40,376 nucleotides of DNA from an uncultured Synechococcaceae cyanobacterium (lineage in GTDB: Bacteria > Cyanobacteriota > Cyanobacteriia > PCC-6307 > Cyanobiaceae), in contig CACBBE010000007.1 of NCBI GenBank assembly GCA_902537395.1, forward strand, positions 1-40,376. Direction: 5' to 3'. The translations under genes were made by a program, and so were the position numbers. This document shows, piece by piece, positions 1-40,376 of the stretch. The notes beneath the pieces are model-generated. The model saw only the letters and a list, made by a program, of their open reading frames with translations. It had not been told where the DNA came from and did not search any database. Within the stretch, counting starts at the first letter, position 1. Every line of letters starts with the position of its first letter.

Positions 1-555
1 AATAAAACCTAAAGCATATGCGATAGGATCCCACATTCTTTCTAAGCTTTTTTCACTTCCACCATGGTTTAAAAACCATTCTTTAAAACTAATTTTATCT
101 AAATCTCTAATTATTTTCATTGCGCCTTCATAGTCTATCAATCCTCTAACTATTGGGCTTGTCCCTAAAGCTAAGGCATTTCTGAACTTATCTACCCAAG
201 TAAGTTGTTCGGTGGTAAAAAAAGCTTTTAGTCCATTAAATGGAGCACCTAAAGGGAATCTGAAGTCTAAAGATTTTAAATTACCTCCATTGTTAATAAA
301 TAAATGAGTATGATCCTTTGGGAGTAAATTATCTAAAGCCCCCACTTTTTTCATTAATTTAAAAAGATTTGCATAATTGTAAAAAAATACATGTAAACCC
401 ATTTCTATGTGATTGCCATCCTTATCTTCCCAACTTCCTACTTTACCTCCCCAAAATGACCTGCTCTCGTAAATTTCTACTTCGTGACCTTCATCAACTA
501 AATTGACTGCTGCTGTGAGACCAGCTAATCCTGAACCAACTATTGCAATTTTCAC
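1..555 (-). CDS. crtQ: zeta-carotene desaturase, N-terminal part (cut by window edge)
   Basis: Plant-type FAD-dependent carotene desaturase that converts zeta-carotene to lycopene via neurosporene. Only the first 185 codons are visible; the gene runs off the left edge. The start is GTG (553-555 on the plus strand), giving [19 protein letters not shown], a dinucleotide-binding GxGxxG fold. A conserved [10 protein letters not shown] segment follows near residues 33-45, and the [13 protein letters not shown] segment is typical of CrtP/CrtQ. It resembles the complete crtP at 24750-26147 in the same region ([26 protein letters not shown]). The family could be confused with CrtP, but crtP is present separately and the FFYNYANLF form suits CrtQ. 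It is divergent from the Fe-S carrier gene, with about 100 bases between starts. Confidence 0.85.
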
Positions 556-654
556 TTTTTCTTAAAATTATAACAAATCAAGTTTGGATAATGTTTGTTC
601 TATGCATCATATCGATTAAGTTTTTATATTATAAATAGTAGAAATCCTTTGTTT

Positions 655-1047
655 ATGGAAAATGTAGAAGTTAAACAGGAAATTAAAAATTCTGATGATG
701 GCAAAGGTATCTTAATTACGAATGATGCTATAGAACAAATTTCAAATTTGTTGCAGGGCCAAAGTGATAAAAAAGCACTTAGGGTAGGAGTAAGATCAGG
801 TGGTTGTAGTGGAATGAGTTATACGATGGATTTTATAGGATCTAATGAAATAAATCCTGATGATAAAGTTTATGATTATTCATTAAAAGCTGATCAAAGC
901 TTTCAAGTAGTTTGTGATCCTAAAAGTCTCTTATATATATATGGAATGCAATTAGATTTTAGTAAGGAATTAATTGGTGGTGGCTTTAATTTTGTAAATC
1001 CCAATGCATCTCAAACTTGTGGTTGTGGAAGCTCCTTTGCAGTTTAA
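655..1047 (+). CDS. A-type iron-sulfur carrier (HesB/IscA/SufA family)
   Basis: Small carrier of Fe-S clusters, 130 residues from the ATG at 655. The frame stays open upstream to 595, but that extension (Tyr/Phe/Ser-rich) is not like the family, so the internal ATG was preferred. The three cysteines that define A-type carriers are present: Cys51 in GGCSGMSY and Cys122/Cys124 in the C-terminal TCGCGSSF. The LIGGGFNFVNPNA stretch before the CGCG motif is also typical. The sequence does not say whether this is the SufA or IscA type, so no symbol is given. A TPR gene follows 6 bases after the stop, probably in the same transcript. Confidence 0.9.
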   Translation: MENVEVKQEIKNSDDGKGILITNDAIEQISNLLQGQSDKKALRVGVRSGGCSGMSYTMDFIGSNEINPDDKVYDYSLKADQSFQVVCDPKSLLYIYGMQLDFSKELIGGGFNFVNPNASQTCGCGSSFAV

Positions 1048-1053
1048 TAAATA

Positions 1054-1482
1054 ATGAATAACGAAATTAATCCCATCGAAGAGGATTTTAATGCAGCTCT
1101 ATCAAGATATAAAGCAGGGAAAGATTTAATTCCAATAGTTCAAGATTTTCAAAAAATTATACAGCAAATTCCAAATCATTTTGCTGCTTGGACTTGTTTA
1201 TCATGGTTGCAATTACTTTTGAAAAATAATGAAGAAGCTTTATCAGCTGCCAGACAAGCTGTTCGATTAAATCAGCAAGATCCACAAGCAAGAATGAATT
1301 TGTCTTTAGCTCTTTTGGCTACCAACAATAAGGGTGTTAGGGATCATATTGAGTTAATAAAAAAAATGTCTATGATGATGCCAGATGTGAAAAGTGAGTT
1401 GAAAGAATCTGTTGAAGACGGATTAAGTAGATATCCAGAGTGGCCTGAGTTAACCAAAGTAAAAAAATGGTTGGAATTTTAA
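1054..1482 (+). CDS. TPR repeat protein, cyanobacterial conserved
   Basis: A 142-residue soluble protein with tetratricopeptide-like helices. The clearest repeat runs over roughly residues 40-74 (PNHFAAWTCLSWLQLLLKN then EEALSAARQAVRLNQQDP), with a less regular one after it (ARMNLSLALLATNN). The C-terminus (YPEWPELTKVKKWLEF) is amphipathic. No catalytic motif and no signal peptide are visible. It probably mediates protein-protein contact; its partner is unknown. It sits between the A-type Fe-S carrier and the LpxB-like gene with gaps of 6 and 1 bases, so co-transcription is likely, but a link to Fe-S assembly is only a guess from position. Confidence 0.8.
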   Translation: MNNEINPIEEDFNAALSRYKAGKDLIPIVQDFQKIIQQIPNHFAAWTCLSWLQLLLKNNEEALSAARQAVRLNQQDPQARMNLSLALLATNNKGVRDHIELIKKMSMMMPDVKSELKESVEDGLSRYPEWPELTKVKKWLEF

Positions 1483-1483
1483 A

Positions 1484-2695
1484 TTGTTTAAAATTTTAAT
1501 ATTAAGTAATGGGCATGGAGAAGATCTATCTGGCAGTCTGATAGCTAAGCAATTCGTAAAAAGTGGTTATTCTGTAAATGCTTTACCAATTGTTGGTCTG
1601 GGAAATCATTACGAAAAAGAAAAAATTAAAATTATCGGTAAAACTAAAGAATTTAGTACTGGAGGAATTGGCTATAATTCTTTTAAAGGAAGAATCACTG
1701 AGATATTAGGAGGAGAAATATTTTATCTTCTAAAAAGATTATATTTAACTTTTAAAATAAGAAAAAAATACGATTATTTTTTTGTAGTTGGAGATATTGT
1801 GCCAGTTTTTTTTGCTTGGGTTTGTAAGAAAGATTTTTTTACATATCTAGTTGCTTATTCCAGTCATTATGAAGGGAAGTTGAAATTACCATGGCCTTCT
1901 AAATTTTTCTTGTTCTCACAAAAAGCCAAAAAAATATACACGCGAGATTCCCTTACAGCTAATGATTTAACTTTGCAATTAAAAAAGAAAGTATCTTTTT
2001 TAGGTAATCCATTTATGGATAAGTTTTCTCCTAAAAACAAAGAATTAAATAAAGCTGAATTTAGTATTGGATTATTTCCAGGAAGTAGATTCCCTGAGAC
2101 TTTAGATAATTTAGTTTTGATGTTAGAGGTATTAGAGGCATTGTCAGATTTAAAATATTTTCAAAAAATTAATTTTAATTTTGCAATAGTTAATGCTCTA
2201 TCTTCAATAAAAATAAAGGAGATACTTCAAAAAAGAGGATGGTTAAAATTAGAAAAAACAAAAGATAATAATCTCTTGCAATTCCAATATAAATTTTTAG
2301 AAGTGAATATATTTTGGAATTATTTTGACGAAATATTATTGAAAAGTAGATGCTGTATCAGCATGGCAGGAACAGCATCAGAGCAAGCGATTGGATTAGG
2401 AAAACCGGTTATTCAGATTGAAGGGAAAGGGCCACAATTTACAAAAACTTTTGCAGAAGCACAAAGACGTTTGCTTGGGAAATATGTTTTTTGTGCCAGT
2501 AATTATAAAAACAAGAGTGATCAAATCAATCAGACAATAAAATTGATCATAAAAACAATTTATTTTATACAGCTAAATAAGAAGTTTATGATCTCATGTA
2601 ATGAAAATGCCAAAAAAAGACTTGGTGAAAACAAAGCTTGTCTTAAAATGGTTGATGATATGAATATTGTTATAAAAAATGACCAAGGAGAATAA
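1484..2695 (+). CDS. LpxB-like (lipid-A-disaccharide synthase-related) protein
   Basis: A 403-residue protein of the cyanobacterial/plastid group related to lipid-A-disaccharide synthase, with a GT-B type fold. The N-terminus LILSNGHGEDLSGSLIA is the hallmark of this group. The C-terminal half carries the nucleotide-sugar-binding-like stretch SMAGTASEQAIGLGKPVIQIEGKGPQF (about residues 293-320). An FPGSRFPE motif lies near 197-204. The start is TTG at 1484, one base after the previous stop; no ATG lies before the conserved N-terminus. The actual substrate is unknown: Prochlorococcus is not known to make classical lipid A, so the function should not be read from the name. It overlaps the next gene by 17 bases. 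Confidence 0.75.
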   Translation: MFKILILSNGHGEDLSGSLIAKQFVKSGYSVNALPIVGLGNHYEKEKIKIIGKTKEFSTGGIGYNSFKGRITEILGGEIFYLLKRLYLTFKIRKKYDYFFVVGDIVPVFFAWVCKKDFFTYLVAYSSHYEGKLKLPWPSKFFLFSQKAKKIYTRDSLTANDLTLQLKKKVSFLGNPFMDKFSPKNKELNKAEFSIGLFPGSRFPETLDNLVLMLEVLEALSDLKYFQKINFNFAIVNALSSIKIKEILQKRGWLKLEKTKDNNLLQFQYKFLEVNIFWNYFDEILLKSRCCISMAGTASEQAIGLGKPVIQIEGKGPQFTKTFAEAQRRLLGKYVFCASNYKNKSDQINQTIKLIIKTIYFIQLNKKFMISCNENAKKRLGENKACLKMVDDMNIVIKNDQGE

Positions 2696-2948
2696 TCAAA
2701 ATAAGTTAAAACAAATTATAGATAATTTGTTACTAATAAATTTATTTACAGTCATTTTTTTTGCAATATTTTTTATTTTTGCAATCATCATGCAATTTAA
2801 TGGCATATTTATTTTTATTAATTTTATTCAGGTAGTTTGGAATCCTCTTGTAGTTCCATTGATAACAATTCTTATTATTGGTGCTTTGGCAAACGGTATT
2901 AATTCTTGGTGGAGGCGTAGATTGCTTTCTCAAGAAGAGGATATTTAA
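2679..2948 (+). CDS. small two-helix membrane protein, unknown function
   Basis: An 89-residue protein with an ATG at 2679 inside the end of the LpxB-like gene (17-base overlap, translational coupling likely). Two hydrophobic segments are visible, roughly residues 17-40 (LLLINLFTVIFFAIFFIFAI) and 54-73 (PLVVPLITILIIGALANGI). A basic tryptophan-rich tail, SWWRRRLLSQEEDI, follows. No known motif was recognised. The last 50 bases overlap the convergent epimerase gene. Coupling to the upstream gene makes it believable as a real gene, perhaps a membrane partner of the LpxB-like protein (inference). Confidence 0.65.
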   Translation: MTKENNQNKLKQIIDNLLLINLFTVIFFAIFFIFAIIMQFNGIFIFINFIQVVWNPLVVPLITILIIGALANGINSWWRRRLLSQEEDI

Positions 2949-3825
2949 AAGTATAATTTTTGAGTTTACTGCTAATTACTTTTTGTCCTTCTAATACAAC
3001 TTTTGCTCCATCTCCTAACAATATTTTTAAAACCGCTCCAGGGACTGGAAGTAAATTAGGTCTATTCAGACATTTACCTAAAGTCTGAGAAAAGTCTCGC
3101 ATTAATACTGGATTTGGTGCAACAGCATTAAATACTCCTGAATATTTTTTATCAACTAATGCTTGAGTAATTAATGCACATAAATCAGTTCTATGAATCC
3201 AACTCATCCATTGCTTACCATCTCCAATTGGTCCACCTAATCCAACTTTAAAAATAGGGAGCATTTTTCCTAATGCTCCTCCATCTGCCTCTAGAACAAT
3301 TCCAATTCTAAAAATAACTAACCTTGAGAAAAATGGTTTTTCGGCAGCGACTGCTTCCCATTTTTTGCAAAGATTAGCTAAAAAGTCTTTTCCTTCAATA
3401 CTATTTTCATTGAATTCACCAGATAAACTTGTACCGTAATAACCTATTGCTGATCCATTTATAATAACTTTTGGGTTTATTTTTAAATTTTTAAGGGTCT
3501 TCATCATAAATTTCGTGGTGTTAATACGACTATTTTCAATCTTTTGTTTTTGTTCAGAAGTCCATTTTTTTTCTGCTATGGGTTCTCCCATCAAGTTAAT
3601 AATTCCATCTGTCTCTCTTAAAATATTTAGAAGATTTTCGTTATTCCAGTTTTTTTCTTGTGATAAATCTATTTGAAGAAATTTAAACTTATTGAAATCT
3701 AAATCAACCCTTAATTTACTAATGGGTTTTCTACTTACAATATATATTTCGTAATTTTCATTGAGTAGTGTTGGTACTAATTCTTTACCAACAAATCCAG
3801 TACAGCCAAGTAGTAAAAGACGCAT
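2899..3825 (-). CDS. NAD(P)-binding epimerase, SDR (YfcH/TIGR01777-like) family
   Basis: A 308-residue extended short-chain-dehydrogenase-like protein, starting at the ATG 3823-3825. The N-terminus MRLLLLGCTGFVGKELVP is the nucleotide-binding GxxGxxG motif, so the open frame upstream of it (to 3993) is discarded. Further family marks are GIINLMGEPIAEKKWTSEQK (the N-L-x-G-x-x-I signature of YfcH-type proteins), INGSAIGYYG around the active-site Ser/Tyr region, and the C-terminal DUF1731-like stretch PNPVLMRDFSQTLGKCL...PVPGAVLKILLG. Substrate unknown. The plant homologue known to me is a plastid protein, often annotated as a cell-division inhibitor without direct evidence. The 3' end overlaps the convergent small membrane protein gene by 50 bases. 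Confidence 0.85.
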   Translation of the reverse strand: MRLLLLGCTGFVGKELVPTLLNENYEIYIVSRKPISKLRVDLDFNKFKFLQIDLSQEKNWNNENLLNILRETDGIINLMGEPIAEKKWTSEQKQKIENSRINTTKFMMKTLKNLKINPKVIINGSAIGYYGTSLSGEFNENSIEGKDFLANLCKKWEAVAAEKPFFSRLVIFRIGIVLEADGGALGKMLPIFKVGLGGPIGDGKQWMSWIHRTDLCALITQALVDKKYSGVFNAVAPNPVLMRDFSQTLGKCLNRPNLLPVPGAVLKILLGDGAKVVLEGQKVISSKLKNYTFKYPLLEKAIYASTKN

Positions 3826-3926
3826 ATCATATAAATGTTTATCGTTTAAGGCTATTAAATTTTTCAGACGTTTGTAATTATTATTCCGGTATAAATTTTT
3901 TTCAATATTTTTCAAACAAGTTTTTG

Positions 3927-3932
3927 TATAAT
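3927..3932 (+). promoter_or_regulatory. candidate -10 element for ndhO
   Basis: A perfect TATAAT hexamer lies 29 bases upstream of the ndhO start in the 136-base gap shared with the divergent epimerase gene. It would place transcription start near 3939 and leave a leader of about 23 bases. No convincing -35 box at 17-18 bases was found. A TATAAT match in such A+T-rich DNA can occur by chance, so confidence is low. Confidence 0.35.
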
Positions 3933-3961
3933 AAATTTCAAATAACTTTCTTGAATTTATT

Positions 3962-4198
3962 ATGACAGATTCTATTCCAAAGAAACCTCTCAAGAAAGGA
4001 AGCTTAGTTTTTGTCTATAGAGAAAATTATAAAAAAAGTCTTGAATCATTAGCCAGTGATAATGATCTTCCTAATTATGTCTTTGAAGGTCCCGGAGAGA
4101 TTCTTTCACTCAAAGACGAATATGCTCAGGTACGATGGCGCAGACCTGTTCCAGATGTTTGGTTGAAATTAGATCAACTTAAGGAATATACTCAATAG
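3962..4198 (+). CDS. ndhO: NAD(P)H-quinone oxidoreductase subunit O
   Basis: A 78-residue subunit specific to the cyanobacterial/plastid NDH-1 complex, located on the hydrophilic arm that docks ferredoxin and serves cyclic electron flow. Recognised by LKKGSLVFVYRENYKKSLES, the FEGPGEILSLKDEYAQVRWR core and the PVPDVWLKLDQLKEY tail. Length is as expected for NdhO. It is isolated from the other ndh genes in this window (ndhM at 26238, ndhFD at 29002, ndhEGIA at 37790). It converges on the J-domain gene with 11 bases between stops. Confidence 0.95.
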   Translation: MTDSIPKKPLKKGSLVFVYRENYKKSLESLASDNDLPNYVFEGPGEILSLKDEYAQVRWRRPVPDVWLKLDQLKEYTQ

Positions 4199-4209
4199 AA
4201 TTTTTATAT

Positions 4210-4887
4210 CTAAAAGTTTTTATTCTTTTTCTCTGTAGACATCTTTGATTGGATTCTTTTTGCTTCTTTGATCATTTCTTTTCCATCAAATAAGTAATTA
4301 TCTACGTATCCTTTTGTATATCTATCAAATTCTGATAGCGCATCTTTAACTTGCGAAAAACAATGATAAAGATCGAGGCCTAAAGCTGAGATAGACTTTG
4401 GAACTATTTTTTTGTTATAAATTTTTTCAACTTTTTCTATCTTCTTTTGTGAAAGAACTATGTAACTGCAAAAATTTTCCATTAGTTGGTCATCATATGG
4501 ATCCGCCGATAGTTTTTTTATTTCATTATTCAAAGGTTTAATTATTTGACTAATTAATCTATTTATCGGACTATAAATTTCTTTAATCCATGTTTCAACT
4601 TCTTTGTCCTTAAGTGAAGAATTATATTTTTTTGAATTAAATTTCTCTTCCCAATTTTCATTTAATGAATCAAATGATGAACTGGAAGAGAAAAAACTGC
4701 TGTCGTATTGTTTCTTTTTGATAGGGTCATTTAAAGTTTCCCAAGCATTTTGTATTGCAAGAAATCGTTCTTTCTTGCCGCCTGCATCTGGATGATGTTG
4801 CTTAACTAAAGAGCGATATGAAGATTTAATTTCACTTTTGGTTGCATTTTTTTTGAGACCTAATTCTTCATATAAATTTTTTTCCAT
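4210..4887 (-). CDS. J-domain (DnaJ-like) protein
   Basis: A 225-residue co-chaperone-like protein. Residues 3-65 form a J domain (YEELGLKKNATKSEIKSSYR) with the essential HPD tripeptide at 32-34 (KQHHPDAGG), which stimulates the ATPase of an Hsp70. There is no Gly/Phe region, no zinc-finger cysteines and no DnaJ C-terminal substrate domain, so it is a type III J protein. The remainder (about 70-225) is charged and helical, with Lys/Glu-rich segments. Its client is unknown. It lies 15 bases downstream of cysK on the same strand and is probably co-transcribed with it. Confidence 0.85.
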   Translation of the reverse strand: MEKNLYEELGLKKNATKSEIKSSYRSLVKQHHPDAGGKKERFLAIQNAWETLNDPIKKKQYDSSFFSSSSSFDSLNENWEEKFNSKKYNSSLKDKEVETWIKEIYSPINRLISQIIKPLNNEIKKLSADPYDDQLMENFCSYIVLSQKKIEKVEKIYNKKIVPKSISALGLDLYHCFSQVKDALSEFDRYTKGYVDNYLFDGKEMIKEAKRIQSKMSTEKKNKNF

Positions 4888-4902
4888 TTTATAAATTATG
4901 CA

Positions 4903-5871
4903 TTAAAGATAACCATCTTTTCTGGCTTGAATTGAAGTATTAGATTCAAACATTGCTGTTGATAAATATCTTTCTCCAAAACTTGGAAGAATAACTATCA
5001 ATCTTTTATTCATTAGTTCTTTTCTTTTGCCGATTTTTATAGTTGCTGCTAAAGCTGCGCCGCTGCTGATGCCAGATAAAAGACCTTCCAATCGAGCTAA
5101 TAAACGCCCATAATAAAATGCTTCATCATCATCTATTTTTATAATTTCATCAATTAATTTAGTATTAAGTACTTTCGGTACGAAACCCGCTCCAATTCCT
5201 TGAATCGAATGAGATCCTGCTTTTTCTCCGGAAATCACCGCACTTTTTTTGGGCTCTACGGCGTAAATTTTGCAATTTGGATTAACTTTTTTCAAAAAAC
5301 GTGCACAACCAGTAATTGTTCCTCCTGTGCCTACTCCAGTAACTAGTCCATCTAAATTGTTATTGGATTGGGACCATATTTCTTGGGCCGTTGTTCTTTC
5401 ATGAATATCTGGATTAGCAAAGTTTTCAAACTGATTAAATTGATAGCTATTGGCAATGGTTGAAGACAACTCATTAGCTAAATCTAAAGCTCCTTTCATT
5501 CCTTCTTTCCCCGGTGTTAGCTGTAATTCAGCACCATATGCTCTCAACATTGCCCTTCTTTCAATACTCATCGTATCCGGCATAGTCAATATCAATTTAT
5601 AGCCTTTTGCTGCGGCAACCATTGCTAATGCGATGCCAGTATTTCCACTAGTTGCTTCAATTAACGTTGTTTTATCTGGTGTTATCAATCCTTCTTTTTC
5701 AGCTTTACATAACATTGAATAAGCGATCCGATCCTTAACAGAAGCTGATGGATTGAAACTTTCTAGTTTGGCTATTATTTCTGGATAACAATCAAAATAC
5801 TTTTTGATTCGATTTAATCTAACTAATGGGGTATTTCCAACTAGAGAAGTTATATCATTTGCTATTTCCAT
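4903..5871 (-). CDS. cysK: cysteine synthase A (O-acetylserine thiol-lyase)
   Basis: PLP enzyme that makes cysteine from O-acetylserine and sulfide. It has 322 residues, the usual family length. The cofactor lysine is Lys46 in PSASVKDRIA. The Asn loop EATSGNTGIALA follows near residues 68-79, and the phosphate-binding loop VTGVGTGGTITG lies near 177-188. The GISSGAALAA motif is near the C-terminus. The next gene on the same strand is the J-domain protein, so they likely form a pair. Upstream, a 150-base A+T-rich gap separates it from the divergent UPF0367-like gene; no clear operator was seen there. Confidence 0.95.
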   Translation of the reverse strand: MEIANDITSLVGNTPLVRLNRIKKYFDCYPEIIAKLESFNPSASVKDRIAYSMLCKAEKEGLITPDKTTLIEATSGNTGIALAMVAAAKGYKLILTMPDTMSIERRAMLRAYGAELQLTPGKEGMKGALDLANELSSTIANSYQFNQFENFANPDIHERTTAQEIWSQSNNNLDGLVTGVGTGGTITGCARFLKKVNPNCKIYAVEPKKSAVISGEKAGSHSIQGIGAGFVPKVLNTKLIDEIIKIDDDEAFYYGRLLARLEGLLSGISSGAALAATIKIGKRKELMNKRLIVILPSFGERYLSTAMFESNTSIQARKDGYL

Positions 5872-6023
5872 GAAATTATTTTTTAAAATGCAAAATAAAA
5901 TCTCCTATATTCATATTAATTGTATTTAAAGATCTTTTATATAATTTTCTCAAAATAATTTAATTTAAATAACTTCCTGCTTATAAATATTTAGTAATAT
6001 AAGAAGTAGTTTTTATTATGATT

Positions 6024-6296
6024 ATGTATTCGTTAGAGTTAAGCCTAAAATATTCACCTTTTCCACTTTCAATTCAGAAGAAAGAGTTTGATGATGTTAA
6101 AGGAATTTATGATGAAATAAAAAGTGCTATGAATGAAACTTTAGAATCTTCAAACTTGATCGAATTAAGGTGTGACAAAGTGCAAGGTAAATTAATTGCT
6201 GTAAGAGTTAAAGAAATCATTTCTGTTCAGATATATGAAAAATCGTCAGTAGCAGGAGGAGCTAAAAGACCAGGGTTTTCTCTCAATATAGATTGA
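6024..6296 (+). CDS. UPF0367-like conserved cyanobacterial protein
   Basis: A protein of 90 residues when started at the ATG 6024 (MYSLELSLKYSPFPLSIQKK); the ATG at 6018 would add only Met-Ile. I recognise it as a conserved cyanobacterial family of unknown function (UPF0367, from memory). The marks are the SPFPLSIQKKE start, the central IELRCDKVQGKLIAVR and the C-terminal GGAKRPGFSL. No membrane segment or catalytic motif is visible. Its stop codon overlaps the TTG start of the ABC ATPase gene by 4 bases, so the two are translationally coupled. A joint role is inferred only from that. Confidence 0.75.
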   Translation: MYSLELSLKYSPFPLSIQKKEFDDVKGIYDEIKSAMNETLESSNLIELRCDKVQGKLIAVRVKEIISVQIYEKSSVAGGAKRPGFSLNID

Positions 6297-6979
6297 TAGA
6301 ATTAATGCGAGATTCCCCTGAAAATGAAATACCTCATATTAAATTCAAAGATGTTTCTTTTTCATATCCTGGAGAAAGAGAAAATTTAATTTTCAAATGT
6401 AACTTTACAATAAAAAAACATGGATTTTGGATGGTCGTAGGTAAAAACGGGAGCGGAAAAAGTACTCTTTTAAAATTAATTAATGGAATAATCAAACCCA
6501 AAAATGGTGTTATTCAATCTAATGCAAATATTGGCATGGTGTTTCAAAACCCTGATCATCAAATATTGATGCCAAATTGTAGGAGTGAACTTCTGATTAA
6601 TATTAATCAGAATATAAGTCAAAATGAAATTAATAAAAAAATTGAGTATGTGCTTGATCAGGTAGGAATGACTGGTTTTGAAAAAAGGCCAGTACATACT
6701 TTGAGCGGTGGGCAAAAACAACGCTTAACTATTGCAAGCGCTTTAATTAGTAATAGAAATTTTATTCTTTTAGATGAGCCTACAGCATTACTTGATCAAA
6801 CTAGCCAATTAAAAGTTTTACAAACTATTAAAAATCTTACAAGTGACCATAAAGAACCTTTATCGGCTTTGTGGATTACTCATCGTTATGAAGAATTAAC
6901 TTATGCTGATGCAGTAGCAGAGCTGAAAAATGGTTTTTTATCTAACTGGCAAGAACCATCAAAATTTCAATATAATTAA
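6293..6979 (+). CDS. ABC transporter ATP-binding protein (CbiO/EcfA-like)
   Basis: A 228-residue ATPase with all key motifs: Walker A GKNGSGKST (50-58), Q-loop FQNPDHQ (84-90), signature LSGGQKQR (137-144), Walker B FILLDEPTALLD ending at Asp168, and the H-loop WITHRYEE (His197). The FQNPDHQ form and overall length suit the CbiO/EcfA group that drives vitamin or metal-ion uptake through an energy-coupling membrane protein. No permease or substrate-binding gene lies next to it, so the transported substrate is unknown. The start is TTG at 6293 (overlapping the previous stop) or ATG at 6305. The tRNA-Asn gene follows 49 bases later. Confidence 0.85.
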   Translation: MIELMRDSPENEIPHIKFKDVSFSYPGERENLIFKCNFTIKKHGFWMVVGKNGSGKSTLLKLINGIIKPKNGVIQSNANIGMVFQNPDHQILMPNCRSELLININQNISQNEINKKIEYVLDQVGMTGFEKRPVHTLSGGQKQRLTIASALISNRNFILLDEPTALLDQTSQLKVLQTIKNLTSDHKEPLSALWITHRYEELTYADAVAELKNGFLSNWQEPSKFQYN

Positions 6980-6988
6980 CTCTTGTAC

Positions 6989-7018
6989 TTGTCATAAGGT
7001 ACTTTAAAGAGCTAAATT
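6989..7018 (+). promoter_or_regulatory. possible promoter of tRNA-Asn
   Basis: TTGTCA at 6989-6994 resembles a -35 box and CTAAAT/TAAATT at 7012-7018 a weak -10 box, 17-18 bases apart. Transcription would begin a few bases before the tRNA at 7029. The -10 match is poor and read-through from the ABC ATPase gene is also possible. Confidence 0.3.
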
Positions 7019-7028
7019 CATTTTATAT

Positions 7029-7088
<60 letters not shown>

Positions 7089-7100
<12 letters not shown>

Positions 7101-7152
7101 TTTATATGTCTCGAAAAGTCATGCAAAGTCACCTATTCGGTGACTTTTTTAT
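7089..7152 (+). repeat. direct repeat copy 1 (tRNA-Asn 3' end plus terminator; attL-like)
   Basis: This is the first copy of a bipartite direct repeat. CCGCCCGGGGAGTTT (7089-7103, spanning the tRNA 3' end) is identical to 8511-8525. Four differing bases follow, then 26 identical bases from GTCTCGAAAAG to GTCACC (7108-7133), matching 8530-8555. After a divergent loop, GGTGACTTTTTTAT matches again (7139-7152 and 8565-8578). Offset is 1422 bases before the loop and 1426 after it. This is what a site-specific integration at a tRNA 3' end leaves behind. Confidence 0.85.
7125..7150 (+). terminator. rho-independent terminator of tRNA-Asn
   Basis: A nine-base-pair stem, AAAGTCACC (7125-7133) with GGTGACTTT (7139-7147), encloses the loop TATTC and runs into six T residues (7145-7150). 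It lies 25 bases after the tRNA. The same stem with a different loop recurs at 8547-8576. Confidence 0.85.
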
Positions 7153-7184
7153 GTCAGTGACTACCTTCACAATGAAAATGTCTA

Positions 7185-7322
7185 GACGAATAATGACATC
7201 TTAGTGTAATTTTATTCGTCCAGTATTCGTATTTTTATTCGTCTTTTAGTGAAAATATTCGTCCATATTTTCAGTCACTTTTACTGCTATTTTTCACGTT
7301 TATCTTCGTCCAAATTCGTCCA
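7185..7322 (+). repeat. ATTCGTCCA motif cluster
   Basis: The 9-mer ATTCGTCCA occurs exactly at 7214-7222, 7257-7265 and 7314-7322. Partial copies are TTCGTCCA at 7305-7312, ATTCGTC at 7237-7243, ATTCGTA at 7225-7231 and the inverted GACGAAT at 7185-7191. A further exact copy lies at 8432-8440 with a partial TTCGTC at 8421-8426, near the other end of the element. Spacing is irregular. Recombinase arm-type binding sites would fit, but that is inference. Confidence 0.6.
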
Positions 7323-7452
7323 ATTATTATCTAACAATTAACGATTATTAAATGATGAATAGTGATTGCTAATTATCAATCTACTATCAATCAAGTGTAT
7401 CAAAACTAAAAATATGTGATTATAAAAATAAATATCACGCCTAAATTTTTAT

Positions 7453-7518
7453 TTTGCCAAGATAAATGTGCATCTAATTCCTGTCCGCAAAGCAGTGGTC
7501 TTGGATGCAAATTTTTTT
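7453..7518 (+). terminator. terminator-like hairpin of an unknown transcript
   Basis: TTTGC-CAAGA (7453-7462) pairs with TCTTG-gat-GCAAA (7499-7511), a ten-pair stem with a three-base bulge, followed directly by seven T residues (7512-7518). The 36-base interior can form a smaller CCTG/CAG-type hairpin. The T run is on the plus strand, so it would stop rightward transcription, convergent with the transporter gene ending at 7533. No rightward gene precedes it inside the element, so it may end a small RNA or protect the transporter transcript from tRNA read-through. Confidence 0.45.
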
Positions 7519-7532
7519 AGGGCACTTAGTAG

Positions 7533-8156
7533 TTAATTCACACCTAAAGACAATTCTTTCTGAGATGCTCTGATAACTTTCAAAGAAGATTTAGTAAATA
7601 CGTATGTAAGTAAAAATCCAACTAAAATATCAGGTATTGGAGATGAATATAAACCTGTTATAAATGCAGCGATTAGGACTGAAGAGTTTGCAATAATATC
7701 ATTTCTTGAACACAACCAAACTGAAGACATATTGAGATTATCTTTTCTATGTTTTGTTAAAAGAAATAGGCAAGATAAATTCGCTACTAAGGCGATAATT
7801 CCAATACTAGACATTGTTTGATGTAAAGGTATTGACCAGTTATGTAATTTGTATAAACCTCTTACAAGAACAATAAATGCAAATCCAAGCATAATAAAAC
7901 CCTTGAGTAATGATACTCTTGCCTGAGCATGTTGGGATTTATAAATCACAAATATACTACTTCCATAAACTAAAGCGTCACCAAGCATATCGAGCGAATC
8001 TCCAGTAAGAGCAAGAGATTTTGCCCTAAATCCACTTACAAGTTCGACAACGAACATTATTAGATTTATAAAAAGAACAATCCATAAAATGTTTGAGTGC
8101 TGTTTTTGAATATTTTCTAAATCTTTGCTTTTATTTTGACAACAATTATCACTCAT
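7533..8156 (-). CDS. short cation diffusion facilitator-like transporter
   Basis: A 207-residue membrane protein related to CDF metal-ion exporters (Zn, Co, Cd type). Five to six hydrophobic segments can be seen, at roughly 22-44, 50-72, 83-101, 113-133, 152-170 and 172-190. The second carries DxxxD (Asp56, Asp60 in GDSLDMLGDALVYG), the metal-site pattern of this family. The later site reads SRNDIIANSSVL, with Asp152 and Asn156 where classical CDFs have His/Asp. The cytoplasmic C-terminal domain is absent, as in the short subfamily. The N-terminus has a Cys-Cys pair (MSDNCCQNKS). It is the only recognisable cargo of the tRNA-bounded element. The transported ion is unknown. Confidence 0.75.
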   Translation of the reverse strand: MSDNCCQNKSKDLENIQKQHSNILWIVLFINLIMFVVELVSGFRAKSLALTGDSLDMLGDALVYGSSIFVIYKSQHAQARVSLLKGFIMLGFAFIVLVRGLYKLHNWSIPLHQTMSSIGIIALVANLSCLFLLTKHRKDNLNMSSVWLCSRNDIIANSSVLIAAFITGLYSSPIPDILVGFLLTYVFTKSSLKVIRASQKELSLGVN

Positions 8157-8258
8157 TCTTTCTTGATTATAAAATTTTATTAGACAAACTATTTTATTAT
8201 AAAATTTAATTTAAGTATTAAATTTTAAAGAAATGGACATTTAACTTTTAATTAAAAG

Positions 8259-8348
8259 ATGAAATTTATTAAACAACTTTTACACTTTGAAACCGAAAGT
8301 GCCTCGAAAATTAAGACATCCGATCCTAGCACTCAAGTTTTAGTGTAA
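8259..8348 (+). CDS. 29-residue micro-ORF in the element, unproven
   Basis: ATG at 8259 to TAA at 8346-8348. The product begins MKFIKQLLHFETES and ends STQVLV. It is rather polar, unlike a random translation of A+T-rich DNA, which is why it is listed. The ribosome binding site is weak (AAAG just upstream). It lies between the transporter gene start and the right repeat. No family recognised; it may instead be the remains of a longer gene. Confidence 0.25.
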   Translation: MKFIKQLLHFETESASKIKTSDPSTQVLV

Positions 8349-8372
8349 GAAGTTTAAAAAGGAGTCTTCCAT

Positions 8373-8414
8373 ATGCCTATCATGAATGTGGTGGATATAA
8401 ACTTTAAAAAGTAA
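8373..8414 (+). CDS. 13-residue micro-ORF with a strong ribosome binding site
   Basis: AAAAAGGAG ending at 8364 stands 8 bases before an ATG at 8373, the best Shine-Dalgarno match in the element. Yet the frame, MPIMNVVDINFKK, closes after 13 codons at 8412-8414. Either it is a real leader-type peptide, or a gene start whose body was deleted when the element shrank. It follows the 29-codon ORF by 24 bases. No known family. Confidence 0.25.
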   Translation: MPIMNVVDINFKK

Positions 8415-8510
8415 TAATTTTTCGTCAAAATATTCGTCCAATTCTAAATTTCTTTCGTATTTGTCATGACAAATCGTGTCATATCAAGACTTATTTTGTA
8501 AAATCAGCGT

Positions 8511-8578
8511 CCGCCCGGGGAGTTTTAAAGTCTCGAAAAGTCATGCAAAGTCACCCTTAAAAAAGGTGACTTTTTTAT
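8511..8578 (+). repeat. direct repeat copy 2 (tRNA-Asn 3' end plus terminator; attR-like)
   Basis: This second copy of the repeat described at 7089-7152 starts with CCGCCCGGGGAGTTT (8511-8525). The 5' part of a tRNA is missing: the bases before 8511 (AAATCAGCGT) do not match the tRNA, so this is a 3' fragment and not a gene. It keeps 26 identical bases (8530-8555) and the terminator stem. It marks the right junction of the element. Confidence 0.85.
8547..8576 (+). terminator. second copy of the tRNA-Asn-type terminator
   Basis: Stem AAAGTCACC (8547-8555) with GGTGACTTT (8565-8573), nine-base loop, then six T residues counted from 8571. The stem equals the one after the tRNA while the loop differs in length and sequence (CTTAAAAAA here, TATTC there). 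The hairpin has been kept while its loop drifted. Confidence 0.75.
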
Positions 8579-8646
8579 TTCTTTGATCTTTTTTGTCAAA
8601 TAGTGGTTAGCCGAAGATATAATCAAGTATATTTGATATAATTTTA

Positions 8647-8742
8647 AGAACAGTATCTAGAACATAAGAAGTAATCAAAATTTGTCATGGTATTTATAAG
8701 TTTTAATTAAAAAAATTGTTTTTTGAGAACAGTAATTAGAAC
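8647..8742 (+). repeat. pair of 17-base direct repeats
   Basis: AGAACAGTATCTAGAAC (8647-8663) and AGAACAGTAATTAGAAC (8726-8742) differ at two central positions and lie 79 bases apart, just outside the right repeat. Each is itself partly symmetric around the variable pair. No function is evident; a protein-binding site pair or a remnant duplication would both fit. Confidence 0.4.
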
Positions 8743-8857
8743 GTTTACTAAATTCTTTACAAAATTAAAAAACAAGTTCTTTGATTTATTTTCATTTTTT
8801 AAAATTAAGAAATTTTTTCGTTTATATCATTTGAATTACTACAATATTAAAGAAATT

Positions 8858-9217
8858 TTAGTCATCCCACATATCCTTTTTCTCTTGATCTATATTATTT
8901 TTTTCAAGTAATTTTATTCTTTGCTTCTGAGAATCTATTTCTGTTTCAATTACGTTTTTATCGTCAATATATTTTGTTTGTATTTCTAAAATATTTATTT
9001 CAAATTGTTCTCCAAAAAAATCTGACATTTCTTTCCATGCTTCCATTTCCTCTTCTTTGCCAATAGTATCGTTTATTTGATGTGAAATAATTTCTAATAC
9101 ATATTGTTTAAGTTCTTGATGACTCATCGATTCAACTTTTTTTTGAATGTAAAGTTCTTTCAGAGTTTCTAGTTGTTTTTTTGATAAATCAGAGTAGATA
9201 ATAGATTTCTTTTTCAT
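8858..9217 (-). CDS. conserved-looking charged helical protein, unknown function
   Basis: A 119-residue soluble protein rich in Lys, Glu and Ile, starting at the ATG 9215-9217. The first half has a well-formed helical character (KKQLETLKELYIQKKVESMS, then HQELKQYVLEIISHQIN). The second half, EIDSQKQRIKLLEKNNIDQEK, could form a short coiled coil. A GKEEEMEAWKEMSDFFGEQF segment in the middle resembles a small family I associate with picocyanobacteria, but I cannot name it with certainty. It stands alone: no neighbour within 280 bases downstream, a 400-base gap upstream, next to the tRNA-Asn element. Confidence 0.65.
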   Translation of the reverse strand: MKKKSIIYSDLSKKQLETLKELYIQKKVESMSHQELKQYVLEIISHQINDTIGKEEEMEAWKEMSDFFGEQFEINILEIQTKYIDDKNVIETEIDSQKQRIKLLEKNNIDQEKKDMWDD

Positions 9218-9617
9218 AGATACTTAAATTTTTTTAATATAGATAATATTACGCGTTTCAACATTTTGGAGAAATTTAAAATTTTAAATTTATTTGAACC
9301 CTATTTGAAAACAGAAAATCTCCATTTAATCCAATTTTTTTAAACTTATAATGGCAATCTAAATTTGATATTCTTTAAAATCGAACCATTATTGTTTCTA
9401 ATATTCCTTTGAATATTAAGAAAAAGTTAATAGAATCGAAAGAAATTCTAAAATTTCAGCTTTGTTAAAATTTGCAATTTTTATCTATTTCATTGCTATC
9501 ATTAAGTTATTTGATAATTCTAATTGATAAAATTGTTTACAGTAATTCAGCAATGTTTATAAATTCTTGAGAGAATCATAATACTAAAACTTAACTTTAA
9601 TTTAATAGTTCATAAGT
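9218..9617. other. 400-base gap upstream of rpaA
   Basis: No open frame, tRNA or recognisable structured RNA was seen. The sequence is very A+T-rich. It must contain the promoters of the divergent 119-residue gene and of rpaA, but candidate boxes are too frequent in such sequence to choose between. Its length is unusual for this compact genome and could reflect a long rpaA leader or the worn edge of the neighbouring accessory region. Confidence 0.5.
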
Positions 9618-10400
9618 ATGAAAATTTCAATCCTTTTAATTGAAGATGATCGTGATATGCGTGATTTGGTGGCTAGACATTTAGAACATTCTGGTTTCGA
9701 TGTCCAAAAAGCTGAAGATGGAATTAAAGGACAAGCATTAGCGCTTCAATATTCACCAGATTTAATACTTTTGGATTTAATGCTACCAAGTGTTGATGGT
9801 TTAACTTTATGCCAGCGATTAAGAAGAGACGAAAGAACTTCAAATATACCAATTTTGATGATAACTGCGTTGGGCGGCCTTAAAGATAAAGTTACTGGGT
9901 TTAATTCTGGAGCAGATGATTATATTACTAAACCATTCGATTTAGAAGAATTATATGTACGCATAAAAGCTTTATTAAGAAGAACCAATAGAGCACAATT
10001 AAACTCAAGTAACCAGCAAGAAATATTAAATTATGGCCCTTTAACTCTTGTTCCGGAAAGATTTGAAGCTATATGGTTTGAATCTCCTGTAAGATTAACG
10101 CATCTTGAATTTGAACTTCTTCATTGTCTTTTGCAGAGACATGGTCAAACTGTATCGCCAGCATTAATTCTTAAAGAAGTATGGGGATATGAACCTGATG
10201 ATGATATTGAGACAATAAGAGTTCATATTAGACACTTACGCACTAAGCTTGAACCAGATCCACGCAAACCTACTTATATAAAAACTGTATATGGTGCTGG
10301 CTATTGCCTTGAATTACCGATTGGTTCTCAAGCCGAAACTGCTAGGCAGGATTTCATTCAAGCAAGAAATCCTGATTTGATAAATTCTGCTATAGATTAA
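9618..10400 (+). CDS. rpaA: two-component response regulator RpaA
   Basis: OmpR-type regulator of 260 residues. The receiver domain is residues 1-120, with acidic pocket Asp10/Asp11, phospho-acceptor Asp53 ([11 protein letters not shown]), Thr83 and Lys105 (ITKPF). The winged-helix DNA-binding domain is about 130-235 ([40 protein letters not shown]). The [12 protein letters not shown] and [17 protein letters not shown] stretches distinguish RpaA from other OmpR-type regulators. RpaA is the output regulator of the KaiBC-SasA clock in cyanobacteria and also affects phycobilisome-photosystem association in phycobilisome species. Prochlorococcus has no such antenna, so clock output is the likelier role. 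The sister regulator rpaB lies 6 kb away. Confidence 0.92.
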
Positions 10401-10402
10401 CT

Positions 10403-11365
10403 TCATATATCTTCCATTAAAATTTTTAAAAAAGCTATTTCCCATGCCAACCTTGGTTGAATGTTTTTTCTTAACAGATATTTTAAATTTTCAAGTTTTT
10501 TAACTAAACCGATGTTTTTCGTTTTTCTCCACCAAATTGTTTGAATTAAATTTACTAAACAAATCTGTTGAAAAATTTCTAATTTTTCAGATATTGATTT
10601 AGAGATTTCTAATATTTCCAGAATATTTTTAATTGGAGAATCCAATTTACTTATAATTTCATCTGAAAAATCATTCCAAATTTCAATATTTTTCAATAAT
10701 TGATTTGGAGATCCATTTGCTGAGTTTATTAAATCTTCAAATTTTAATTTTGTATTTATCTTTAATTTAGAAGTATCTAAATATTCTTTTAAAATTGATT
10801 TTATTTGTTTACTAGAAAAAGATCGAAATCTGACGATTTGACATCTTGAGATAATCGTATCTAAGAGAAGGTTTAATTGACACGTTAGTAAAATAAAAAT
10901 GCCGTTACTAGGTTCTTCTAAGGTTTTTAAAAGGCAATTTGAGGCTGCTTCGTTTAAGAGGTGTGCATCAATAATCAAAACAATTTTTTTTCCTGAGTTT
11001 ATTGATTTTTGACTAAGAAAAGTTTTGATATTACGTATTTGAGCAATTTTAATAATCTCAGATCCACTTTTTATTGTTTTCTCAAGATCGGAAGTTCCTG
11101 AACTTTTTGTTGCCAAAAGAGAATCGGGTTCAATAATTAAAAAATCAGGATGGTTATTGTTTGTAATTATCTCTTCAACATTTTCGCTTGGTGAAGACTG
11201 TTTGAAAATCTCTTTTATAAATTGAAGAGCAGTTTGCTTTTTGCCTAATCCTTCAGCACCATAAAATATATAACCATTAGCCAATGATTTGTTTTTAATT
11301 ATGTTTTTAAGAAAGGTATTGACTTCTTCATTCAAGAAAAAATTACTTTTTTTAACCTCAATCAT
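10403..11365 (-). CDS. holB: DNA polymerase III delta' subunit
   Basis: A 320-residue clamp-loader subunit that helps place the sliding clamp on DNA. The N-terminal AAA+ fold shows [16 protein letters not shown] (31-46), where the P-loop is degenerate (GKKQ, not GKT/S), as expected for delta', which does not hydrolyse ATP. Other marks are the SRCQIVRF sensor-type motif and [17 protein letters not shown]. The zinc-binding cysteine set of many delta' proteins is absent. The start overlaps the stop of tmk by 4 bases (ATGA). tmk-holB is a common bacterial pair. Confidence 0.9.
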
Positions 11366-12000
11366 GTGTTATTGGAAAAATTGTTTAGCAAAGTCTCTTT
11401 AATTTGATTAGAAATAGTTTTAATATTTTGTGAAGCAGATATTACTTTCCAGTTTTTTTGTTTGGCAATTAGTTTGAAACCTTCATTTACTTTTTCTAAA
11501 AATCTAATGCCTTCTGATTCTATTCTGTCTGGAATTTCATTTTTTCTTCGAAATATGCTCTCTTCTGGAGAAATTTCTAAGAAGAAAGTGATATCTGGAG
11601 ATGCTCCTTGACACACAATAGATTCAATATTTTTAATTATTTCTAAATTTATATTTCTTCCATAACCTTGATAAGCTAGCGTCGAATCGGAAAATCTATC
11701 ACTTATTACCCAATCATTGTTATTTAAAGCAGGTGAAATAATTTTAGAAACGTGTTCAGCTCTATCCGCTGAATAAAGCAATAATTCTGCAAGAGATGAA
11801 GGCTTGTTATTTTCATTATTTTCAAGAATCAGTCCTCTAAGTTTTTTTCCTAAAAGACTGCCTCCAGGCTCTCTAGTTGTGATTAATTTAGACCCTTTCT
11901 TTATTAGACCACTATTAGGTAGCCATTTAGAAAGTTCATCTATTTGTGTAGTTTTACCACATCCATCAATTCCCTCAATAACGATAAATTTTCCTTTCAT
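11362..12000 (-). CDS. tmk: thymidylate kinase
   Basis: Phosphorylates dTMP to dTDP for DNA synthesis. 212 residues, typical length. The P-loop is [10 protein letters not shown] (9-18). The dTMP-binding [14 protein letters not shown] follows near residues 43-56. The DR motif is in [19 protein letters not shown], and SADRAEHV lies near 84-91. It lies between the copper ATPase gene (stop and start abut at 12000/12001) and holB (4-base overlap), so the three minus-strand genes form one run. Confidence 0.95.
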
Positions 12001-14295
12001 TTAATCCAAAGATAAAGCATTAATTACAACTGTAATAGAGCTAATAGCCATCAATAATGCTGCTATTGAGGGAGTAAGAAGAATACCGTATTTAGGGAAT
12101 AAAATGCCGGCGGCTAAAGGTATAGCTAGTAAGTTGTAACCAAAAGCCCATGTTAGATTTTGCTTTATTTTTCTTATAGTTTTTTTTGCAAGATTTAAGG
12201 CGTAGGGTAATCCATTTAGTTTATCTCCCATTAATACTACATCTGCATTTGCCTTGGCTATTTGAGTACCTGATCCTACAGCAATTCCTAAGTCTGAGGA
12301 TGCTAAGGCTGGGACATCATTAATACCATCACCAATCATTGCCACTTTATTATTTTTTTTGAAATTTTCTATAGTCTTTAGCTTCATTTCAGGAAGAAGA
12401 TCCCACTTCACTTCTGTTTCTTTACAACCAATTTTTTTTGCTAAAGCTAAAACTGTTTGTTTCCTGTCGCCACTTAAAATGTTAATTTTAAATTTCTTTT
12501 CTCTCAAATTTTGAACTGTTTTCATTGAATCATCTCTTAGTAAATCTCCTAGCAAAATAAAGCCTAATAACTTATCTTTGATACTTACACCAATGATAGT
12601 ATTTGTTTTTGTCTCTTCATTTTCAATGACTTTTTTTGCATCACTATCAATAATTATTCCTTTGCTTATTAGCCATTCAATATTTCCAATATTAATAAGT
12701 CCATCAATTGATTCAAGTTCTCCAGAAATACCTCGTCCTGAATGAGTAAAAATTTTTTTTATTGGAAATAATCTTAAATTTTGCTTTTTTGCCTCTTGAA
12801 TTAAGGCATCTGCGATTGGATGTCTGCTTTCCTTTTCTAAACTGGCAGCTATTTTTAATAAAAATGAATGATCATTATTATTTTTGTAATCAACAATGAA
12901 AGGCTTACCTTTTGTTAAAGTACCTGTCTTGTCAAAAATAATCTGATTAATTTTTGAAGCAATCTCTATTTTATCCCCGCCTTTAAATAAAACCCCTTTT
13001 TTTGCAGCTTTACCTGATGCGACAGTGATTACAGTTGGGGTGGCTAAACCTAATGCGCAAGGACAAGCTATCACTAAAACCGCAATTGACAATTGAATTG
13101 CTAAACTCAGGAAATTCTCAGCATTACTACCAAGTGAACTATGAAGTGTATGGCTTGAGTGAGTGATTAATTCATGTTTTTGACTTAATAAATCAGGCCA
13201 TATGTTTCTTGCCCCCTTCCACCAAAAGAAAAAGGTCAAAGTAGCAAAAATAAGTACAAAGTAAGTAAATTTACCTGCAATTTCATCAGCAATACTTTGA
13301 ATGCGAGGTTTTCTAGCGTTTACCGACTCAATAAGATTTACTAGTTTTGCAAGAGAAGAGTCTCCTCCGACCTTTCGTACTTTAAGTCTAAGAGTTGAAT
13401 TAAGATTTAAAGACCCACTAGATAGATTTTCGCCTTCTTTTACTTCTATAGGTTTGGATTCTCCAGTAATATGTGAAACATCAACATATGAATTACCTCG
13501 GGTAACAATGCAGTCAGCAGGCACTCTGTCACCTGCTAAAACTTGAATCTCTTGATCAGGTCTTAAAGTGTTCACACGTATTGACTTTATTTGATTGTCT
13601 TTTGTGTAGATATTTGCCATTTCAGGCTGAAGATCTAATAATTCTCCAATGGATGAACCAGTTTGATATCTTGCTCTTTCTTCTAAGTAACGACCAATTA
13701 GTATGAAGCCTAACAGCATAACTGGCTCATTAAAAAAACAAGGAAAACCAGTGGCAGGAAATATTAAGGATAGAAGACTTGTTGTATATGCGCTAATTAC
13801 TCCAAGAGCTACTAAAGAATCCATATCGGGATGGTTCTTAATAAATGATTTAAACCCATTAATAATTATTCCTCTGCCAGGAAATAATAGAGCTAACGTT
13901 GCTAATGAGGCGTGAAAAAATATATTACCTAATATTGGAAAATTTATATATCTTCCTTCTGCCAAGTGACCTAATCCTGAAAATAATAAAAGTAATAGGG
14001 CAAAAGTTAGTTTTTTCCATTGATTATTCCATTTCTTTTTTTTTTCTAATTCTGCTTTATTTATTTTTTTTGAAAAATCATTTATGTAAATCTTTGATGG
14101 GAAACCATTCTCTTTTAGATTTTCGAGAACTGATTCTATTTTTATATTTTTCTGGGTAATTTCAAAATAAGCACTTTCAGTAAGCAAGTTAACAGAAACA
14201 TTTTCAATACCATCAGAATTATTCAATATTTTTTCAACAGTACTAACACAACCTCCGCACTTCATTCCTGTGACGCTTAGTTGAATGCTCTCCAT
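12001..14295 (-). CDS. copper-type P1B ATPase
   Basis: Heavy-metal pump of 764 residues from the ATG at 14295; a GTG at 14304 would add three residues. The N-terminal metal-binding domain has GMKCGGC (Cys13, Cys16). The membrane metal site is the CPC motif (411-413, VIACPCALGLATP), which points to Cu(I). TGES (277-280), DKTGTLTKG with phospho-Asp455, the SRHPIADA histidine-proline motif and GDGINDVPALA complete the ATPase. The loop before the CPC helix has an unusual His/Ser-rich stretch (ELITHSSHTLHSSLG). In cyanobacteria such pumps (CtaA, PacS) feed copper to plastocyanin and cytochrome oxidase; which of the two this is cannot be told. It heads the ATPase-tmk-holB run. Confidence 0.9.
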   Translation of the reverse strand: MESIQLSVTGMKCGGCVSTVEKILNNSDGIENVSVNLLTESAYFEITQKNIKIESVLENLKENGFPSKIYINDFSKKINKAELEKKKKWNNQWKKLTFALLLLLFSGLGHLAEGRYINFPILGNIFFHASLATLALLFPGRGIIINGFKSFIKNHPDMDSLVALGVISAYTTSLLSLIFPATGFPCFFNEPVMLLGFILIGRYLEERARYQTGSSIGELLDLQPEMANIYTKDNQIKSIRVNTLRPDQEIQVLAGDRVPADCIVTRGNSYVDVSHITGESKPIEVKEGENLSSGSLNLNSTLRLKVRKVGGDSSLAKLVNLIESVNARKPRIQSIADEIAGKFTYFVLIFATLTFFFWWKGARNIWPDLLSQKHELITHSSHTLHSSLGSNAENFLSLAIQLSIAVLVIACPCALGLATPTVITVASGKAAKKGVLFKGGDKIEIASKINQIIFDKTGTLTKGKPFIVDYKNNNDHSFLLKIAASLEKESRHPIADALIQEAKKQNLRLFPIKKIFTHSGRGISGELESIDGLINIGNIEWLISKGIIIDSDAKKVIENEETKTNTIIGVSIKDKLLGFILLGDLLRDDSMKTVQNLREKKFKINILSGDRKQTVLALAKKIGCKETEVKWDLLPEMKLKTIENFKKNNKVAMIGDGINDVPALASSDLGIAVGSGTQIAKANADVVLMGDKLNGLPYALNLAKKTIRKIKQNLTWAFGYNLLAIPLAAGILFPKYGILLTPSIAALLMAISSITVVINALSLD

Positions 14296-14415
14296 ATTTT
14301 TCACGATTGAAGCAAATTAATGCTTGAATTGATACTTTATTATAATAATAAATGTAATAGACTTTTAAATAGTTATTTTTTAAATTACTATATTAATTTT
14401 ATTAGATTTTGAGCA

Positions 14416-14937
14416 GTGCCTAATAATCAAAACAGAGACAATTTTATTGATAAAGCTTTTACTGTAATTGCTGAATCTATTGTAAAAATAATGCCTATCG
14501 CTGAGAAAGAAAAAAAGGCATATATTTATTATAGAGATGGCTTAGCTGCGCAAAATAATGGGGATTATTCTGAAGCATTAGAGTATTACAAAGAGAGCTT
14601 ACTGCTTGAAGAAAATAAAATTGATAGGGGTGAGACTTTAAAAAATATGGCAATAATATATATGAGTAACGGTGAAGAGGATTTGTCTATTGAAACTTAT
14701 GAAAAAGCATTAGTAGAAAATCCCAAACAGCCATCATGCTTGAAAAATATAGGTTTAATTTATGAAAAAAGGGGAAGATATGCTGAGCAAAATGGTGATT
14801 TAGATCAGAGAGATATTTGGTTTGATAAAGCTGCTGAAGTTTGGTCTAAAGCAGTGAGACTATATCCAGGTGGGTATTTAGATATTGAGAATTGGTTGAA
14901 AAACTCAGGCAGAAGCTCAATTGATATGTACCTTTAA
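14416..14937 (+). CDS. ycf3: photosystem I assembly protein Ycf3
   Basis: A 173-residue TPR protein needed for assembling photosystem I in cyanobacteria and chloroplasts. Three TPR units are visible (about 35-68, 72-105 and 118-152), including [20 protein letters not shown] and [20 protein letters not shown]. The C-terminus [19 protein letters not shown] is characteristic. The start is GTG at 14416, giving [19 protein letters not shown], the conserved N-terminus. It converges on radA with 3 bases between the stops. Confidence 0.96.
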
Positions 14938-14940
14938 TTT

Positions 14941-16302
14941 TTAGTTTGATAAAGAATAATCAACTGCTTCTTTAATATTAGATATCTCTTTGATATTTAT
15001 TAAATTTTGAAAATTATTATTTAGTTCCTCCTCTATTTTTGGCACTACGATATTTTTGATCCCTAGTCTTACGGCTTCTTCTATCTTTGTTCGAAGGTTA
15101 TTCGACTTCCTAACCTGACCGCTCAAACCTAATTCCCCAATAAATGAGCTATTGGCCAAAGGAGGAATATTTTTTAAACTTGATAAAATTGATATTGCTA
15201 CACCTAAGTCAGATGATGGATCATGAATCTCAAAACCCCCACCAGTAGCTACATAACAATCAAATTCAGATAATTTGATCCCTACGTGTTTTTCAACAAC
15301 AGCAAGAATTTGATGCAATCTATTTATGCTTATTCCAGTTGTAGTACGTCTTGGATTACTGTAGAAAGTTTTATTTACCAGTGCTTGTATATCAACGGCT
15401 AAAGGTCGAGTGCCTTCATTTGTAATGGTAGTTGTTACACCTGAAATATTTTCTTTATTTGTAAATATTGAACTTGGGTTTTTTAACTCTCGTAAACCCT
15501 CTTCAAGCATTTCAAAAATTCCAATTTCAAAGGTCGATCCAAATCGATTTTTTATACTTCTTAGTAATCTATGTGAGGAAATATTATCTCCTTCAAAGTT
15601 TATTACTGTATCAACTAAATGCTCTAGAGTTTTGGGACCAGCTAAAGCACCATCTTTGGTTACATGACCAATTATTAGGAGCGCAATATTATTTTCTTTG
15701 GCGAGATTTTGCAATTCAGATGAACATGCTTTAACTTGAGAAACCGATCCTGGAGAACTTTCCATCTCATTATTATAGATGGCTTGAATACTATCAATAA
15801 TTGCGAAACTTGGATTTACACGTTTGATCTCTTCAATAATTAGTGATAAATTGGTTTCCGCAAAAATTTGTAAATCAATACTTTTTTGATTTAATCTTTC
15901 CCATCTAATTTTTACTTGTTCTAAAGATTCTTCTGCAGTTATATATAAAACTTTCTGATTAAGAGATATTTTTCCTGCTGATTGAAGAACTATTGTGCTT
16001 TTACCTATACCTGGTTCTCCACCTAGTAAAACAAAAGATCCAGGTACTATTCCACCTCCAAGCACTCGATCAAATTCCATAAAACCACTTGTAAATCTTG
16101 ATATTTTTTTTGATGAAATCTCATTAAATGTTATAGATTTTTTACTATTTTTTATATTTTTTATTTCTTGATATTTAGATCTCTTACTTTTTATTTCTTC
16201 AACAATAGAATTCCATGAGTTGCAATTCAGGCATCTACCAAAGTATTGAGAAGTTTCAGATCCGCAATTCTGACAAATAAAAGTAGATAATTTGCTAGAC
16301 AT
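14941..16302 (-). CDS. radA: DNA repair protein RadA/Sms
   Basis: A 453-residue RecA-like branch-migration ATPase for recombinational repair. The N-terminal zinc finger has Cys10, Cys13, Cys24 and Cys27 (CQNC, CLNC). Walker A is GGEPGIGKST (94-103). The RadA-specific KNRFG motif is present (SIKNRFGSTFE). The C-terminal third is the Lon-protease-like domain (YVATGGGFEIHDPSSDLGVA, ANSSFIGELGLSGQVRK). Full length, nothing missing. It is divergent from rpaB with about 107 bases between starts. Confidence 0.96.
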   Translation of the reverse strand: MSSKLSTFICQNCGSETSQYFGRCLNCNSWNSIVEEIKSKRSKYQEIKNIKNSKKSITFNEISSKKISRFTSGFMEFDRVLGGGIVPGSFVLLGGEPGIGKSTIVLQSAGKISLNQKVLYITAEESLEQVKIRWERLNQKSIDLQIFAETNLSLIIEEIKRVNPSFAIIDSIQAIYNNEMESSPGSVSQVKACSSELQNLAKENNIALLIIGHVTKDGALAGPKTLEHLVDTVINFEGDNISSHRLLRSIKNRFGSTFEIGIFEMLEEGLRELKNPSSIFTNKENISGVTTTITNEGTRPLAVDIQALVNKTFYSNPRRTTTGISINRLHQILAVVEKHVGIKLSEFDCYVATGGGFEIHDPSSDLGVAISILSSLKNIPPLANSSFIGELGLSGQVRKSNNLRTKIEEAVRLGIKNIVVPKIEEELNNNFQNLINIKEISNIKEAVDYSLSN

Positions 16303-16409
16303 TTAGTCTCTGAATGAAATAATGGAACTAGAATGTTTGGGATATTGCCCCTCTACAAGTTAGATTAGGTTAATAATAAATTCTCTTGCTGATTAGCTAA
16401 TAGAAACAA

Positions 16410-17156
16410 ATGGCTCTATCTAGTCAAACTAAAGAAACTATACTTGTCGCTGATGACGAGGCAAGTATTAGAAGAATTCTGGAGACACGTCTCTCCATGA
16501 TTGGCTATAAAGTTGTAACTGCAAGTGATGGCAAAGAAGCACTGAAGTTATTTAAGGATTATGAACCTGATTTAGTTGTTCTTGACGTCATGATGCCAAA
16601 GCTAGATGGTTATGGAGTTTGTCAAGAGTTAAGAAAAGATTCTGATGTTCCAATTGTTATGTTAACTGCATTAGGAGATGTTGCAGATAGGATAACAGGT
16701 TTAGAATTAGGGGCTGATGATTACGTAGTAAAACCATTTAGCCCAAAAGAGTTAGAAGCTAGAATTAGGTGCGTTCTTAGAAGAATCGACAAAGAGCAAA
16801 TTCCTGGGATGCCTAATTCAGGATTAATTTTGGTTACGGATATAAAAATTGATACAAATCGAAGACAAGTTTTTAAAAGTGATGAGAGAATTAGATTAAC
16901 TGGTATGGAATTTAGTCTCTTAGAGCTTTTAGTAAGTAGGTCAGGAGAGCCATTCAGTAGAGGAGAGATTTTAAAAGAAGTTTGGGGATATACCCCTGAA
17001 AGACATGTTGATACTAGAGTTGTCGATGTTCATATATCAAGATTAAGATCCAAACTGGAGGCTGATCCAGCCAATCCAGAATTAATATTGACAGCAAGGG
17101 GTACAGGATATCTTTTTCAACGGATTGTTGATATTGCTCCTTTTGATGGTAAATAA
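16410..17156 (+). CDS. rpaB: two-component response regulator RpaB (Ycf27)
   Basis: OmpR-type regulator of 248 residues. The receiver has Asp15/Asp16, phospho-acceptor Asp59 (LDVMMPKLDGYGVCQ), Thr86 and Lys108 (VVKPFSPKELEARI). The winged helix covers about 135-240 (RLTGMEFSLLELLVSRSGEP, VWGYTPERHVDTRVVDVHIS). ETILVADDEASIRRILETRL is typical of RpaB. It is the essential cyanobacterial high-light and redox regulator that binds HLR1 sites under control of the NblS/Hik33 kinase. The stop TAA (17154-17156) is immediately followed by the ATG of plsX, so regulator and lipid gene are probably on one transcript. Confidence 0.95.
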   Translation: MALSSQTKETILVADDEASIRRILETRLSMIGYKVVTASDGKEALKLFKDYEPDLVVLDVMMPKLDGYGVCQELRKDSDVPIVMLTALGDVADRITGLELGADDYVVKPFSPKELEARIRCVLRRIDKEQIPGMPNSGLILVTDIKIDTNRRQVFKSDERIRLTGMEFSLLELLVSRSGEPFSRGEILKEVWGYTPERHVDTRVVDVHISRLRSKLEADPANPELILTARGTGYLFQRIVDIAPFDGK

Positions 17157-18575
17157 ATGGGGAAAGAAACAGCGCAAAAAATTAACAAGCCCAGAGCTAT
17201 TAGAAGATTAGTTATTTGGTACAAAAGAAATTCGGCTGTGACTTCTATAGTTGATAGTGCTGCTAGTTCTGCGGTAACGGCTAGTAATGTTGCGGGTAAT
17301 GTAGTTTCTGGTGCTGGTTCTGTTGTGAGCACAGCTAGTAATGTGGCTAGTAATGTTGCAGGTAATGTTGCGGGTAATGTAGTTTCAAGTGCTGAATCTG
17401 TTGTGAATACTGCCAGCAGTGTTGTCTCAAATGCTAGTTCATTAGCTAAAAATACATTACAGCCATTAGTTTTTGATCCATTAAAAAGGTTACAAAATAA
17501 CGATAATATTTTAGATAGAGTGGAGGAATCTCAAACTAGAAGAATTTGGATCGCAGTTGATGGTATGGGTGGAGATTATGCCCCTGGTCCAATTCTTGAG
17601 GGTTGCCTCGAAGCAATAAGTAGATTCCCAATAAATATAAAGTTTGTCGGCAAAATTGAAAAAGTTAAAGATGCAGCAGAAAAAACTGGCTTAGCAGAAT
17701 TATTAGAAAATGAAATTGATAATAATCGTCTTGAATTAATTGATAGCGGAGAGCCTATTGGGATGAATGAAGAAGCTACTGCAGTTAGAAAAAGGAAAAA
17801 TGCAAGTATAAATGTTGCAATGGATTTAGTTAGAAATAATAAAGCTGAAGCTGTCTACTCAGCCGGTAATTCAGGTGCCATGATGGCTTCTGCCATATTT
17901 AGAATTGGAAGATTGAAAGGTATTGATAGACCAGCTATAGGAGCATTATTTCCAACAAGGGATCAAACTCGCCCGGTATTAGTTTTAGATGTTGGCGCGA
18001 ATACTGATTGTAAGCCATCTTATCTGCATCAATTTGCACTTCTAGGTAACATTTATGCAAAAGATGTCTTACAAGTAAAAAAACCAAGAATTGGCCTTTT
18101 AAATATTGGAGAAGAAGAATGCAAAGGTAATGATTTATCCCTAAAAACATTTGAATTATTATCTTCTGAAAAAAGTTTTGATTTTGGAGGTAATTGTGAA
18201 GGTAGAGATGTATTGTCAGGTAGTTTCGACGTAGTAGTCTGTGATGGATTTACTGGAAATATATTATTGAAATTTCTTGAATCTGTTGGAGGAGTTTTAT
18301 TAGATATTTTGAGATCCGAGTTGCCACGTGGAAGGAGGGGGAAAGTTGGTTCAGCTTTTTTAAAAAGTAATCTCCTCAGAATTAAGAAAAGGTTAGATCA
18401 TGCTGAACACGGAGGAGCATTATTACTTGGGGTAAACGGAATTTGCGTTATTGGTCATGGAAGTAGCAAATCTTTATCAGTAGTTAGTGCTCTTCGCTTG
18501 GCTCACTCCGCAGTGAATCATAGAGTTATGGACAATTTAAATCAACTGCAAAAGCTTCAAGTTTTAAATTCATAA
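17157..18575 (+). CDS. plsX: phosphate acyltransferase PlsX with long N-terminal extension
   Basis: PlsX makes acyl-phosphate from acyl-ACP for phosphatidic acid synthesis. The catalytic part starts at about residue 129 (IWIAVDGMGGDYAPGPILEG) and is complete, with AVYSAGNSGAMMASA, VLDVGANTDCKP, CDGFTGNILLKFLES and the C-terminal GAPLLG-like segment, here GALLLGVNG. About 344 residues are PlsX, a normal length. The first 128 residues are extra: a basic start (KINKPRAIRRLVIWYKR, 9-25) and then a repeat-like Ala/Ser/Val/Asn/Gly tract (27-98) with units such as ASNVAGNVV and SAESVVNTASSVV. In DNA a 20-base sequence recurs exactly at 17289-17308 and 17367-17386 (78 bases, 26 codons). The extension likely forms an amphipathic helix or membrane-associated segment (inference). 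Confidence 0.93.
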   Translation: MGKETAQKINKPRAIRRLVIWYKRNSAVTSIVDSAASSAVTASNVAGNVVSGAGSVVSTASNVASNVAGNVAGNVVSSAESVVNTASSVVSNASSLAKNTLQPLVFDPLKRLQNNDNILDRVEESQTRRIWIAVDGMGGDYAPGPILEGCLEAISRFPINIKFVGKIEKVKDAAEKTGLAELLENEIDNNRLELIDSGEPIGMNEEATAVRKRKNASINVAMDLVRNNKAEAVYSAGNSGAMMASAIFRIGRLKGIDRPAIGALFPTRDQTRPVLVLDVGANTDCKPSYLHQFALLGNIYAKDVLQVKKPRIGLLNIGEEECKGNDLSLKTFELLSSEKSFDFGGNCEGRDVLSGSFDVVVCDGFTGNILLKFLESVGGVLLDILRSELPRGRRGKVGSAFLKSNLLRIKKRLDHAEHGGALLLGVNGICVIGHGSSKSLSVVSALRLAHSAVNHRVMDNLNQLQKLQVLNS

Positions 18576-18584
18576 AACATATTG

Positions 18585-18604
18585 AGTCAAATTTATGTTT
18601 GACT
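18585..18604. repeat. perfect inverted repeat between plsX and fabH
   Basis: AGTCAAA (18585-18591) and TTTGACT (18598-18604) are exact inverted copies separated by six bases, in the 53-base gap before fabH. No T run follows, so it is unlikely to be a terminator. TTTGACT overlaps a possible TTGACT -35-like hexamer. It could be an operator for lipid-gene control; no regulator is known to me for this sequence. Confidence 0.45.
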
Positions 18605-18628
18605 AATATAAGTAACTAAAAAACTCTT

Positions 18629-19636
18629 TTGGAAGGAATAAATTTTAATCAGATTGGAGTATCATTCAAGGGGAGCGGAAGTTATGTGCCTGATCAAATT
18701 CTGACTAATCAAAAAATTAGTCAAAAGGTTGATACAAGCCATGAATGGATAAAATCTAGAACGGGCATTTCTGAGAGAAGAATATCTACCTTAGGAGATA
18801 ATGTTACTGAGATGGGCTATAAGGCAGCTTTAACTGCTATAGAAATGGCTAATTGGGATATGAAAACAATTGATTTGATTATTTTAGCAACTTCTACTCC
18901 GCATGATTTATTTGGATCAGCGCCATCCATTCAAGCTAAATTAGGAGCAGCTAATGCTGTAGCTTTCGATTTAACTGCAGCATGTAGTGGGTTCTTATTT
19001 GCCTTAATTACAGCCTCACAATTTTTAAAAGGGGGCAGTTTTAAAAGGGCTATTGTTATAGGAGCAGATCAACTATCAAGCTTTGTTGACTGGAATGATA
19101 GAAGAAGTTGCATTCTTTTTGGAGATGGTGCAGGTGCATTAGCAATTGAATCCACTAATGAATGTGATAATTTAATTGGTTTTGATATGAGAACTGACGG
19201 AGAAAGAGGTTCTTTTCTTAATCTCTCATCAAAAAATAATAAAGATTCAATAATTGATAATATTGACTTTTTAAGTGGAGCTTTTTCTCCAATTCAGATG
19301 AATGGTCAGGAAGTGTATAAATTTGCAGTTAGAGAAGTTCCGATGATTCTTGAAAAGTTGTTCAAAAAAATGAACTATACTTCCAATGAAGTTGATTGGC
19401 TTGTATTGCATCAAGCTAATCAAAGGATATTAGATTCTGTAGGAGAAAGATTAAAAATTCCTGGAGAAAAAATTCTTAGCAATTTAGAAAAATATGGTAA
19501 TACTTCAGCAGCAACAATTCCACTAGTGATGGATGAGGCAATTAGAAATAATAGAATTAAACAAAATGATATTATTGCCACAAGTGGTTTTGGCGCTGGG
19601 TTAAGTTGGGGTGCAGCCCTTATTAAATGGGGTTAA
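18629..19636 (+). CDS. fabH: 3-oxoacyl-ACP synthase III (KAS III)
   Basis: Starts fatty acid synthesis by condensing acetyl-CoA with malonyl-ACP. 335 residues. The catalytic triad is Cys119 (DLTAACSGFLFAL), His261 (LVLHQANQRI) and Asn291 (YGNTSAATIP). The GFGAGLSWGAALIKWG end is typical. The start is TTG at 18629, giving MEGINFNQIGVSFKGSGSYV; no ATG lies before the conserved GSGSYVPDQ. It sits in the plsX-fabH-fabD-plsC run, all concerned with acyl chain start and transfer. Confidence 0.97.
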   Translation: MEGINFNQIGVSFKGSGSYVPDQILTNQKISQKVDTSHEWIKSRTGISERRISTLGDNVTEMGYKAALTAIEMANWDMKTIDLIILATSTPHDLFGSAPSIQAKLGAANAVAFDLTAACSGFLFALITASQFLKGGSFKRAIVIGADQLSSFVDWNDRRSCILFGDGAGALAIESTNECDNLIGFDMRTDGERGSFLNLSSKNNKDSIIDNIDFLSGAFSPIQMNGQEVYKFAVREVPMILEKLFKKMNYTSNEVDWLVLHQANQRILDSVGERLKIPGEKILSNLEKYGNTSAATIPLVMDEAIRNNRIKQNDIIATSGFGAGLSWGAALIKWG

Positions 19637-19651
19637 AAAAAAAGGAGCATT

Positions 19652-20548
19652 ATGACAGTTGCATGGGTATTCCCTGGACAGGGTTCGCAAAAAATTGGAA
19701 TGGCAAAACAAATTGAAAATTTGCCCAACACAAAAGAGAGGTTTAGCTATGCATCTGAAATATTTGAGAGGAATTTATTTGAAATTTGTGAGTTAAATAC
19801 TGAACCAACAAATCCTCTTATTGATCTCAATAACACAAGAAATACACAAATTTGTCTTTTTTTAGTTGAATCAATTTTATTAGATGCATTAAAGGAAAAT
19901 GGATTTAAACCAACTTATGTTGCTGGGCATAGTCTTGGAGAAATCACTGCACTATATTGTGCGGATGTTTTTTCATTCGAAGATTGTGTTTCTCTAATAA
20001 AAGAGAGGTCTAAATTAATGGTAAATGCTGGGAAAGGATCAATGGCAGCAGTAATTGGTTTTGATAGAAATCAACTTGATTTATTAGTACAAAAAATTGG
20101 TGATATTGTAATTGCAAATGATAATAGCTCTTCCCAAGTTGTCTTATCAGGATCTACTGAAGCATTAGATAATTTATCGAAAGAAATTTCTTGTAAAAGA
20201 TTCTTGAAATTAAATGTTTCAGGTGCATTTCATTCGCCATTTATGAATGAACCTTCATCAAAATTTACTGAGTATTTAAAACAGATTAATTTTAATAATC
20301 CCTCATTCCCTGTCATAAGTAATTATGAACCTTCTCTTTGCAGTGATCCAAACGAGCTTAAAATTAGATTAGAAAAGCAAATGTGTAATGGAGTGAGGTG
20401 GCGAGAAACTATGGATTTAATGGCAAAAGATAGTGATCTTCATATTGTTGAAATTGGGCCCTCCAATGTACTAAGCGGTTTAGGAAAAAGACATCTTAAA
20501 GATGTAAAAATTTCTCAAGTTTCATCTTCTGATCAAATATCTTATTAA
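19652..20548 (+). CDS. fabD: malonyl-CoA:ACP transacylase
   Basis: Loads malonate on acyl carrier protein. 298 residues, normal length. The nucleophile is Ser94 in AGHSLGEITAL and the catalytic His195 is in SGAFHSPFM. The oxyanion stretch VFPGQGSQ is at residues 6-13. It is preceded by a strong ribosome binding site (AAAGGAG, about 8 bases before ATG), one of the best in the window. It lies 15 bases after fabH and 5 bases before plsC. Confidence 0.97.
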   Translation: MTVAWVFPGQGSQKIGMAKQIENLPNTKERFSYASEIFERNLFEICELNTEPTNPLIDLNNTRNTQICLFLVESILLDALKENGFKPTYVAGHSLGEITALYCADVFSFEDCVSLIKERSKLMVNAGKGSMAAVIGFDRNQLDLLVQKIGDIVIANDNSSSQVVLSGSTEALDNLSKEISCKRFLKLNVSGAFHSPFMNEPSSKFTEYLKQINFNNPSFPVISNYEPSLCSDPNELKIRLEKQMCNGVRWRETMDLMAKDSDLHIVEIGPSNVLSGLGKRHLKDVKISQVSSSDQISY

Positions 20549-20553
20549 TTTGT

Positions 20554-21174
20554 ATGAAAAATCATACTATTCAAAAATTAATCTATGAATTAGTTAGCAA
20601 GCTTTTTGTATTTCCTATTTATAAATTAATATTTAAAGGACATTTAATAGGTAGAGACAATATTCCGCAAAAAGATTCCTTTATCATGGTTTCTAATCAT
20701 GGTTCTTTACTCGACCCTCCTTTGTTAGGCCATGCCCTTGGACGTAATATATCTTTTATGGCTAAGGCAGAGCTTTTTAAAATTCCTTTTCTGGGTTTTA
20801 TTATCAAGGCTTGTGGAGCGTATCCTGTAAAAAGAGGAATTGTTGATAAAAATACTATTAAAACAGCATGTAAAAAATTATCAAATGATAATTGTATTGG
20901 AATTTTTATTGATGGCACTCGTCAAAAAAATGGGCGAGTGAATAAGCCCAAACAAGGAGCAGCATTATTAGCCTTTAAAAATCAAAAATTATTATTGCCT
21001 GTTGCAATAGTAAATTCACACAGACTAATAAGATTTAATTTCTTTGTTCCAATTTTTTCAAAAATAGTTATTAAAGTGGGAAAACCTGTTCAACCTCCAC
21101 AAAGTTCATCAAGAGATGATCTGAATTCTGTAACAATGCAGCTTCAAGATAAAATTAATAAATTGATTGGATGA
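20554..21174 (+). CDS. plsC: 1-acyl-sn-glycerol-3-phosphate acyltransferase
   Basis: Adds the second acyl chain to make phosphatidic acid. 206 residues. The HX4D catalytic motif is NHGSLLD (His49, Asp54). The substrate-binding motif that is usually EGTR is DGTR here (120-123, FIDGTRQKNG), a conservative change seen in some homologues. GAYPVKRG near 88-95 and the late PVAIVN are also family marks. A hydrophobic segment near 9-25 suggests membrane association. Last gene of the lipid run; it converges on tsaB with 4 bases between. Confidence 0.93.
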   Translation: MKNHTIQKLIYELVSKLFVFPIYKLIFKGHLIGRDNIPQKDSFIMVSNHGSLLDPPLLGHALGRNISFMAKAELFKIPFLGFIIKACGAYPVKRGIVDKNTIKTACKKLSNDNCIGIFIDGTRQKNGRVNKPKQGAALLAFKNQKLLLPVAIVNSHRLIRFNFFVPIFSKIVIKVGKPVQPPQSSSRDDLNSVTMQLQDKINKLIG

Positions 21175-21178
21175 AAAT

Positions 21179-21832
21179 TTAGTTAATTGGAGAAATTGGG
21201 TAAAGAGGCAAAACTTTTCTCCAGGAATCTATATTTGAATTTAATAAATTTTTATTTGATAAATCTAATAGTTCTTTTAAATCTTCTATGTCATTATAAA
21301 TAGCTTCAAAAGAAAGTTCCTGATTCTCAATTTCTTGGACAACTTTTGGTAAAACTGTTTCTCGAATGATTAAATTCGCAGAGTTTTTTTCGTTATGACA
21401 AATTTCATATTTACCCGCAATAAAACCTTTACGTTTTAATTTTTTGTAAATCCAGAATGATTTTTTGTTTGTAAAGATGTTATTTTTTGATGCAATTCTT
21501 TTTGCCATTATTTCAAACGAACTAAATCTATCTAGAGGACAATTTATTTGTTGTGAGATAGTTCTCGCTAAAACTACAATTAGTCGTGAAGCATTAAAAT
21601 TTGCTGGTCCTATGCTGACAGATAACTTATTTATTTTTTGTAAATTTTCTTTGGAAATGAATTTGTTAAGATCGTTAATCAAGTTGTTGCAAAGGTCATT
21701 ATCAAATTTTTTGATAAATAATTTATCAGATTTGAAATTATTGTTTTTTCTATACCCAAAGCCAAAAGAATTGTCTGTACTATGAATCACTAATGTAGGG
21801 TAATTTTCTATTTGCTTAAGTTTATTTGCCAT
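21179..21832 (-). CDS. tsaB: TsaB-like protein for tRNA t6A modification
   Basis: A 217-residue member of the TsaB/YeaZ branch of the ASKHA fold, partner of TsaD in making threonylcarbamoyladenosine on ANN-decoding tRNAs. The N-terminus TLVIHSTDNSFGFGY resembles LALDTS in standard TsaB. The usual GPGSFTGLR signature is degenerate here (SIGPANFNASRLIVVLAR, 73-90), but FSSFEIMAKR follows as expected. Divergence is high, as is common in picocyanobacteria. The identification rests on this motif order; a search would settle it. It is followed upstream by ycf34 on the same strand, 9 bases away. Confidence 0.75.
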   Translation of the reverse strand: MANKLKQIENYPTLVIHSTDNSFGFGYRKNNNFKSDKLFIKKFDNDLCNNLINDLNKFISKENLQKINKLSVSIGPANFNASRLIVVLARTISQQINCPLDRFSSFEIMAKRIASKNNIFTNKKSFWIYKKLKRKGFIAGKYEICHNEKNSANLIIRETVLPKVVQEIENQELSFEAIYNDIEDLKELLDLSNKNLLNSNIDSWRKVLPLYPISPIN

Positions 21833-21841
21833 TTATTACCT

Positions 21842-22093
21842 TTAAACAGGTAATTCCATTCCTGGATTACACTTTGACCATTTACCAAATTCATTTTCAA
21901 AACTTTCACAAGACTGAACATCCCAATCAGTTTTATAATCACCATTATTATCTTTAACTATATTTACATGAATGAATGGTTTTTCTGCTTTAAAATCAGG
22001 TAGATCACAAATATGATCAACATCATGATTATTCTCAACATCATGATATGTGATACATCTATCAACCCATTTACAGTTGATGCAAATGCACAT
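21842..22093 (-). CDS. ycf34: Ycf34, Fe-S protein of photosynthetic electron transport
   Basis: An 83-residue protein starting at the ATG 22091-22093, giving MCICINCKWVDRCITYHDVE. The open frame above it (to 22162) overlaps cca and is not used. Cysteines 2, 4, 7 and 13 form the conserved cluster, and TDWDVQSCESFENEFGKW is the conserved C-terminal part. Ycf34 of Synechocystis has been reported to bind an Fe-S cluster and to influence photosynthetic electron transport. It is divergent from cca with only 14 bases between start codons, so each promoter must lie inside the other gene. Confidence 0.93.
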   Translation of the reverse strand: MCICINCKWVDRCITYHDVENNHDVDHICDLPDFKAEKPFIHVNIVKDNNGDYKTDWDVQSCESFENEFGKWSKCNPGMELPV

Positions 22094-22107
22094 AATTAAT
22101 AAATAAA

Positions 22108-23325
22108 ATGAAAAGTAACATTTACACAGATCATACACTAATAATTGATGAATTAGAAACACGCATAAAATTTCATAATTTGGATTTAATATTAGGATTG
22201 TTACCTAAAGGATCATATTTAGTTGGTGGTTACATAAGAGATATTATTTTGGGAAGAGAGCCTGAAAAGGTAGATCTTGATATTGTGGTACCTTTAAATG
22301 CAATTGAAATTGGTAAAAAGATTGCAGGAAATATTGGATCAAAACTTATAATTTTAGATGAAAAAAGAGAAGTAGTAAGAATTATTCTTAATCATATTTA
22401 TATTGATATTGCTAATCAGGTTACAACTACAATAGAAGGAGATTTATGTTCTAGAGACTTTTCAATTAATTCAATTGCTTTTTTATTTGATAAGAAGTGT
22501 TTGTTTGATCCATTCAATGGTCTCAAAGATTTAGAGATTTCTTTGCTTAGAACTCATTCTGAAAACAATTTACTAAACGATCCTTTAAGAATATTAAGAT
22601 GTTTTCGATTTGTTTCAGAATTGAATTTTAAAATTGATTTTAATTTAATTACCTTTATTAAAAAAAATAAAGGGAAACTATATCTTGTTGCTAAAGAGAG
22701 GATTAATTATGAAATACAGAAAATAGTAAATGGAGAAAATGCTATTGATGCAGTTTTGTTGATAAAAAAATTAAATGTATTTGGTACTGAAAATTTATCT
22801 GAAGATTCTTTTTTTTTGGACTTAGAGAAAATTACTTATGAAGAACTGAATCAGAAAGAAAAAGAAAAATTTTTACCATCATTTTTTATTGCTCAAATAT
22901 TAGATGTTGTATCTTTAGAGAAACTTAAATTTAGTAAAGCTGAAATTGAAAAAACTAAGTTATTACGAAAATGGCACTTTTTGTTGGAGAAAAAAAATAT
23001 CACTCAATTTACTGAATCTGATAGATTTGCATTACATAAAGAATTAGAGATGTTTCTTCCATCGTTTATTTTTTATTTGCCTCAAAACTTACGCTTAGAT
23101 TGGCTTAATAGATGGCGTGATAATGATGATAAATTATTTCATCCTGCAAACTTACTTAATGGTGATGTAATCAAAAAAAATTTTAAAATAAAGGATGGAC
23201 CTCTATTGGGAGAGCTTTTACATTATCTTTCTAAGGAACTTGCGTATAAAAGATTGAATAATTTTGATGAAGCTATTTATAAAGCAAAGCTATGGATTGA
23301 ACAAAATGCGCCAAAATGTGATTAA
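22108..23325 (+). CDS. tRNA nucleotidyltransferase / poly(A) polymerase family
   Basis: A 405-residue class II nucleotidyltransferase that adds or repairs the CCA end of tRNA, which matters here because the tRNA-Asn gene does not encode CCA. Marks are LVGGYIRDIILG (38-49), the metal-binding DLD (56-58, VDLDIVV), the CSRDFSINSIAF motif with LFDPFNGLKDL, and LRILRCFRF. The C-terminal half is helical and poorly conserved. Class II enzymes split into full CCA-adding, CC-adding and A-adding types; which one this is cannot be read by eye, so no symbol is assigned. It is divergent from ycf34 by 14 bases. Confidence 0.88.
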   Translation: MKSNIYTDHTLIIDELETRIKFHNLDLILGLLPKGSYLVGGYIRDIILGREPEKVDLDIVVPLNAIEIGKKIAGNIGSKLIILDEKREVVRIILNHIYIDIANQVTTTIEGDLCSRDFSINSIAFLFDKKCLFDPFNGLKDLEISLLRTHSENNLLNDPLRILRCFRFVSELNFKIDFNLITFIKKNKGKLYLVAKERINYEIQKIVNGENAIDAVLLIKKLNVFGTENLSEDSFFLDLEKITYEELNQKEKEKFLPSFFIAQILDVVSLEKLKFSKAEIEKTKLLRKWHFLLEKKNITQFTESDRFALHKELEMFLPSFIFYLPQNLRLDWLNRWRDNDDKLFHPANLLNGDVIKKNFKIKDGPLLGELLHYLSKELAYKRLNNFDEAIYKAKLWIEQNAPKCD

Positions 23326-23383
23326 ATACACATAGCTTAGTTTTGTTTAGAAGTACAGACTTCAAAATCATTTTTAAAAATTT

Positions 23384-23803
23384 ATGAGCATTCGCATTTA
23401 CATTGGCAATTTACCACAAGGATTCAATCCAAAAGAGTTTGATACACTTTTAAAGTCAGTTTCTGATTCGATTAGATTTAAAGCAGTTCTAGATAAGGAA
23501 ACTAAGGAATGCAGGGGTTTTGGTTTCGCGACAACAAATAATGAAGATAATGCTAATTTATTAATTCAAAAGTTAAACGGGTCTGAATTTAATGGTTCTA
23601 AATTAAGAGTAGAGCTATCAGAAAAGAAAGATTCTGCTTCAAACAAAAGAAATAGTGGAAAATTAAACAAAAATAAGAAGAAGAAAGACTTTAAGAAAAT
23701 TGTTCATAGTGATGCTCCAAACTTGGAAGCTCCTGACCCAAGATGGGCTGGAGAATTATCCAAATTAAAAGACTTGTTGGCTAATCAGAAGACGCCTGCT
23801 TAG
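23384..23803 (+). CDS. RNA-binding protein with one RRM domain
   Basis: A 139-residue protein. The RRM covers residues 1-82, with RNP2 IYIGNL (5-10) and RNP1 CRGFGFAT (44-51), the usual aromatic positions for stacking on RNA. After it comes a Lys/Asn-rich linker (KRNSGKLNKNKKKKDFKK) and a C-terminal tail that includes EAPDPRWAGELSKLKDLL. Cyanobacterial Rbp proteins with one RRM are involved in mRNA stability, cold response or mRNA targeting; the long basic tail makes this a variant. It converges on crtB with stops abutting (23803/23804). Confidence 0.9.
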   Translation: MSIRIYIGNLPQGFNPKEFDTLLKSVSDSIRFKAVLDKETKECRGFGFATTNNEDNANLLIQKLNGSEFNGSKLRVELSEKKDSASNKRNSGKLNKNKKKKDFKKIVHSDAPNLEAPDPRWAGELSKLKDLLANQKTPA

Positions 23804-24712
23804 TTATTTAATTCGGGAAATCAAAAAAGATATTGGGATCTCAAGAGCTTTGACTGAATTTTTTACAAAAGCTCTATTGTTAAAAACATCATAATCTAGT
23901 CTTTCAATTGAATTTAATATTCCCCTGTAAAGACGTAAAGACGTCCATACTGGCCATCTTGCGTCAGAAGATAGCCACTTTATACCATCTTCAGATTTTT
24001 CGAACCATTCGCGAGCCCTTGTTAATTGAAAGTTCATCAGTGATTTCCACTGCTTGTTTATTTTTCCTTGTAAAAGTTCTTCCTCAGAATAATTAAATTT
24101 TGCAATATCCGCTTGTGGGAGATAAATTCTTCCTCTCTGTCTATCTTCTCCTACATCCCGCAATATATTTGTTAATTGATTTGCAATTCCAAGAGCGATA
24201 GCTGCTTCGGAGGGATCAGGCAAAGCACTCCATGGGGCCGATGTATAAGCGCTATCAATCCCCATCACATTTTGAGTCATTAAACCTACAGTCCCTGCGA
24301 CTCTATAACAATAGAGTTTTAATTCATCAAAATCTCTGTATCTAAATTTATTCAGATCCATTCTCTGGCCATCTATCATATCCAGATAAGGTTGAATACT
24401 TTGTGGATATTTTTCGATCGTATCTAAGAGAACTGAGTCTAATTCAGATTTAATATTCCCTTTAAATACATTTTTAGTATTTTCTTCCCATTCATCAAGA
24501 TTATCTGAAAGCTCATCTTGCGATTTAGTTGAGGCTTCTGCACTATCCATTATTTCATCTGTTCTTCTACACCATACATAAATAGCCCAAATAGCCTTTC
24601 TCTTTTCTTGAGGTAATAGAAGAGTTCCCAAGTAAAAGGTTTTAGCCCATTGTTGAGTTTCTTTTCGGCATATCTCATATGCTTTGTCAAGTTGAGAAAT
24701 TGAATTTTTCAA
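23804..24712 (-). CDS. crtB: phytoene synthase
   Basis: Condenses two geranylgeranyl diphosphates to phytoene, the first carotenoid step. 302 residues. The two Asp-rich motifs are present: RRTDEIMD (49-56) and NQLTNILRDVGEDRQRGRIY (about 183-202). YCYRVAGTVGLM is also typical. The start is TTG at 24712 (MKNSISQLDKAYEICRKETQ); no other start lies in frame close by. It follows crtP by 37 bases on the same strand; the pair is a standard cyanobacterial crtP-crtB unit. Confidence 0.96.
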   Translation of the reverse strand: MKNSISQLDKAYEICRKETQQWAKTFYLGTLLLPQEKRKAIWAIYVWCRRTDEIMDSAEASTKSQDELSDNLDEWEENTKNVFKGNIKSELDSVLLDTIEKYPQSIQPYLDMIDGQRMDLNKFRYRDFDELKLYCYRVAGTVGLMTQNVMGIDSAYTSAPWSALPDPSEAAIALGIANQLTNILRDVGEDRQRGRIYLPQADIAKFNYSEEELLQGKINKQWKSLMNFQLTRAREWFEKSEDGIKWLSSDARWPVWTSLRLYRGILNSIERLDYDVFNNRAFVKNSVKALEIPISFLISRIK

Positions 24713-24749
24713 AAAGTTTTAGCTAATATTTAAGGGTTTGTAAACGTTA

Positions 24750-26189
<1,440 letters not shown>

Positions 26190-26237
26190 TTAAAGTTAGA
26201 ACATAATAGTTTTTTTCGTTGATTATTTCTCAAAATT

Positions 26238-26585
26238 ATGGAAAAAATGCTTTTAAAATCGACTACTAGACATGTAAGAATTTTTACTGCCGAAGTGGTA
26301 GATGAGGAATTAAAGTTTCATCCCAATAAACTAACTTTGGATTTAGATCCCGATAACGAATTTATTTGGAACGAAAATTCTCTAAACAAGATAAATGAAA
26401 AGTTCAATGAATTAATAAAAGAAAGAGCAGGAAAGAATTTAGATGATTATGAACTTCGAAAAATAGGTTCAGAAATCGAAGGTTTAATAAAATTTTTGCT
26501 TCAAAATGGTCAGCTAAGTTATAACCCTGATTGTAGAGTAATGAATTATTCAATGGGTTTACCAAAGACAAATGAAGTGCTATGA
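26238..26585 (+). CDS. ndhM: NAD(P)H-quinone oxidoreductase subunit M
   Basis: A 115-residue subunit of the hydrophilic arm, found only in cyanobacterial and plastid NDH-1. Recognised by [29 protein letters not shown] and the C-terminal [17 protein letters not shown]. Length fits. The stop overlaps the ATG of the next gene by 4 bases (26582-26585), so translation is coupled. It is divergent from crtP. Confidence 0.95.
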
Positions 26586-27205
26586 ATAGATCATCCTCAA
26601 ATAGAAGGCCAAGGAGAGGCTCAAATAGAAGTTATTATCCTCCAAATCAAAGGGACATTGATTCATATGGTCAAAGAAATAATAGATTGCCTGCTTCTTC
26701 TGAACAAAAGATCAACTTTAGTACAGGAACCATTGCCGTACTTGCTGGAGTTCTAATTTTAGGAGTTGGTATTGGGAGCGCTATTACCAGTACAACAGAT
26801 GGCGGGCAGGGAAATATAGCAAGTCAACAACAATTAGATATGGCTGTTCCAGACCCTGAATTTTGTAGACAATGGGGAGCTAGTGCTTTTGTAATTGATG
26901 TTGAAATGTATACGACTCTGAATCCATCTACAAGTTTTGTAACGCAACCAGCTCTTCAGCCAGGGTGTGTTATTAGAAGAGAGAATTGGACAGTTTTACA
27001 AAAACAGGGGGCAATTAGTAATGAAGATGTAAGAGAATGTAAGCAAAGGATGAATACTTTTGCTTATATTGGTTCTATAAGAGATAAGCCAATAGTTAAG
27101 TGCGTTTATCAGACTGATGTAAATGAAAATAAATTTATAATAAAAGGTGATGGACAAGCCGAAGACGGTGGAGTAGGTATTAACAAAGAAGCAATTCAGT
27201 TTTGA
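26582..27205 (+). CDS. DUF3172-like conserved cyanobacterial membrane protein
   Basis: A 207-residue protein of a cyanobacterial family of unknown function (DUF3172, from memory). The N-terminus is Arg/Ser/Asn-rich and disordered (1-40), followed by one membrane segment (48-70, [20 protein letters not shown]) and a globular part with four cysteines, two of them in [13 protein letters not shown] and [24 protein letters not shown] and [16 protein letters not shown] are the most conserved-looking pieces. It is coupled to ndhM by a 4-base overlap. A tie to NDH-1 or to thylakoid biogenesis would be inference. Confidence 0.75.
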
Positions 27206-27211
27206 TCAAAA

Positions 27212-28156
27212 TTATATATTCCTCAAAGGGCTTTCTAAACTAGCAAATTGTGGAAGGATATTTTTCTTAAATACTTCCGATGCTCTTGATGTATATCTTG
27301 ACGGATTTGTAATTAATTTAAGTTCTCTTTTAACTTCTAAATCAGCAACGAATGCTTTGTGGATTGATCCAGCCGATAATTCTCTTTCAATAGAAACAAC
27401 AGGCAAAAAGGAAGCTCCTAAACCTGATTGAACTGCATTCTTGATTGCTTCAAGAGAGTTGAGCTCCATCTCAATTTTTAATCTTTGAATATCAAGCCCA
27501 GAATTTTGGAGAAGTTTGTCAACAACTTTTCTTGTTGTAGATTGTGAATCTAATGTCACAAAATTTAATTTGTATAAGTCTTCTTTTAGAAGCTCTTTTT
27601 TGGTCGAAAGTGGATGTTTAGGGGGTATGACTAATGCCAATTCATCAGTGGCATATGGAATTACTTGTAGTAAATTTTCCAAATCCCCAGGTAATTGTCC
27701 GCCAATAATGGCTAAGTCAATTTGTCCATTTGCTACACTCCAACCAGTTCTTCTAGTACTATGAACTTGAAGTTGAACGGATACATCAGGATATTTTTGT
27801 CTGAATAGTCCTATCATCCTCGGCATTAAATAGGTGCCAGTTGTTTGGCTTGCTCCAATGACAAGAGTTCCACCTTTTAAGCTATTTAAATCTTCAATAG
27901 CTTTGCAAGCTTCATCGCATTGATTCAAAATTCGTTCACAATATTCAAGTAATAGTCTCCCTGCTTCAGTCAATAGAGCCTTCCTACCACCTCTGTCGAA
28001 AATTGTGATTTCGAGTTGTTTTTCTAAATTTTGTATTTGTAAGCTTACGGCAGGTTGGGTTACATATAGAAGATCTGCAGCTTTTTTAAAACTTCCTTGA
28101 GCTGCTATAGCTTTTAGTATTCTTAATTGGTCGAGTGTAAATGGTAATTCTGGCAT
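27212..28156 (-). CDS. rbcR: LysR-type regulator RbcR/CcmR/NdhR family
   Basis: A 314-residue LysR regulator. The N-terminal winged HTH (about 5-65) has [20 protein letters not shown] and [18 protein letters not shown]. The effector domain follows (90-300), with [19 protein letters not shown] typical of the cyanobacterial/plastid Ycf30-RbcR group. These proteins sense carbon metabolites (2-phosphoglycolate, 2-oxoglutarate, RuBP or NADP depending on subtype) and control rubisco, carbon-concentrating and ndh genes. ndhF and ndhD, two of the usual targets, lie 0.9 kb away. The divergent gap to the next gene has inverted repeats (28186-28215) that could be its own operator. Confidence 0.88.
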
Positions 28157-28185
28157 CTATTATGCCTACAATTTCTTATAATTCT

Positions 28186-28215
28186 AATGCTTAGGAGCAT
28201 TCTTGTTAAGAACAA
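28186..28215. promoter_or_regulatory. inverted repeats in the rbcR-nnrU gap, candidate LysR operator
   Basis: AATGCT-TAGG-AGCATT (28186-28201) and TTGTT-AAG-AACAA (28203-28215) are two perfect inverted repeats side by side in the 83-base gap between the divergent rbcR and NnrU-like genes. LysR regulators usually bind such dyads next to their own gene. The T-N11-A pattern is satisfied in several places, so the exact box cannot be chosen by eye. Confidence 0.4.
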
Positions 28216-28239
28216 AAATTATTTGGACAATTTAAATAT

Positions 28240-28968
28240 ATGGAGACTCATAAAACTTCGCTAATTATTTTACTTTTAATTTTTATTTTTGCGGTAATTC
28301 ATAGTGGTGGAGCTGCTTTAAGAATCAAAGCAGAATCTATTATGGGTCCGAGATTATGGCGGTTATGTTTTGTTTCTTTAAGTTTGCCATCTGCAATTAT
28401 CTTGATTAGTTATTTTTTGGCTCATAGATATGACGGAATCCGATTATGGAATTTACAGGGCAATAATATTGTTTTTATGGGCGTTTGGTTCTTAACTGCA
28501 ATTAGTTTTTTATTTTTATATCCCGCTACTTACAATTTGCTAGAAATTCCTTCGGTTTTAAAACCTAAAGTACGAATCTATGGAACTGGGATAATGCGAA
28601 TCACAAGACATCCACAAGCATTTGGTCAGATAATTTGGTGTTTTGCTCATACTTTATGGATTGGTACATCATTCACATTAATAACTTCTATTGGCTTAAT
28701 TTTGCATCATCTTTTTGCAATCTGGCATGGCGATAAAAGATTAGCAAATAGATTTGGAGAAGAATTTGAGAATTTTAAAAAAAGTACTTCCATAATACCC
28801 TTCTTGGCAATACTTGAGGGGAGGCAAGAATTTAGGATTAAAGAATTTTTTAGGTTATCTCAATTTGGTATATTAATCGCGATAGGCGTACTTTGGTGGT
28901 CTCATCAATATATAAATATTGCTGTTCAAACATTTAATTCATCATTTTTGTCTGAATTTTTCAATTGA
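28240..28968 (+). CDS. NnrU / Z-ISO-like membrane protein
   Basis: A 242-residue integral membrane protein of the NnrU family, with about six hydrophobic segments (5-25, 42-63, 81-100, 130-165 as a pair, 200-220). The conserved core is YGTGIMRITRHPQAFGQIIW, with HP in the middle, and LILHHLFAIWHGDKRL, whose histidines could bind heme. The plant 15-cis-zeta-carotene isomerase Z-ISO is a heme protein of this same family. Here the gene lies close to crtP-crtB, which makes Z-ISO function tempting but unproven. Bacterial NnrU itself was linked to nitrite/nitric-oxide metabolism, for which nothing is seen here. It is 33 bases upstream of ndhF. Confidence 0.8.
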   Translation: METHKTSLIILLLIFIFAVIHSGGAALRIKAESIMGPRLWRLCFVSLSLPSAIILISYFLAHRYDGIRLWNLQGNNIVFMGVWFLTAISFLFLYPATYNLLEIPSVLKPKVRIYGTGIMRITRHPQAFGQIIWCFAHTLWIGTSFTLITSIGLILHHLFAIWHGDKRLANRFGEEFENFKKSTSIIPFLAILEGRQEFRIKEFFRLSQFGILIAIGVLWWSHQYINIAVQTFNSSFLSEFFN

Positions 28969-29001
28969 CAGTTTAAAATCAATATAAAAGCTCTTTAAAA
29001 C

Positions 29002-31023
29002 ATGCCACTAGCTTCAGAAATTGCCTGGTTAATTCCTGTTTTCCCACTAATTGGAGCAGTGCTTTCTGGTTTAGGACTAATAAGCATCAACAAGAAAATT
29101 AATAATTCAAGAGAAATTGTTTCTGTAGGTCTAATTTCTTTTGTTGGGATTTCTGCGGTAATAAGTTATAAAGCTTTAATTGAACAAGTTAATGGTTATC
29201 AATCAGTAGAAAAGTTATTTGTATGGGCCAATGCTGGGGATTTCACAATTCCAATGGGATTTGTCCTTGATCCTTTGGGGAGTGTAATGCTTGCGCTAGT
29301 AACTACAATAACTTTGCTGGTAATGATTTACTCTCATGGTTATATGGCGCATGACAAAGGTTATGTCAGATTTTTTACATATTTAGCATTATTTAGTAGT
29401 TCAATGATGGGATTAATAGTTAGTCCGAATTTATTAGAAATTTATGTTTTTTGGGAATTAGTTGGGATGTGTTCTTATTTATTGGTTGGTTTTTGGTATG
29501 ACAGAGATGGAGCTGCACATGCTGCACAAAAAGCATTTGTTGTTAATAGAGTAGGAGATTTTGGATTATTACTAGGAATTCTGGGGCTATTTTGGGCAAC
29601 AAATAGTTTCGATTTTAATGAAATAGCTACTGGAATTTCTCAATCAATTGCTGACAATTCGATACCCATTTGGGCTGCTTTACTACTTTGTTTTTTAGTT
29701 TTTTTAGGACCAATGGCAAAATCTGCTCAATTTCCTCTTCATGTATGGTTGCCTGATGCGATGGAAGGCCCGACACCTATATCTGCACTTATCCATGCTG
29801 CAACTATGGTTGCAGCAGGAATTTTTCTCGTAGCAAGACTTCAACCTTTGTATTCAATATTTCCTTCTATCCAGTTCATTATCGCTTTGGTTGGCACCAT
29901 TACTTGTTTTTTAGGTGCCTCTATAGCTTTGACCCAAATGGATTTAAAAAAAGGTTTAGCGTACAGCACAGTTTCTCAACTTGGTTATATGATGCTCGCA
30001 ATGGGTTGTGGAGCACCAGTAGCAGGAATTTTTCATTTAGTGACTCATGCTTGCTTTAAAGCGATGCTATTTTTGGGATCTGGTTCAGTAATACATGCTA
30101 TGGAGGAAGTAGTTGGCCATCAGCCTGTATTAGCTCAAGATATGAGATTGATGGGCGGTTTACGAAAAAAAATGCCATACACAGCAACAACATTTTTAAT
30201 AGGTTGTGTAGCAATTAGTGGAATTCCCCCATTGGCAGGTTTTTGGAGTAAAGACGAGATACTCGGAAATGCTTTTATATCATTTCCAGCTTTTTGGTTT
30301 GTAGGACTTCTAACAGCAGGTATGACTGCTTTTTATATGTTTAGGCTTTATTTCTTGACATTTGAAGGAGATTTCAGAGGGGAGAATAAAGAATTGCAAA
30401 AAGAGCTTCTAATAGCCTCCAAAACAAACCTGGATGATGAAAATGAAGAAGAGCACCAAGATCATGGCTCTATTCATGAGTCGCCCTGGTCAATGACATT
30501 TCCCTTGGTATTTCTAGCTGTACCGTCTGTAATTATCGGTTTTATTGGACTTCCATGGGATAGCAAAATTGCAAATTTACTGGATCCTGAAGAAGCAGAA
30601 ACTGCTGCAAAAGCCTTCGAATTAAAAGAATTTTTGCCTTTAGCACTCGCGTCAGTACTTATTGCATCAGTTGGAATCATTATTGCTTATCAGGCATATT
30701 TTGTGAAAAAAATAAATTTATCTGTTTTATTTGCCGAAAAGTTTCCTAGCGTCAATCAATTTTTATCCAATAAATGGTACCTAGACGATATTAATGAAAA
30801 ACTTTTTGTTAAGGGTAGTAGAAAACTTGCTAAAGAAGTTTTAGAGGTTGATTCTAAGGTTGTTGATGGTGTTGTAAATCTTACTGGACTTATAACTTTA
30901 GGTAGTGGAGAAGGTTTAAAATATTTTGAGACTGGTAGGGCCCAATTTTATGCGCTTATTGTTTTTGGAGGTGTAATTTTACTAGTTGCTATATTTGGTT
31001 TTCAATCTCCTCAAGTTTCTTAA
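29002..31023 (+). CDS. ndhF: NAD(P)H-quinone oxidoreductase subunit 5 (NdhF)
   Basis: A 673-residue antiporter-like membrane subunit (NuoL family) of the proton-pumping arm of NDH-1. Marks are IYVFWELVGMCSYLLVGFWY, the lysine/histidine channel motif HVWLPDAMEGPTPISALIH (about 249-267), SQLGYMMLAMGCGAP, and GIPPLAGFWSKDEILG. A soluble loop near 455-492 is rich in Asp, Glu and His. It has about 16 membrane segments. It is followed by ndhD (NdhD1 type by neighbourhood); this pair defines the NDH-1L/MS core used in respiration and cyclic electron flow. Confidence 0.95.
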   Translation: MPLASEIAWLIPVFPLIGAVLSGLGLISINKKINNSREIVSVGLISFVGISAVISYKALIEQVNGYQSVEKLFVWANAGDFTIPMGFVLDPLGSVMLALVTTITLLVMIYSHGYMAHDKGYVRFFTYLALFSSSMMGLIVSPNLLEIYVFWELVGMCSYLLVGFWYDRDGAAHAAQKAFVVNRVGDFGLLLGILGLFWATNSFDFNEIATGISQSIADNSIPIWAALLLCFLVFLGPMAKSAQFPLHVWLPDAMEGPTPISALIHAATMVAAGIFLVARLQPLYSIFPSIQFIIALVGTITCFLGASIALTQMDLKKGLAYSTVSQLGYMMLAMGCGAPVAGIFHLVTHACFKAMLFLGSGSVIHAMEEVVGHQPVLAQDMRLMGGLRKKMPYTATTFLIGCVAISGIPPLAGFWSKDEILGNAFISFPAFWFVGLLTAGMTAFYMFRLYFLTFEGDFRGENKELQKELLIASKTNLDDENEEEHQDHGSIHESPWSMTFPLVFLAVPSVIIGFIGLPWDSKIANLLDPEEAETAAKAFELKEFLPLALASVLIASVGIIIAYQAYFVKKINLSVLFAEKFPSVNQFLSNKWYLDDINEKLFVKGSRKLAKEVLEVDSKVVDGVVNLTGLITLGSGEGLKYFETGRAQFYALIVFGGVILLVAIFGFQSPQVS

Positions 31024-31144
31024 TTACAATTGTGTGTCTTCACTGTCCATTGGGGTGAAAAAATACAGAAAATTTCTAGACTTTATTTAAGATAAATTTC
31101 TTATTAAATTGAGTACTTATTTTTATACACATTTTGCAACACAA

Positions 31145-32749
31145 ATGTTGGGAACTTTGGGAGCTGGATTGTCTAATTTTCCTTGGTTATCTGTTTCAAT
31201 TTTATTCCCAATTGGTAGTGCATTAGTGATACCTTTTTTTCCAGATAAAGGGGATGGCAAAGAGGTGAGATGGTTTGCATTGTCTATTGCATTAATTACT
31301 TTTTTAATAACTGTAGGTTCATATATAAATGGCTTTGATATTAGCAACGAAAATGTTCAACTTAAAGAAAATATTAGTTGGCTCCCTGATTTAGGACTTA
31401 CTTGGTCTGTTGGCGCTGATGGCATGTCTATGCCTTTAATATTATTGACTAGTTTTATAACTGCTTTAGCAGTCCTTGCTGCATGGCCAGTGAAGTTCAA
31501 ACCAAAGTTATTTTTCTTTTTGATATTGGTTATGGATGGTGGGCAAATCGCTGTGTTTGCTGTACAAGATATGCTTTTATTCTTTCTAACTTGGGAACTT
31601 GAGTTAATTCCTGTTTATTTATTACTTGCTATATGGGGTGGCAAAAATCGACAATATGCAGCAACAAAATTCATTATTTATACAGCTGGCAGTTCTATCT
31701 TCATTCTTCTTGCAGCGTTAGCAATGGGTTTCTATGGTACAGAAATTCCTAACTTTGAGTTTTCTCACTTGGCAGCTCAAGATTTTAGTCAAAAATTCCA
31801 AATATTATGTTATGTAGGGCTTTTAATTGCATTTGGTGTGAAACTTCCAATAGTACCCCTTCATACTTGGCTGCCAGATGCTCATGGTGAGGCTACAGCT
31901 CCAGTTCATATGCTTCTAGCAGGAATTTTATTAAAGATGGGAGGATATGCTCTTTTAAGATTTAATGCACAATTATTACCCGTTGCTCATGCTCAATTTG
32001 CCCCATTATTAATAGTTCTTGGGGTAGTCAATATAATTTATGCTGCATTAACTTCTTTTGCTCAAAGAAATCTTAAAAGAAAAATTGCATACAGTTCAAT
32101 AAGTCATATGGGTTTCGTTCTTATTGGAATAGGTAGTTTTAGTAGCCTTGGAACAAGCGGAGCTATGCTGCAAATGGTTAGTCATGGATTAATAGGTGCA
32201 AGTTTATTTTTTCTTGTTGGTGCTACCTATGACAGAACAAAGACTCTTAAACTTGATGAAATGAGTGGTGTAGGACAAAAAATGAGAATCATGTTTGCCC
32301 TATGGACTGCTTGCTCTCTGGCTTCACTGGCTTTACCTGGTATGAGTGGATTTGTTTCCGAATTGATGGTATTTACAGGATTTGTTACTGATGAAGTGTA
32401 TACACTACCGTTTAGGGTAGTGATGGCCTCTTTAGCAGCTATCGGCGTAATACTTACTCCTATTTATCTACTTTCAATGTTAAGAGAAATTTTCTTTGGT
32501 AAAGAAAATCCTAAATTAATCGAAGAACGAAAACTTATAGATGCAGAGCCAAGGGAAGTTTATATTATTGCCTGTTTACTTTTACCAATTATTGGAATAG
32601 GTTTATACCCAAGATTAATCACTGAAAGTTACATTGCATCTATCAATAATTTGGTTGATCGAGATTTAACTGCAGTTAAAGGGGCTGTCAAAACAAATAT
32701 TTTTGCAGGAACTAAAACAAATGACATCCTAAAAGCTCCAACAATATAA
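31145..32749 (+). CDS. ndhD: NAD(P)H-quinone oxidoreductase subunit 4 (NdhD)
   Basis: A 534-residue antiporter-like subunit of the NuoM family in the membrane arm. Marks are [40 protein letters not shown], and [15 protein letters not shown], with about 14 membrane segments. The ATG at 31145 gives [20 protein letters not shown], which fits homologues. A TTG at 31109 would add 12 residues and cannot be excluded. It is separated from ndhF by about 120 bases with no gene. The C-terminal tail ([18 protein letters not shown]) is soluble. Confidence 0.93.
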
Positions 32750-32874
32750 TTTTTTTTAAATTAACTCAATATTGTTTGGCATTAAATAAATTAAAAGATA
32801 TCTTGTGAGTAGATTTTATCTATTTCAAAATATCTTATTTCAATCCTATTGATAGGCAAAAATTAGGCCCTAGA

Positions 32875-33696
32875 TTGTTAATTAAGTTCCTTCAAGACGC
32901 TGCAGGTAAAGGTGAGCTTGATCCATGGGATATTGATGTAATAAGTGTAATTGATAGTTTTTTAGAGGAATACTCACATACTTTTAATCAATCTTCAAAT
33001 AGTCAAATTTCATATCAGAAGGATTTAGCTGAGACCAGCGAAGCATTTTTTGCGGCTTCCGTACTAGTTAATCTTAAGGCTGAAGTTTTGGAAGCTGATG
33101 TTTTCAAAGAAAATACTTCCGATTTTGAAGATGAATTTGATTTGGATGATCAAGATTGGATTGATAAAGAATTTGATATTCCGAAATATCCTGAAAAATA
33201 TCTAAGGAGAAGATCAATTGCACAACCAATTCTTAAACGTACAACAACATTGGGAGAACTTGTAAGTCAGCTGGAGTCCATAGCAGAAGTTATAGAAACC
33301 CAAGATCTTCTGCTCATGAAGAGAAAAAGAAATAAAAAATATTCTGATAAGGCTTTAATTTCTCAAGTAAAGTCATTAGCGCATCGCGAGAAACTTCCAG
33401 AAACCACTAAAGCATTAGGGAAATTTATTGAAGGATGGGAAAAGGCATTACAATGGACAGATTTTGAATATTTAGTGAAGAAATGGCAAACAGTAGTAAA
33501 AAATGATTTAGATAAAGACCGTTTGGGAGTTTTTTGGGCTTTGTTATTTTTATCATCTGAAAATAAAATTGAAATTAAACAAATTAATTCTTTATATGGC
33601 CCAATTCAAATTAAAAGAATAATACCAGATGGTGGCTTAGCTCAATTGCCTATAGAAAATCTTGAGATAAGTAATGCCTCTTCCTCGGCTGCTTAG
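32875..33696 (+). CDS. scpA: segregation and condensation protein A
   Basis: A kleisin that bridges SMC heads with ScpB in chromosome segregation. 273 residues from the TTG at 32875. The ScpA N-terminal motif LIKFLQDAAGKGELDPWDID and SVIDSFLEEY are clear, as are ETSEAFFAASVLVNLKAEVL and the C-terminal winged-helix part (LGVFWALLFLSSENKIEI). The family resemblance extends upstream of the TTG in the same frame (IDRQKLGPRL), with no ATG, GTG or TTG there, so the start is uncertain; an ATT at 32848 is one possibility. The acidic middle (110-140) is normal for kleisins. Confidence 0.85.
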   Translation: MLIKFLQDAAGKGELDPWDIDVISVIDSFLEEYSHTFNQSSNSQISYQKDLAETSEAFFAASVLVNLKAEVLEADVFKENTSDFEDEFDLDDQDWIDKEFDIPKYPEKYLRRRSIAQPILKRTTTLGELVSQLESIAEVIETQDLLLMKRKRNKKYSDKALISQVKSLAHREKLPETTKALGKFIEGWEKALQWTDFEYLVKKWQTVVKNDLDKDRLGVFWALLFLSSENKIEIKQINSLYGPIQIKRIIPDGGLAQLPIENLEISNASSSAA

Positions 33697-33744
33697 AAGC
33701 TTCATTGTCGTAGCGTATAATTTAAAAAAAATGGTTTTGAATTT

Positions 33745-34923
33745 ATGAAGGCAATGATACTTGCGGCAGGTAAAGGCACACGTGTTCAGCCTATTACGCA
33801 CGTTATTCCTAAACCAATGATTCCGATTTTGCAAAAACCTGTTATGGAGTTTCTCTTGGAACTTTTAAGAGAACATAATTTTAAGGAAATAATGGTAAAT
33901 GTTTCTCATCTGGCTGAAGAAATTGAAAACTATTTTAGGGATGGGCAAAGATTTGGAGTAGAAATTGCTTATAGTTTTGAGGGAAGAATTGAAGATGGAG
34001 AATTAATAGGTGATGCTTTGGGATCCGCGGGAGGATTAAAAAAAATTCAAGATTTTCAAAATTTCTTTGATGAAACTTTTGTTGTTTTATGTGGTGATGC
34101 CTTAGTTGATTTAGATTTAACTCAAGCTGTTAAAAAACATAAGCAGAAAGGAGCTATTGCGAGCTTAATAACTAAGAAAGTAACTAAAGATCAAGTATCA
34201 AGTTACGGTGTCGTAGTTTCTGATGAAAATGGGAGAATAAAGGCTTTTCAAGAAAAGCCAACAGTTGATCAAGCTTTAAGTGACTCTATAAATACAGGAA
34301 TTTATCTTTTCGAACCTGAAATTTTTAATTACATACCGTCAGAAGAGAAATTTGATATTGGAGCTGATCTTTTCCCTAAACTTGTTGAAATGGATTTACC
34401 ATTTTTTGCATTACCAATGGATTTTGAATGGGTAGATATTGGAAAAGTTCCTGATTATTGGAGTGCCATTAGAAATGTATTACAAGGAAAGGTAAGACAA
34501 GTGCAAATTCCAGGTAAGGAAATAAAACCCGGAGTTTTTACCGGCTTGAATGTAGCGGCTAACTGGGAAAAGGTTAATATTACCGGGCCGGTTTATATAG
34601 GAGGCATGACTAGGATCGAGGATGGAGCAACTATTATTGGCCCTTCCATGATTGGACCAAGTTGTTGCATTTGCGAGGGCGCAACTATAGATAACTCAAT
34701 TATCTTTGATTATTCTAAAATTGGTAAAGGCGTAAGACTTATGGATAAGTTAGTGTTTGGCAAATATTGTGTTGGGAAAAATGGAGATCATTTTGATTTG
34801 CAAGATGCATCTTTAGATTGGTTAATAGCAGATTCAAGAAGATCTGATTTGACTGAGCCATCGCCTCAGCAGAAAGCTATGGCAGAATTATTAGGGACTG
34901 ATTTGATTAATATTCCAGACTAA
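33745..34923 (+). CDS. nucleotidyltransferase of the mannose-1-phosphate guanylyltransferase type
   Basis: A 392-residue NDP-sugar pyrophosphorylase. The nucleotide-binding start is MILAAGKGTRVQP (4-16), followed by the Lys-containing PKPMIPILQKPV. The catalytic metal region is VVLCGDALVDLDL (112-124), then VVVSDENGRIKAFQEKP and FEWVDIGKVPDYW. The C-terminal part (260-345) is a left-handed beta helix of hexapeptide repeats (GPVYIGGMTRIEDGATIIGP). Substrate could be mannose-1-P, glucose-1-P or a related sugar phosphate; the sequence alone does not decide. It converges on metF with a 17-base overlap. Confidence 0.85.
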   Translation: MKAMILAAGKGTRVQPITHVIPKPMIPILQKPVMEFLLELLREHNFKEIMVNVSHLAEEIENYFRDGQRFGVEIAYSFEGRIEDGELIGDALGSAGGLKKIQDFQNFFDETFVVLCGDALVDLDLTQAVKKHKQKGAIASLITKKVTKDQVSSYGVVVSDENGRIKAFQEKPTVDQALSDSINTGIYLFEPEIFNYIPSEEKFDIGADLFPKLVEMDLPFFALPMDFEWVDIGKVPDYWSAIRNVLQGKVRQVQIPGKEIKPGVFTGLNVAANWEKVNITGPVYIGGMTRIEDGATIIGPSMIGPSCCICEGATIDNSIIFDYSKIGKGVRLMDKLVFGKYCVGKNGDHFDLQDASLDWLIADSRRSDLTEPSPQQKAMAELLGTDLINIPD

Positions 34924-35797
34924 GATTAGCTTTTTCAATAATCTCAGGAATTAAATGCTCTGCTTTTACGGCCATTAGATGAACACCATTTGCGATATTC
35001 ATAAAATCATGAGCCTGTTCAGTTGCAATTTTAATGCCTTCTTGTAATGGCTCTTTAGCATTTTTAAGACGATTTAAGATATTTTCAGGGATGTTTGCAC
35101 CTGGAACGTATTTGTTTATAAAGAGAGCGTTTTTGTAGGACTTTAATAGGAATACACCTGCAATTACCGGAATTTCAAGAGGTTTGCTAATTTTTTCACA
35201 AAACTCTATCAAATTTTCTTTTTCCATAATCATTTGAGTTTGTATGAATCCAGCTCCAGCCTCTTTTTTCTTTCTTATTCTATTTTCTAGACTTCTTTTA
35301 TTTCTACAATTTGGATCAGCTGCAGCACCTGCAAAAATAAATGTTTTTTTATCGGAAAGTTCTCCTAGAGTAGGATCAATTCCTTTATTGAAAGCCTGAA
35401 TTTGCTGAAGTAATCTAACAGATTCAAACTCATGTATGGCTTTGGCATCTTGTTGATCCCCAGCTTTTACTGAATCACCGGTAATGCATAAGATGTTTCT
35501 AATTCCTAAAGCATTTGCTCCTAGAATGTCTGATTGTAAAGCAATTTTATTACGATCTCTGCAAGAAATTTGCATCACTGGTTCTATCCCATTTTCCAGT
35601 AATAGTTTGGACATTGCCAAGCTGCACATTCTCATTACAGCTCTACTTCCATCGGTAATGTTAACAGCATGTACCTTATCTTTCAAAAGTTGTGCTATCT
35701 TAAGAGATCTTATGGGGCTTCCACCTCTTGGCGGCATTAACTCTGCCGTTATTACCTTAGAATTATGTTCTAAAGTTTGCTGAAGTTTTGATTTCAA
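34907..35797 (-). CDS. metF: 5,10-methylenetetrahydrofolate reductase
   Basis: FAD enzyme that makes 5-methyltetrahydrofolate for methionine synthesis. 296 residues. The N-terminal VITAELMPPRGGSPIRSLKI has the catalytic Glu (Glu19), and HAVNITDGSRAVMRMCSLAM follows. ILCITGDSVKAGDQQDAKAI and FIFAGAAADPNCRNKR are the flavin/folate-binding parts. GAGFIQTQMIMEKENLIEFC is also typical. The start is TTG at 35797 with no upstream alternative in frame. It is divergent from pedR, 77 bases between starts. Confidence 0.93.
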   Translation of the reverse strand: MKSKLQQTLEHNSKVITAELMPPRGGSPIRSLKIAQLLKDKVHAVNITDGSRAVMRMCSLAMSKLLLENGIEPVMQISCRDRNKIALQSDILGANALGIRNILCITGDSVKAGDQQDAKAIHEFESVRLLQQIQAFNKGIDPTLGELSDKKTFIFAGAAADPNCRNKRSLENRIRKKKEAGAGFIQTQMIMEKENLIEFCEKISKPLEIPVIAGVFLLKSYKNALFINKYVPGANIPENILNRLKNAKEPLQEGIKIATEQAHDFMNIANGVHLMAVKAEHLIPEIIEKANLSLEY

Positions 35798-35874
35798 TTG
35801 CTTTTGTTTCCTACTTGGTTAACAAGTGTACTGAGATTGCTAAACTTAATTAATATAAAAAAGGAACTGTTTAA

Positions 35875-36153
35875 ATGCAAATGGTTGAAGAAGAAGTAAA
35901 CAACATTGATATGATGGGTCTCTCAGCAAGAGAGATGGAAATCATTGATCTCGTAGCTGATGGGCTTACAAATCAAGAAATTGCGGTAAAACTAACTATT
36001 AGTAAAAGAACTGTTGATAATCATGTTAGTAATATGTTCACAAAAACTGGTTCTAAAAACAGAGTAGCACTTTTGAATTGGGCAATGGACAACGGTAAGA
36101 TTTGCAGAGATGGATTTAATTGTTGTACACTCCCTGACTCTGATCAAGATTAG
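35875..36153 (+). CDS. pedR: LuxR-type regulator PedR
   Basis: A 92-residue protein that is almost entirely a LuxR/GerE helix-turn-helix (about 15-75): LSAREMEIIDLVADGLTNQE, KLTISKRTVDNHVSNMFTKT. It lacks a receiver domain. The Cys-containing C-terminus (ICRDGFNCCTLPDSDQD; Cys77, Cys83, Cys84) matches PedR, the cyanobacterial redox-responsive regulator of photosynthesis and stress genes. In Synechocystis PedR is reported to be switched off through a redox-active cysteine reduced by thioredoxin. A good ribosome binding site (AAAAAAGGAA) precedes the ATG. The end overlaps the convergent 62-residue gene by 38 bases. Confidence 0.85.
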   Translation: MQMVEEEVNNIDMMGLSAREMEIIDLVADGLTNQEIAVKLTISKRTVDNHVSNMFTKTGSKNRVALLNWAMDNGKICRDGFNCCTLPDSDQD

Positions 36154-36304
36154 TATTACCCTTTACTTTTTTTGTATCATTAGCCAAATCCATTAGACAA
36201 TAATTAGTAGATCCTAATTCGAAGAGTTCAGCATATGCAATACAAGCATCCTTGTCTGAATCAACAAATCTCAATATACCTTCTTTGTCATAAAGACCAT
36301 ACAT
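36116..36304 (-). CDS. small conserved protein of unknown function
   Basis: A 62-residue soluble protein with ATG at 36302-36304. The N-terminal half, MYGLYDKEGILRFVDSDKDA and CIAYAELFELGSTNYCLMDL, looks well-formed and resembles a small family in marine picocyanobacteria (recalled, not verified). The C-terminus (NTNLDQSQGVYNN) is low in structure and lies in the 38-base overlap with pedR on the other strand. No known motif. The compact, balanced composition is why it is kept rather than treated as an antisense shadow. Confidence 0.65.
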   Translation of the reverse strand: MYGLYDKEGILRFVDSDKDACIAYAELFELGSTNYCLMDLANDTKKVKGNTNLDQSQGVYNN

Positions 36305-36394
36305 CTGAAAAATAAAAAAAATACTTTGTTTAAATATAAAGAAAATATAAAGGATGAGCGGTTACTTTGACTAGGTACTTTTGAAAGTTATTAA

Positions 36395-36868
36395 TTAGTT
36401 TTCTTCCCACTGTGAAAAAGGATTGTTAGCGAGACTGAAATTGGAGTAATTGGTCAGCCCAGTAATTTCTTTTGAAATGAAAGATGGAAGAAATAAATCG
36501 TCCTCTTCATTAGAAAGTTCAATTTCTGCAATTTCAAGTGGATAATTATTTTCTTTAAAGCAATCTATAATCCAAGATTTTTTTTCAATTTCTAAAAAGA
36601 ATCTATCTTTTTTAATTATATTTGAAATATTTGACATTATTATTTCAGCATCTCTTCGTGGAATGGAGTATTCAAATTCAAAGTTGGTAAAGCCCTTGAT
36701 GTGTTTTTTAAGTGAAATTTTAGAGTGTTTGCCTATAAGCCTTACCCTAATAATCCAACCATCTATACTTTTGGAAAAATATCCTTGTTCAATATAAATT
36801 TTTTTATTTATGAATTCTTTCCAATTATCATTTTTTATCAGAAATCTTCTTTCTATCTCTAAGGGCAT
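36395..36868 (-). CDS. CYTH-domain protein (triphosphate tunnel metalloenzyme family)
   Basis: A 157-residue protein whose N-terminal EIERRFLIKN (residues 4-13) has the ExExR/K signature of CYTH domains. Strands forming the tunnel follow: IEQGYFSKSIDGWIIRVRL (matching QGYL..), KISLKKHIKGFTNFEFEYSI, and late EIAEIELSNEEDDLFLPSFI with the acidic metal-binding residues. Family members act on triphosphates (tripolyphosphate, thiamine triphosphate, or ATP to cAMP); bacterial small ones are usually tripolyphosphatases. The substrate here is unknown. It directly follows nadK (stop at 36869, start at 36868), so the two are co-transcribed. Confidence 0.85.
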   Translation of the reverse strand: MPLEIERRFLIKNDNWKEFINKKIYIEQGYFSKSIDGWIIRVRLIGKHSKISLKKHIKGFTNFEFEYSIPRRDAEIIMSNISNIIKKDRFFLEIEKKSWIIDCFKENNYPLEIAEIELSNEEDDLFLPSFISKEITGLTNYSNFSLANNPFSQWEEN

Positions 36869-37780
36869 TTAATTTTTGAAATTTTTTTGAGATAAATCAC
36901 CTTTCCAATCAAGTTTTTTTATTAGGGTATTATAGTAACTTGTACTTTTTTTAAACTTTATTATTTTGCAGGGTGATTGACCTTTTTTGATCTCACAATG
37001 GTAATTTTCCTTAATGGTCATACATTTTGAACCGTCTCTCCATAATTTAATTTCCCCTTTACTTTTTTTTACAGGTTTTATGATTACCTTACTTGTATTA
37101 GGTATAACTATTGGTCTGCTAGCCAGACTCATCGGGCATATAGGGTTAATTATCATTGCATCAATACTAGGGTGTACTATTGGCCCTCCTGCGGCCATTG
37201 AGTAGGCGGTTGAACCAGTAGATGTAGATATGATTAATCCATCACCTTTGTATTCATTAACCTTCTCGTTATCTATTTCAATTTGTATTTGGTTGGTGGG
37301 AGAAATGTCTTCTTCAACAGATTTAAAATAAAAATCATTTAAGGCATCGTAGCTTTTTAAAATCTTTTTCTCAGAACTTGTCCCATTAATACAAACATTA
37401 CAATTTAATCTATTACGAAAGTCAATTTTATATTCTTCGTTTTCGAGGATTTCAATAAAAGATTTGTCAAATAAAAAATTTTTTTCTTGCGTAAGGAAAC
37501 CCAGATTACCACCAATATTAATACTCAACAAAGGAATATCATAATCAGCTAACGCATTTGCGCATTTTAGGAAAGTTCCATCTCCACCAAGAACTATGCC
37601 AATATTAGGTTGTAATTCAAGATTACAAAAATATTTTTCAATTTCATCTTTATAAAAATCACTTTCAATTCTTTTTGACTCTATATTTTTATTTTTGAGG
37701 ACTTCTTCACAGAATTTGGAAGCCTCTTGAGCTCTAGAACTATCTGAACGATATATAATAAGCACTAATGAAAGTTTCAT
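36869..37780 (-). CDS. nadK: NAD kinase
   Basis: Phosphorylates NAD to NADP with ATP or polyphosphate. 303 residues. The GGDG motif is at 65-68 ([16 protein letters not shown]). The NAD-binding motif [20 protein letters not shown] lies near 173-192, followed by [20 protein letters not shown]. The C-terminal part (after 250) is variable. It follows ndhE by 9 bases and precedes the CYTH gene. Placing an NADP-supply gene in an NDH-1 gene run is consistent in theme, though the substrate of NDH-1 in cyanobacteria is reduced ferredoxin. Cyanobacteria usually have two NAD kinases; this is one of them. Confidence 0.93.
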
Positions 37781-37789
37781 TTAGCGATT

Positions 37790-38113
37790 TTACCATTTTA
37801 ATAAATTAAAACTTTCCATATCTACAGTCACCCTATTCCTATAAAGAGATAATAAGATAGCCAATCCAACTGCTGCTTCTGCGGCAGCAACAGTAATAAC
37901 AAAAATTGTAAAAACTTGTCCTTGAATTAAATTATTATCAACATAAGAAGAAAACGCCATTAAGTTTATATTTACTGCATTGAGCATTAACTCAATGCTC
38001 ATAAGAACTCTTACTGCGTTTCTGCTATTTAATAATCCCCAAATTCCAATACAGAATAGTGCTGAAGATACTATTAAAAATGCTTGAATAGGAATTGACT
38101 CTAAACTCATCAT
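37790..38113 (-). CDS. ndhE: NAD(P)H-quinone oxidoreductase subunit 4L (NdhE)
   Basis: A 107-residue NuoK-type subunit with three membrane segments (about 10-29, 33-55 and 66-90). The buried Glu of the proton path is in LMSIELMLNAVNINLMAFSS, and the last segment has ITVAAAEAAVGLAILL. Two ATGs are possible (38113 and 38110); the second gives MSLESIPIQAFL, matching homologues equally well. Last NDH-1 gene of the ndhA-I-G-E run. Confidence 0.95.
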   Translation of the reverse strand: MMSLESIPIQAFLIVSSALFCIGIWGLLNSRNAVRVLMSIELMLNAVNINLMAFSSYVDNNLIQGQVFTIFVITVAAAEAAVGLAILLSLYRNRVTVDMESFNLLKW

Positions 38114-38128
38114 AAAAAAGGTGAAAGG

Positions 38129-38728
38129 TTAATTTTTATTTGTAAGTAATGGTTCTGATGATTTTTCAATTAACTCTTGATCAACAGGTAATCCAGTGGA
38201 AATATCCTTGCTCATTACATCTCTTCTAGCTAAAACTATTGCTCCAATCATTGCCATTAAAAGTAAAACTGATGCTACTTCAAATGGGAGTAAATAATCA
38301 CTAAATAGATGTTCACCAATTCTGATAGTTGATTCTTCTCCAATAGAGTTTTGAGGACTTGATAGGCTCCATACATTAGTCAAATCAACTCTTATTAAAA
38401 GGCTTAGCAGGGTTAAACATATTGATGTTGATATGATTCTTCTTGATTTAATATCATTGATGGGCTTTAAATCTTCTTTTTTATTGACTAGCATTATTGC
38501 AAAGATTATTAATACATTAACTGCGCCCACATAAACTAAAACTTGTGCTGCAGCAACAAAACTTGCATTTAAAAGAAGATATAATCCTGCCACACTCATG
38601 AAAACTCCTCCTAGAAGAAAGGCTGAATAAACAATACTTTCTAGTAATACGACACCAAGTGCTCCGATAATGATAACCAAAGATAAAACTGTAAAACAAA
38701 TAATTTGAGTTGTTATTGCAATGGACAT
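38129..38728 (-). CDS. ndhG: NAD(P)H-quinone oxidoreductase subunit 6 (NdhG)
   Basis: A 199-residue NuoJ-type membrane subunit with five hydrophobic segments. The conserved core is QVLVYVGAVNVLIIFAIMLV (about 62-81), and the last helix is FEVASVLLLMAMIGAIVLARR with the following Asp. The C-terminal tail is hydrophilic (DMSKDISTGLPVDQELIEKS). It sits between ndhI (13 bases upstream) and ndhE (15 bases downstream). Confidence 0.95.
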   Translation of the reverse strand: MSIAITTQIICFTVLSLVIIIGALGVVLLESIVYSAFLLGGVFMSVAGLYLLLNASFVAAAQVLVYVGAVNVLIIFAIMLVNKKEDLKPINDIKSRRIISTSICLTLLSLLIRVDLTNVWSLSSPQNSIGEESTIRIGEHLFSDYLLPFEVASVLLLMAMIGAIVLARRDVMSKDISTGLPVDQELIEKSSEPLLTNKN

Positions 38729-38741
38729 AAATCAATAGAAC

Positions 38742-39368
38742 TTAATTGTTTGGATTAGAAACTTTATCTTTATTTTCTTTGGATTCCGGCCTCATCCAAT
38801 CATAGACTTCTTCTGGTAATTTACCAACTCTGTTATCTGAAGCTGGGATTTCATGAGGGTCCATGACACCTTTAGGAAGATAGGCAAGTTCTCTTAAAGG
38901 TTTAACTGAAGGATCTGTTGTAACGTTTGTAGGTAATCTACCAAGTGCGACATTATCAAAATTTAGATTGTGTCTGTCAAAAGTAGCTAATTCATATTCT
39001 TCCGTCATAGAAAGGCAATTAGTTGGACAATATTCAACACAATTTCCACAAAATATACAAACTCCAAAATCTATAGAATAATTTCTTAGTTCCTTTTTTT
39101 TGGTTTCTTTATTCATTACCCAATCAACGACTGGTAAATTTATGGGACAAACTCTCACACAAACTTCACAAGCAATACATTTATCAAATTCATAATGTAT
39201 CCTTCCCCTGTATCTTTCAGAAGGTATTAATTTTTCATATGGATATTGGACAGTAACAGGTCTTCTTCGAAGATGATCAAAAGTAACTGATAAGCCATTA
39301 TATAAATATTTGCCAGCATTAAATGCTTCTTTGATATAGCTATTTATTTGTTGAAGGAAATTTTTCAT
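38742..39368 (-). CDS. ndhI: NAD(P)H-quinone oxidoreductase subunit I
   Basis: A 208-residue subunit with two [4Fe-4S] clusters that carry electrons from ferredoxin toward plastoquinone. The cysteines are 64, 67, 70 and 74 ([12 protein letters not shown]) and 104, 107, 110 and 114 ([12 protein letters not shown]). The N-terminal [20 protein letters not shown] and the [16 protein letters not shown] run are typical. The C-terminal 60 residues ([20 protein letters not shown] onward) are the cyanobacterial extension. It lies 68 bases after ndhA. Confidence 0.97.
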
Positions 39369-39436
39369 TTTGAAGAATTTACTTAGTTATTTTATTTTAG
39401 TGGATTAATTTTTAATTTAAGTATTTTTACTTAAGT

Positions 39437-40376
39437 TTAACCACCAAAGAATTGCGGAAAAGCAAGTTTTAATCCTGCAGTTATCAAAAGATTAGCAAGA
39501 GAAATTGGAAGAAGAAACTTCCATCCTAGATCTAAGAGTTGATCAATTCTTACTCTAGGAGTTGTCCAACGCAATAATATTGCAATGAAAACTAAAAGAT
39601 ATGCTTTCAATACAGTCATTACAATTCCTATTGATGCAGTGAAAACTTGTATGAAAGGTGAATTAATTGGCAAATTAAGAAACTTAGCTATTAATTCAAC
39701 TGGAATAGGAAAACCCCATCCTCCTAAATAAAGTATTGATACCAATAAAGCTGAAAGAATTAAATTTATGTAACTACCAAGATAGAACAATGCGAATTTC
39801 ATTCCTGCATATTCAGTTTGATATCCTGCAACTAATTCTTCTTCAGCTTCTGGTAAGTCAAATGGAAGTCTCTCACATTCTGCAAGGGCACAGATCCAAA
39901 AGACTATAAAACCAACTGGTTGTCTCCAAATATTCCAACTTAGGATTCCAGCACCACTTTGTTGATTTACAATGTCAATAGTACTCAGAGAATTTGTCAT
40001 TAGTACGATAGCTAGTACAGATAAAGCAAGAGGGATTTCATAACTTATTGATTGAGCTGCCGCTCTTAAACCTCCTAGTAAAGAATACTTATTATTTGAT
40101 GCATATCCGCTCATAAGAAGTCCAATTGGCTGGATACTGCTTAAAGCAATCCATAGGAAAATTCCAATACCAACGTTGCTTATTAAAAGGTTTTGTCCAA
40201 AAGGGACAATTAACCAGGATAGAATCACTGGGACAAGAACTAAAACAGGTCCTGCAGTGAAAAGAATTCCATCCGCTTTAGCAGGAATAATATCCTCTTT
40301 GACAAGTAACTTAAGGCCATCTGCAATTGGTTGGAGGACACCAAGCGCTCCTGCATATTCGGGACCTATTCTTTGT
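39437..40376 (-). CDS. ndhA: NAD(P)H-quinone oxidoreductase subunit 1 (NdhA), N-terminus missing at window end
   Basis: A NuoH-type membrane subunit that forms the quinone site. The visible part is 312 codons; its reading frame continues to the window edge as [20 protein letters not shown], so the N-terminus lies beyond 40376. Marks are [19 protein letters not shown], the [20 protein letters not shown] loop with [19 protein letters not shown], and [20 protein letters not shown] near the C-terminus. First visible gene of the minus-strand ndhA-I-G-E-nadK-CYTH run. Confidence 0.96.

Follow-up and report, generated by a model that had tools for sequence, protein, structure and literature searches.

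A 1.4-kb insert behind the tRNA-Asn gene

The DNA analyzed here, referred to as the window, is a 40,376-nucleotide stretch of a Prochlorococcus genome that is 61% complete (1,067,473 bases in 53 contigs). According to ARAGORN its sole tRNA gene is a tRNA-Asn(GTT) at 7028-7101, and the 3′ end of this gene recurs downstream. A 45-nt repeat pair at 7089-7133 and 8511-8555 is 93% identical at a spacing of 1422 and includes an identical 15-mer, CCGCCCGGGGAGTTT, and an identical 26-mer, GTCTCGAAAAGTCATGCAAAGTCACC; the far arm of the terminator is repeated as a 22-nt pair at 7139 and 8565 (86% identity, spacing 1426). An earlier note on this DNA had described just such repeats, of 15 bases of the tRNA 3′ end, 26 further bases and a terminator stem at 1422-1426, and all three are confirmed. 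When up to three mismatches are allowed, the 15-mer has two sites in the window, where 0.11 are expected and none of 100 shuffles reaches two, and a 72-base query made from the repeat finds two places only in the window's genome, both of them in this repeat. Both terminator hairpins fold, with energies of -13.4 and -10.8 kcal/mol (z -4.0 and -2.9). The parts of the insert and its flanks are as follows.

7028-7101, plus strand: tRNA-Asn (GTT), the target gene, whose 3′ end is the left core (ARAGORN)
7089-7103, plus: left core (attL side), CCGCCCGGGGAGTTT (repeat and 15-mer count)
7108-7147, plus: left linker 26-mer and element-type terminator hairpin (repeat and fold; unlike the empty-site linker)
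7185-7190, minus: inverted arm-like word TTCGTC (word scan; at the same place in sister elements)
7215-7263, plus: left arm, with TTCGTC at 7215, 7238 and 7258 and a near-copy TTCGTA at about 7227 (word scan and alignment)
7305-7320, plus: two more TTCGTC words, at 7305 and 7315 (word scan)
7533-8156, minus: cargo, a CDF cation-efflux transporter of 207 aa (PF01545)
8421-8438, plus: right arm pair, TTCGTC at 8421 and 8433, 12 bp apart (word scan)
8511-8525, plus: right core (attR side), the identical 15-mer (repeat)
8530-8573, plus: 26-mer linker of element type on the right, then a terminator that is chromosomal from its loop onward (repeat, linker comparison, fold)
8858-9217, minus: DUF7326 gene, chromosomal flank taken as the far end (PF24012; synteny)

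Only one open reading frame of at least 50 aa lies wholly within the insert, and its 207-aa product matches Pfam PF01545 (Cation_efflux) with E 4e-15; the match to the longer CDF superfamily model, which extends to position 198 of 285, falls below the cut-off. No integrase gene was found in the 1.4 kb among open reading frames of at least 50 aa and by Pfam, so the description of a unit with a single cargo gene for a metal-cation transporter, and no integrase, stands. The inserted DNA had also been said to differ in style from its surroundings. By G+C it does not, the insert having values of 0.27-0.31 and the surroundings 0.21-0.39, and this property was set aside as a means of marking off the insert.

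The CDF gene is rare, occurring in 3 of 266 genomes of the genus: that of the window, G022 and G189. The copy in G022 is 79% identical and follows a core copy of tRNA-Asn at a distance of about 255 bp; that in G189 is 90% identical over residues 13-207, its start seemingly out of frame, on a contig that also has apparent high-light-inducible genes. Ratios of dN/dS of about 0.2 and 0.13 argue that the protein is under constraint. In no other genome was the CDF gene seen between TTCGTC arms.

The word TTCGTC occurs 12 times in the window, and 8 of these words are in the 1.4-kb insert, near its two ends. Over the whole window 6.5 would be expected, and a total of 12 is reached by 4 of 100 shuffles; what is unusual is the clustering. 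The right arm words begin 90 and 78 bp before the right core. Beyond the insert, the chromosomal flank has a 22-nt direct repeat (8642-8663 and 8721-8742) around AAGAACAGTA..TAGAAC, and a similar one is seen in relatives with an empty site.

Empty, alternative and tandem occupation of the site

A query of tRNA-Asn plus terminator matched 200 of the 200 genomes of the genus that were searched, many of the matches being partial or to other tRNAs. One hundred loci were fetched around tRNA-Asn, integrases or arm words, making 101 with the window. The census comprises 90 loci with an anchored tRNA-Asn, of which 83, the window included, have a known far end, taken as the DUF7326 gene or else a response-regulator gene (rpaB, holB and cysK serve as working labels for genes at these loci); the other seven have no far end. 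The 11 loci whose tRNA-Asn was not anchored are L038, L094, L135-L142, which had been fetched for their integrases, and L169; L038, which shows two mismatches in its tRNA-Asn and has TTCGTC words in its left end, failed the stricter anchor. The first 40 loci had been chosen for their similarity to the window, from the top matches to its tRNA-terminator stretch, and the frequencies that follow are those of a biased sample rather than population estimates.

Among the 83 resolved loci, 33 are empty, with a single core and 191-434 bp to the far-end gene. Another 41 contain one or more additional copies of the core, and in the remaining 9 the interval is longer but a second core was not found. Removal of the 1422-bp unit would leave a gap of 411 bp in the window, a usual empty length. 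Both states are found among the loci with flanks closest to the window (about 94-96% identity): L048, L061 and L062 are empty, and L075, L101, L133, L152, L164 and L165 hold other inserts of about 1.9-10 kb. The empty site with a single core copy and the alternative cargo between core copies that the earlier note proposed to look for in related genomes are thus both present, and the 1.4-kb unit is a site-specific insertion. It has the direct repeat of the tRNA 3′ end and the empty counterpart in relatives that are typical of an integrative element, and it encodes no integrase of its own.

Insertions at this site may also accumulate in tandem, with at least two further cores in 15 of the 90 loci. 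One array (L099) consists of an integrase-bearing element followed by two integrase-less ones. In L152 (G238:C14) four further core copies occupy the 10 kb from tRNA-Asn to DUF7326, and the arm words alternate (ATGGTCGTGAAAT, TGTTCGCTAT, ATGGTCGTGAAAT). In L049 (G004), a TTCGTC unit is succeeded, 1.0-10.5 kb after tRNA-Asn, by about 9 kb of genes that by eye resemble surface-sugar genes; no second core was detected there.

The linker of empty sites is of the type ATAAAT..C.AAAAAGTTATCC, and both copies in the window read GTCTCGAAAAGTCATGC. The left terminator is of element type; the right copy begins as element type and becomes chromosomal at the hairpin loop. This leaves two possibilities: the site once held another TTCGTC unit, or the copies exchanged sequence. 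One locus, L092, has a TTCGTC unit followed by a second left end of TTCGTC type. Because the right copy is a mixture of element and chromosome, differences between the copies do not provide a clock, and their reading as drift, which had suggested an old or fixed element, was set aside.

A repeated word at both ends of the elements

The repetition of one short word at both ends of the element is a new observation here. In twelve further TTCGTC units the right pair lies at the same distance from the core to within 1 bp. More generally, a word pair, defined as identical words of at least 6 nt, 11 or 12 bp apart and starting 85-95 bp before the core, is found at 45 of the 63 right cores in the 90 loci, compared with 53 of 5400 random windows (1%); no pair was detectable at the other 18. 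Of 42 elements in which this could be tested, 33 repeat the exact right word in their left arm, where 2.95 would be expected; related elements are not independent, and a binomial p for this count is no true probability. The layout is constant across elements and the word differs from one element to another: TTCGTC, TGTTCGCTA, ATGGTGGGGAA, ATGTTGGGAA, ATGGTCGGGAA, ATGGTCGTGAA, TGGTGGCGA, AGTTAGTGTAA, ATGTGTTTT, TGTGGCATT, TAGTCCA and TCGTTCTGGT are among those found.

Conservation within the 13 TTCGTC elements follows the words most closely at the right end, where motif columns are 0.994 conserved and other columns 0.903; the contrast is small at the left end (0.869 and 0.832). The exact TTCGTC right-arm pair is present in 13 of 266 genomes of the genus, compared with 0 of 266 for a reversed control. 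A search of 400 genomes of the family detected the right-end pattern in 4, each of which belongs to the window's genus, and in none of the 58 other genera.

A lambda-type tyrosine integrase that binds arm sites would need a layout of this kind, with a core and arms. By analogy, the arm-like words would be the binding sites of an integrase. Seven tRNA-Ser integrase loci (L138, L140, L176, L177, L178, L179 and L180) likewise have pairs of words, at a spacing of 12 (or 11) bp, close to the tRNA-Ser and close to the integrase, with words such as TCCCAACAACA, GGGGATGAAATG, ACACATGTA and TTCGTCACAACA. Given these pairs, the arm layout may be general.

Elements with an integrase and the search for a helper

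Five elements at tRNA-Asn carry an integrase and have the same end layout as the integrase-less units: L099 (7.1 kb), L131 (10.3 kb), L132 (14.6 kb), L133 (8.0 kb) and L134 (7.9 kb, with a stop inside the integrase match). In two more stretches, which are without a tRNA (L135 and L136), core and arms lie beside an integrase. Pfam assigns PF00589 to the integrase of L133 and only PF14659 to that of L099, the tRNA-Asn integrase of G050, which a PF00589 search had not listed and which was recognized by a local profile that also detected an integrase fragment in L096; PF00589 alone is therefore a misleading guide. Seven aligned integrases share R250, W346-R347 and Y381 (L133 numbering), residues that fit the catalytic set of tyrosine integrases, and the L133 enzyme is 33-40% identical to the other six. 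In genus-wide searches the L099 and L133 integrases matched 22 and 21 of 266 genomes, respectively.

Three words are common to elements with and without an integrase. The word ATGGTGGGGA occurs with an integrase in L131 and without one in L075, L097 and L143; ATGTTGGGAA with one in L132 and L136 and without in L109 and L165; and ATGGTCGG with one in L099 and L135 and without in L100. When whole right ends are compared, the closest relatives of L131 and of L132 are integrase-less units with the matching word, but that of L099 is L152, which has a word one base different.

Neither the integrase loci that were fetched nor the searches across the genus yielded an integrase beside TTCGTC arms. The nearest integrase-bearing relative of the TTCGTC units is L133, which has the inverted site, a 12-bp pair and the word TAGTCC, and whose right end is the closest to TTCGTC ends (0.54-0.55, compared with a median of 0.39). 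Two TTCGTC units, L037 and L040, hold cargo that by eye is like that of L133. L133 also encodes a small serine recombinase (PF00239), as by eye does L099; no conjugation gene is present among the nine annotated proteins scanned in these two elements.

The genome of the window has two PF00589 matches. One, on contig C10, was considered as a helper and rejected: within 16 kb (L112) there is no tRNA, and TTCGTC words are single and far apart. The other is a 389-aa frame present in most genomes searched. The L099 and L133 integrases gave no match at E 1e-15 in this 61% complete genome. An integrase with a matching site in the same genome had been named as a check, and none with TTCGTC arms was found. 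In a complete genome (G050:C1), two 424-aa integrase-like genes with identical printed translations lie near 1090800 and 1290988 (L118 and L119), in opposite orientation and 200 kb apart.

Viral copies were sought as well. The right-arm word pair matched three IMG/VR contigs, which were taken as chance; in L089 and L091 it falls inside phage coding sequence, and the third, L090, was scanned for tRNAs only. The full right-end pattern matched one viral contig, inside an open reading frame of an apparent phage, again taken as chance, and searches for viral copies with two other patterns and the L133 integrase gave no relative. In a phage collection this integrase matched 89 records, all below 60% identity, with identities of 23.5-28.1% among the 20 of the 89 matches listed.

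Integrase-less units and their movement

No integrase was matched in 39 of the 45 elements with an arm pair, as judged by tblastn at E 1e-4 with 15 integrases, a comparison that could miss a divergent enzyme. These 39 elements range from 170 to 7205 bp, and six are below 260 bp; units without cargo measure 170-257 bp. With relatives as short as 170 bp, the 1.4-kb unit is not minimal, as it had been called.

Evidence for movement comes from a sister unit of 961-1000 bp (roughly 975 bp), which is TTCGTC-armed with both ends included, contains a 105-aa open reading frame, and is found in seven genomes of different backgrounds (L036, L039, L041, L042, L049, L092 and L093). The unit of L041 is 90-92% identical to those of the other six, and the left flanks are 75.5-77% identical. 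Pairwise, identity is higher in the element than in the flank for 20 of 21 comparisons; only L036/L039 goes the other way. Synonymous divergence (dS) of the 105-aa frame, which L044 carries in a larger unit, is 0.05 for L039/L044, 0.18 for L039/L041 and 0.19 for L041/L049, and for four flanking genes in the same pairs it is 1.0-1.9. Such low values relative to the flanks indicate that integrase-less units moved between clades after the clades had split; their route of transfer we infer. The ends of the window's own unit have diverged from those of its sisters, with identities of 69-78% at the right and 58-86% at the left, and this unit may therefore be an older resident.

Interpretation

The sequence comparisons favor, with a probability of about 70%, the view that the insert in this Prochlorococcus tRNA-Asn gene is a non-autonomous integrative element, which has no integrase gene and is moved in trans by an integrase that reads the arm word. 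It has the features that a tyrosine integrase would have to recognize: its core restores the tRNA 3′ end, it brings its own terminator, and several arm-like sites at one end and two at the other enclose one CDF passenger. Evidence that weighs against this view includes the 18 right cores with no word pair, the small contrast in the left arm, the diverged ends of the window's unit and the pair L036/L039. The integrase of another, autonomous element would insert and excise the unit, and the word TTCGTC would decide which integrase can use it. Such units probably derive from autonomous tRNA-Asn elements through loss of the interior. The earlier suggestion of a passenger mobilized in trans is supported indirectly, by the arm-like sites without an integrase, the integrase-bearing elements of the same layout and the cross-clade unit of about 975 bp; no TTCGTC-armed integrase came to light in the window's genome or in searches of the genus.

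It is also possible, though unlikely, that the insert is a decayed remnant, an immobile fossil, or CIME in the strict sense, that lost its own integrase in place. An integrase fragment (L096) and an interrupted integrase (L134) are present at tRNA-Asn, and both the cargo of L037 and L040, which by eye resembles that of integrase-bearing L133, and the diverged ends of the window's unit are in keeping with it. Against it stand the 961-1000 bp unit, which has crossed clades and is found with both ends in seven backgrounds, the six arm-paired units below 260 bp, and right-arm words that are nearly invariant. Movement in cis, in which the unit travels only in tandem with an integrase-bearing neighbor that later leaves, seems far less probable still: tandems are common enough to suggest it, as the arrays of L099 and L152 illustrate, but most TTCGTC units have no integrase-bearing neighbor in the stretches read, and the words of neighbors in L099 and L152 differ from one another.

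A duplication of the tRNA and terminator, or gene conversion, with no site-specific insertion would explain why the right 26-mer matches the left one although empty chromosomes carry another linker, and that match does require either that the copies exchanged sequence or that a unit once present in tandem was lost. As an account of the whole insert it is extremely improbable, being contradicted by the empty sites in near relatives, the varied cargo at the same core and the positioned arm words, and plain duplication was set aside on the first two of these grounds. The earlier note had allowed for it as the alternative to insertion. We return to the trans-mobilized element in comparing the insert with known systems.

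Relation to known mobile elements

Anatomically, the insert is a CIME. CIMEs, as described in PMC5704250, are cis-mobilizable elements that have lost their integration and transfer genes and kept attL and attR; the window's insert retains attL and attR and has neither kind of gene. It is like them in lying at a gene's 3′ end, flanked by att sites and devoid of an integrase, and in the tandem accretion seen at this locus. It differs in that no conjugative gene is seen to take part, in that its integrase-less sisters have crossed clades and include units of 170-257 bp with no cargo at all, and in that elements with an integrase use some of the same arm words.

Elements of Prochlorococcus that target tRNA genes and carry cargo are reportedly the subject of the original tycheposon paper in Cell. 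The insert resembles them in organism, tRNA target, cargo and direct repeats of the tRNA 3′ end. Tycheposons are given in PMC10872708 as 4-200 kb elements at seven tRNA genes with a tyrosine recombinase; the insert has no recombinase and is only 1.4 kb long. Picocyanobacterial elements at tRNA-Phe and tRNA-Cys, according to PMC10187409, encode an integrase. They occur in the same organisms, and a serine recombinase is a further likeness to L133 and, by eye, L099; they use other tRNAs and carry their integrase. A functional parallel may be provided by MITEs and CALINs, which, as described in PMC11389934, depend for their movement on transposases or integron integrases encoded elsewhere. The present units likewise have recognition ends and no enzyme gene; their predicted enzyme would be a tyrosine integrase that targets tRNA genes and uses core plus arm sites. 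By this analogy the element probably works like a MITE or CALIN for such an integrase.

By title and abstract, no paper listed in full-text searches of the open PMC library deals with the matching of arm words or with integrase-less Prochlorococcus units at tRNA-Asn, although the original tycheposon paper may describe such remnants; a search of open PMC for Prochlorococcus, tRNA-Asn and integrase returned only a paper that, by its title, concerns a halovirus. The arm-word code is the new, testable part of the present analysis.

A wider reading has about an even chance of being correct. The tRNA-Asn site would host a guild of integrase-less elements, ranging down to cargo-less units of 170 bp, in which the arm word acts as a password naming an integrase lineage; arms would co-evolve with their integrases as the core stays fixed, and single useful genes, here a metal transporter, would move as cassettes. 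That word pairs stand at both ends of tRNA-Ser integrase loci suggests that such a code could be general in the genus.

If so, one-gene cassettes would need only a borrowed integrase, and the elements would provide a testable route by which an abundant phototroph of the ocean could gain and lose single genes in its streamlined genomes. The series of arm words at a fixed core would constitute a natural experiment on the arm specificity of tyrosine integrases, and the word pair would offer a sequence signature for integrase-less elements that are invisible to gene-based searches.
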